DNA from: a virus | Reading direction: 5' to 3' (one strand) | DNA: 31,291 bases | IMG/VR virus record: IMGVR_UViG_3300001341_000009 | Location: 1 to 31,291 of that record | Shown: positions 1 to 31,291 of the stretch, one piece after another | Position numbering within the stretch: position 1 is the stretch's first letter | How the letters are laid out: each line of letters begins with the position of its first letter | The notes under the pieces: generated by a model | Told to the model about the DNA's origin: nothing | Databases searched by the model: none | Seen by the model: the letters and a program-made list of their open reading frames with translations, nothing else | Translations under genes and position numbers: made by a program

Positions 1-46
1 CCCTTTCACGGCGGTAACAGGGGTTCGAATCCCCTTGGGGACGCCA
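1..46 (+). tRNA. tRNA-Glu(UUC), 3' part only
   Basis: The window opens inside a tRNA. Positions 1-11 hold the anticodon arm with loop CTTTCAC (anticodon TTC at 5-7). The T arm follows, with loop TTCGAAT closed by AGGGG/CCCCT, then the acceptor 3' strand, discriminator G and an encoded CCA at 44-46. From the anticodon to the T arm it matches the well-known E. coli tRNA-Glu as I remember it. The 5' half lies outside the window. Being followed by a convergent integrase gene, it is the probable integration target. Confidence 0.93.
1..46. other. attL (prophage left attachment site) within tRNA-Glu 3' end
   Basis: Tyrosine-recombinase phages commonly integrate into the 3' end of tRNA genes and carry a copy of that end so that the tRNA is restored. 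Here the integrase gene begins 57 bases past the CCA and is transcribed toward it. The tRNA reads intact through CCA. The exact core cannot be fixed because attR is not in the window, and I found no second copy of the tRNA tail here. Confidence 0.75.
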
Positions 47-66
47 GATTTTTCAACAACTTACGT

Positions 67-81
67 CGAGAATGATTCTCG
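67..81. promoter_or_regulatory. 15-bp perfect palindrome in attL arm
   Basis: CGAGAAT-G-ATTCTCG is perfectly self-complementary around G74. It lies between the tRNA and the integrase stop codon. It could be an integrase or excisionase arm site. The segment 68-86 also resembles a Fur box by eye (about 14 of 19 positions against the classical consensus). Its central loop is too small for a good terminator, and no T-run follows on either strand. Confidence 0.35.
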
Positions 82-102
82 TTATTCTGTTAGGTGTCTA
101 AA

Positions 103-1065
103 CTAGGCAGTGACAGAAGCCGTCCGCAGGATCACCGTATCTTTTCTAGTCGTGACCAGTTCGGACATTTCCTGTAGTCGCTCTATGTCGGGTAGGGCAT
201 AGTGCTGACTTAAGGAAGCGTTGCTGTGACCCAGTAGCGCTCGGCGGTCCTCGTCAGGGACCCCAGCAGCACGCAAGCGCTGCGCGTAGGTGTGTCGGAG
301 GTTATGTATCCCCTTCCTCACAAGGGGGTCCTCCGGCAAACCTGCTAACTCCCAAGCCTTCCGCCACACAGCATTACAAGCCTTTACTTGGCTTCCGTAG
401 CTCTGCGCCCGGCGACTCGGGAACACATACTTGCTCTTGTTCCCACGCTGGTACGAGACTGCCCGTCGCGCGATCGAATTGCATATGACCGCTCGATCGT
501 GGCCGTTCTTCGTGTCGCTCAGGATGAATACGAACGACTCGAGTTCCGGCACCGGGCACATGTCGGACCATTTCAGGCCAAACAACTCCCCCTTCCTTAC
601 ACCTGTGTTGACGGCAAACAATGCCGCGCCCTGGGCCCACCAGTCAGGCAGATGCGTAAACAGCCGTATCTGCTCTGCCCAGGTGAGCGGGTACGCGACC
701 CGCTGTGCTCCCTTCACATGCCGAATCCTTGGCACTGACGGAATCCATCGCCAGTCCCGGCAAGATCGATTCAAGATCGTGGTGACGACAGTCAGCTCTT
801 TGTTGACCGTGCCCGCCATCACCGGTTTCTTGAATGCGCCCGTGCCGGCCATCCTGTCTCGCTTGTAAGCCTCGAGAGCGTCTTCGTCGACCTCACCGCA
901 CGGCAGATTCCCGATATACGGGATCAGGGCTTCAACGCAATAACGTTGTCGGTCTCGGTCTTTGCCGTCGAACTCTCTGAGGTATCGTGAAGCTGCTTCC
1001 TCAAATGTTCGATGCGCGTTTCGTTCGTAACGCTCCCAGAGTGGGTTTCCTCTTCTTCTTGGCAT
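103..1065 (-). CDS. int: Tyrosine recombinase integrase
   Basis: This 320-aa phage integrase catalyses site-specific recombination between attP and the tRNA-Glu attB. An N-terminal SAM-like core-binding domain (about residues 20-110) starts at TFEEAASRYL. The C-terminal catalytic domain shows the expected active-site set: R157 in NTGVRKGE, a probable beta-hairpin Lys (K186), H254 and R257 in HNLRHTY, H280 in LGHS, and the nucleophile Y289 in SQHYALPD. It is the last gene of the leftward operon and runs into attL, the usual arrangement. Its 5' end overlaps the upstream gene by about 140 bp, so the true start could lie slightly further in, but the N-terminus before TFEEAA is plausible. Confidence 0.96.
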   Translation of the reverse strand: MPRRRGNPLWERYERNAHRTFEEAASRYLREFDGKDRDRQRYCVEALIPYIGNLPCGEVDEDALEAYKRDRMAGTGAFKKPVMAGTVNKELTVVTTILNRSCRDWRWIPSVPRIRHVKGAQRVAYPLTWAEQIRLFTHLPDWWAQGAALFAVNTGVRKGELFGLKWSDMCPVPELESFVFILSDTKNGHDRAVICNSIARRAVSYQRGNKSKYVFPSRRAQSYGSQVKACNAVWRKAWELAGLPEDPLVRKGIHNLRHTYAQRLRAAGVPDEDRRALLGHSNASLSQHYALPDIERLQEMSELVTTRKDTVILRTASVTA

Positions 1066-1256
1066 AATTCCTCCAGAGGACCCCCAAGGGCGTCCTCATT
1101 GTCTTTGTCCTGCCACCGGACCGCAAGCTGCACCCGTTGGGCTTCGGCCAGAGTGTCGGCCACGTTGTTCTTCCAGATGGTCGATCGCCGCAGCCCGGGT
1201 CGGCCGTTTTCGGCGATGGAGATCAGGCGAGAGAGGCGGACAACGAGGTCAGTCAT
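924..1256 (-). CDS. Small early phage protein overlapping int
   Basis: 110 aa, starting MTDLVVRLSRL after an AAGG ribosome site. The N-terminal half (RRSTIWKNNVADTLAEAQ) resembles small helical phage early proteins that begin MTDLV-RL; no function is established. The C-terminal half is acidic and low in complexity and overlaps the int 5' end out of frame, which is unusual. Its ATG lies in an ATGACTGA overlap with the upstream gene's stop, so the two are translationally coupled. As the gene just before int, it occupies a position where excisionases are sometimes found, but I see no excisionase HTH. Confidence 0.6.
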   Translation of the reverse strand: MTDLVVRLSRLISIAENGRPGLRRSTIWKNNVADTLAEAQRVQLAVRWQDKDNEDALGGPLEELCQEEEETHSGSVTNETRIEHLRKQLHDTSESSTAKTETDNVIALKP

Positions 1257-1497
1257 AGCGCCGACCTTGCTCGTCGATGCGGATTTCACTAGCATCTGAG
1301 CGATGAGCGAATTTCAACTGAACGAGCATGAATCCGTATGGGGTTATCCCGACGAAAACGGCAACTTCGTATTGAGCGGGGTGTGCGACAGCCGGGAGAA
1401 TCTTTCCGTGGAGCAGTACCTCAGATTGGCGCGTAGAGCGTCTAAAGAGATTGGCTCGCACCAGACGGCCACTGAATAGTATTGATCTATCAGTCAT
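1249..1497 (-). CDS. Hypothetical early protein (competes with an antisense ORF)
   Basis: 82 aa with no recognised domain. In its favour are a good AGGAG ribosome site and ATGACTGA start/stop overlaps with both neighbours, matching the operon's general style. Against it, the composition is nondescript and the third-codon-position GC is lower than that of the opposite-strand ORF at 1303-1479, whose translation looks more protein-like. One of the two may be a shadow of the other. Confidence 0.5.
   Translation of the reverse strand: MTDRSILFSGRLVRANLFRRSTRQSEVLLHGKILPAVAHPAQYEVAVFVGITPYGFMLVQLKFAHRSDASEIRIDEQGRRYD
1303..1479 (+). CDS. Possible 58-aa protein antisense to the early operon
   Basis: ATG to TAG, translating to MSEFQLNEHESVWGYPD followed by NGNFVLSGVCDSRENLSV and an amphipathic basic tail. 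By hand count, 37 of 57 codons end in G or C, about as in the window's solid genes and higher than in the leftward frame across the same DNA. The ribosome site is weak (GAG 4 bases before ATG), and no promoter is evident. It would be the only rightward gene in the early operon. Confidence 0.3.
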   Translation: MSEFQLNEHESVWGYPDENGNFVLSGVCDSRENLSVEQYLRLARRASKEIGSHQTATE

Positions 1498-1702
1498 TGG
1501 CCTGCTCTCCTAAGGCTGTCAAGCAGACTGCACACCGACCGTTCTTTTGTGTTGGGTGGTGGCAATGCTCCTGAAGCATTTCCAGTCGCCCATGTTCGCC
1601 CGTGTGGCCTTCGGCTCGGTTGCAGAGGTAGGTTTCGCGTTCCTCAGGGCAAACGAATTCCTGGCCGCAGGCTTCCGGGATTCTTCTCGGCCGCCTACTC
1701 AC
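1490..1702 (-). CDS. Cys/His-rich small protein (zinc-binding candidate)
   Basis: 70 aa from a GTG start that overlaps the upstream stop as GTGA. I prefer this to the longer in-frame reading from 1774, whose extra N-terminus is an arginine-rich shadow of the upstream gene. Visible features are CGQEFVCPEE, CNRAEGHTGEH and a terminal CAVC, an arrangement typical of small phage zinc-knuckle proteins containing GHTGEH. The function is unknown. It is coupled downstream by an ATGACTGA overlap. Confidence 0.7.
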   Translation of the reverse strand: MSRRPRRIPEACGQEFVCPEERETYLCNRAEGHTGEHGRLEMLQEHCHHPTQKNGRCAVCLTALGEQAND

Positions 1703-2112
1703 GGCAGGCTCTCGAAGTCTTTGCCGATGAGTCGGATATCGCCATCGGTCCATGTGTGGCCGTTCTCCCACCACGCGTAGAGACGTTCTTCCGCCTCGTG
1801 GACGCTGAACCAGCCGCGCCGGGAGAGCCGGTTGAGCATCCTTACCACCTCAGATCCCGGCATCTTGACAAGGTCCCAACACCAGTTTCCGTACCATTGT
1901 TTGTAGTGGGTGATCCGGTAGTGAGCCCCAGCGATCGAAACCTTCCTATCCAAGTAGCGAAGTCGCGGCCGGTGCGGCCACGCTTCCAGTTCCAGGTTCG
2001 GACCAACCTGCATCATTTCGATTCGACCGGTGAAGCACCCGTTGTCGGGATCGTTGCAGCAGAGGTGCACGTCGATTGACTCATCTGCGAATAGACCTTT
2101 GGGCTCAATCAT
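1699..2112 (-). CDS. Hypothetical protein, Trp/Tyr-rich
   Basis: 137 aa, no domain recognised. It is rich in Trp and Tyr in the middle (YKQWYGNWCWD). The C-terminal part, from about residue 80 (MLNRLSRRGWFSVHEAEERLYAWW), looks like a short helical module. It starts in an ATGATTGA overlap with the HNH endonuclease stop and ends in a GTGA overlap with the next gene, so it belongs to the same polycistron. Confidence 0.75.
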   Translation of the reverse strand: MIEPKGLFADESIDVHLCCNDPDNGCFTGRIEMMQVGPNLELEAWPHRPRLRYLDRKVSIAGAHYRITHYKQWYGNWCWDLVKMPGSEVVRMLNRLSRRGWFSVHEAEERLYAWWENGHTWTDGDIRLIGKDFESLP

Positions 2113-2467
2113 CGCGTCCCTTTACGGCGGGCGACTCGCACCGCTCGAAATAGAAAACCACCGGCGATCCGGTCAGCTCAATCAGCCCGTACCGCAAGGC
2201 CAAGCGATAGTTGACGGACTTCTGCGCGGCACGCTCGGGCTGCATGGCGATCTGCTGGCGAAGCTCCTCGATTGAGAACGTCAGCTTGTAGTTATTGCAG
2301 CCGTGGCAGGCCGGATATAGGTTGTCCAGGTTGTCTGAGCCGCCGTGATAGCGTGGTTTGAAGTGATCGACTTGCATTGCCTTCTGGGTAATCTCGACTC
2401 CGCAATACGCACAACGGCCGCCATACTTAGCGTGTACCTGCGCGCGGATTTTCGTCGAGAACCCCAT
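2105..2467 (-). CDS. HNH endonuclease
   Basis: 120 aa. A clear HNH/McrA-like domain spans residues 1-65: CAYC, then MQVDHFKPRYHGGSDNLDNLYPAC, then HGCNNYK. The two CxxC-type pairs bind structural zinc. The DH and N residues match the metal/catalytic site, and the conserved NLYPAC segment is typical. Small free-standing HNH proteins in early operons may nick DNA, assist recombination, or be selfish genes. A location among coupled small genes argues for a phage-adopted function. Confidence 0.88.
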   Translation of the reverse strand: MGFSTKIRAQVHAKYGGRCAYCGVEITQKAMQVDHFKPRYHGGSDNLDNLYPACHGCNNYKLTFSIEELRQQIAMQPERAAQKSVNYRLALRYGLIELTGSPVVFYFERCESPAVKGRDD

Positions 2468-2468
2468 G

Positions 2469-2615
2469 TCACTGTTCCTCGCGAGCGGGCGACTCGCTTC
2501 GCAGTCGCTTGCGAAAGTCCTCAGCTATCTGACGACCTAGCGCTTCCCCAGCGCAACTCGGACACTCGCCGTAGCCTTTCCAAATGTGCTTTGCACAGAT
2601 GTTGGGATCACTCAT
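2469..2615 (-). CDS. Small zinc-ribbon-like protein
   Basis: 48 aa starting MSDPNICAKHIWKGYGECPSC. C-x(2)-H and C-x2-C form a likely zinc site. A longer in-frame reading to 2681 exists (GTG start) and gives a credible N-terminus, but the start at 2615 has an AAGGTGG ribosome site and an ATGAGTGA overlap with the upstream stop. It is separated by a single base from the downstream HNH gene. Confidence 0.65.
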   Translation of the reverse strand: MSDPNICAKHIWKGYGECPSCAGEALGRQIAEDFRKRLRSESPAREEQ

Positions 2616-2772
2616 CGCGCCCACCTTGGGCAAAATAGGCTGTGCGTCGCGCTCCTCGTAGTTGAGTAGCCAGCCCCGCACCCTCGGCAGTTTTCCGCTT
2701 AACCGGTACGCGGTCAGCCGAGCTGTGCCACGACCTACCCGCTAAGGAGCGGGATTCCGCAGCTTCAATCAT
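2608..2772 (-). CDS. Hypothetical 54-aa basic protein
   Basis: Starts MIEAAESRSLAGRSW in an ATGATTGA overlap with the upstream membrane-protein stop and ends in an ATGAGTGA overlap with the next start. The composition is Arg/Ala/Ser-rich without a domain. Support comes mainly from this double coupling. A small inverted repeat (CCCGCT-N4-AGCGGG, 2738-2753) lies inside it and might fold in the mRNA. The coding claim is modest. Confidence 0.5.
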   Translation of the reverse strand: MIEAAESRSLAGRSWHSSADRVPVKRKTAEGAGLATQLRGARRTAYFAQGGRDE

Positions 2773-2950
2773 TTCCTGCCCCCTGTTTCGGTTGGGCGGC
2801 GAGTTTGCGTCGGGCGCGGTTTTTCGCGCGATCGATATAGAGCGCGGCCACAAGAAGCTGCAGGCCAACCAACCCAAGATCCTCACCGTTTAGCAAACCG
2901 AGTACCGCCAGCACGCTCACAGCAAAGGCAATGATGTGATCGAACGTCAC
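2765..2950 (-). CDS. Small inner-membrane protein
   Basis: 61 aa with a GTG start (GTGA overlap with the upstream stop). Two hydrophobic stretches, IIAFAVSVLAVLGLL (about 6-20) and LGLVGLQLLVAALYI (about 26-40), suggest two transmembrane helices. A strongly basic cytoplasmic tail (DRAKNRARRKLAAQPK) follows. Such small early membrane proteins are common in phages, with roles such as host takeover or exclusion. No specific function is evident. Confidence 0.75.
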   Translation of the reverse strand: MTFDHIIAFAVSVLAVLGLLNGEDLGLVGLQLLVAALYIDRAKNRARRKLAAQPKQGAGND

Positions 2951-3075
2951 CGCCTGTCCTCGTCATGAGCTTGATCCATCCATTCTGCAGCCTTTACTGC
3001 TGCATCTTTGTAAGTCATGCCGAGCAACATGTTCGCAGCTACGCAAAAGTCCAGCTCAAATTCGTAGTCAGTCAT
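2947..3075 (-). CDS. Small hypothetical early protein
   Basis: 42 aa: MTDYEFELDFCVAANMLL, then YKDAAVKAAEWMDQAHDE. A longer in-frame start exists upstream, but the ATG at 3075 has AAGGA about 10 bases upstream and overlaps the stop of the preceding small gene as ATGACTGA. Likely helical and acidic; function unknown. Confidence 0.7.
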   Translation of the reverse strand: MTDYEFELDFCVAANMLLGMTYKDAAVKAAEWMDQAHDEDRR

Positions 3076-3184
3076 AGCCTGCGTCCTTTTGCCTATCTCC
3101 GTCAGGCACCTGATACACGACGTACGGCTTGCCATCGCGCCACACAATCTCTCTCGCTGGTTCTTCGTAGTCTTTGCTAGGCAT
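3068..3184 (-). CDS. 38-aa early peptide gene
   Basis: Starts MPSKDYEEPAREIVWRDGKP and continues YVVYQVPDGDRQKD. It has a good ribosome site (AGGGGG before ATG at 3184) and ends in an ATGACTGA overlap with the next gene. The pattern W-R-D-G-K-P-Y-V-V-Y looks like a compact beta-strand protein. It lies between a methyltransferase-like gene and another small gene in the operon. Confidence 0.7.
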   Translation of the reverse strand: MPSKDYEEPAREIVWRDGKPYVVYQVPDGDRQKDAGYD

Positions 3185-3207
3185 CGTTGGCCCCCTGCTT
3201 ATTTTCG

Positions 3208-3873
3208 TCAGTCGAGTCGCCGCAGATGGAGCGTGTCGTTAGAGACTCGCCTCATCTGCGTCCGCACTGTTTCCAAGGGATCGCCGCCCCACTGGGTAGC
3301 CATTGCCTGTGCAATTCCTGGGTAGAACCGGGATCGGTCCTGACCCCGCGTGTCACTCGGGCTGGCGTACCAGATCCGGTGACGCTCCGTTTTTGGCAGC
3401 GTCGCCATGATGTCACTCACGTCCCACGTATCGCGAAGTTCGGTCAGGTTGCTGAGCGCAAGCCCTGTTTTCTTTGTCTCCGGGTGCCCGAAGCCGTGCG
3501 GCTGGACGTACTGAATCACGGCCCCCTTATCGCGCAGGACCGGGAAAATCACGCTAGCCGGGTTCTCAAGGCGGACACGCTTCGCCACCTTGCGAGCAGC
3601 TTCCCAGAGAGCCACAGTCCACGCTATCGCGTCGGTTCGTCTCTGAGTGCCGGCATGGTGCCGGTTGCCGCACACGGCCATGTGCGTACAGTCAGGGTGC
3701 AGAATAGCCAGATCCCAGCTGTGACCACTACGTAGCAGATTCATGATGTCGCCTCGGTAGTGCGGCCCAGGAGACTCGGACGGAAGAAGGTCACAGGACA
3801 TCGCCTGATGCCCAGCGCGGGTAAATGCGTCCCGCACTGTTCCTGAGAACTCGCATCCGACCAGCACTCTCAT
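3208..3873 (-). CDS. DNA methyltransferase-like protein (C5-cytosine MTase fold)
   Basis: 221 aa. The N-terminus MRVLVGCEFSGTVRDAF resembles the SAM-binding motif I of C5-cytosine methyltransferases (FxGxG-like, here CEFSG). It is followed by an acidic SCDLLPSE strand end and by HPDCTHMAVCG in the place of the PCQ catalytic loop. ENPAS at about residues 101-105 resembles the ENV motif. This matches phage proteins usually annotated as cytosine-methyltransferase-like. The Cys in PDCT could be the nucleophile, but the loop is not canonical, so the activity is inferred. It could protect phage DNA from host restriction. Confidence 0.65.
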   Translation of the reverse strand: MRVLVGCEFSGTVRDAFTRAGHQAMSCDLLPSESPGPHYRGDIMNLLRSGHSWDLAILHPDCTHMAVCGNRHHAGTQRRTDAIAWTVALWEAARKVAKRVRLENPASVIFPVLRDKGAVIQYVQPHGFGHPETKKTGLALSNLTELRDTWDVSDIMATLPKTERHRIWYASPSDTRGQDRSRFYPGIAQAMATQWGGDPLETVRTQMRRVSNDTLHLRRLD

Positions 3874-4139
3874 TTTTGCCCTTCCGAAGCGGCGAACAAC
3901 TGCGTGGCCTTTGTCAGGCCGGTATCTGTGAGTCGGTAGATGCCTCTCGTTTTTTCGACATACCCCATACGTTTGAGAGCCACTAGGTTGTGCATGGAAA
4001 CCCCAGCAACGATGTCAGGTTCGCGCTTGTTGGGAATCGACGGGCAAAAGGTCACAGGGCTCAGGCCACCACGCTCCACGCCTCCCTCCTTGTGGCGCTT
4101 GTACATATCGTAGAGAAGTGATCGCGTTCGCTTATTCAC
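3870..4139 (-). CDS. Winged-helix-like small protein
   Basis: 89 aa, GTG start. Residues 40-80 (MHNLVALKRMGYVEKTRGIYRLTDTG) look like the recognition helix and wing of a winged-helix domain, with the common ending YRLTDTGLTKA. It probably binds DNA or is a truncated regulator. It overlaps the methyltransferase-like gene by ATGA, which suggests co-expression. Confidence 0.7.
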   Translation of the reverse strand: MNKRTRSLLYDMYKRHKEGGVERGGLSPVTFCPSIPNKREPDIVAGVSMHNLVALKRMGYVEKTRGIYRLTDTGLTKATQLFAASEGQK

Positions 4140-4530
4140 TCGGCTGCCCCGAGCCAGCAGCGTAGTCAGGGTGCTTGTTAGCCATGTGACGGGCCAGATT
4201 CGCGAACGTGCGATTACAGCAAGGGCAGACGCCGTTGCTCACTCGGTTCTTGATCCGGGTCTTGGCGGCCTTCTCAGCCCGTCTACGGCGCTCGTTCCTG
4301 TCGCGCTGATAACGGACGGTCTCTAGCTGATCCTTAGTGGACGCAAGTTCCGCCTTGAGCTTTTCTTCTTTGCTCTTTTGCGGCCAGTGCCGTTTGTCTC
4401 CGCAAACGTTGCAATAGAACGATTTATGGTCGCGCCGGCGCTGCGCAATGAAGTCATTTGCGAGATAGATCCGGTGTCCGCACTCGAGATCCAGAGCAGT
4501 AATATCCGTGTGGGTCGTGATTACACTCAT
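4132..4530 (-). CDS. C2H2/CxxC zinc-finger protein
   Basis: 132 aa starting MSVITTHTDI. It has an N-terminal CGH and CNVCGD zinc site (about 18-46), a charged coiled coil (KEEKLKAELASTKDQLETV, about 53-95), and a C-terminal finger CPCCNRTFANLARHMANKH. That finger has the C-x2-C-x12-H-x4-H type spacing expected of a C2H2 finger. The long in-frame extension upstream to 4947 is a shadow of other genes. The start has GGAAGG upstream and an ATGA overlap with the preceding gene. It probably binds nucleic acid. Confidence 0.8.
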   Translation of the reverse strand: MSVITTHTDITALDLECGHRIYLANDFIAQRRRDHKSFYCNVCGDKRHWPQKSKEEKLKAELASTKDQLETVRYQRDRNERRRRAEKAAKTRIKNRVSNGVCPCCNRTFANLARHMANKHPDYAAGSGQPSE

Positions 4531-4763
4531 CGCTGTACCTTCCGTTCTGAATGGGCGGACTTTCTGGTTAGCCTGGTATCGCGAAATGCTTGTTCTGCAG
4601 ATAGCCTGTTGCGCTCGGCTAGCATTCCGTACTCGATGACGGCCGTAAGGTTGGCCCGCACTATTTCGCTGTTCTGGCAAACCTCGAACATCAGGCAAGC
4701 GGCAAATGGGTGATACTCCGCGGGATGTTCTACGGGCATCCCACACCCTTGACAGGTATTCAT
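4527..4763 (-). CDS. Small Cys-containing early protein
   Basis: 78 aa: MNTCQGCGMPVEHPAEYHPFAAC gives a CxxC...C zinc-ribbon-like N-terminus. A helical region follows (VRANLTAVIEYGMLAERNRLSAEQAF). It overlaps both neighbours by ATGA. The pattern CxGCGxP-x-H-P-Y-HPFAAC is typical of small phage proteins of unknown role. Confidence 0.78.
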   Translation of the reverse strand: MNTCQGCGMPVEHPAEYHPFAACLMFEVCQNSEIVRANLTAVIEYGMLAERNRLSAEQAFRDTRLTRKSAHSERKVQR

Positions 4764-5083
4764 CTGGGCTGCCTGTTCTGGACGGGCTCAATATCGTCGG
4801 TAAAAATTTGATGATCAGAGACGATCTGGTAGTACTTGTTCCAAAACACGTCCTCTCGTTCGCCAGTTTCGATGAGCGTGACTTCCGTCCACCCCTCGAT
4901 CGGTAGATCCAGATCATCGATACAGTCGCTGATAGCCTCTTTGACAAGCTCGAAATCGCCTTCGCCTAACAGGCCAACAATCTGGCTGATGAATACGCCG
5001 TATTCGCCATCCGTGATCGTCGCCCCTCTTGTGGTCTGAATCAGCGCTCGGACAATGTTTTTATCGGGATCAAAGTCAACCAT
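4760..5083 (-). CDS. Hypothetical acidic early protein
   Basis: 107 aa, acidic throughout: VDFDPDKNIVRALIQ, then ISDCIDDLDLPIEGWTEV, then the tail FTDDIEPVQNRQ. It reads as a compact alpha/beta protein with no recognised domain. It overlaps the downstream gene by ATGA and follows the 5092-5412 gene by 8 bases. Confidence 0.75.
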   Translation of the reverse strand: MVDFDPDKNIVRALIQTTRGATITDGEYGVFISQIVGLLGEGDFELVKEAISDCIDDLDLPIEGWTEVTLIETGEREDVFWNKYYQIVSDHQIFTDDIEPVQNRQPR

Positions 5084-5091
5084 CGTTCTGC

Positions 5092-5412
5092 CTATGCTGA
5101 GCAGGCCGCGTTCAGCGGCTTCGTTAGTGGGCTGGCGTCAAGCCATTCCTGGGCCGCAGAAAATCCGCACCCAGCCAAATACGACATTCCGTGACACTCA
5201 AGCAGATCCAGTTGAGTGACGCCGGTCCTCGACATGATTTCGGAATCTGAGCAGCCCTCGACATGTATGACCTTTGTCTTGCCACCGAGCAGCCGGGCCA
5301 TGTAAACCTCTTCGCCGGGTTGCACAATTCGGTTGCAACATCGGCAACGGTGACGGTGCTTCCGTCTGTCGGCGGAGTAGGTCATTCGCCAATAGGCGTC
5401 TGGCATCTTCAT
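5092..5412 (-). CDS. Zinc-ribbon-like hypothetical protein
   Basis: 106 aa. RHRCRCCNRIVQPGEEVYMARL (about 20-41) is a treble-clef-like half site. CSDSEI and LECHGM further on may complete it. Segments such as RIVQPGEEVY occur in small phage proteins that handle nucleic acid, but the role is not known. It starts in an ATGA overlap with the upstream gene. Confidence 0.75.
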   Translation of the reverse strand: MKMPDAYWRMTYSADRRKHRHRCRCCNRIVQPGEEVYMARLLGGKTKVIHVEGCSDSEIMSRTGVTQLDLLECHGMSYLAGCGFSAAQEWLDASPLTKPLNAACSA

Positions 5413-5591
5413 GATTCCTGCCTTGTGTGGTCAGCAGGTGGTACCAGCGATAGAACGCTGTAAACCCAAGTTTCACTATCTTGACGACACAGGTCTGTCG
5501 CGTGTTTTTCTGCTTCCTCGGATGTTTCGAAAGGACCTATCGCAGTTGCCGTGTAACCTTTGCGTTTTGTCTGTAAAACTATTGCGCTCAT
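5409..5591 (-). CDS. Small hypothetical protein
   Basis: 60 aa starting MSAIVLQTKRKGYTATAIG, followed by PFETSEEAEKHATDLC. A segment of the form 'xxGPFxTxEEAExxA' is common in small SPOR-like or DUF phage proteins of beta-alpha-beta type. An in-frame start 36 bases upstream is possible, but the ATG at 5591 has AGG upstream. Confidence 0.68.
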   Translation of the reverse strand: MSAIVLQTKRKGYTATAIGPFETSEEAEKHATDLCRQDSETWVYSVLSLVPPADHTRQES

Positions 5592-5601
5592 ATCGCCTGT
5601 C

Positions 5602-5910
5602 CTATTGACGCAGGGTGTTGTGGTCACGCGCCATGGCCATAGACCGCCGCGTCGTAGCCCGAATGATTTCGTCCGCGATAGCTAGGGCGGAGCCAAGGTC
5701 AATGCCGCTCTCGGTTAACGCATAGTGGTAGGGGCGCTTGCCAGCGACCTTGTAGCGCTCGACGAACCCTTTCTCGATTAAGCGCAGCAGAATCAAATTG
5801 GCTGCGCCTCTTGAACAGCACGCTCCCAATCGAATCGCCTTGACCGTGCATGGTGATACCGTATGCATCGCCGCCAACATCCTGAGTGCGCTGTGCGAGA
5901 GGTTGAGCAT
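5602..5910 (-). CDS. Winged-helix transcription-regulator-like protein
   Basis: 102 aa starting MLNLSHSALRML. Residues 10-75 look like a winged-helix domain: a VKAIRLGACCSRGAAN helix-turn-helix, then LILLRLIEKGFVERY leading to a wing (KVAGKRPYHYALTESG). The ending YALTESGI is typical of MarR/PadR-like folds. AAGGA lies 12 bases upstream of the ATG. It could regulate host or phage genes. The much longer ORF in this frame upstream is a shadow. Confidence 0.75.
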   Translation of the reverse strand: MLNLSHSALRMLAAMHTVSPCTVKAIRLGACCSRGAANLILLRLIEKGFVERYKVAGKRPYHYALTESGIDLGSALAIADEIIRATTRRSMAMARDHNTLRQ

Positions 5911-5926
5911 TGTTCCCAGCGATTCC

Positions 5927-6121
5927 TTAGCGGCTCGAATGCTGGCGCCGGTGGTCGTACTGACGGCGGCTATGGGTCCGCTCGTAGGAGGGCGGCGGAG
6001 CGTTCGGGCGAATGTCTTGCTGGCACTGCTCAACGCGGCCTTTGCAGGGCGGTGGGCCGATGACTTCCTCGCACTTGGGCGAGTCAATGAGGAATGCGAC
6101 GCAGATCCAATGCCAAAACAC
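5927..6121 (-). CDS. Small Cys-containing protein with hydrophobic N-terminus
   Basis: 64 aa, GTG start after a strong GGGAGG site. MFWHWICVAFLI could be a short signal or anchor. It is followed by CEEVIGPPPCKGRVEQC, which may form disulfides if exported, and by a basic, Arg/His-rich tail. No family recognised. Confidence 0.6.
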   Translation of the reverse strand: MFWHWICVAFLIDSPKCEEVIGPPPCKGRVEQCQQDIRPNAPPPSYERTHSRRQYDHRRQHSSR

Positions 6122-6131
6122 AGTGACCTCC

Positions 6132-6269
6132 CTAGTTGAGCCAGCTGTGAACGGCGGCGATCACCATCAAGCCGCCTACGAATACGGCTGCACCTGCAGC
6201 GACTTCGCACATCTCCCGAAACTCTGCGTCGGATTTGTCGCCTTGAAGGAACCTGCGCAAGCGATTCAC
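6132..6269 (-). CDS. 45-aa single-pass membrane protein
   Basis: GTG start in a GTGA overlap with the upstream gene. The basic N-terminus NRLRRFLQGDKSDAEFREM is followed by a clear transmembrane helix, VAAGAAVFVGGLMVIAAV (about 23-40). It is a small phage inner-membrane protein of unknown role, found by reading between larger frames. Confidence 0.7.
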   Translation of the reverse strand: MNRLRRFLQGDKSDAEFREMCEVAAGAAVFVGGLMVIAAVHSWLN

Positions 6270-6406
6270 AGCGAACGCACCAAGTAGACACGTCCGCTCG
6301 ATCCGTCGACCCTTAGCCGATAGCCTTGATTCAGGAGCCAGATAACACCCAGCTCGTTGTACAGACGATGTGTCACGCCCACTTTGTTTAAGCTGGGTAC
6401 ATTCAT
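6266..6406 (-). CDS. Small hypothetical protein
   Basis: 46 aa starting MNVPSLNKVGVTHRLYNE, ending GYRLRVDGSSGRVYLVRSL. AAGGA lies upstream of the ATG at 6406. The beta-rich end (strand-turn-strand) is plausible for a small binding protein. It overlaps the downstream membrane gene by GTGA. Confidence 0.65.
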   Translation of the reverse strand: MNVPSLNKVGVTHRLYNELGVIWLLNQGYRLRVDGSSGRVYLVRSL

Positions 6407-6438
6407 GCTGGTATTCCTTGTCGTTGACACCAAATTCG

Positions 6439-6717
6439 CTAGGAGTCGGTTAGTGCGCCAAATTTGAGCGCGTCCCTTTGCCATGTTTCCAACGTGCTGC
6501 CCCTCGATGGAGCCAGCGACCAAATGCCAATCTGTGTTTTTTGGGGCATGTCTTGCAGCGCGTCTCTGGCTTCGCCGGCCAACGGTTCACCGTTTTGCTG
6601 CAATTCCACGCTGTAGCCATTGAGGCGAAGCAGCATCAGTGCGTAGCTCACTTGTTCAGAGCGAATGGCCTGACAGTGTTCCAACACACGATCTTCGCTT
6701 GTGATCTCCCTACCCAT
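6439..6717 (-). CDS. Hypothetical early protein
   Basis: 92 aa starting MGREITSEDRVLEHCQAIRS. It is helical in the first half (YALMLLRLNGYSVELQ) and has no recognised domain. It starts 2 bases after the SSB-like gene's stop, so it is co-transcribed with it and possibly used with it in DNA metabolism. Confidence 0.72.
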   Translation of the reverse strand: MGREITSEDRVLEHCQAIRSEQVSYALMLLRLNGYSVELQQNGEPLAGEARDALQDMPQKTQIGIWSLAPSRGSTLETWQRDALKFGALTDS

Positions 6718-6719
6718 TG

Positions 6720-7310
6720 CTAGAAAGGGATATCGTCGTCAAACTCGTCATCGGTGCTGTGACCATTGAGTCCCGTAGCGCCGATCTTGTCGCGCAACCA
6801 TTTCGGCAGCTTCTCCAGGCTCTTGGGTTGCTCCGCGTCGAAATAGATCAGCTCGTTTTCAGCTTGGATTGCGGCAATTCCCTTGGGCCACGCCACAACA
6901 GCTGTGACGTTCTGATAGGTCTTGCCATTCGATTCACGGTGCGTGACGCTGATCTGGCAGGGCTTACCGAGAATGCCCTCAATGTCGAAGCCCTGTAGTT
7001 CTTCGTCGGTGAACTCCCGACCCCGCCAGTTCGTGAGATCCTTGCGAAGGTTGGCGCGTTCGGACAGGGATGACGTATAGGTCTTTCCGATGGTCATTGG
7101 GCCTTCCTTCTTGACCCCATCGACCTCGTATTCCACACGCTCACTGGGTACTTCCCAGCGGATGTAGACCTGATCCACGATCTTCTCTTGGCCCTGCCAT
7201 TCGGTGCGCTGTTGGTCCAGTAGCACAACCATGTTGCACACGGCAGCGTGTGTGCCGGGGTCGAGCTTCTTGAAGTCGCCACCACCGTTGTCTTTGATCT
7301 GTCGTCCCAT
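6720..7310 (-). CDS. Single-stranded DNA-binding-like phage protein
   Basis: 196 aa. The C-terminus DDEFDDDIPF is the acidic tip characteristic of bacterial SSB, which docks replication and repair partners. The start MGRQIKDNGGGDFKKLDPG matches the beginning of a phage family I recall as replication/SSB-associated. Mid-protein motifs KTYTSSLSERANLRKDL, WRGREFTDEELQGFD and ILGKPCQI are also typical. I chose the ATG at 7310 because AAGGA lies 7 bases upstream; an in-frame GTG at 7358 would add 16 residues. It probably coats ssDNA in phage replication. No RecT/Erf partner is visible. Confidence 0.75.
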   Translation of the reverse strand: MGRQIKDNGGGDFKKLDPGTHAAVCNMVVLLDQQRTEWQGQEKIVDQVYIRWEVPSERVEYEVDGVKKEGPMTIGKTYTSSLSERANLRKDLTNWRGREFTDEELQGFDIEGILGKPCQISVTHRESNGKTYQNVTAVVAWPKGIAAIQAENELIYFDAEQPKSLEKLPKWLRDKIGATGLNGHSTDDEFDDDIPF

Positions 7311-7350
7311 TTCTTTGTCCTTCAGCCAGTCTTTGATAGTCGTTGCGGGG

Positions 7351-7482
7351 TTATGCACGTTCGGTCACTTGGTTTTGGTAGTCCTCGTCGTCTTCGAGGG
7401 CCTGCATCCATTCCTCAAGCTTTTGGTGTTCAAGCTGGAGGTCTTCGTCAGGTATCTCGATGTCGCGCAGGAAGCGGCTCAC
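7351..7482 (-). CDS. 43-aa acidic helical protein
   Basis: GTG start in a GTGA overlap with the upstream gene. The sequence MSRFLRDIEIPDEDLQLEH continues to EWMQALEDDEDYQNQV. It is strongly acidic and predicted helical, hence a possible DNA-mimic or protein-binding peptide. It is too short for ORF-length cut-offs but well coupled in the operon. Confidence 0.65.
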   Translation of the reverse strand: MSRFLRDIEIPDEDLQLEHQKLEEWMQALEDDEDYQNQVTERA

Positions 7483-7811
7483 CGTGCGTCTTCGTAGGCG
7501 TATAGGGCGTCGTCACTATCCGCTGCGCACTTCACGGCGTACTCGAAATTGGCGAGGAACGCGGTGAGGCGCTTGGAGTCATTGATGAGTCCGTCAGCAC
7601 CGCCCGCCTCGATGAATTGCTTGAGCAGCTTTTCGAGATGCGTCGGCCCGTCGCTGATGGGGCATTCGCTGTTCAACTCATCCGCAACAAAGGTCGCTGC
7701 GTCGTCGAACGGCATGAGGGTAATCCGCGTCAGGAAGTCCGGTATGAAAGCCGGTTCCGGCGGCTGTGCCCCATCGGTGATGGAGCAGGGCGTGGCTTGA
7801 CTGGAAAACAT
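7479..7811 (-). CDS. First gene of the leftward early operon, hypothetical
   Basis: 110 aa with AAAGGGA before the ATG. No domain is recognised; it is helical and acidic (MPFDDAATFVADELNSE, HLEKLLKQFIEAGG). Being the first gene after PL, about 25 bases from the predicted start of transcription, it should be the most strongly expressed early gene. That is a position in which lambda-like phages often keep antitermination or host-takeover proteins. No N-like arginine-rich motif is visible. Confidence 0.75.
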   Translation of the reverse strand: MFSSQATPCSITDGAQPPEPAFIPDFLTRITLMPFDDAATFVADELNSECPISDGPTHLEKLLKQFIEAGGADGLINDSKRLTAFLANFEYAVKCAADSDDALYAYEDAR

Positions 7812-7841
7812 CCTAATCCCTTTACAAATGAGCTTAACTAA

Positions 7842-7870
7842 AGATTAGTAAAAAACTAACAACTAGTCAA
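7842..7870 (-). promoter_or_regulatory. PL: leftward early promoter
   Basis: On the minus strand, -35 TTGACT (complement of 7865-7870) is separated by 17 bases from -10 TAATCT (complement of 7842-7847). Transcription should begin near 7835, giving a leader of about 24 bases before the first early gene. An operator fills the spacer and part of the -10, so repressor binding would occlude RNA polymerase. The layout matches PR at 9596-9624. Confidence 0.8.
7845..7859. promoter_or_regulatory. Operator OL1 (perfect)
   Basis: TTAGT-AAAAA-ACTAA is an exact inverted repeat of 5-bp half sites with a 5-bp spacer. It sits between the -35 and -10 of PL and overlaps the -10. It matches the perfect sites near the repressor/cro genes. 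Confidence 0.8.
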
Positions 7871-7884
7871 TAGTAAAAAGCTAA
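7870..7884. promoter_or_regulatory. Operator OL2 (imperfect)
   Basis: ATAGT-AAAAA-GCTAA has the same half-site layout with one mismatch to TTAGY. Its centre is 25 bp from OL1, and it abuts the PL -35. It may allow cooperative binding or also control the rightward membrane-protein gene. Confidence 0.6.
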
Positions 7885-7977
7885 TATAGGGATTGACGCC
7901 GTGGCCAAATGTCTCCGTGCGATATTGAGTGGAGAGCCGACTGTCAGTTAATCGGCGTTGGTCGGTATGATGGCCAA

Positions 7978-8724
7978 ATGGCATCAAAAAGACGCATTGT
8001 CAAAGTGGTGGTCTTGGCAGTTTGCGGGCTCATTGCGATGATGGGGCAGATTAGCTTCACTGAGTTTGAGTCCAACATTGCGAGTTGGATAAATGCTGTT
8101 GGGGTTCAGAACGTTCCACCAGTTCTGAACAAGCCCTATGCGGATACGGTGATTAGTGGGGCCGCAATTTCTGTTATTGCCGTATTGCTAGGCTACGCAG
8201 GCTATCGCGGATATCGGAATCGAAGACCGCGCAGGGCAGGGCAGGATGCTCTACCGTGGCGAATCTCATTGCTTCAACTCTACCGGCTGGCGGCGAAGGA
8301 GTATGACTGGCAGTTCCTGGCATCCGGCTCGAACCATTTCTCTGACTTTGCAGAGGGTCTTCGGCAAGCTGGAATTGATAACAGTATTCGTTTTTGGGGC
8401 CGAAACGAACGCGCCACATCGGGGTTGGTAGGAGACTCGAATATGCGCCAATACATCGAATCGCAACCGCTCTCAGGCATCAATGCAGACTATTGGAACA
8501 AGTATCAACTTGATGCGTGGCGCGTATTTAGCTTGGACAAGTCGACACTGCATATAACCGACTTGGTTGAAGACAATTTTCAAGCGCGGACCATTAGTAC
8601 AGACAATCAGAAATACCGGGTCCTCTACTACGATCTGCATGTGGACAGACAGCAAGCAGAGCATTGGCTTGCGTCGGAAGCAGAAACCTACAAAGGGCGT
8701 TACAATCAACGTCATGAACGCTAA
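7978..8724 (+). CDS. Two-TM membrane protein, lysogenic-conversion candidate
   Basis: 248 aa from the ATG at 7978. An in-frame ATG at 7909 would add 23 residues, but neither has a ribosome site. A -10-like TATGAT (7966-7971) sits so that transcription could start at the 7978 ATG (leaderless). There are two membrane helices, VVVLAVCGLIAMMGQISF (about 10-27) and VISGAAISVIAVLLGYAG (about 57-74), followed by a basic stretch (YRNRRPRRAG) and a soluble domain of about 170 residues with no recognised family. The gene looks AT-richer than its neighbours and lies in the immunity region, so it may be expressed in the lysogen. Superinfection exclusion is a guess. Confidence 0.75.
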   Translation: MASKRRIVKVVVLAVCGLIAMMGQISFTEFESNIASWINAVGVQNVPPVLNKPYADTVISGAAISVIAVLLGYAGYRGYRNRRPRRAGQDALPWRISLLQLYRLAAKEYDWQFLASGSNHFSDFAEGLRQAGIDNSIRFWGRNERATSGLVGDSNMRQYIESQPLSGINADYWNKYQLDAWRVFSLDKSTLHITDLVEDNFQARTISTDNQKYRVLYYDLHVDRQQAEHWLASEAETYKGRYNQRHER

Positions 8725-8990
8725 CGTTTTTTTTCGCGTTCGCGGAGGCACTGAATCTCTCCATCAAGCCGCCCCTCGTGATATCCATTGGTGTAGTGCT
8801 CGTTGTCCCAGTCACCCTCAATCAAAGTGATACGAATTTCACAAGCCGTGTTGTAACCAGCGGCATACCCATCATCATAGCCAGCGTCAAAGCGCTCTTG
8901 TTTTCTGTCACTGGCGGACTTGCTGGCAAAGAAAATGAATACCGGAATCAGGATTGCCCAAAACCAAGGTGAACCTTGTCGTTCGCTCAT
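8721..8990 (-). CDS. Membrane-anchored protein in the repressor operon
   Basis: 89 aa with one N-terminal transmembrane segment, WFWAILIPVFIFFASKSA (about 9-26). The soluble tail contains GYDDGYAAGYNTACE and YTNGYHEGRLDGEI, a GYxxGYxxGY pattern seen in small phage membrane proteins. It lies 25 bases downstream of the repressor on the same strand, so it is probably made in the lysogen with it. It overlaps the end of the rightward membrane-protein gene by 4 bases (convergent). Confidence 0.72.
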   Translation of the reverse strand: MSERQGSPWFWAILIPVFIFFASKSASDRKQERFDAGYDDGYAAGYNTACEIRITLIEGDWDNEHYTNGYHEGRLDGEIQCLREREKKR

Positions 8991-9015
8991 GGCTTCCAGT
9001 TGTTCGAGAAGATCG

Positions 9016-9540
9016 TCATTTCTTTCGACGCTTTCGACCTGAGTTCAGCAACCTCGAGTCCGCTACCGTTTCGATTACGTCCTTGTCAACGTCTGCTTGT
9101 GTTACAGGTGGTCCCTTCTCTATGACAAACATCTGAGCTAGAACGTCTTTCGTAAAGGCCACGATTTTCATTTGCCCAAAGGCGTATCGCTTTATTGCAG
9201 GAGACCAACTTCGCCACATACTCAGCAGCGCCTTTTCTGCCTCGCTCAACTCTACGGAATAAGGGACTTTAGGTTCCGCTACTCCAGGAACGTCTGGTGC
9301 GCCGAAATGCGGGATGTCCATCCAGCCCACAGGCTGGCCTTCGCCTTTCTCAATTGAACGTGCCGTTTTGTCTCCGAGAGCGCCCCTAGTCTTCTCGCTC
9401 TTGATTTGCATCAAGTAAGCGGCATCGGTGTCCCACTTCTCAGCTAGGTAAGGCCAGGTCGCGACCCGTTTCCCTAGTTCATTCTCGTACTTTTCCTTGA
9501 GCCACAGGATATTGCGGCGGCGAATTTCTTTGTTGTCCAT
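9016..9540 (-). CDS. CI-like repressor, no protease domain
   Basis: 174 aa. The N-terminal domain (about 1-75) has the phage-repressor pattern: RRRNILWLKEKYENELG, then WPYLAEKWDTDAAYLMQIKS as HTH, then ALGDKTARSIEKGEGQPVGWMD. The last segment is very typical of CI-like repressors (GxxxARxIEKGxGxPxGWMD). The C-terminal part is short (about 95 aa) and lacks the Ala-Gly cleavage site and Ser/Lys dyad of LexA-like repressors. No ribosome site precedes the ATG. Operators at 9560-9590 lie 20-50 bases upstream, implying autoregulation and control of PR. It is the presumed maintenance repressor. Confidence 0.85.
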   Translation of the reverse strand: MDNKEIRRRNILWLKEKYENELGKRVATWPYLAEKWDTDAAYLMQIKSEKTRGALGDKTARSIEKGEGQPVGWMDIPHFGAPDVPGVAEPKVPYSVELSEAEKALLSMWRSWSPAIKRYAFGQMKIVAFTKDVLAQMFVIEKGPPVTQADVDKDVIETVADSRLLNSGRKRRKK

Positions 9541-9559
9541 TTTCGAATGATCGCAAGCA

Positions 9560-9574
9560 TTAGCAAATTGCTAA
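9560..9574. promoter_or_regulatory. Operator OR (perfect, repressor-proximal)
   Basis: TTAGC-AAATT-GCTAA is a perfect inverted repeat with a 5-bp spacer, 20 bases upstream of the repressor start. It would control the repressor's own promoter. Confidence 0.75.
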
Positions 9575-9575
9575 A

Positions 9576-9590
9576 TTGGCAAATCACTAA
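9576..9590. promoter_or_regulatory. Operator OR (imperfect, middle)
   Basis: TTGGC-AAATC-ACTAA follows the same layout with one change from the left half-site consensus and an asymmetric fifth position. Its centre is 16 bp from the repressor-proximal site. Confidence 0.55.
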
Positions 9591-9595
9591 TAGTA

Positions 9596-9624
9596 TTGAC
9601 TAAGCATTAGTTATTTACTAATGT
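9596..9624 (+). promoter_or_regulatory. PR: rightward early promoter
   Basis: -35 TTGACT (9596-9601), a 17-base spacer, and -10 TAATGT (9619-9624). The expected start of transcription is about 9631, which is the A of the cro ATG, and no ribosome site precedes that ATG. The transcript may therefore be leaderless for cro. The operator 9607-9621 lies in the spacer and overlaps the -10. The element aligns with PL at 23 of 29 positions. Confidence 0.8.
9607..9621. promoter_or_regulatory. Operator OR (perfect, cro-proximal)
   Basis: TTAGT-TATTT-ACTAA, extendable to CATTAGT/ACTAATG (9605-9623), which gives 7-bp perfect arms. It overlaps the PR -10, so binding should shut off cro and the rightward operon. 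Confidence 0.8.
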
Positions 9625-9630
9625 TCATGA

Positions 9631-9846
9631 ATGGATTTACGAGACTATTTGCGAACTCTAGAACCCGAACAGCGAGACCGTTACGCGGAGGCATGCAAGA
9701 CAAGCTTTGCCTATCTGCAACAGATTGCCGGGGGGCACAGTACTCCAAGCCCGAAACTCGCGAAGCGCCTATCAGCCAATAGTGGTGGCCAAGTGGCGCT
9801 CTCAAAGCTTCGTCCAGACATTTGGACTCCGGACGAAGCCGCATGA
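9631..9846 (+). CDS. Cro-like (YdaS-type) repressor
   Basis: 71 aa, divergent from the CI-like gene. The sequence fits YdaS/Cro-type small HTH proteins: MDLRDYLRTLEPEQRDRYAE, then TSFAYLQQIAGGHSTPSPKL (helix-turn-helix), LAKRLSANSGGQVALSKLRPDIW. The ending 'LRPDIW' is characteristic of the family. It presumably competes for the same operators and represses the CI-like promoter in the lytic phase. It is probably leaderless and is followed by a terminator 12 bases after the stop. Confidence 0.85.
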   Translation: MDLRDYLRTLEPEQRDRYAEACKTSFAYLQQIAGGHSTPSPKLAKRLSANSGGQVALSKLRPDIWTPDEAA

Positions 9847-9858
9847 ATTTCAAGACCT

Positions 9859-9915
9859 GCCAGAGATCCCCCTAACTCTGGCGGCTTCGGGCGCCTGAGT
9901 GCGCCCATTTTTATT
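9859..9915 (+). terminator. tR1-like terminator with an upstream hairpin
   Basis: The first hairpin is GCCAGAG/CTCTGGC with a 10-base loop (9859-9882). The second is GGGCGC-CTGAGT-GCGCCC (9889-9906), followed by ATTTTTATT. The second is a standard intrinsic terminator. It sits between cro and the CII-position gene, where lambda has tR1, so early readthrough likely depends on partial termination or antitermination. Confidence 0.8.
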
Positions 9916-9961
9916 GTCTCCGTGAGGGCTTACGGACTCTTACAACCCATTCTGTAGGGCT

Positions 9962-10369
9962 ATGCAAAACGAACTATTTCACGAGGACTGGCGGGACGCG
10001 CTCACCCATCTGGTCAAGGCGCTAGGCGGCTTCGAGGCGGTTGGTTCCGACCTCTGGCCCAACAAGACGCGCAAGGCGGCAGGCTCATGGCTCTACGACT
10101 GCCTGCGTGACGACCGACCTGCAAAGCTCGATCTCGAGGAGGTTCAGGCATTGCTTCGCTTGGGTAGGGAGGCCGGAAACCATTGCGGGTTCCACATTCT
10201 TTGCGACCACATCAGCTACGAACGGCCTCAGCCGACGACGCCGAAATCACCCAAGGCTCTGTTATTGGAACGGCAAGCGGCGATTGCGGCTGAGGCCGTT
10301 CGGCTTCAAGCAGAGATTGACCGAATTGACGGTGCGGACGAACTGAAACGGGTGAGGGCCGCAAAGTAG
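9962..10369 (+). CDS. CII-position regulatory protein candidate
   Basis: 135 aa starting MQNELFHEDWRDALTHLVKALGG. It belongs to a recognisable phage family beginning with HEDWRDAL..ALGGFxAVGxxLWP and containing DRPAKLDLEEVQALLRLGREAG. Members are usually annotated only as phage proteins. The N-terminal region is HTH-like (AVGSDLWPNKTRKAAGSWL), and a C-terminal coiled coil runs AIAAEAVRLQAEIDRIDG. Its position right after cro and a tR1-like terminator suggests the CII slot; the function is inferred from position only. Confidence 0.72.
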   Translation: MQNELFHEDWRDALTHLVKALGGFEAVGSDLWPNKTRKAAGSWLYDCLRDDRPAKLDLEEVQALLRLGREAGNHCGFHILCDHISYERPQPTTPKSPKALLLERQAAIAAEAVRLQAEIDRIDGADELKRVRAAK

Positions 10370-10479
10370 CAGGCAGTTGGCTAGAAGCCTCAATAGGACA
10401 GGCAGCTGTTTTCGGGAAATTCGGCGAGCAAACACGTTTAGCCGAGTGAGTGCCGGCCAGCATAGGCAAAGATAGACGT

Positions 10480-10556
10480 TGGCCAGTAGCTCAATCGGAT
10501 AGGGCAATGGGTTTCTACCCCATGCGTTGCAGGTTCGAGTCCTGTCTGGCCAGCCA
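10480..10556 (+). tRNA. tRNA-Arg(UCU), phage-encoded
   Basis: A full cloverleaf can be folded. The acceptor is TGGCCAG/CTGGCCA with discriminator G and encoded CCA. The D arm is GCTC/GGGC, with GGA in the loop supplying the A20 identity of arginine tRNAs. The anticodon arm is ATGGG-TTTCTAC-CCCAT with anticodon TCT, and the T arm is GCAGG-TTCGAGT-CCTGT. It would read AGA and AGG, rare in many GC-rich hosts. It lies between the CII-position gene and the replication initiator, with 27 bases to the latter's start. Confidence 0.94.
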
Positions 10557-10583
10557 ATAGAGCGATTGCACGGAGCGATACGA

Positions 10584-11375
10584 GTGTACGGAAAGATATT
10601 CGACACGATCTACGACGGCACCCTGGTTGAGAGCTGGCAGGCGCTGGTCACGTTCCAGCAGATGATCGTGCTGGCCGATGCCGACGGGGTCATCGACATG
10701 ACCCCGAGGGCCATCGAGCGTCGAACGGGCATTCCACTGGAGGTCATTGAGGAGGGCATTCGAGTCCTTGAGCGACCTGACCCTGACTCTCGTACACCGG
10801 ATGACCAAGGTCGACGGATAGCCAGACTGGACGGCCATCGATCATGGGGCTGGTATCTCGTCAATCACGAAAAATACAGAAAACTTCAAGACTCAGAGAC
10901 AGTTAGAGAGCAAAACAGGGAACGGAAACGCCGCGAACGAGAGCGAAAAAGGGAGTCACAAGAAGGTCACGAACTGTCACGGTCAGTCACGGAAGGTCAC
11001 GCAAGTCACGAAAAGTCACGCCATACAGATACAGATACAGATACAGATACAGATACAAGAAAAAAGACTAGGTCATCTGGCGATGACCCATTCGGTCGAT
11101 GGTGGGTCATTTACCCGAAGAAGGTGAAGAAAAAGACCGCCAGGGAGATCTGGAAACGGAAGCGCCTTGACCGACTGACCGACCAACTGATTGCCGACGT
11201 GCAGAACCGACTGGCGAACGACCAGCGCTGGAAAGACGGTTTCGTGCCAGACCCAACGACCTACCTGAACCAGGAGCGCTGGGACGACGAGATCGCGCAA
11301 TCCACGAAAGTGGCCGCCAATTCGTTGGACGGCTTCGCGACGTTCGAGGAGGACAAATACCTTGGACAAAGTTGA
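10584..11375 (+). CDS. O-like replication initiator with C-terminal DnaT-like domain
   Basis: 263 aa from a GTG with CGGAG upstream. The N-terminal domain (about 1-100: YGKIFDTIYDGTLVESWQAL, TPRAIERRTGIPLEVIEEGI) is a winged-helix of the phage replication-organizer type. A very charged linker follows (RKRRERERKRES, then repeated TD). The C-terminus from FGRWWVIYPKKVKKKTAREIW to YLNQERWDDEI is the module seen in phage O/DnaT-like proteins. The linker DNA carries the GTCAC array and ATACAG repeats, so the protein probably binds inside its own gene, as lambda O does. It is followed by a P-like gene overlapping its end. Confidence 0.83.
   Translation: MYGKIFDTIYDGTLVESWQALVTFQQMIVLADADGVIDMTPRAIERRTGIPLEVIEEGIRVLERPDPDSRTPDDQGRRIARLDGHRSWGWYLVNHEKYRKLQDSETVREQNRERKRRERERKRESQEGHELSRSVTEGHASHEKSRHTDTDTDTDTDTRKKTRSSGDDPFGRWWVIYPKKVKKKTAREIWKRKRLDRLTDQLIADVQNRLANDQRWKDGFVPDPTTYLNQERWDDEIAQSTKVAANSLDGFATFEEDKYLGQS
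10955..11020 (+). repeat. Seven-copy GTCAC iteron array (candidate replication origin)
   Basis: GTCAC begins at 10955, 10966, 10976, 10986, 10996, 11005 and 11015; six copies continue as GTCACG. Spacing is 9-11 bp, about one helical turn. Because 10 bp is not a multiple of 3, the repeats fall in all three codon frames. Conservation is therefore on the DNA, not the protein. The array sits in the linker of the initiator gene, directly before AT-richer tandem repeats. Confidence 0.8.
11023..11058 (+). repeat. Hexamer tandem repeat (ATACAG)n, possible unwinding element
   Basis: Five exact copies of ATACAG plus one ATACAA encode alternating Thr-Asp in the initiator linker. An A-rich tract (AAGAAAAAAGACTA) follows. 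Lying next to the iterons, it is a reasonable duplex-unwinding element, though it could be a simple slipped-strand repeat. Confidence 0.7.
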
Positions 11376-11814
11376 GCGCGTGTTGACGACCATGCGGGGC
11401 TCTTACGTCGGCCGATTCAAGCTGACGCCAGACGAGGAACAGGCGTGGCGAGAGGGGATCGCGGGGTTCGATCCTCGCGTACTGGCAACGGCGACGAATC
11501 ACTTTCGTGCTGACCACCCTGACTGGCCATCGACGCTGATGGTGTTCCGGCGGTACTGCTTTGACCTGATCCGCAAACGGGACTCGGCCGATGACGCGTT
11601 GGCCCAGAAATACGAGCAGTGGGCGAAGGAAAACAACCTCGACGGCAAGAAGCCGGAGGAGACCGTTGAGCAGTTCCAGCGCCGGTTGGTGTGGCAGTCC
11701 GAGTGCCGCAAACGGGGCTGCTCGAGTGCGCAGTTGTCAGAAATTGCCGCGGCGAACAAGGCGCAGAATCGAAAAAACGAGCAGGCCAAGAAGGACTTAC
11801 TGCGTGGTGAGTGA
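11362..11814 (+). CDS. P-like helicase loader candidate
   Basis: 150 aa, TTG start overlapping the initiator's 3' end. The first part contains LTTMRGSYVGRFKLTPDEEQ, then FDPRVLATATNHFRADHPDW and PSTLMVFRRYC. Together these resemble the N-terminal helicase-loader region of phage replication P proteins (a W/F-P-s-l-x-x-F-x-x-x-C signature). The C-terminus is a charged coiled coil. Gene order O-like then P-like supports recruitment of the host DnaB helicase. It is shorter than lambda P, so part of the activity may differ. Confidence 0.65.
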   Translation: MDKVERVLTTMRGSYVGRFKLTPDEEQAWREGIAGFDPRVLATATNHFRADHPDWPSTLMVFRRYCFDLIRKRDSADDALAQKYEQWAKENNLDGKKPEETVEQFQRRLVWQSECRKRGCSSAQLSEIAAANKAQNRKNEQAKKDLLRGE

Positions 11815-12008
11815 TGAAACCCCCATTTTGCGAAGTGTGCCATCGCATTGGATTCCTCTCACCGATGCTACGACGAGACTACGAAGGGAGACCGAAGAAT
11901 GAACGACATGTCTGGGTGTGCGAAGTCTGCCGGCGGAAAGCCCAAGAAGCGCGAAGAGCGCGACAGGATCAAAAAGCACATCGAAACGCACGGAGTGGAT
12001 CGCACTGA
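11814..12008 (+). CDS. Small zinc-ribbon protein
   Basis: 64 aa starting MKPPFCEVCHRIGFLSP, with a second CxxC in VWVCEVCRRKAQEA and an intervening RPKNERH. Two CxxC pairs about 30 residues apart make a zinc ribbon. It overlaps the next gene by about 110 bases in another frame, which is unusual, but both translations look protein-like. The GTG at 11811 is an alternative start. It is coupled to the preceding gene (TGATG). Confidence 0.62.
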   Translation: MKPPFCEVCHRIGFLSPMLRRDYEGRPKNERHVWVCEVCRRKAQEARRARQDQKAHRNARSGSH

Positions 12009-12300
12009 CGTTGATCTCGCCGAGTTGCTGGAAACGAGGAAGTACATGGTGCAGCGAATCCGACGCGAGATGGGCCTGAAGAGCTACTGGGACGCAAAAC
12101 GCGAAGCGCTGGTCAACGATCCCGATTTTGCGACTGCGCCGACTAGCGTGCTGGCTGCGCGTCACGGGTACAGCCCCAGCACGATTCAGATTCTGCGGGA
12201 AGCGAACAAGCCAGAGAGATACGCTCACGCGCCGTCAGCGTGGATCAATCCCATGTTGCGCAAGTGGGCGGAGTTTCACGCCATGGCAACGGGCCGATGA
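11899..12300 (+). CDS. HTH protein of the early operon
   Basis: 133 aa starting MNDMSGCAKSAGGKPKKRE, with GGGAG 10 bases upstream. It seems to carry two HTH-like segments: VDLAELLETRKYMVQRIRREMG (about 36-57) and TSVLAARHGYSPSTIQILRE (about 82-101). The second is a typical turn (ARHGYSPSTI). It is probably a DNA-binding protein, either regulator or replication accessory. It overlaps the following gene by ATGA. Confidence 0.75.
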   Translation: MNDMSGCAKSAGGKPKKREERDRIKKHIETHGVDRTDVDLAELLETRKYMVQRIRREMGLKSYWDAKREALVNDPDFATAPTSVLAARHGYSPSTIQILREANKPERYAHAPSAWINPMLRKWAEFHAMATGR

Positions 12301-12620
12301 AGGACATCGAGAAAACGCTTGAGACCGCACGTAAGCGTGCCGAGCACTACGGGCAGCTGTATGGCCGTAAGGAGACCGCCGACGACTACGTGAAGACCAC
12401 CTATGCCGCGTTGTACGAAGACGCACCGTCAGGCTCAGTAGCGGAGAGGGACGCTTGGGTTAAACGTCAGGTGGATTACAAGCAAGCGATCGAGCGTAAG
12501 CGAAACGCCTACGCAGACTGGAAGACCGCCGAAACGTTCATGAAGCTACTGCTGGCGGAGGTCGACGTCTACCGGACCCAGCAAGCCAACAACCGTGTGC
12601 TCGACAAGACGCATGCCTAA
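12297..12620 (+). CDS. Conserved helical phage protein
   Basis: 107 aa starting MKDIEKTLETARKRAEHYGQ. The pattern APSGSVAERDAWVKRQVDY, then AYADWKTAETFMKLLLAEVDVYRTQQANNR matches a widely conserved phage family of unknown function that I recognise. It is usually found beside recombination or HNH genes. Predicted all-helical. The ATGA overlap indicates coupling. Confidence 0.75.
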   Translation: MKDIEKTLETARKRAEHYGQLYGRKETADDYVKTTYAALYEDAPSGSVAERDAWVKRQVDYKQAIERKRNAYADWKTAETFMKLLLAEVDVYRTQQANNRVLDKTHA

Positions 12621-13044
12621 GTCGCTCTCCACAAGCAAACTGGACGAGTATTTTTCCCGAGCCCTGCGAGCGTCTTACGACCACGTCTGCCAATTCCCCG
12701 ATTGTCCTGAGTGCGGGAACGTCCAAGGCGGCGCAGACGATTGCTCGCACTACTACGGCCGGCGGTATAGGGGAGGGCGGTGGTTTCCTGACAACTGCCT
12801 TGCACTGTGCCGGCAGATTCACGGCTACGTAGATAAGCACAAGGCAGCTCATGCGGATCTGATGCGGCGACACTTGGGCGAGACACGTCACGACATGTTG
12901 GTTGAGCGTTTGCAGCGAAATCACCACTACACACCGTACCAGCGTTGGGAGATGGGTCAGCACTTTAGGGATGAGCTGAAACGAATCAATGAGCGCAGGC
13001 TCGACGGCGAAACCGGATTCATATCACTTACGAGCTTTGACTAG
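12613..13044 (+). CDS. NinG/Rap-like recombination endonuclease candidate
   Basis: 143 aa starting MPKSLSTSKLDEYFSRALR. The zinc/nuclease-like core is CQFPDCPECG, then CSHYYGRRYRGGRWFPDN, then CLALCRQIHGYVDKHKAAHADLM. This follows the NinG pattern (CGHY-R, N-C-xx-C, then Y and R/H-rich tail) of the lambda nin region. It may resolve recombination intermediates. It lies before the Q-position gene, as ninG does. The weaker match is that the loops differ from classical NinG. Confidence 0.68.
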   Translation: MPKSLSTSKLDEYFSRALRASYDHVCQFPDCPECGNVQGGADDCSHYYGRRYRGGRWFPDNCLALCRQIHGYVDKHKAAHADLMRRHLGETRHDMLVERLQRNHHYTPYQRWEMGQHFRDELKRINERRLDGETGFISLTSFD

Positions 13045-13090
13045 GTGAAAAGAGCGAAGGAGCAATCAGAAGTGATTGGTTGGAAGCATT

Positions 13091-13549
13091 ATGAAGCTCG
13101 ATGAGACATTCGTAGAAACCGAAGCACCGGACATCCGTCCGTACAAAAGGCTATGGCGTGCTGTTGTTATGAACGCTTTGAAGGACGCGCTGCAGTTCAA
13201 GCAGGGCGCCTGCACGTGGTTGACGACACCTAGTCGTGACAGGGCAATGGTCTTTGAGTTCGCGGGAATTGATGAGCAATACACGCAAGAACGAATGCTC
13301 GTCGTGCTTGGTCTGCTTGCAAAGAGCTTGGCAAGAGGGACCGTTCTAAAGGTCGACAGACAAACCGGACGGGTCTGGCGAGAAAAGGCGTCATCTGAGA
13401 AATGCAAGAATGCTCGAACGTTTTTGCGATCCCAAAATGGGCGACGAGCATCCGCGGCTCTGCGTGCGCATGGACTGCAAGATCCATTGGAAGAAGAAGC
13501 TATGCTGGCAGAAGCTTATAGGGTTACCGTATTGGGAGAGGCTGCATGA
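13091..13549 (+). CDS. Conserved phage protein near Q
   Basis: 152 aa. A longer TTG start at 13076 has AAGGAG further upstream, but the ATG at 13091 also has GGAAG. The first part contains LWRAVVMNALKDALQFKQGAC and TWLTTPSRDRAMVFEFAGID. This LWRAV..AL.DA...WL...R..V.E.AGID pattern is a known phage family of unknown role. The C-terminal half is basic (RRASAALRAHGLQ). It overlaps the next gene by ATGA. Confidence 0.7.
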   Translation: MKLDETFVETEAPDIRPYKRLWRAVVMNALKDALQFKQGACTWLTTPSRDRAMVFEFAGIDEQYTQERMLVVLGLLAKSLARGTVLKVDRQTGRVWREKASSEKCKNARTFLRSQNGRRASAALRAHGLQDPLEEEAMLAEAYRVTVLGEAA

Positions 13550-13923
13550 TTGACTACATGCACGACCTGCTGGAAGAGGTTGCGTTCGGAATGCAGCAGC
13601 ATTTCAAGGTCTATCCAGAGCAAAGTCCAGAGTACACGATCATGACTCAGGATCTGTCGAGGCAACCGGCAAGCAGCAAAGTCCTGCTCCCTGATATCGC
13701 GGATATAGGCATGGCGGCAGATGCTAAGCAGGTTTATGGCGCACTGCAGCGGGCAAGAAAGAACTACCAATGGATTTTTGCGGTGTTCTACACAAGCGGC
13801 CTGGGTCGCGACAAGAAAATCAAGGCGCTGAGCAATCTCGGTGTGCGCAACAAGAATGAACTATATGAGAAGCGCAGCGAGCTTCACTCATACCTTCAGG
13901 GGCTACTAGATAGCAGCCGATAA
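13546..13923 (+). CDS. Q-position protein, late antiterminator candidate
   Basis: 125 aa starting MIDYMHDLLEEVAFGMQQHF. The C-terminal portion, AVFYTSGLGRDKKIKALSNL followed by GVRNKNELYEKRSELHSYL, resembles the HTH end of phage Q/ArpU-like late regulators (RxKAxxLGVxxxxxYxxxxxAxxxLxGxL). It is the last gene of the rightward early operon. Directly after it come a palindrome, a -10-like site and an intrinsic terminator. That layout is expected for a late antiterminator acting at its own site. No named family could be proven. Confidence 0.6.
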   Translation: MIDYMHDLLEEVAFGMQQHFKVYPEQSPEYTIMTQDLSRQPASSKVLLPDIADIGMAADAKQVYGALQRARKNYQWIFAVFYTSGLGRDKKIKALSNLGVRNKNELYEKRSELHSYLQGLLDSSR

Positions 13924-13928
13924 AAAAG

Positions 13929-13970
13929 TTGTCATGACAATCAACCTATTTTTCGCGGCCATAGTATTAT
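13929..13970 (+). promoter_or_regulatory. Late regulatory region (palindrome plus -10)
   Basis: TTGTCATGACAA (13929-13940) is a perfect 12-bp palindrome 5 bases past the Q-position stop codon. TATTAT (13965-13970) could be the -10 of a late promoter. No good -35 is present at 16-18 bases, so the promoter is weak or activator-dependent. It is followed by the terminator at 14015. Confidence 0.5.
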
Positions 13971-14014
13971 GATCCCCAGGCTAATGCCTTGGTCACCGCT
14001 CAGACTTCCCCCGA

Positions 14015-14040
14015 ACCTCGCCAAGTGCGGGGTTTTTATT
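14015..14040 (+). terminator. Intrinsic terminator, tR'-like
   Basis: Stem ACCTCGC/GCGGGGT (one G-T pair) around CAAGT, followed by TTTTATT. It lies about 40 bases past the predicted late start of transcription, matching the promoter-then-terminator arrangement that a Q-type protein overcomes. Confidence 0.75.
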
Positions 14041-14719
14041 GCCCTCGGCAGATTCTTCGCATTTCAGCAATTGCTGCCGAAGATCCAGTCAAGTCAAATT
14101 CGAAGTAGATTCGGCCATGGCTGTACCAGTTGAGTTCAAGCAGCACAGTCTCGCCAGCTTGAATGCGTTGGATGGCTACGGCGTCCTCATCGAACTGAAG
14201 AAAGTCGGAACCCCATTCCTGTAACAGGGTGGTTTCGTGGATTGTAGAGTCCCAACGTAGGCGCGTCTGAATCAGGTTGTAGCCATCTCGGGTTTCGTCA
14301 TCAATCAAGTTTGGGGGCGAAGTGAAGCCAATGGCCGCCCACTCGCGTGAGCCGCTGCAATTGACATTCAGCCAGGCCAAGAGGTTGTGCAGGGGGAAAT
14401 CCTGTTTTTGCGTAGGGCCTGCGTTTGGCGACAAGGCCACGCCACGAATATCGCCGGTCATTTGATCCTTCTGTGAACGGCTGGTCCAGACCGGAACTAC
14501 CGGCTTGCTGGGCTCTATCGACGTTGGTTGCTCTTGGTAGCCTGGCGGCTCGCACGTCGCAATTAGAGCTGCAAGCACGAAGAATGCAACGACGCCGAGC
14601 AAGCAACCGCCACCACGGCCTCCAGAGCGACGTTTTTTGATTGGCGCCCCGCAGCTAGGGCAGCTTTCGGCGCTAGTGCTGACGTTGTGACCACACTCTT
14701 TGCATGCCTTGAGGGCCAA
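14036..14719 (-). CDS. Zinc-ribbon plus transmembrane moron
   Basis: 227 aa from a TTG at 14719, with GAGG upstream (GCGAGGTAAC). Longer readings upstream would cross the promoter region. The N-terminus, ALKACKECGHNVSTSAESCP followed by SCGAPIKKRR, is a zinc ribbon. One membrane helix follows (CLLGVVAFFVLAALIATC, about 41-58). The exposed domain of about 160 residues contains the repeated W-rich stretches WAAIGFT and ELNWYSHGRIYFEFD and is likely beta-rich. It is leftward in a rightward region, with its own -10-like TATGAT, so it is a moron. It is probably expressed in the lysogen. No family is known to me. Confidence 0.75.
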   Translation of the reverse strand: MALKACKECGHNVSTSAESCPSCGAPIKKRRSGGRGGGCLLGVVAFFVLAALIATCEPPGYQEQPTSIEPSKPVVPVWTSRSQKDQMTGDIRGVALSPNAGPTQKQDFPLHNLLAWLNVNCSGSREWAAIGFTSPPNLIDDETRDGYNLIQTRLRWDSTIHETTLLQEWGSDFLQFDEDAVAIQRIQAGETVLLELNWYSHGRIYFEFDLTGSSAAIAEMRRICRGQ

Positions 14720-14752
14720 AGTGGTTACCTCGCTTTTTCTTGTTATCCAAGA

Positions 14753-14758
14753 ATCATA
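14753..14758 (-). promoter_or_regulatory. Candidate promoter -10 for the leftward moron
   Basis: TATGAT on the minus strand, about 35 bases upstream of the TTG start. No convincing -35 is visible at 17 bases, so this is tentative. Confidence 0.35.
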
Positions 14759-14842
14759 GCGCGAGATGAGTCGATGCGCCCTACGGAATAACCGAGTTGA
14801 GGTGCACATCGTTTACCACCCGGACAACATAGGGAGTTGCAC

Positions 14843-15517
14843 TTGCAAACGTTATTGCTCGTACTGCTTGGGCTAGCGTCCGGTGATGTGATCGATCAAC
14901 CGTTGAGAGTGAAGTACTCCGGTGAAGACTTCACATGGACAGCCACAGCCGGCTCGTCAAATCCGGGCGACTTCATGGAACTGGAGATAACCGAGCGCGT
15001 TACGGGATCACCGATTGCGCGTTACACAGCACCGATCGTCAACGGCCAGATCGTATTCGTTGCCACAATACCGCGAACCGGCCTTTACGACGGCCGGGTG
15101 CGGTCATGCAACGACGGTGATGGGCCTAGCGATGAGCGCTGCAGCTCATGGACTCCTTCCTCAAACTTAATCCTAGCCATACTGGCGCCCCGGAGCTGTG
15201 ACATGCCACTGACAGGAAGACTGCAACCGAAAACGCTTCGCTGGGCCGCGAGCCCTTCGCCGGACGTAGCAGGCTATCGTCTGTACTACTCGACTGACTT
15301 TGACATCTCGGACTACGAGTCGGAATCGTATGTCGACGTGGGCCCGGCGACAGAGTACGACATCGCTGATCTCGGCCTCGAGGACGGCCAGTACTGGTTC
15401 ATGGCCGTAGCCTACGACGAGGCCGGTAACCTGTCGGCAGGGAGCGAATCCGGCCCTTTCGTCTTGGACGTGACAGCCCCCGAACCTGCCGGTGTTGTCG
15501 AAGAAGTGGTTGGCTGA
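14843..15517 (+). CDS. Secreted/virion protein with fibronectin-III-like domain
   Basis: 224 aa. I chose the TTG at 14843 because AGGGAG lies 6 bases upstream; the TTG at 14837 directly abuts it. A hydrophobic N-terminus (QTLLLVLLGLASG) may be a signal peptide. A beta-sandwich region is followed by a clear fibronectin-III-like domain: LRWAASPSPDVAGYRLYYST, then ATEYDIADLGLEDGQYWFMAVAYDEAGN, then LSAGSES (about 130-205). A membrane-exported phage protein with an FN3 domain is uncommon; FN3 is frequent in virion surface proteins, where it may bind carbohydrates. Confidence 0.72.
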   Translation: MQTLLLVLLGLASGDVIDQPLRVKYSGEDFTWTATAGSSNPGDFMELEITERVTGSPIARYTAPIVNGQIVFVATIPRTGLYDGRVRSCNDGDGPSDERCSSWTPSSNLILAILAPRSCDMPLTGRLQPKTLRWAASPSPDVAGYRLYYSTDFDISDYESESYVDVGPATEYDIADLGLEDGQYWFMAVAYDEAGNLSAGSESGPFVLDVTAPEPAGVVEEVVG

Positions 15518-15554
15518 ACTGGATCTGTTGCTGGTTCTGTCGGCGGTTTAGATC

Positions 15555-16049
15555 ATGACCATGATCGCCCAAGGCGGGCCGAAGAACCTCGACCCGGTCA
15601 ACCCGCCACCGAACATCAGCCGGGATCCTGTTACAGGCCATTATTTCGCTGCATATAGCAGGTTGGTTGTCGAAAATGCCGACTGGGTCTTCGAAGTCCC
15701 GGACGGTTGGACAGCCGGCACGCAAACACTGAACCTTCGCTGGCGCGCTCCTGCTGTAACGACAGGTGACGTTGTCTGGGCAGCCCGGGTGGAAGCACTG
15801 TCCGCCGAGGACGGCATCGACACTAGTGCCGTCAGCAGCTTCGCCGCCGCACAGACAGTCACAGATACAGCGCCCCCGACCGCCGGCGATCAAACGGTGG
15901 CGCAGATCACGTTCAGCGTGCCACAGGCGGACGACATGGCCGCATTCGATATGTTTCGGGTTCGTATTTTCCGTGACAGAGGTGATGCCGCAGACAACAT
16001 GCTCGACGATGCTCAACTCATGCGTTTCTGGTGGGATGATGCGGCATGA
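15555..16049 (+). CDS. Beta-sandwich virion-associated protein
   Basis: 164 aa. W-rich beta segments (LRWRAPAVTTGDVVWAARVEALSA) and the ending FDMFRVRIFRDRGDAADNML identify a family seen in other phages next to tail-surface genes. There the end is usually of the form LFIRVYRDxxDxADTLxADA. The role is unknown; it is likely part of the virion. It overlaps the next gene by ATGA. Confidence 0.7.
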   Translation: MTMIAQGGPKNLDPVNPPPNISRDPVTGHYFAAYSRLVVENADWVFEVPDGWTAGTQTLNLRWRAPAVTTGDVVWAARVEALSAEDGIDTSAVSSFAAAQTVTDTAPPTAGDQTVAQITFSVPQADDMAAFDMFRVRIFRDRGDAADNMLDDAQLMRFWWDDAA

Positions 16050-17461
16050 CCGTCGAGGTCGGCCCGGGCAACAACGGGTTCATACGCCGGTCGGGCATTC
16101 CAGGAGCCTCGTTCACGGCTTGCGGGTGGTTCAAGCAGGTCTCCGACGGTGGCTACGCCGGTCTTATCAACTACGGCGCGCCGTCGAGTGAGTGGTTTGG
16201 AGTTTGGTCCGGATCCGGAACGAACTACCAGCTTGACCTCTACAATTCGGCCGCCACGGTCATCAACTGGGCACAGGCGACGGACGATCAATGGTTCTTC
16301 CTGGCGTTAGTCAGGGATGACGCCACAGGGAATATTCAGGCTTTCTTCCGCGAGGAAGGTGATACGGCACTGACAGCTTCCGCTGCAATCCCGGCGGGAG
16401 TTGGTACTTCGCCCGATTTCAACATCTGTATATCGACGTTCGATGAGATGTTTTCGGGCGACCACGGTCTGCACAAGGTCTGGAACGTGCCGCTCACTCA
16501 GGCCGAGCTGCTCCTCGAGTCGCAGATGATGCGGCCGGTTCGCTACGAGAACCTTTGGGCATGGTGGCCGTGCTGGAGCGCCCAGGACACGACGAACGGC
16601 GCAAACACTGGCGATTTCCTGGACTACTCGGGAAACGGCAATGTCGCTACCAACGGTTCAGGGCTGTTCCTGAATATCGATGACGTGACCGGGGCAAACG
16701 TACCGCTCATCCCGTATGGGCTGGACAGCAGCATTGTTCCGATCTTCCCGGTCACCACGAATCGAGATGTTGCGGATTCTGGAACCGGGTCTGATTCGTT
16801 GACGGTCTCGGCAACGGTAGGGCTGATCGACTCGGGTGGCGGGCTGGATACTCTGGCAGCGGCGATCGCTGTGGCGCTAGGGGACGGCGGCTCCGGTGCG
16901 GATGCTGTCATGGTTTCGCTGGCGCAGGATCTTGCTGACAGCGGTATTGGTGCCGACTCGGTATCTATCAACGCGATTGTCCCACTGAGTGATTCCGGCT
17001 CAGGCGCCGAAGCATTGGCCCTGACAATTGATCTCGCGCTTGCTGAAGTTGGTGCCGGCGTCGACGCGATTGACGTCATCACGGGCAATTTCATTGCGCT
17101 GGCGGATACCGGGTCGGGTCTCGACGCGGTTGGTGTTGACGTCCAGTTCTCGATCGCTGACGCGGGGGTTGGCGACGACACGGCGGTTGTTGGCCTTGAT
17201 GTATCCGTAGCTGACTCGGGGACAGGGTCAGAGTCGGTCTCAATCAGAGCCGACCTTTCCGTCTTCGAAACCGCTACAGCTCTAGAACAAGCGCTCATCT
17301 CTGCAGTACTGCAGGTCGACGATGCGGGCACTGGCCTGGATAGTGCGAGCGTGGCGGGCATCGTTCGCGAACTCGCTGTGATTCTTCGCGCGAGACGGGA
17401 ATCAAACGTCCTGCGGGCAATGCCAGTCAGCACGATACTGCGACCGAAAAAACTCAACTAG
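16046..17461 (+). CDS. LamG-like lectin domain with eleven 18-residue repeats
   Basis: 471 aa. Residues 1-190 resemble a concanavalin-A/LamG jellyroll: FTACGWFKQVSDGGYAGLIN, then WFFLALVRDDATGNIQAFF, then HKVWNVPLTQAELL, DFLDYSGNGN. That suggests glycan or surface binding. Residues 242-441 are eleven near-perfect tandem repeats of 18 residues (one of 20), consensus V/L-A-D-S-G-x-G-x-D-S/A-V then alternating hydrophobics. They probably form a beta-solenoid stalk. A basic tail (ILRARRESNVLRAM) ends the protein. It may be a receptor-binding or decoration fibre. The start overlaps the upstream stop. Confidence 0.78.
   Translation: MTVEVGPGNNGFIRRSGIPGASFTACGWFKQVSDGGYAGLINYGAPSSEWFGVWSGSGTNYQLDLYNSAATVINWAQATDDQWFFLALVRDDATGNIQAFFREEGDTALTASAAIPAGVGTSPDFNICISTFDEMFSGDHGLHKVWNVPLTQAELLLESQMMRPVRYENLWAWWPCWSAQDTTNGANTGDFLDYSGNGNVATNGSGLFLNIDDVTGANVPLIPYGLDSSIVPIFPVTTNRDVADSGTGSDSLTVSATVGLIDSGGGLDTLAAAIAVALGDGGSGADAVMVSLAQDLADSGIGADSVSINAIVPLSDSGSGAEALALTIDLALAEVGAGVDAIDVITGNFIALADTGSGLDAVGVDVQFSIADAGVGDDTAVVGLDVSVADSGTGSESVSIRADLSVFETATALEQALISAVLQVDDAGTGLDSASVAGIVRELAVILRARRESNVLRAMPVSTILRPKKLN
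16769..17368 (+). repeat. Eleven tandem 54-bp coding repeats (18 aa)
   Basis: Exactly 600 bases encode 11 units of V/L/I-A-D-S-G-x-G-x-D-x6-9. Ten are 18 residues and the sixth is 20. The DNA units have diverged (no perfect copies), so they are old rather than fresh expansions. Confidence 0.9.
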
Positions 17462-17470
17462 GAGAGATTC

Positions 17471-18058
17471 ATGCAAGCATTGATCGCGCAGCTCTTGCGA
17501 GTCGCGGGACGCGCGACTGGGCGCGTGCTGAAAGTAGGTCCGGGAATTCTGGTCCCTGATCCACGATTGAGGCTTGTGGAGCGGGCGCTCTGGTCTCCTC
17601 GCTGGCGCATCGACAAACGCGAATCCGACCTTGCCTGGCTGGAAGGTGCAGCACCGTACGAGACGGTGTGTTTCGACGGCAATCTGTTGCTGAACGAAGG
17701 CATCGCTGAGATGTGGGATCTGGTGATCGGTGCCGCGGCAACAGCCTTCAACAACGCCAACTCCCGCATCGGTGTCGGTGATAACAACACCGCTGCGGCT
17801 GCTTCGGATACCGGTCTTATTGCGACGGTGAACGAAGCGTACGTTGGAATGGAGGCCAGCTACCCGCAAAGAACCAACCAGACCGTCGACTGGCGATCGG
17901 TGTTTGACGGGAGTACCGGCAACTTCGCGTGGAACGAATTCACGGTTGCGAATGCGGCGTCTGATGCTGGCGACAACCTGAACCGACTCGTCAGCGCGCA
18001 GGGAACAAAGGCCAACGGTCAGAGTTGGACGCTGACCCTTTCAACGACCTTGAGCTAA
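17471..18058 (+). CDS. Phage structural protein of a conserved family
   Basis: 195 aa with GGAGAG upstream. The C-terminal two-thirds contains CFDGNLLLNEGIAEMWDLV, then AFNNANSRIGVGDNNTAA, MEASYPQR, TVDWRSVF, NFAWNEFTVANAA. I recognise this as a conserved virion-protein family of phages, of uncertain location. The N-terminus is basic. It fits a tail- or neck-associated beta protein. It is co-directional with its neighbours. Confidence 0.78.
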   Translation: MQALIAQLLRVAGRATGRVLKVGPGILVPDPRLRLVERALWSPRWRIDKRESDLAWLEGAAPYETVCFDGNLLLNEGIAEMWDLVIGAAATAFNNANSRIGVGDNNTAAAASDTGLIATVNEAYVGMEASYPQRTNQTVDWRSVFDGSTGNFAWNEFTVANAASDAGDNLNRLVSAQGTKANGQSWTLTLSTTLS

Positions 18059-18062
18059 AGCG

Positions 18063-18332
18063 ATGAGAATCCGACTGACACACGATATCGACGTTCTGGA
18101 CGAGCAAGGCAACGTCCGTCTCACACACTCGAGAGACAGCGTGCACGACTGGGGCATTGCAGAGGCCGCGGCTTACGTGGAGGCCGAGTTTGCGGTTCCC
18201 GCGGACGAGGACGCGAGGGCCCACTACGAGAAGTGGAAAGCCATGTCGGAAGACCAGCGCGCGAAGTTCGTGAAGCCGGATCGGACCCTCACGCTGACCG
18301 AAAGCGGGCGTGCGGTGGAGTCGGTAGCGTAG
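18063..18332 (+). CDS. Hypothetical protein of the structural cluster
   Basis: 89 aa starting MRIRLTHDIDVLDEQGNVRL. No domain is seen; charged and likely alpha/beta. It starts 4 bases after the upstream stop and ends 3 bases before the next gene, so it is co-expressed with the virion genes. Confidence 0.72.
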   Translation: MRIRLTHDIDVLDEQGNVRLTHSRDSVHDWGIAEAAAYVEAEFAVPADEDARAHYEKWKAMSEDQRAKFVKPDRTLTLTESGRAVESVA

Positions 18333-18335
18333 CCG

Positions 18336-18827
18336 ATGTCTACCCCGATTCAGTTTGGGGAGTTCGCCAAGAATGCGGAATCCACGCGACTGATCAAGCT
18401 CGAGTGGTTTGAGGTAATTGCCCGCTACTGGGAACGTGGCCGGCAGTACGGCGCAGACTCGTACGTGCGGCCGGTTCGACCGACCGGGTTTTCCTATCGC
18501 AGTACAGGGCAAGGACAGTCGGGTCACTGCGAGCCACATTGGCCGAGGGCTCGGGGAGAATCCGTAAAGGATGGCGATCTGACTTGGGTCGCGGAGCCGG
18601 CCGGTGCAAACGGGATTGACGCCATATCTGCGCCGCAGTTGACGCTCGCACCCGCAGGGTCACTGACCACAGGTGCGCCCAGCATTGCGGATGGCGACGC
18701 GACAGGTAGTCGTGTTGAGATTGTCCTCAATAGCGACGGCATTCCCGGCACCAAGTATCAAGGGAGACTCACAGTAGCGAGCGCCGGTCAGCTGCTAATA
18801 GGCCTGTTCACCGTGGACGTCAGATGA
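18336..18827 (+). CDS. Virion-associated protein with carbohydrate-binding-like segment
   Basis: 163 aa. RYWERGRQYGADSYVRPVRPTGFSY, then SVKDGDLTWVAEPAG is the W-x-G-x-Y-x-x-G-x-Y-V pattern of small binding modules found in phage fibres and decoration proteins. The C-terminal half is beta-rich. It overlaps the next gene by ATGA. Function inferred from position and composition. Confidence 0.7.
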   Translation: MSTPIQFGEFAKNAESTRLIKLEWFEVIARYWERGRQYGADSYVRPVRPTGFSYRSTGQGQSGHCEPHWPRARGESVKDGDLTWVAEPAGANGIDAISAPQLTLAPAGSLTTGAPSIADGDATGSRVEIVLNSDGIPGTKYQGRLTVASAGQLLIGLFTVDVR

Positions 18828-19402
18828 GAGTCCGCTTCAACATCAAGGCTGACTTCCGCGAGGCCGAGAGACTACTGAAAACGCTCGGCCCTGCTGCGAA
18901 GCGGGCAACCGCTCGAGCGATCAACAAGACGGCCAGGGCCGTCAAGGCTGAATCGGCACGGGAAATCCAGCAGAAGCGCAACCTGCGGATATCGAGGATC
19001 AAGCGGCAGCTGGGCCTATCCCGAGCCAGGTCAACGCGATTGATCGCCACGATCACAGCGAGCGGCAGGCCAATATCGATCCGTGAGTTCCGGGCCAACC
19101 AAACGCGCAAAGGCGTGACCGTGAAGATCGGCAAGTCGTCCCCGCGGATCGCGCTGCGCAAGTACGGCAACAAGTCATTCCGCAACCTCGGCTTTGCCAA
19201 GGGCAGCGTGTTCGTGCGGACCGGGAGCAAGCGGCTACCGATCGAGAAGTGGCCGCCCGTGCCGGGTTTCCCCAGCGTGTTCGTGCAGCGGCAGGTCCAG
19301 GCGGCCATGTTGAAGACTGCGCGCACCACATGGACCAAGCGGTTCAGAGAGGAGATCGGCTTCGAGCTGCGTAAGGCGGAGGCGAGGGCGCGAGCGTCTT
19401 GA
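18824..19402 (+). CDS. Minor tail protein Z-like
   Basis: 192 aa starting MRVRFNIKADFREAERLLKT. The segment RATARAINKTARAVKAESAREIQQK, followed by NLRISRIKRQLGLSRA, is typical of the prophage minor tail protein Z family (head-tail completion). The basic composition and AINKTA pattern fit. In lambda-like phages Z lies downstream of the head genes; here it is upstream of the terminase, which is atypical. Confidence 0.78.
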   Translation: MRVRFNIKADFREAERLLKTLGPAAKRATARAINKTARAVKAESAREIQQKRNLRISRIKRQLGLSRARSTRLIATITASGRPISIREFRANQTRKGVTVKIGKSSPRIALRKYGNKSFRNLGFAKGSVFVRTGSKRLPIEKWPPVPGFPSVFVQRQVQAAMLKTARTTWTKRFREEIGFELRKAEARARAS

Positions 19403-19494
19403 GTGCTGCTAGGAATAGCTCCGCCGGAACCGCTGCCGACCGCCGCCATACCGTCGCACGGTGCTCTGTCTGCAACCGGCTTCTGCCGTCGTAA
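19399..19494 (+). CDS. Possible 31-aa zinc-finger remnant
   Basis: The TTG start overlaps the upstream stop (TTGA) and the ORF encodes RRHTVARCSVCNRLLPS at its end, with one CxxC. It is too short for a full zinc site. It may be real or a remnant of an HNH/zinc protein. The remaining bases to 19688 hold only a terminator and no other gene I can support. Confidence 0.25.
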   Translation: MSAARNSSAGTAADRRHTVARCSVCNRLLPS

Positions 19495-19622
19495 GCGACT
19501 ATCGCGATTCGCCGCCTCGAGCCAGGACACCCGGCGCATGCCCTGTGACCGACGATTTTACAGGCGCGGCGATGCAGCAGCAATAGAAGCGCGGGTCCTT
19601 CCTGAAGGGGCCCCTACCACGG

Positions 19623-19643
19623 GCGCGCAAGCGCGCGGTTTTT
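19623..19643 (+). terminator. Intrinsic terminator before the terminase
   Basis: GCGCGC-AA-GCGCGC, with GG and TTTTT following, makes a very stable short hairpin. It lies about 45 bases before the terminase small-subunit gene, in an intergenic gap of some 280 bases. A GGGGCCCC palindrome lies just upstream. TTGACA at 19642-19647 directly follows but has no matching -10. Confidence 0.65.
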
Positions 19644-19688
19644 GACAATTTTTCGGGGCCCTGATGTCCACCACCAGGTCAATTCGCT

Positions 19689-20183
19689 ATGGCCAAGAAA
19701 GCAACGCAGTTACTGACCGAGGTGTCGATCAGCCAGCTTTCTCGGGATACGGGGTTTCACAGGCAGACGATTCGCAAGGCGATCGCCGACGCCAAGGTCG
19801 AGCCGGCGAGGATGATCGGCGGCAACCCGCGGTACTTCCTCAAGGACCTGCTGCCGGTGTTGTACCAGGGGCAGGGAGGCCAAGGGGATCCAGACAAACT
19901 CAAGCCGTTCGAGCGGAAGGCGCACTACCAGGCAGAGCGGGAAAAGCTCAGTCTCCAGGTCGAGCGCGGCGAGCTGTTGTCGAGCATCGAGGTTGAACAG
20001 GAGCAGGGACGCATTCTCAAGATCGTCGCCCAAGGGCTCGACACACTACCCGACGTCCTCGAGCGGGATGTCGGGCTTTCGCCGCAGCAGGCCATGAAGG
20101 TCGAGGAACACGTCGACGAAATTCGCTCTGCGCTCTACGAAGAAATGATCGATGCTGATAGCGCCGCTCAAGCCAGCGCATGA
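19689..20183 (+). CDS. Terminase small subunit
   Basis: 164 aa. The N-terminal HTH (VSISQLSRDTGFHRQTIRKA) is followed by GNPRYFLKDLLPVLY and a coiled-coil region (HYQAEREKLSLQVERGELL, then VEQEQGRILKIV). This matches the Nu1/DUF1441-type small terminase subunit that recognises the pac/cos site. It overlaps the large subunit by 32 bases, the usual arrangement. The start ATG is the first methionine after AGGTC. Confidence 0.85.
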   Translation: MAKKATQLLTEVSISQLSRDTGFHRQTIRKAIADAKVEPARMIGGNPRYFLKDLLPVLYQGQGGQGDPDKLKPFERKAHYQAEREKLSLQVERGELLSSIEVEQEQGRILKIVAQGLDTLPDVLERDVGLSPQQAMKVEEHVDEIRSALYEEMIDADSAAQASA

Positions 20184-22260
20184 AGTAACTCTTTCGACTG
20201 CCGAAATCATCCGGCCGCCGCGGAGAACGCGGCCGACGGACGCGGTTCGCGAGGGTTTGAGGACGGAGAAGGGTCCGTGGAGCCCTGATCTGACACCGTA
20301 CTGCACCGAGCCCCTCGATCATCTGGCCGGCCGCCGGTATCAGGGGATCGTGTTCGTCGGTCCCGCGCGGACCGGCAAGACCATGAGCCTGATACTCGGC
20401 GGCGTGACGTACATCGCGACGTGCGCGCCCGGCGATACGCTCATCGTTCAAATGACGAAGGACGCGGCTCGCGATTTCTCGAGAATGGACCTGGACCGCG
20501 CCATTCGGCACAGCCCGGAACTGGAAAGCCGGATGAGCCCCCGAGCGCGGGACGACAACACATTCGACAAGTTTTTCCGCTCAGGGATCGCCCTGAAACT
20601 CGGTTGGCCGGCGGTCAGTCAGCTGTCGGCCAAGACCCTGCAGTACGTGCTGCTCACAGACTACGACCGGCCCGAAAACGTCAACAACGTTGACGGCGAA
20701 GGTCCCATGTGGGGGCAGGCGATCAAGCGCGTCGAAACGTACATGAGCCGGGGCAAGTGCCTTGCCGAAAGCTCGCCAGGTTTCGACCAGGTGGATCCAG
20801 AGTGGCGAGCGAGATTGCCTCACGAGGCGCCGCCCGTTCTTGGAATTTTGTCAATCTACAACGCTGGGACTCGGGCTCGGTGGTATTGGCGCTGTCAGCA
20901 CAAGGGGTGCGGACAGCATTTCGAAGCGAAACCGGGCCTCGACTGCTTCGCTATGCCCGAGTTCGACGAACTCACCGAGGCCGTAAAGCAGCACGACCTG
21001 ATGTCGCTCGCCACCGATTGGGCGAAGGTTGCGTGTCCTCACTGCGGCGGACTGCACACGCCCGAGCAACGTTCGGACATGAACCGCATGGTGACAAAGG
21101 GCGATCGCATCCTCGGGGCCACCTGGTTGCACGAAGGGGAACAGATTGTCGATTGCCGGACAGAGGGCGAGCGCCGGCGGACTCAGATCGCAAGCTACTG
21201 GCTTGGGGGTGTCGCGGCCGCGTACCAGGTATGGCCGAGCATCGTTCACGTATACCTGCAGGCGGTTCTGGCCTACGCGCAGACGGGCGACGAGGGCCCA
21301 CTACGCCGAACGACGAACACCGACCAGGGCGCACCGTACCTGCCGCGCTCGGTGACCAAGAAACGGAGCGCGGAGGACCTTGTGCAGCGAGTCGAGGATT
21401 GGCCGCGCGGCCTCATACCCCAGGGCGTCCGGTTTCTTACGGCTGCGATCGACGTCCAGTCCTACGGGTTCGTGGTCCACATCATGGGGTGGGGCATCGG
21501 GCTTGAGTCGTGGATTGTGGATCGATTCAAGATCACGGCCAGCAAGCGACCAGAGGGCGAGAGGTTTGCGACCATCGACCCGGCGTCATACGTCGAAGAC
21601 TGGGAAGTTCTAATCGAGGAGGTCGTAGAACGGACCTACGTGACCGCCGGCGGAACGGAGATGAAGCCCAGGATCACGCTGTGCGACTCCGGCGGCAAGG
21701 AAGGCGTTACCGAGAAGGCATACGAATTCTGGCGCTGGTGCAAACGCAGGGGCTTCCGCCACCGCTTCCGGTTGGTGAAGGGCACCGGGAACCTCAATGC
21801 ACCGCGCGTCAAGCAAACGTTCCCTGACGCGACGAATCGCAAGGATCGGAAGGCCGGCCGCGGCGACGTGCCGGTTTGGCTGCTCAACGTCAACGTCATT
21901 AAGGACGGCATCATTGGCGACCTTGCGAGGGCCGCCCCGGGGCCAGGTTACGTCCATATCGGCAAGTGGATCGACGATGGCTATTTCGAAGAGATGACCG
22001 TCGAGGTACGGACCCCAAAGGGTTGGGAGAACCCGAACAAGAAACCCAACGAGGCGCCGGATCTGCACACGTACAACAGGGCGGCTTGCATCATTTTGCG
22101 AGCCGAGCGGATCGATTGGGACAACCCGCCGTCATGGGCGGCAGAACCGGACGAGCAGGACGCTGTTGCGATGGCGGAGCCGCCGCAACGCGGACAAAAC
22201 CCGTCTTGGATGGACACGCCGTCGACGAGGACTCGGGGTCGGAAGAGGAGCTATTGGTGA
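20152..22260 (+). CDS. Terminase large subunit (GpA-type)
   Basis: 702 aa, the DNA-packaging ATPase/nuclease. The Walker A motif is GPARTGKT at residues 70-77, with a Walker B-like VLLTDYD (166-172). A zinc-binding insert has C248-x4-C253 and CPHC at 294-297, as in lambda gpA-type proteins. The nuclease-domain acidic sites AAIDVQ (431-436) and LCDSGG (510-515) are present. It is about 60 residues longer than lambda gpA. It is coupled to the next gene by GTGA. Confidence 0.95.
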   Translation: MLIAPLKPAHEVTLSTAEIIRPPRRTRPTDAVREGLRTEKGPWSPDLTPYCTEPLDHLAGRRYQGIVFVGPARTGKTMSLILGGVTYIATCAPGDTLIVQMTKDAARDFSRMDLDRAIRHSPELESRMSPRARDDNTFDKFFRSGIALKLGWPAVSQLSAKTLQYVLLTDYDRPENVNNVDGEGPMWGQAIKRVETYMSRGKCLAESSPGFDQVDPEWRARLPHEAPPVLGILSIYNAGTRARWYWRCQHKGCGQHFEAKPGLDCFAMPEFDELTEAVKQHDLMSLATDWAKVACPHCGGLHTPEQRSDMNRMVTKGDRILGATWLHEGEQIVDCRTEGERRRTQIASYWLGGVAAAYQVWPSIVHVYLQAVLAYAQTGDEGPLRRTTNTDQGAPYLPRSVTKKRSAEDLVQRVEDWPRGLIPQGVRFLTAAIDVQSYGFVVHIMGWGIGLESWIVDRFKITASKRPEGERFATIDPASYVEDWEVLIEEVVERTYVTAGGTEMKPRITLCDSGGKEGVTEKAYEFWRWCKRRGFRHRFRLVKGTGNLNAPRVKQTFPDATNRKDRKAGRGDVPVWLLNVNVIKDGIIGDLARAAPGPGYVHIGKWIDDGYFEEMTVEVRTPKGWENPNKKPNEAPDLHTYNRAACIILRAERIDWDNPPSWAAEPDEQDAVAMAEPPQRGQNPSWMDTPSTRTRGRKRSYW

Positions 22261-22463
22261 GCGTATACACGCAAGCGGATCTGGATGCCCTGGACAAGGC
22301 AATCGCGAACCAAACACTGACCGCGACAATATCGGGTCGATCTCGGACGTACCGTTCTCTGGAGGACTTGATAAAGGCCAGAGAGTTCGTTCGTAGGCAG
22401 CTAAGTGGCGCATCTGGTCGGTCGCGTCTGCTGTCTTGGTTCAGCAAGGGCGTACAGAATTGA
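22257..22463 (+). CDS. gpW-like head-tail joining protein
   Basis: 68 aa from a GTG with GGAAGAGGAG upstream. SVYTQADLDALDKAIANQTL, then RSRTYRSLEDLIKAREFVRR is the W-family signature (short, helix-strand-helix). In lambda, W lies between A and B exactly as here. It helps close the connector. Confidence 0.85.
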   Translation: MSVYTQADLDALDKAIANQTLTATISGRSRTYRSLEDLIKAREFVRRQLSGASGRSRLLSWFSKGVQN

Positions 22464-23899
22464 ACGTTCTCGATCGAGTTATCGAGTACGTCGCACCGCA
22501 GCGCGGCGCGAAGCGCTCGCAGGCGCGAGCGCGCATCAAGGCGCTCGAGCAGGCTATGGCCTTCTACGACGGTGCAGACCTTGGGCGCCGGGGCTCGAGT
22601 ATCAGGCGTTCTGCGGCTTCAGCTGAGACAGTATCGGCTCGCACGTTGCCGGCACTTCGAGCAGGCTCTCGCGATCTCGTTCGAAACAATCCGCACGCAA
22701 AGCGCGGCGTAGAGGCCATAGTCTCGAACGTCATCGGCACCGGCATTGTTCCAAGATTCAAACGCGGCAAGGAAACCGCGAAAGAGCTGCAGGAGTTGGC
22801 GAAGGACGTACTCGAGTCGCCGAAGATCGACTACTTCGGGCAGCTCAACTACGCAGGGCTACAGGGCCTCATCACGAATACAGTGGTTGAAAGCGGCGAA
22901 TGCCTGGTCGTTCGTCGCTTCAAGAGCGTCGGGTTCCCGCTGCGATTCCAGGTTCTCGAACCCGATTACCTCGATTCAACTCGCGACACAATACCGAGGT
23001 CCGACGGCAGTCGAATCAGCCAGGGTATCGAGTACGACGGCGATGGGCGAAGAGTCGCGTACTGGATCTATCCCGAGCATCCAGGCACCGGGCGCTCCGC
23101 GAGTGTCACGCGCTTTCAGAGCCAGCGTGTTCTCGCGGAGAACGTGGCACACATCTATCGCATCGATCGGCCCGGGCAGATCCGCGGGATACCGTGGCTG
23201 GCGCCCGTGATGCTCGGCCTGGCCGACTATGCGGATTACGAGCAGGCGCAACTGTTCCGGCAGAAGGTCGCGGCTTGTTTCGCGGTGTTCTATTCCGACG
23301 AGCTGGGCGGCGACGAGCTAAAGGTCGACGCACCGGAAAAAGTGGAACCCGGAATGATGATGCGGCTGAACCCGGGCTCCGAGGTCAGCTTCGCGTCGCC
23401 GCCACAAGTTACCGACTACAAGGATTTTGCGAAGACATCGTTGCGGTCGTTCGCGGCCGGGTTCGGTATCAGCTACGAAGCCCTGACCGGAGACCTCGAG
23501 GACGTCAACTTCTCGTCGGGGAAAATGGGCTGGATCGAATTCCAGCGCAATATCGATCGCTGGCGCTGGCTGACATTCATACCCCAGGGCTTCGGCGTGA
23601 TGATGCAGTGGTTCCTCGACGCGGCCGAACTCACGGGCGTCGACACGACTGATGTGCGCGTCAGACACAACCCGCCGTCACGGCAGATGATCTCACCCGA
23701 CCGCGAGGTGCCGGCCAAGGTCAAGCAGCTCGAGTCGGGCCAGAAGACGCTTACCCGAATGGTGGCAGAAGACCTCGGGCGCGACTTCGAGGAACACCTC
23801 GACGAACTTCAGGAGGAGCGGACCATGCTCGCGGAGCGTGGCATCGAACTCAGCTTCTCCTCCGATGATCCACCAAGAGAGGCGCAATTCGATGACTGA
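22460..23899 (+). CDS. Portal protein (lambda gpB-like)
   Basis: 479 aa from a TTG overlapping gpW's stop (alternative start TTG 22436). The region from about residue 60 contains LRAGSRDLVRNNPHAKRGVE, then VSNVIGTGIVPRFKRG, a strong match to lambda-family portals. Later come LEPDYLDSTRDT, GQIRGIPWLAPVMLGLADYA and FSSGKMGWIEFQRNI. The tail EHLDELQEERTMLAERGIEL is charged. It forms the dodecameric portal vertex through which DNA is packaged. The stop overlaps the protease-capsid start (ATGACTGA). Confidence 0.95.
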   Translation: MNVLDRVIEYVAPQRGAKRSQARARIKALEQAMAFYDGADLGRRGSSIRRSAASAETVSARTLPALRAGSRDLVRNNPHAKRGVEAIVSNVIGTGIVPRFKRGKETAKELQELAKDVLESPKIDYFGQLNYAGLQGLITNTVVESGECLVVRRFKSVGFPLRFQVLEPDYLDSTRDTIPRSDGSRISQGIEYDGDGRRVAYWIYPEHPGTGRSASVTRFQSQRVLAENVAHIYRIDRPGQIRGIPWLAPVMLGLADYADYEQAQLFRQKVAACFAVFYSDELGGDELKVDAPEKVEPGMMMRLNPGSEVSFASPPQVTDYKDFAKTSLRSFAAGFGISYEALTGDLEDVNFSSGKMGWIEFQRNIDRWRWLTFIPQGFGVMMQWFLDAAELTGVDTTDVRVRHNPPSRQMISPDREVPAKVKQLESGQKTLTRMVAEDLGRDFEEHLDELQEERTMLAERGIELSFSSDDPPREAQFDD

Positions 23900-26426
23900 T
23901 TTTGTCGGCGCGAAGGCGATTGCCGGTGCACTGTCCCGAATTATTGGCAAGCCGGTTTCACAGTGGCAGGTATACCGGCTCGCCAATCGTCGGACGAGTC
24001 CGATCCGCAGACACTGCGAAGGCTGGGGCTTGGTGGCGGCCGAGCCAGAACTGCAGACCTGGTGGGATACGTCCGCTTTTGCGCCAATCTTCGCCAAACG
24101 TCTCGACCGAAAGGCCGCGAAGTCGCAGGCTGAAAACACACTGCAGCTCTTTGGAGTTATCGGCGAGGGAGGTCTGACCGATGAGGCGGTACTGAATCGC
24201 ATCGACACTTTCCAGGATGCCAAGACCATTCGGGTGGTCGTCAACAGCCTCGGCGGCCACGTCGCACATGGCCTGACGATGTACCACGCACTGCGATCGC
24301 ACAGCGCGAAGGTCGAGGTCGAGATTACCGGTGTGGCGGCGTCAATGGCTTCGTGCATCGCGATGGCGGGCGACAAGGTGAGTATGGCCGAGGACGCACT
24401 GTTCATGCTTCACGACCCCTGGGTAGGCACGGAAGGCAATGCGGACCAGCTCCGAGCAGCCGCAGACATGCTGGAGAAACATGGCGAGAGCCTCGCCGGC
24501 ATCTACTCAAGAAAGTCCGGAATCCCCGAGGATGAGATCCGGACGATGATGAGCAGGGACGGCGGTGAGGGCACGTATCTGAATGCACGGGAAGCGCTTA
24601 ACGCGGGGTTCATTGACGAGGTTCTGTCTCCCGCAAACGCAGAACTTCCCAACCTGCCGGCCGCTGCGTTGGCGAAACGAATCGTTAAAGGCCACCGGAA
24701 GAAAAAGTCTGGTCGCCGGAAATCAGGAGAGCGAAAGATGAAACTGAAGCACCTTGCCGCGGCGCTCATGGCCGCCGTTCGCGCGATGGTAGACGACGAC
24801 ACTTCCGAGAAGGACGTTCTCCAGGAGGTCGCCGACGCAACCAAAACCGACCCGGACGAGTTGACTGCGCTTGCCGGTGGCGAGGGCGACGCGCCCGATA
24901 GCGAGCAGCTGCAGGCACTCGCCGAAGTTCTCGACATTGACGTCGATTCTCTGATTGACGCCGCAAAGAAAGACGGCGTGACAATCGAGAAGCCGAGCAA
25001 TCCCGGCCCTGCGCGTAGGCGCTCCACAAGCGCGGCCGCGAACGGCGACGTGGCGAAGGCAGTCAGTGAAGCGCTGGCGGCTCAGGCGAAAGCGCGGCGT
25101 CAGATCAAGGCTCGCGCGAAGAAACTCGGCATTCCCGATAGCGTTGTCGCTGAGATTTCCGAGGAAAGCGTGGACGTCGATGACGCAAACGCCCGCATGA
25201 TTAGCTGGCTCTCGGATCCGAAGAACCAGCCGCAGGTCAGCGGCATAAACGGTAGCGTGACGATCGGCGCCGATGATCGCGACAAGTGGCTCGACGGCAT
25301 GGCGCAGTGGCTCATCATCAAGGCGGGTCAGCGCCGCATGGTGGAATCGCACCTCAAGACCGTCGAGAACACAGCGGTACGGCTCGATCCCGGCAATTTC
25401 CGCGGTCTCCGGCTAATCGACATCGCCCGCGACGTGCTTGAGCGCGAAGGAATGAGCTGCCGCGGAATGTCGCCCTACGAAATCGCGAAACGCGCGCTGG
25501 CGCCGCGTGCAGAGGCCGGTTTGGGCACCCGAAGCGACTTCCCGATTCTGCTGGAGAACGTTCTGCATAAGATGTTGCAGGCGGCCTACGAGACCGCACC
25601 GGATCAGTGGCGTGCGATCGCGACAACCGGTTCCGTGCAGGATTTCCGGGCGCATCCGAGGCTGCGTCTCGGCCAGCTGGCTCGTCTGGATAAGCTGCTC
25701 GAGACCGGCGAGTTCAAGAGCCTCCACTTCCCCGATGCGGAGAAAGAGAGCATCCAGGCGGGAACCTTCGGTAACGTCATCGGCCTGACCCGGCCGGCGA
25801 TCGTCAACGATGACGTGGACGGATTCAGCAGGCTTACCGTGATGCTCGGCCGCGCCGCTGCGAGGTCCATCGAAATCGACGTGTTCGCTCTCTTTGGCGC
25901 CGATGGACTCGGCCCGACCATGAGCGACGGCAACCGTCTCTTCGATGCGACCCACAACAACATTGTCACGCCGGCGGCCGGTCCCACCGTTACGAGTCTC
26001 GAGGCCGGTCGCGTGTCGATGGCACAGCAGAGGGATCCGAACGACCAGGACTTTCTGAACCTCCGCCCGGATGTTTGGGTGGGCCCCATCGGCCTGGGTG
26101 CCGCGGCCAGGACGGTCATCAACTCTGAATTCGACTTCGACGCCGAGACCGCCGGCGGCTCTGGCAAGTTCATGAAGCCGAACACGGTTCGCGACCTCTG
26201 CAGCGTTGTCGTAGACACTCCGCGCCTCACCGGCACTCGCCATTACTTGTTCGCAGATCCGGCCATAGCGCCGGTATTCGAGGTTGTATTCCTCGAAGGC
26301 GAAGAGTCGCCGGTCATCGAAGCGGAAGAAGGCTTCGACTTCGATGGGGTTCGCTGGCGGGTTCGGCACGACTATGGCGTCGGCGCTACCGACCACCGCG
26401 GAGCAAACACAAACGCCGGCGCTTGA
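23892..26426 (+). CDS. wHTH / ClpP-like protease / major capsid fusion
   Basis: 844 aa in one frame. Residues 1-60 (AKAIAGALSRIIGKPVSQWQ, then VYRLANRR) look like a small winged HTH similar to those of small terminases. Residues 85-250 are a ClpP-like prohead protease: NSLGGHV (118-124), S151 in GVAASMAS, H174 in MLHDPW, and probable D223. A basic linker (GHRKKKSGRRKSGERK) leads to an acidic scaffold-like region, then the major capsid from about 420 (DFRAHPRLRLGQLARLDKLL, SIEIDVFALF), of the Mu gpT-like type. Protease-capsid fusions are known; the HTH addition is less usual. A strong internal start at residue 283 could also yield a separate scaffold-capsid product. Confidence 0.9.
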   Translation: MTDFVGAKAIAGALSRIIGKPVSQWQVYRLANRRTSPIRRHCEGWGLVAAEPELQTWWDTSAFAPIFAKRLDRKAAKSQAENTLQLFGVIGEGGLTDEAVLNRIDTFQDAKTIRVVVNSLGGHVAHGLTMYHALRSHSAKVEVEITGVAASMASCIAMAGDKVSMAEDALFMLHDPWVGTEGNADQLRAAADMLEKHGESLAGIYSRKSGIPEDEIRTMMSRDGGEGTYLNAREALNAGFIDEVLSPANAELPNLPAAALAKRIVKGHRKKKSGRRKSGERKMKLKHLAAALMAAVRAMVDDDTSEKDVLQEVADATKTDPDELTALAGGEGDAPDSEQLQALAEVLDIDVDSLIDAAKKDGVTIEKPSNPGPARRRSTSAAANGDVAKAVSEALAAQAKARRQIKARAKKLGIPDSVVAEISEESVDVDDANARMISWLSDPKNQPQVSGINGSVTIGADDRDKWLDGMAQWLIIKAGQRRMVESHLKTVENTAVRLDPGNFRGLRLIDIARDVLEREGMSCRGMSPYEIAKRALAPRAEAGLGTRSDFPILLENVLHKMLQAAYETAPDQWRAIATTGSVQDFRAHPRLRLGQLARLDKLLETGEFKSLHFPDAEKESIQAGTFGNVIGLTRPAIVNDDVDGFSRLTVMLGRAAARSIEIDVFALFGADGLGPTMSDGNRLFDATHNNIVTPAAGPTVTSLEAGRVSMAQQRDPNDQDFLNLRPDVWVGPIGLGAAARTVINSEFDFDAETAGGSGKFMKPNTVRDLCSVVVDTPRLTGTRHYLFADPAIAPVFEVVFLEGEESPVIEAEEGFDFDGVRWRVRHDYGVGATDHRGANTNAGA
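24725..24740 (+). promoter_or_regulatory. Internal ribosome site and start in the capsid polyprotein
   Basis: AGGAGA (24725-24730), an 8-base gap after AGGAG, then ATG (24738-24740), in frame with the polyprotein (Met283). The shorter product would be 562 aa and begin MKLKHLAAALMAAVRAM just after the basic linker. It is placed where the protease ends, like lambda C/Nu3 nested starts. Confidence 0.7.
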
Positions 26427-26468
26427 TCCCGGGATCACGGCAACCCCCAACTAACAGAGGAAACGAAG

Positions 26469-26831
26469 ATGTCAGGTACTTTCGTTCAGCCAGGTCAGGT
26501 CCTGGAGCACGCCAACTCGTCGGGAGCGGCGATCAGCGCCGGTTCACCGGTTGTCATGGGCGACCTGGTGGGCATTGCCCTGGTCGACATTCCGGACGGC
26601 GAAAGTGGCTCTGTGTCGATTACCGGCGTCCACAAGGTCCCCAAGGTCGCTGGCGTGGCTTGGGCGCAGGGCGAGAAGGTTGACTGGGATGCTTCCGCGC
26701 CCGGGTTCACGACAGGCATTACGCCGGCGGCCGGCGACGTTGAGTCCGCGGGCGTCGCAGCTCGAGCGGCCCTCACTGCCGATACGGAAGCTGAGTTGCT
26801 GCTGCTGCCCGGTATCGGCACCGGCTCGTGA
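26469..26831 (+). CDS. Capsid decoration protein (DUF2190-type)
   Basis: 120 aa with GAGGAAAC upstream. The beginning TFVQPGQVLEHANSSGAAIS, then AGSPVVMGDLVGIALVDIPD, and GSVSITGVHKVPK is the classic DUF2190 pattern (small beta protein on the capsid). It is situated directly after the capsid gene. It ends in a GTGA overlap with the following small gene. Confidence 0.88.
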   Translation: MSGTFVQPGQVLEHANSSGAAISAGSPVVMGDLVGIALVDIPDGESGSVSITGVHKVPKVAGVAWAQGEKVDWDASAPGFTTGITPAAGDVESAGVAARAALTADTEAELLLLPGIGTGS

Positions 26832-26944
26832 TCGGTGATCTTCAGCGCCAGGTGACGGAACTCAAGCGCCGGGTAGAAGCGCTTGAGAAACTCGTCGCGA
26901 AGCAGCAAAAACCGAAGCGGGCGCCGACCAAGAAAACTCGCTGA
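26828..26944 (+). CDS. 38-aa coiled-coil peptide
   Basis: The GTG overlaps the decoration gene's stop and its TGA overlaps the next ATG (TGATG), so it is tightly coupled. The sequence MIGDLQRQVTELKRRVEALE is a near-perfect leucine/valine heptad coiled coil. It ends in a Lys/Arg-rich tail (KQQKPKRAPTKKTR). It may be a small virion or assembly cofactor. No homologue is known to me. Confidence 0.75.
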   Translation: MIGDLQRQVTELKRRVEALEKLVAKQQKPKRAPTKKTR

Positions 26945-27243
26945 TGTTCGACGACGACGATCGCCTGGCCATGCTGAAGGACGTCGGCGCGGAACAGTTC
27001 GACACCGGCCAACCGTTTGAGCTGTGGGCGCTATTCGAGGGCGAGTTCAATGACCCGGAGCTGTCGGGGATTCCCGTCGAGGGTGAAATCACGTGGCTTG
27101 AGTGCAGGATATCGGACAAGGAGACGCATGCGCTTGTTGTAAACAGTCGTCTCAAACGAGTCGGTACGGAAGAAGACTTCTACGTGCGGCGGTTAGAGCC
27201 TAGCAAGAGCAGCGGATTTCTGATCATTAGGCTTCGGAAATGA
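26944..27243 (+). CDS. Head-tail joining protein (FII-like)
   Basis: 99 aa starting MFDDDDRLAMLKDVGAEQF. The order 'FDD-x-L-A-M-L-x-D', then FELWALFEGEFNDPE, then ECRISDKETHALVV and EDFYVRRLEPSKSSG fits the FII-type head-tail connector by pattern and position. It is ordered before the tail terminator. Overlap ATGA with the next gene. Confidence 0.75.
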   Translation: MFDDDDRLAMLKDVGAEQFDTGQPFELWALFEGEFNDPELSGIPVEGEITWLECRISDKETHALVVNSRLKRVGTEEDFYVRRLEPSKSSGFLIIRLRK

Positions 27244-27710
27244 ATCTCGAAGACTTTCAGCATCCCGCGAATGAAATCATTGAGGCTGTTGCGGAGGCCA
27301 TTCGCGCCGTGGCGCCTTCGGGCGTCAGTGTCCATGTGCATAGACGCGACTCACTTTCCGAGCTGGAGCTAGAGGCGATCTCAGTCGACTTTGGAGATGA
27401 CGAGCCGCTGTCAGACGGCGAGGGCGCTATCCTGCTCGACGGCACGATAGAAAGCGTTCTGACGGTCAATGTTACTGGCGCAGCGAAGGCGACCGACGAG
27501 AAGGAGCTTCGAGTAAAGCTGTTGGGCTTGCGGACAATTGCGCACATCGCAATCAGGAGACAGCGTTACCTCCTACCATTCGTAACCAGCACGCACTACG
27601 GCGGCGCAAATCCTCCCGATGTGAACACCGAGGGGGACATCTTGTTTGGGGAGCTGACCTCACCGTGGGGTGTTCGATACGAAATGCCCGGCGACGGGCC
27701 TTCTCAATAG
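27240..27710 (+). CDS. Tail terminator-like protein (gpU-type position)
   Basis: 156 aa. It begins with helical IIEAVAEAIRAVAP. A core follows of LSELELEAISVDFGDDEPL, VLTVNVTGAAKATDEKEL and IAHIAIRRQRYLLPFV, the alpha/beta pattern expected of gpU-like terminators that end tail-tube growth. The assignment rests on position between FII-like and tube genes plus fold-like pattern; direct family signature is weak. Confidence 0.6.
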   Translation: MNLEDFQHPANEIIEAVAEAIRAVAPSGVSVHVHRRDSLSELELEAISVDFGDDEPLSDGEGAILLDGTIESVLTVNVTGAAKATDEKELRVKLLGLRTIAHIAIRRQRYLLPFVTSTHYGGANPPDVNTEGDILFGELTSPWGVRYEMPGDGPSQ

Positions 27711-27724
27711 AGGGAGACCGCCCA

Positions 27725-28138
27725 ATGGTCGACTTAGTCATAACCCCAGCCAACGTGCGATCTGAAGGTGGTGCGAGCCTGGGTGAGAAAACATCAGGCG
27801 TAGCACTTACAGCTGGGCAGGTTCTCACGCTGGATACTGATGCTACAGCGATCCTCGCAAGCGACGCGACAGTGGAGCTGGCCCGTGCGATTGGAATAGC
27901 GCTGCAGAACGTTGGTGCCGGTCAACCGATCAAGTATCAGAGCAAAGGCCGGATCAACCTCGGTGCAACCCTAGAGGTTGGCAAGCACTACGTGCTTTCA
28001 GCGGCTGGTGCGATCGCGCCGGTTGACGACATTGAGCCCGGAAACTTTGCCACGTACCTCGGCTGGGCGGAGTCGACGAGCATTCTTAGGCTGCAGCCTT
28101 TGACCGCTACCGTCGCGGCGGCTGCGGCAGTCGTTTAG
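27725..28138 (+). CDS. Structural protein, repeat-like beta strands
   Basis: 137 aa from the ATG after GGGAG. TAGQVLTLDTDATAILASDA, then AGQPIKYQSKGRINLGATLE, then GKHYVLSAAGAIAPVDD resembles DUF2190-like or head-fibre beta proteins. A second decoration-like gene so far from the capsid is uncommon. The terminal poly-Ala region (AAAAAVV) is low complexity. It overlaps the leftward lipoprotein gene by 4 bases. Confidence 0.68.
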   Translation: MVDLVITPANVRSEGGASLGEKTSGVALTAGQVLTLDTDATAILASDATVELARAIGIALQNVGAGQPIKYQSKGRINLGATLEVGKHYVLSAAGAIAPVDDIEPGNFATYLGWAESTSILRLQPLTATVAAAAAVV

Positions 28139-28401
28139 AGGCAGGTGCCAAAATACACGTTACCGTCATCGCTCATTTCCGATCGGTCTATTCGGTATCC
28201 GCTTTCGCACAGACGGCTCCAGGCCATCTGTTCAGAAATCAGCTGCTCGTCGGTTTTGGGGGCGTGAAATTTTGACGTCTCTTTGTCTATCTCGATCATC
28301 CACGTTCGAGTGCCATCGGGCGCCATGTATTCCTCAAAAGGAAGACTTGTAGCAACCGGCGCGCAGCCGACCAAGAAAAGCGCAGTAGCAAGATATCTCA
28401 T
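28135..28401 (-). CDS. Leftward lipoprotein moron
   Basis: 88 aa. The signal peptide MRYLATALFLVGC ends in a lipobox (LVGC, Cys13), so it is a membrane-anchored lipoprotein. The mature part is polar with Cys at about 65 and 87 that may bond. It lies against the direction of the tail genes, overlaps the preceding gene's end by 4 bases, and has its own promoter candidate. Such placement is typical of morons expressed in the lysogen. A role in blocking superinfection is possible but unproven. Confidence 0.75.
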   Translation of the reverse strand: MRYLATALFLVGCAPVATSLPFEEYMAPDGTRTWMIEIDKETSKFHAPKTDEQLISEQMAWSRLCESGYRIDRSEMSDDGNVYFGTCL

Positions 28402-28428
28402 GGCCCTACCTACTTACCGTTTGGGCTA

Positions 28429-28456
28429 ATCGTAGCGAACAGCAGGAGCATTGCAA
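28429..28456 (-). promoter_or_regulatory. Promoter candidate for the lipoprotein moron
   Basis: On the minus strand, TTGCAA (28451-28456), 16 bases, and TACGAT (28429-28434), then 27 bases to the ATG. The core is of moderate quality. Confidence 0.5.
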
Positions 28457-28457
28457 A

Positions 28458-28916
28458 ATGTCATTCACAGGCGTTGGAACGATCATGAGGCGCGGTCAAG
28501 GCACAAACCCTATTCCGACGCCAGGTACGGACGTATTCGATGTCGTCGGTCGGGTCAGGAGCATCGGCGGGCCGAACATTCAGAAAGCCGAAGTCGAAGA
28601 CAACACTCTCGACTCCGTTGGTGGGTTCAACGAGTACCTCTCAGGACTGCGCGACCCGGGAAATGTCGAGTTTCCGTTGAGTTTCACACCCGGAACGGCG
28701 GCCCAGCCGGCAAACCGCCATCAGGAAGTCATAGCCGACATCAACTCGAACACTGCCAACTCGCGGCGGAACTGGCAGATCGAGTGGCCGGACGGGACGA
28801 TCGTCGACTTTCAGGCCGAGGTATTCGGAGTGAACTTCAATACCGACCCGAATTCCCCGGTCGACGCAACGATCACACTTCGCATCAATGGCCAGGTAAC
28901 CATTACGTATCCATAA
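28458..28916 (+). CDS. Tail tube protein
   Basis: 152 aa with AGGAG upstream. The sequence (FTGVGTIMRRGQG, then DVFDVVGRVRSIGGPNIQKAEVEDNTLDS, GGFNEYLSGLRDPGNVEFPL, SFTPGTAA) has the 'EVTxLDS' to 'SGLxDxGxVxF' progression typical of siphophage tail-tube proteins. It ends in beta strands. It polymerises around the tape measure. The downstream G/GT genes support it. Confidence 0.88.
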   Translation: MSFTGVGTIMRRGQGTNPIPTPGTDVFDVVGRVRSIGGPNIQKAEVEDNTLDSVGGFNEYLSGLRDPGNVEFPLSFTPGTAAQPANRHQEVIADINSNTANSRRNWQIEWPDGTIVDFQAEVFGVNFNTDPNSPVDATITLRINGQVTITYP

Positions 28917-28929
28917 AAAGGGTAGTCCT

Positions 28930-29274
28930 ATGAGTTTGAAAGAGAAGATTCTCGCCGCCGAAGACATGACTCCTGTTCCCGTGAAGATTCCGGAGTGGGG
29001 CGTCGAGGGGCAGCTTCGCCCCCTGGACGGTGAGTCGCGGTTCAGGATCGCGCAGCTCGCCACTGCTACCGGCCCCGACTCCGACAATAAGTGCATAGCC
29101 GAGGCGTACGTGTGCGAGTCGCTTCGGGACAAGTCAGGAGAGCGGGTGTTCGAGTTTGAAGAGCGGAGCCTCCTCGCGAAGAAGAGCCCCCAGGTGATCG
29201 AGCGGCTATACGAACAGATCGTCGAAATCTCCGGTATTCAGCCGAGCGAAGAGGAAGACCCGGAAAAAAAATAG
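28930..29274 (+). CDS. Tail assembly chaperone G
   Basis: 114 aa, ending in poly-Lys codons at the slippery A-run. It is a phage tail-chaperone-like protein: VPVKIPEWGVEGQLRPLDGE, then FRIAQLATATG, then VIERLYEQIVEISGIQPSEEE. G together with GT acts on the tape measure before tube assembly. The position between tube and tape measure is diagnostic. Confidence 0.85.
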   Translation: MSLKEKILAAEDMTPVPVKIPEWGVEGQLRPLDGESRFRIAQLATATGPDSDNKCIAEAYVCESLRDKSGERVFEFEERSLLAKKSPQVIERLYEQIVEISGIQPSEEEDPEKK

Positions 29275-29600
29275 CGTCGAGTGCCGAGCTTCGTGCCTGG
29301 TTTCAAATCGCGTTTGCCTTGGGGCGAACGCCGCGCGAGCTTGCGTGCTCGATAACGTCGAGGGAGTTCACGTGGCTCAGGGCGTTCACGAACCTGGAGC
29401 CGTTTGGCTTTGAGGTAGAGAACTATCGCGCCGGGGTCATCGCAAGCACCGTAGCCCGTGCCCATGGAGCAAAGGTGAAGCCTTCAGACTTTTATCCGAA
29501 GCCAGCTCGTCGACAAGACGAGCGCGCGCAAACCAAGGCAGAGCAGATTCAGATTTTGATGGCTGCCGGCCGCAGGACAGAGGGAGACGAGGTTGCCTGA
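28930..29600 (+). CDS. GT fusion by -1 frameshift
   Basis: A -1 shift on A-AAA-AAA (29265-29271) takes ribosomes past TAG at 29272 into KIASSAELRAWFQIAFALGR, then TPRELACSITSREFTWLRAF, then NLEPFGFEVENYRAGVIAS and KPSDFYPK. That is the T-domain signature (RELE...SREFxE, EPFG...RAGVIASTxA, KPSDFxP). The T frame stays open to a TGA at 29598-29600. No good independent start serves T. Confidence 0.9.
29265..29271 (+). other. Programmed -1 frameshift site (A AAA AAA)
   Basis: An 8-base A run (29264-29271) directly before the TAG at 29272. The heptamer A-AAA-AAA is set in the zero frame, ideal for simultaneous slippage. No clear downstream pseudoknot is seen. Confidence 0.88.
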
Positions 29601-31291
29601 TCCAAGAGCCAAGTTTCTTATCACTGCCGCAACGGATTTCGCGAAGGCAGAACGTGAAGCGAAGACCTTTCTCGGCAGCCTCCAGTCGTCGGCGAAGGTA
29701 GCACTCGGAACCTTCGCCGTAGGAACTGGTGTCGCCGCGACGGGGCTAACCGCTCTGGCAGTAAGCGCTGCGAACTCAGCTGATGCCCTGGCCAAACAGT
29801 CGGACAAGCTAGATATCGCCACGGAGAAGCTGGCAGCGCTCCAACTTCAAGGGCGGCTTACGGGCGTAGAAAATCGCAAGCTGACGATCGGCCTTCAGCG
29901 CATGACGCGGAGAATTGCCGAGGCTGCAAAGGGAACAGGGGAGGCGCAAGCAGCAATAAAGGAGCTTGGTCTTGATGCCGCGGATCTTGTTCGCTTGCCG
30001 CTCGATAAGCAGTTCGAGGCGGTTGCGGCTGCGATGCAGACGGTTGATCTGCAAGCAGATCGCGTCCGGCTCGGCTTCAAGCTCTTCGACGCCGAGGGCG
30101 TCGATATTATCCGTACTCTGGACGCGATGGAGGACGGATTCTCGAAGACAGAGGCCGAGGCGAAAGCGTTTGGGGTGGCTATCAGCAGGCTGGACGCTCG
30201 TCGTATCGAGCAGGCCAAGGATGCGGCCGAGCGCGCGAAGACCGCGATTCAGGGGATAGGCACTACTGTCGCTATTGCCGCTTCCGCTCTCGCCAAGGAT
30301 TTTGCTACGGGCTTCGCAGACGCCGCAGTAGAAGCTAACGGCTTCCGGTCGGAAGTAAACGCTGCGATGGAAGCGATTGTCATTGGCGCCAACTTTGCCA
30401 TCAATTCGGTCAGAGGCATTCAGTTGGCGTTTAAGGGCGCACAACTCGCGTTGCTTCGAATTCGCGAATCGCTCGAGACAGGCGCCCCCAAACTCGCTGG
30501 CGGCCTTGCTGTCGGCTTCGGTGCGCCCGGCGCGGCCGCGGAAATAAACAAAGCAATCGCCGCCTTGCCTGACCAGTCGACAGAGCGTGTCGATAGGATT
30601 CGGGGGCAGATAGACGAAACCGGCCGGCAAATCGATGAGCTTGTTGGCAAGTTCAAGACCGGCGAGGAGGTCGTCGCGCAATTCAGGGCCTCGCAAGCGG
30701 CGGCGATCGAGTCGGCTCGCCGCTCCCTCGCGGAGTCTGGCGCTCCCGGTGACCCGGACGGTTCTGGTAACGAGCAATCGCTGTTTGGCGAACGCGAGCG
30801 CGAGCAGCTGGCAAAGCGTCTCTCTGCGGTCCAAAGCGCTTTTCAGACGGAAGTCGAGTCTATCCGGCAAGTTTACGTAGAGCGGGAGGCGATAATCGCC
30901 GAGGCGTTCGAGCGGGAATTGATATCTGAGCAGGAGCGGACCGAGCTTCGCGTCGCTAATGCTCAAGATGCAGCGAACCGCGTCCTCGCGATCGAGCAGC
31001 GTCGTATACAGCAGCAGGAGAAGCTGGAAAAGAGGCATCAGGCAGTACTCGCTGGGTTTCGATCTCAGGCGGTTGATACGGCAATCGGACTACTGCAGCA
31101 GCTCGGGGCACAGTCTGAATCACTCGCGCGAGCGGCGATCTTGGTCGAAAAGGGCTTCGCCGTTGCGAGGATCATCATCAACACCAACGCGGCCGCAGTG
31201 CGCGCCGTAGCCGAACTAGGCCCGATCGCGGGCCCGCCAATGGCAGCGCGAATCACGGCATGGGGGTACGGACTGGCGGCTGCCACTGCGG
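29593..31291 (+). CDS. Tape measure protein (5' part, incomplete)
   Basis: At least 566 aa, still open at the window end. I chose the TTG at 29593, with GAGGGAG about 8 bases upstream, overlapping the T stop. It is Ala-rich and helical with hydrophobic segments (VALGTFAVGTGVAATGLTAL, TVAIAASALAKDFATGF). The segment KGFAVARIIINTNAAAVRAV, then PIAGPPMAARITAWGYGLAAA matches the usual C-terminal part of siphophage tape measures. The protein is therefore likely near its end and short, implying a short tail. It sets tail length and is the chaperones' client. Confidence 0.93.
   Translation, partial: MPDPRAKFLITAATDFAKAEREAKTFLGSLQSSAKVALGTFAVGTGVAATGLTALAVSAANSADALAKQSDKLDIATEKLAALQLQGRLTGVENRKLTIGLQRMTRRIAEAAKGTGEAQAAIKELGLDAADLVRLPLDKQFEAVAAAMQTVDLQADRVRLGFKLFDAEGVDIIRTLDAMEDGFSKTEAEAKAFGVAISRLDARRIEQAKDAAERAKTAIQGIGTTVAIAASALAKDFATGFADAAVEANGFRSEVNAAMEAIVIGANFAINSVRGIQLAFKGAQLALLRIRESLETGAPKLAGGLAVGFGAPGAAAEINKAIAALPDQSTERVDRIRGQIDETGRQIDELVGKFKTGEEVVAQFRASQAAAIESARRSLAESGAPGDPDGSGNEQSLFGEREREQLAKRLSAVQSAFQTEVESIRQVYVEREAIIAEAFERELISEQERTELRVANAQDAANRVLAIEQRRIQQQEKLEKRHQAVLAGFRSQAVDTAIGLLQQLGAQSESLARAAILVEKGFAVARIIINTNAAAVRAVAELGPIAGPPMAARITAWGYGLAAATA

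What the first reader, a model, noticed from the sequence alone, without database searches (positions are those of the whole stretch)
10955..11058. Intragenic replication origin: seven GTCAC iterons with helical spacing plus ATACAG repeats
GTCAC recurs at 10955, 10966, 10976, 10986, 10996, 11005 and 11015, i.e. every 9-11 bp, in the linker region of the O-like initiator gene. Since spacing is not a multiple of three, the motif occupies all codon frames, so selection is on DNA. A (ATACAG)n tract and an A-rich stretch follow immediately. Lambda's ori is similarly inside gene O with iterons and an AT-rich flank, but the short 5-6 bp, one-per-turn iterons are unlike lambda's longer ones. All copies would face the same side of the helix, suggesting one continuous initiator filament.
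Basis: partly seen in the sequence, partly recalled or inferred. Interest (0 to 1): 0.85.

Follow-up and report, generated by a model that had tools for sequence, protein, structure and literature searches.

The report
Phage replication origin inside initiator gene
A phage gene for a DNA-replication starter protein also carries the probable start site: seven copies of the 5-letter word GTCAC, one per DNA turn; related phages use other words in the same layout, and a short helix of the protein changes together with the word, which suggests a readable protein-DNA code.

Summary
Seven GTCAC words at 9-11 bp steps lie in all three codon frames of a phage initiator gene, followed by an (ATACAG)5.8 tract. 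None of 20,000 synonymous recodings reached seven copies.

N-terminal homologs were collected without using the motif. 42 of 64 carry a significant 10-bp-phased array in the same linker, but the word differs by gene: GTCAC, GTAAC, GTCGC, GTCAAC and others. A second initiator family with an unrelated N-terminal domain shows the same in 34 of 50.

The word tracks a long basic helix encoded just upstream of the array, not the winged-helix or C-terminal domain (partial Mantel tests). Three helix positions carry most of the signal, with similar residues for the same word in both families. Searching for the GTCGC-type helix alone recovered five new initiator loci (three near-identical), all with GTCGC arrays.

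Best reading: an intragenic origin whose short, helically phased iterons are read by a basic helix of the initiator, with the low-GC tract as likely opening zone. It works like the lambda origin but fails lambda's membership tests. Binding, unwinding and origin activity were not tested.

The parts
10584..11375 (+). Replication initiator CDS (GTG start, 263 aa): wHTH - basic helix - disordered linker - C-terminal domain. Residue numbers in this report count Tyr10587 as 1.
   Evidence: phrog_9474 1.7e-21, phrog_270 9.4e-18, phrog_9327 1.8e-15; AF2 model
10587..10862 (+). Winged-helix domain, residues 1-92
   Evidence: AF2 pLDDT mostly 93-98; homologs with 31-73% identity
10866..10970 (+). Codons of one long helix, residues 94-128; basic core REQNRERKRRERERKR at 107-122 is the proposed word-reading element (key positions 110, 114, 117)
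   Evidence: AF2 helix 94-128, pLDDT about 97 at 111-120; covariation with the iteron word
10955..11019 (+). Seven GTCAC iterons at 10955, 10966, 10976, 10986, 10996, 11005, 11015
11023..11057 (+). (ATACAG)5.8 period-6 tract, encoded as alternating Asp-Thr with GAT and ACA codons only
   Evidence: codon chance about 2e-7; same kind of tract in 45 of 64 homologs
11021..11075 (+). Low-GC, A-rich stretch (34.5% GC): likely opening or helicase-loading zone (inferred)
11088..11285 (+). C-terminal helical domain and its conserved tail, shared with many phage initiators that have other N-termini; role in helicase recruitment inferred
11362..11814 (+). Next gene (150 aa), in the position of a lambda P-like helicase loader; identity unproven
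   Evidence: position only; no Pfam, PHROGs (E<0.1) or NCBIfam match, no homolog among the loci held

Best explanation
This is an intragenic phage replication origin. The initiator's long basic helix reads the 5-bp word GTCAC in the major groove. Because copies sit about one helical turn apart, several initiators line up on one face of the DNA. This assembly opens or marks the adjacent low-GC repeat tract, where the C-terminal domain, with a host or phage loader, would bring the replicative helicase. Shown here: the phased array is under DNA-level selection, is general in initiator genes, and its word is coupled to three positions of the basic helix (110, 114, 117) independently of the N- and C-terminal domains. 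Inferred: direct binding by that helix, side-by-side assembly, melting of the tract, helicase loading and origin activity.
For: Frame-independent phasing that synonymous recoding does not give. Motif-blind homologs: 42/64 in family 1 and 34/50 in family 2 have significant phased words, with lag-10 enrichment of 7.3x and 11.6x. One word per gene, all copies changing together. The word follows the helix and not the wHTH (partial Mantel r=0.54 and 0.75 against 0.05 and -0.01) nor the C-terminal domain. Same helix residues for the same word in two N-terminally unrelated families (cross-family permutation p=1e-4). A search for the GTCGC-type helix alone recovered new loci, all with GTCGC arrays. 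The copies are direct repeats even where reverse copies would not create stop codons (GTCGC 33 against GCGAC 5). Low-GC tract next to the array. The array-bearing genes are replication initiators.
Against: No binding, unwinding or replication data. About a third of family 1 homologs show no significant exact-pentamer array (degenerate or absent). Helix and array are adjacent, so linked inheritance contributes to their association. The phylogenetically independent switches on well-supported branches are few (2+3 pairs). Some residues break the code (L539, L656, L665, L666). Word classes were assigned partly by eye.
Confidence: 0.77

Rival explanations
1. The array is a binding site for transcriptional autoregulation or for replication control (handcuffing, incompatibility, partition-like clustering) by the initiator, and the origin proper lies elsewhere.
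For: Iterons often also serve control in plasmids (general knowledge). One family has a second GTCAC array about 260 bp upstream in the wHTH-coding part.
Against: The array is inside the gene, well downstream of any promoter, and is directly followed by a conserved low-GC repeat tract, the plan of the lambda origin (PMC7466680).
Confidence: 0.12
2. The word-helix association is only physical linkage: helix and array are neighbouring DNA and recombine together, while another domain reads the word.
For: The homology boundary between families lies at the helix, so helix, array and beyond can move as a block.
Against: The C-terminal domain, linked on the other side, does not track the word. In family 2 the 12 residues just before the helix do not either. 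The signal sits at helix positions 110, 114 and 117 and not at 112, 115, 116, 119 and 120.
Confidence: 0.12
3. The repeats are a protein-level feature: a low-complexity linker (VTxCHxxSxx, DTDTDT) grown by in-frame tandem duplication, with no role for the DNA.
For: The linkers are disordered in the models. 30-nt and 21-nt units are in frame, e.g. 18 copies in L527.
Against: The 10-bp sub-period is not codon-commensurate. Phasing exceeds resampling that keeps the peptide. Peptides change with the DNA word. Four family 1 homologs carry a pyrimidine-rich, reverse-complement form of the tract encoding a different peptide.
Confidence: 0.04

Closest known systems
Lambda / lambdoid phage origin inside gene O
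   Same: Origin in the middle of the initiator gene, direct repeats followed by an AT-rich tract, between a DNA-binding N-terminus and a C-terminal domain (plan from PMC7466680)
   Different: Lambda has 4 (Stx phages 6) 19-bp imperfect inverted-repeat iterons; here 5-bp asymmetric words once per turn, a basic helix as probable reader, and no Pfam match to O
Mycobacteriophage RepA-like prophage origins (Miko, Jeeves)
   Same: repA alone supports replication, cis elements presumed within or beside the gene (PMC7157519); proteins annotated RepA-like share this C-terminal domain
   Different: No phased words described there; sequence similarity to the window is limited to the C-terminal region
Iteron plasmids (RepA, TrfA, RepE)
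   Same: Direct-repeat iterons next to an AT-rich opening zone (reviewed in PMC4980987, seen in abstract only)
   Different: From general knowledge: iterons of about 17-22 bp, usually outside the gene, two winged-helix domains; here one winged helix plus a basic helix
Geminivirus iterons
   Same: 5-6 nt words that differ between close relatives and must match the cognate Rep (PMC12548392 abstract)
   Different: Rolling-circle plant viruses; iterons lie upstream of the Rep gene; unrelated proteins
bZIP basic regions
   Same: A single basic helix; covarying positions spaced i, i+4, i+7 on one face (recalled from memory as a lead, not tested)
   Different: No leucine zipper follows; no homology claimed

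Membership tests
Phage replication initiators (PHROGs 9474/270) | Significant profile match | tested here: met
   E=1.7e-21 and 9.4e-18, covering residues 90-244
Lambda-type (gene O) origin | Repeat array inside the initiator gene | tested here: met
   10955-11019 within 10584-11375
Lambda-type (gene O) origin | AT-rich tract directly beside the repeats | tested here: met
   34.5% GC against 58%
Lambda-type (gene O) origin | 19-bp imperfect inverted-repeat iterons | tested here: not met
   Only GTCAC plus a preferred following g is shared between the copies
Lambda-type (gene O) origin | Initiator homologous to protein O | tested here: not met
   No Pfam match below E=0.1
Lambda-type (gene O) origin | P-like helicase loader gene next to it | tested here: inconclusive
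   150-aa gene at 11362, no family match
Lambda-type (gene O) origin | Initiator binds the repeats and the segment replicates | not testable with these tools
   Needs footprinting and a replication assay
Iteron plasmid replicon | Two winged-helix domains and long (17-22 bp) iterons | tested here: not met
   One winged helix in the model; 5-bp words
bZIP | Leucine zipper after the basic region | tested here: not met
   The helix ends at residue 128 and a disordered linker without leucine heptads follows (and sequence)
DnaD-like helicase loaders | Significant profile match over the DnaD domain | tested here: inconclusive
   Weak matches to phrog_10469 (5e-4) and phrog_1701 (6e-4), starting in the helix and linker

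The most novel reading that the evidence does not exclude
Phage initiators share a swappable cassette: a basic helix plus its cognate one-per-turn 5-6 bp iteron array, encoded back to back inside the gene. A simple residue-base code (position 117 His/aromatic with a purine third base, Gln/Glu/Lys/Arg mostly with C; Asn110 and Gln114 often with GTAAC; Asp110, Ile114 and Lys117 with GTCGC) lets the origin word of an uncharacterised phage be read from its protein. The cassette moves between unrelated N-terminal domains.
Probability: 0.6. Interest if true: 0.88.

Novelty: new variant of a known kind. Interest (0 to 1): 0.8.

Why it matters
Origins of most temperate phages are unmapped. If right, origins and initiator specificity can be located and partly predicted from sequence in many phages, and initiator-origin coevolution, incompatibility and module swapping become directly testable. 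It would also be a compact natural data set for how one helix reads DNA.

Tried and rejected
C-terminal homologs mostly lacked the array, which first looked like a refutation; they have other N-termini, which led to the N-terminal search. The array's strand bias relative to genes was discarded for GTCAC, because its reverse complement contains TGA and closes reverse frames; the GTCGC class was used instead. Four-copy GTCAC hits in bacterial genome contigs are mostly GC-rich chromosomal repeats outside the initiator family and were not used as evidence. A DnaA-trio-like reading of the tract was considered by eye and rejected: no consistent trio across ACAGAT, GCAGAA and AGAGA tracts. No homology between the two N-terminal families was found. 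No solved structure matched by sequence; the fold search gave only generic winged helices with no E<=0.001. An alignment of nine family 2 sequences was too diverse to scan with.

Full report
Observation. The seven GTCAC words are at the stated positions, 11, 10, 10, 10, 9 and 10 bp apart, in all three codon frames. GTCAC is not enriched in the window as a whole (63 found, 66 expected). Resampling synonymous codons over the 25 codons never gave seven copies in 20,000 draws. (ATACAG)5.8 follows at 11023-11057. The stretch 11021-11075 is 34.5% GC in a 58% GC window and contains the lowest-GC 50-mers of the replication region.

The gene. The reading frame most likely starts at GTG 10584, just after tRNA-Arg (10480-10556). 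It matches phage replication initiation families. AlphaFold2 gives a winged-helix domain (residues 1-92), one continuous helix 94-128 that is strongly basic, a disordered linker encoded by the iteron region, and a helical C-terminal domain 168-216. The C-terminal domain occurs in many phages with other N-termini. A protein of a second family (L664) aligns with the window from residue 108 to 234 at 35% identity, but not before, and profile comparison finds no relation between the two N-terminal domains. The homology boundary therefore lies at the basic helix. The second family's model also has a separate long basic helix (99-123) followed by a disordered linker.

How general. In the GTCAC loci, 181 of 213 clusters lie in ORFs of 150 aa or more, against 6 of 25 control clusters (loci are redundant). 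Of 48 array-bearing ORFs scanned, the most frequently matched families that have a name are replication initiation proteins, primosomal proteins, DnaD-like loaders or replisome organizers.

Motif-blind test. Eighty loci were fetched by the N-terminal domain alone; 64 sequences, the window included, are non-redundant. In 42 of them the linker carries a phased word beyond synonymous resampling (p<0.05). Pooled repeat lags are enriched at 10 (7.3x), 11 (6.2x) and 20 (6.9x), plus multiples of 6 from the tract. Each gene uses one word, but the word differs: GTCAC, GTAAC, GTCGC, GTCAAC, CTCAAC, GTCCAC, GTCAGC, GTTAGC, GTGGAC, GTAGAC and others. Most fit GTnnC or GTnnnC. Adjacent-copy spacings cluster at 9-11 (27, 107 and 34 cases), with few others; the choice of word already favoured these steps, so the lag spectrum is the fairer test. 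Several GTAAC genes alternate 11 and 10, that is 10.5 bp per turn. A second family, with no detectable N-terminal relation, gives 34 of 50 significant, lag 10 enriched 11.6x, and words GTCAC, G[AC]AAC, GTAAC and GTGAC. A few of its significant scores come from the purine tract rather than the word (L658), so 34 is an upper figure; its query sequences came from GTCAC-bearing genes, so the share of GTCAC in it is biased.

What the word follows. In both families the basic helix changes with the word. GTCAC goes with ERKRxQRER-like helices; GTAAC with N-x-[ED]-R-Q-x-x-[HFYW]-[RK] in most members of both families; GTCGC with DRxRIAxKR; G[AC]AAC with STERVRAFRER. Partial Mantel tests: word against helix given wHTH r=0.54 and 0.75 (p=0.0005 each); word against wHTH given helix r=0.05 and -0.01 (not significant). 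The C-terminal domain, encoded on the other side of the array, is not significant, nor are the 12 residues before the helix in the second family; in the first family the start of the same helix is weaker but significant. Positions 110, 114 and 117 alone give r=0.53 and 0.89. Across families, same-word pairs resemble each other at these positions (p=1e-4) but not at positions 112, 115, 116, 119 and 120 (p=0.36). Position 117 His/aromatic goes with a purine third base: 9,1/0,12 in family 1 and 20,0/3,23 in family 2. These positions were picked after seeing family 1, so family 2 and the helix search are the independent checks. Trees of the wHTH alone require at least 3 and 12 changes of third base; the family 2 tree is poorly resolved, and only 2 and 3 independent pairs lie on well-supported branches, nearly always concordant.

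Prediction test. The DNA of a DRxRIAxKR helix was searched without reference to the array. Most of the 85 hits are unrelated sequence. Every initiator-like hit with a phased array had GTCGC: three already used, and the new L711, L715 and the near-identical L691/L707/L757. L711 has the wHTH subtype whose other members here mostly use GTAAC. L691/L707/L757 have a different N-terminus. L695 (GC-rich, three copies) is ambiguous.

Second element. A short tandem tract follows the array: period 6 in family 1 (45 of 64; AAGCAG, ACAGAT and others) and period 5 AGAGA in family 2 (42 of 48), with mean GC 11 and 19 points below the gene. Four family 1 genes have a pyrimidine-rich, reverse-complement form. 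In the window all Asp and Thr codons of the tract are GAT and ACA, although GAC, ACG and ACC are commoner in this phage (chance about 2e-7). The tract type follows the N-terminal family rather than the word, which raises the untested idea that the wHTH reads the tract.

Mechanism. Shown: DNA-level selection, phase, generality, coupling of word and helix. Inferred: the helix lies in the major groove of each word; copies one turn apart line up initiators on one face; the assembly opens the low-GC tract; the C-terminal domain brings in the helicase. A filament is possible but untested.

Known relatives. Lambda's origin has the same plan, but 19-bp imperfect inverted-repeat iterons and a different protein (PMC7466680). 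Mycobacteriophage repA genes suffice for replication, with the origin presumed within or beside the gene (PMC7157519). Geminivirus iterons show similar short, fast-changing words in an unrelated system (PMC12548392 abstract). Named phages with the present layout are P7869 and Marin (GTCAC x4); Cy-LDV1 carries the STERSRAFRER helix with GCAAC/GAAAC words. Nine full-text searches found no description of these arrays, but subscription reviews are not held, so novelty is provisional.

Noticed in passing
L690 about 3225-3280 (E. coli NZ_CP073589.1); L075, L083, L118: Four GTGAC words (reverse strand of GTCAC) at about 10-11 bp steps in non-coding DNA at the end of a terminase-carrying prophage or PICI-like element beside phoQ; the surrounding 501 bp has matches in 1018 of 5426 E. 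coli genomes. Origin or excision site unknown.
   Followed up: partly
window 10480-10556: tRNA-Arg (TCT) lies directly upstream of the initiator gene.
   Followed up: no
family 1 against family 2 loci (L526-L605, L607-L685): The short tract after the iterons has period 6 in one N-terminal family and period 5 in the other, whatever the iteron word; the wHTH may read the tract.
   Followed up: partly
L534, L569, L573, L592: The tract is present in reverse-complement, pyrimidine-rich form (CTGCTTCTGC, CTTCATCTTCAT), encoding a different peptide.
   Followed up: no
L012 and relatives, phages P7869 and Marin (L686, L687): A second GTCAC array lies about 260 bp upstream, inside the wHTH-coding part of the same gene.
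   Followed up: no
L010, L014, L018, L111 (DESYVR/YTRKT-type initiators): GTCAC arrays are followed by a different short repeat (TAGCC or GTGCC type) instead of an AGA-rich tract.
   Followed up: no

Follow-up and report, generated by a model that had tools for sequence, protein, structure and literature searches.

A ClpP-like protease/major capsid fusion gene with a predicted N-terminal winged helix-turn-helix and a candidate nested start

The fusion gene and its neighbours

The window is the whole stretch of DNA that was analysed, 31,291 nucleotides of IMG/VR virus record IMGVR_UViG_3300001341_000009. Its structural gene cluster, on the plus strand, contains a single uninterrupted frame of 844 aa (23892-26426), lying between the portal gene and a gene for a head decoration protein. 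The features are as follows:

19689..20183, +, terminase small subunit (DUF1441), a gene of its own (phrog_141, 1.7e-40)
20152..22260, +, terminase large subunit (PF20454, PF05876)
22436..23899, +, portal gene (PF05136, 3.7e-99)
23892..26426, +, wHTH-ClpP-scaffold-capsid fusion gene (frame, Pfam, NF045540 above cut-off)
23892..24077, +, N-terminal winged helix-turn-helix (wHTH), residues 1-62 (conservation in contigs L002, L004 and L005; fold model)
24078..24137, +, linker helix from wHTH to protease (model helix 63-77); place of the GIY-YIG insertion in L004
24138..24632, +, ClpP-like protease domain, residues 83-247 (PF00574; NF045542, 162 bits, cut-off 120)
24342..24344, +, Ser151, catalytic
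24411..24413, +, His174, catalytic
24558..24560, +, Asp223, candidate third catalytic residue (alignment column)
24725..24729, +, internal Shine-Dalgarno (SD) motif AGGAG (sequence; family-wide statistics)
24738..26426, +, candidate nested scaffold-capsid product, 562 aa (internal ATG; equivalents in relatives)
24747..24971, +, predicted XRE-like HTH segment, residues 286-360 (model, Foldseek, VIA)
24987..25271, +, scaffold-like region, residues 366-460, poorly conserved (alignment)
25518..26408, +, major capsid domain, HK97-type, residues 543-839 (Phage_capsid_4; PF25209, 3.5e-43)
26469..26831, +, head decoration (cement) protein (PF09956, 2.3e-23)

The start of the fusion gene and the stop of the portal gene overlap by 8 nt, ATGACTGA; the TTG given as the portal start at 22436 is the mechanical first start. 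The whole fusion protein scores 498.8 bits against NCBIfam NF045540, above the curated cut-off of 475, and the open frame contains both a Pfam CLP_protease match (PF00574, residues 104-246, 1.9e-29) and the Phage_capsid_4 match. These results bear out the first-pass annotation, which had placed a protease, a scaffold-like region and the major capsid in one frame and had treated protease-capsid fusions as a known type. Judged by these profile matches, the protein belongs among the ClpP-like prohead protease/major capsid fusions of the Gifsy-2/MD8 type, a family already known from NF045540, MD8 gp5 and Gifsy-2. The catalytic triad suggested earlier (S151/H174/D223) stands for its first two members, Ser and His each being present in 29/29 aligned ClpP-type fusions. 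Asp223 is a plausible third residue and is graded no higher because its column varies (22 E, 3 G, 2 D, 2 N).

Two predicted helix-turn-helix segments

Structure prediction, run as a check on the small winged HTH proposed for the N-terminus, returned that fold: the model, from four homologues, has the order strand-helix-helix-wing-helix-helix with a pLDDT of 81.5. The segment is present in three further IMG/VR contigs (L002, L004 and L005), the only further wHTH members given by scans of viral contigs among the matches listed (in one scan, the best 80 of 131 relatives). Its frame begins at the portal stop in 4/4 contigs, the window included; 23/63 alignment columns are invariant, and pN/pS for L002-L005 is 0.27, a constraint equal to that on the protease. 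On the fold model and this conservation we consider the N-terminal wHTH to be real. Pfam and PHROG searches gave no match to the window's own N-terminus, and with it as query no wHTH was found in named phages; the L005 wHTH as query reached only matches at E = 1, in nine mycobacteriophage records. None was found in plasmids, in scans of genome contigs or in the A7 scan for more members.

The description of this HTH as terminase-like holds in part. The top aligned chain for the model is the DNA-binding domain of lambda gpNu1 (1j9i, 66 aligned), at a VIA Z of 6.4, short of the 8 under which the tool advises caution. However, BldC (Z 5.6), Xis and other winged-helix chains are tied with or near gpNu1, and Foldseek E-values are poor (0.98 for the best packaging-motor chain, 5.4 for gpNu1). 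The structure neighbours place this type of fold in Xis, BldC, RacA and MerR proteins.

In L004, a GIY-YIG domain (T5orf172/MUG113) lies between the wHTH and the protease. Between L004 and L002, identity is just 44% in the wHTH, compared with 80% in the protease; therefore, the N-terminal end appears to have been exchanged or to be fast-evolving. Standalone GIY-YIG proteins from three phages resemble L004 in the GIY-YIG part only, the wHTH not being shared. The sister loci L001 and L019 have small separate Cys-rich genes in the place of the wHTH.

Residues 286-360 are predicted to form an XRE-like HTH directly after the internal start, a feature absent from the first-pass annotation. The model (pLDDT 77.6) has a five-helix XRE fold; Foldseek pairs it with the XRE proteins 5woq and 3f52 (prob 1.00), and VIA gives Z 8.3 for CapH (7t5u) and 7.7 for P22 c2, with most XRE chains below 8. 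PF13560 (HTH_31) is sub-threshold in L002, L004 and L005 (16-19.5 bits, gathering score 27), and no match of the window protein to it was reported at E 0.1. L005 has its capsid domain exchanged, and there the XRE-like part travels with the protease. These models give the small clade two additional folds similar to those of DNA-binding proteins, the wHTH and the XRE-like segment.

The internal start in the window and across the family

An AGGAG does stand 8 nt before an in-frame ATG at 24738, as had been pointed out, and equivalents of this ATG occur in L002 (4874), L004 (5159), L005 (4880) and L001 (4132). The SD duplex is stronger at the internal than at the first start in L002, L004 and L005, and equal at the two in the window (-7.4 and -7.6). 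The window's internal SD is the second best in its gene, 15/122 other sequence windows being equally strong. Synonymous shuffling gave p = 0.20 for this site, not significant alone, and p values from 0.028 to 0.912 per gene over 22 ORFs; significance is lacking since the SD is already spelled out by the encoded residues. RNA folding around the internal start was unremarkable in 4/4 contigs. On the sequence of the window alone, 24738 is a weak candidate, and its support comes from recurrence in the family.

The synonymous shuffles were followed by a comparison of start codons at the junction after the protease with those outside it; the rule was then fixed, and held-out phages and other codons were examined. 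For the discovery set, 28 fused frames were flagged and 22 used, forming 16 clusters at 70% identity. Near copies (L033, L034, L036, L038, L045) and a duplicate (L082) were left out, the window replaced L003, and L061 was included with a start set by hand and a doubtful junction. Behind the protease, 16/16 clusters have an in-frame start with an SD before it (2.6 expected), and an SD precedes 21/51 starts at the junction vs 28/557 elsewhere (Fisher 2.7e-12). This result is exploratory, as the rule was chosen after the first cases had been seen. For this set, the Poisson-binomial value of 0.0 was not used, as it is an artefact produced by genes whose expectation is zero.

The held-out set of isolate phages comprised 21 records, 19 with a fused frame (L101 is split and L102 short); after removal of L086, L095 and L090, each at least 70% identical to another, 16 clusters remained, several having an HK97-type and not a ClpP-type protease (anchor motif, by eye). 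Under the fixed rule, an SD-preceded in-frame start was found in 8/16 clusters (1.6 expected) and the other 8/16 failed; starts with an SD numbered 8/43 at the junction vs 18/471 elsewhere (Fisher 6e-4). The difference between in-frame and out-of-frame starts in this set was not significant (p = 0.11). Within the same stretch, an SD precedes starts more often than other codons, both in the discovery set (21/51 vs 106/1149) and in the held-out set (8/43 vs 63/1157), and the signal goes with the start codon and not with composition. In the related phage FP_Epona, the protease is a gene of its own and a 530-aa scaffold-capsid gene starts behind AGGAGG. The recurrence lends support to the earlier proposal that an internal start gives a putative product without the protease, and long and short versions are probably made from two start sites.

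A two-product reading, its alternatives and known counterparts

We think it likely that the fusion gene gives two nested products, a minor long chain with the wHTH and protease and an abundant short one. Initiation at 23892, at the portal stop, would yield a minor chain of full length, running through wHTH, protease, XRE-like segment, scaffold and capsid. The internal ribosome-binding site (RBS) with the ATG at 24738 would yield the abundant chain, which lacks the protease and is made up of XRE-like segment, scaffold and capsid. The capsid domain would join long and short chains in co-assembly, and the protease would therefore be carried into the procapsid by only some subunits. Once there, it would cut away the N-terminal parts, so that the mature capsid domain remains. 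The wHTH, confined to the long chain, would most likely dock the chains that carry the protease, either to DNA or to the portal/terminase vertex, and then be cut off.

It is unlikely that the gene is instead expressed as a single polyprotein, with the full-length chain as the only product, the capsid domain freed by the protease and the SD-like site a by-product of a charged linker. The shuffle results, both in the window and at the upper end of the per-gene values, and the half of the held-out clusters without a site agree with such a polyprotein. However, in both sets an SD is much commoner before the start codons of the junction than before its other codons, and FP_Epona has the gene split at this very junction, with a strong RBS. 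The role of the wHTH can be read in several ways. It may be a passenger, derived from a small gene, either DNA-binding or associated with GIY-YIG, that joined the frame between portal and protease and has no role in assembly or acts as a late-gene regulator after cleavage; we hold this possible but doubtful. The combination of wHTH and GIY-YIG in L004, the divergence of its wHTH from that of L002 and the Cys-rich genes of the sister loci favor it, whereas a constraint as strong as that on the protease and the identical start and portal overlap in 4/4 speak against it.

A serious possibility, if short of an even chance, is that the wHTH and XRE-like folds are protein-protein parts, serving scaffold oligomerisation, portal contact or protease timing and not DNA binding. 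Both are located in parts used by scaffold proteins, and the XRE-like part would be common to all chains and stays with the protease at the L005 capsid exchange, but for both folds the neighbours are for the most part DNA-binding proteins. That the wHTH binds DNA during assembly is a tentative suggestion from its modelled fold. It seems quite improbable that the capsid precursor bears DNA-binding heads (the small-terminase-like wHTH on the long chain, the XRE HTH on all) through which the virus's own packaging-site DNA would nucleate or dock the procapsid.

Protease-capsid fusions otherwise face a stoichiometry problem, as a protease would be attached to each subunit of the shell. A family-wide nested start would be a simple and testable answer to it, which could be checked in Gifsy-2 or MD8. 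Should the DNA-binding-type folds of the capsid precursor be functional, they would connect recognition of the genome with the building of the shell; if the precursor does have DNA-binding heads, head assembly and protease delivery would be coupled to genome recognition, with dosage set via the nested internal start. Among literature titles and abstract openings, no paper was found on an internal start in protease-capsid fusions or on an HTH fused to one.

The gp5 protein of Pseudomonas phage MD8 provides protease, scaffold and capsid from one gene (PMC8508860); it begins at the protease, and an internal start is not named in section 2.5 of that source. The NF045540/phrog_133 fusion, like that of the window, joins protease, scaffold-like region and capsid in a single frame, but the NF045540 model begins at the protease and does not take in the wHTH. 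Salmonella phage Gifsy-2 has a tripartite capsid gene, reportedly described by Effantin in 2010. Like the window, Gifsy-2 (L026 cluster) holds protease, centre and capsid in a single gene and shows a nested SD-ATG candidate; unlike the window, it has neither a wHTH nor an XRE-like segment by the clade profiles. In lambda C/Nu3, an in-frame internal start gives a scaffold product without the protease, and the capsid gene is separate. Lambda C/Nu3 and the window thus share an in-frame internal start after the protease (in the window a candidate one, with an RBS), but the nested product of the window would also contain the capsid. Lambda also offers the top aligned chain for the modelled wHTH, with other winged-helix chains at or near its score: the gpNu1 domain (1j9i) aligns over 66 positions of its 68-residue chain. 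However, identity is 14%, the window's domain sits in a capsid polyprotein, and the virus has its own small terminase gene besides this wHTH.

Setting and protease of the fusion gene

The virus record (31,291 bases) encodes the protease and the capsid in a single gene:

23892-26426: fusion gene, one frame, 844 residues

The gene lies 3' of the terminase large subunit and portal genes and 5' of a cement protein gene, and its product holds a ClpP-like protease as well as a capsid domain of the HK97 type. The protease-capsid fusion itself is of a known kind, as the first-pass annotation stated, because the protein scores 498.8 bits against NCBIfam NF045540 (ClpP-like prohead protease/major capsid fusion), passing the curated cut-off of 475. 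A tripartite capsid gene is reportedly, to go by a paper's title, present in Gifsy-2. For MD8, gp5 is described as a single gene for protease, scaffold and capsid (PMC8508860).

Of the catalytic residues suggested, S151 and H174 are invariant in 29/29 ClpP-type fusions. D223, suggested as the third residue, is only plausible, since its column is mostly glutamate and holds asparagine in two related IMG/VR contigs (L002 and L004). Several phage-collection fusions (L087, L088, L091-L094, L096, L099, L106) join the capsid to a different protease in place of ClpP, mostly with a YRAxxWxPxE-like motif following that protease (judged by eye). Elsewhere in the window, a gpZ-like/neck protein gene (18824-19402) is found 5' of the terminase genes, not in its usual post-capsid place. 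The virus is probably temperate, given an integrase gene at 103-1065 (-) (PF00589, 4e-17).

The N-terminal winged helix and modularity

Residues 1-75 match no family in Pfam or PHROG; among the matches listed, the alignments to three IMG/VR contigs begin at residue 1 (best segment: L002 57%, L004 55%, L005 42%). The gene start is conserved, as it falls within the portal stop in 4/4 contigs with the winged helix (ATGACTGA, GTGACTGA, ATGAGTGA, ATGAGTGA), and 23 of 63 alignment columns are invariant. Structure prediction on the four sequences yields the anticipated winged-helix fold (pLDDT 81.5; strand, helix, helix, wing, helix, helix). Among 379 VIA-aligned chains the top is lambda gpNu1 (Z 6.4, 66 aligned), then BldC, three phage packaging-motor chains, RacA and Xis-type chains (Z 5.6 to 4.4), rows that are tied or close with Z below the tool's caution level; Foldseek E-values are poor. 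For the terminase likeness first proposed, gpNu1 is the best match of the predicted winged helix, but BldC and Xis types are tied or close. A fair statement from the model is a Nu1/Xis/MerR-type winged helix, a small-terminase domain being unproven. In L002-L005 the winged helix has a pN/pS of 0.27 and the protease one of 0.35, so the first is as constrained as the second.

The two ends of the polyprotein have been exchanged, or have diverged, independently of the middle. L005 shares with L002 74% identity in the winged helix, 75% in the protease and 81% in the XRE-like segment that follows the internal start, against only 38% in the capsid domain; in the L005 gene (4001-6496) that domain, at 38-40% identity, has been exchanged or has diverged. 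L004 and L002 are 80% identical in the protease and 85% in the XRE-like segment, and just 44% in the winged helix. L004 (4001-6820) also carries an in-frame GIY-YIG domain between winged helix and protease (MUG113 1.5e-8, T5orf172 4e-7). Two sister loci without the winged helix (L001:3160-3438, L019:3655-3906) have a separate small Cys-rich gene between portal and protease-capsid genes; the L019 product shows a zinc-ribbon likeness below cut-off, and that of L001 has no match in Pfam. In marine phages L093, L095, L099 and L106, the portal and protease-capsid genes are separated by small genes, of which several lie on the opposite strand, as if this interval were an insertion spot.

The internal start

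The in-frame ATG at 24738 is preceded, at a distance of 8 nt, by AGGAG. The proposed start is weak in the window alone (shuffle p = 0.20; a site as strong in 15/122 other windows of the gene) but recurs across the family. The rule, an in-frame ATG/GTG with an SD 4-mer no more than 75 codons past the protease (expectation from sliding windows), was chosen once the first cases had been seen in a discovery set of 16 clusters of IMG/VR fused genes, window included, and was fixed before it was applied to 16 held-out clusters from a phage collection. Such starts occur in 16/16 discovery clusters (2.6 expected) and in 8/16 held-out clusters (1.6 expected); the other half of the latter miss the rule, several having a weaker site in the same position. 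SD-bearing starts number 21/51 in the junction vs 28/557 elsewhere in the discovery set (Fisher 2.7e-12), and 8/43 vs 18/471 in the held-out set (Fisher 6e-4). Composition is not the explanation, because start codons in the junction carry an SD oftener than other codons do (discovery 21/51 vs 106/1149; held-out 8/43 vs 63/1157). In-frame and out-of-frame starts differ significantly in the discovery set (p = 0.009) and not significantly in the held-out set (p = 0.11). Faecalibacterium phage FP_Epona has the gene in two parts, a protease gene of its own and a 530-residue scaffold-capsid gene that starts behind AGGAGG.

The nested product, if made, would have an XRE-like fold at its N-terminus, because the 120 residues modelled from the internal Met (pLDDT 77.6) match XRE proteins in Foldseek (probability 1.00) and CapH and P22 c2 in VIA (Z 8.3 and 7.7). 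Sub-threshold Pfam HTH_31 matches lie immediately 3' of the internal start in L002, L004 and L005, and a profile of the segment, searched against 107 sequences, found the four clade members with their duplicate loci and no others.

A proposed two-product scheme

A minor full-length chain would deliver the protease, an abundant short chain would form the shell, and proteolysis would strip all parts N-terminal of the capsid domain. The winged helix would then be borne by the long chain only, which it may anchor on DNA or on the vertex that holds portal and terminase; or it may be a protein contact, or a passenger. For the two chains themselves, the most economical reading, by analogy, transfers the protease/scaffold scheme of lambda C/Nu3 to a gene that, unlike C/Nu3, holds the capsid as well.
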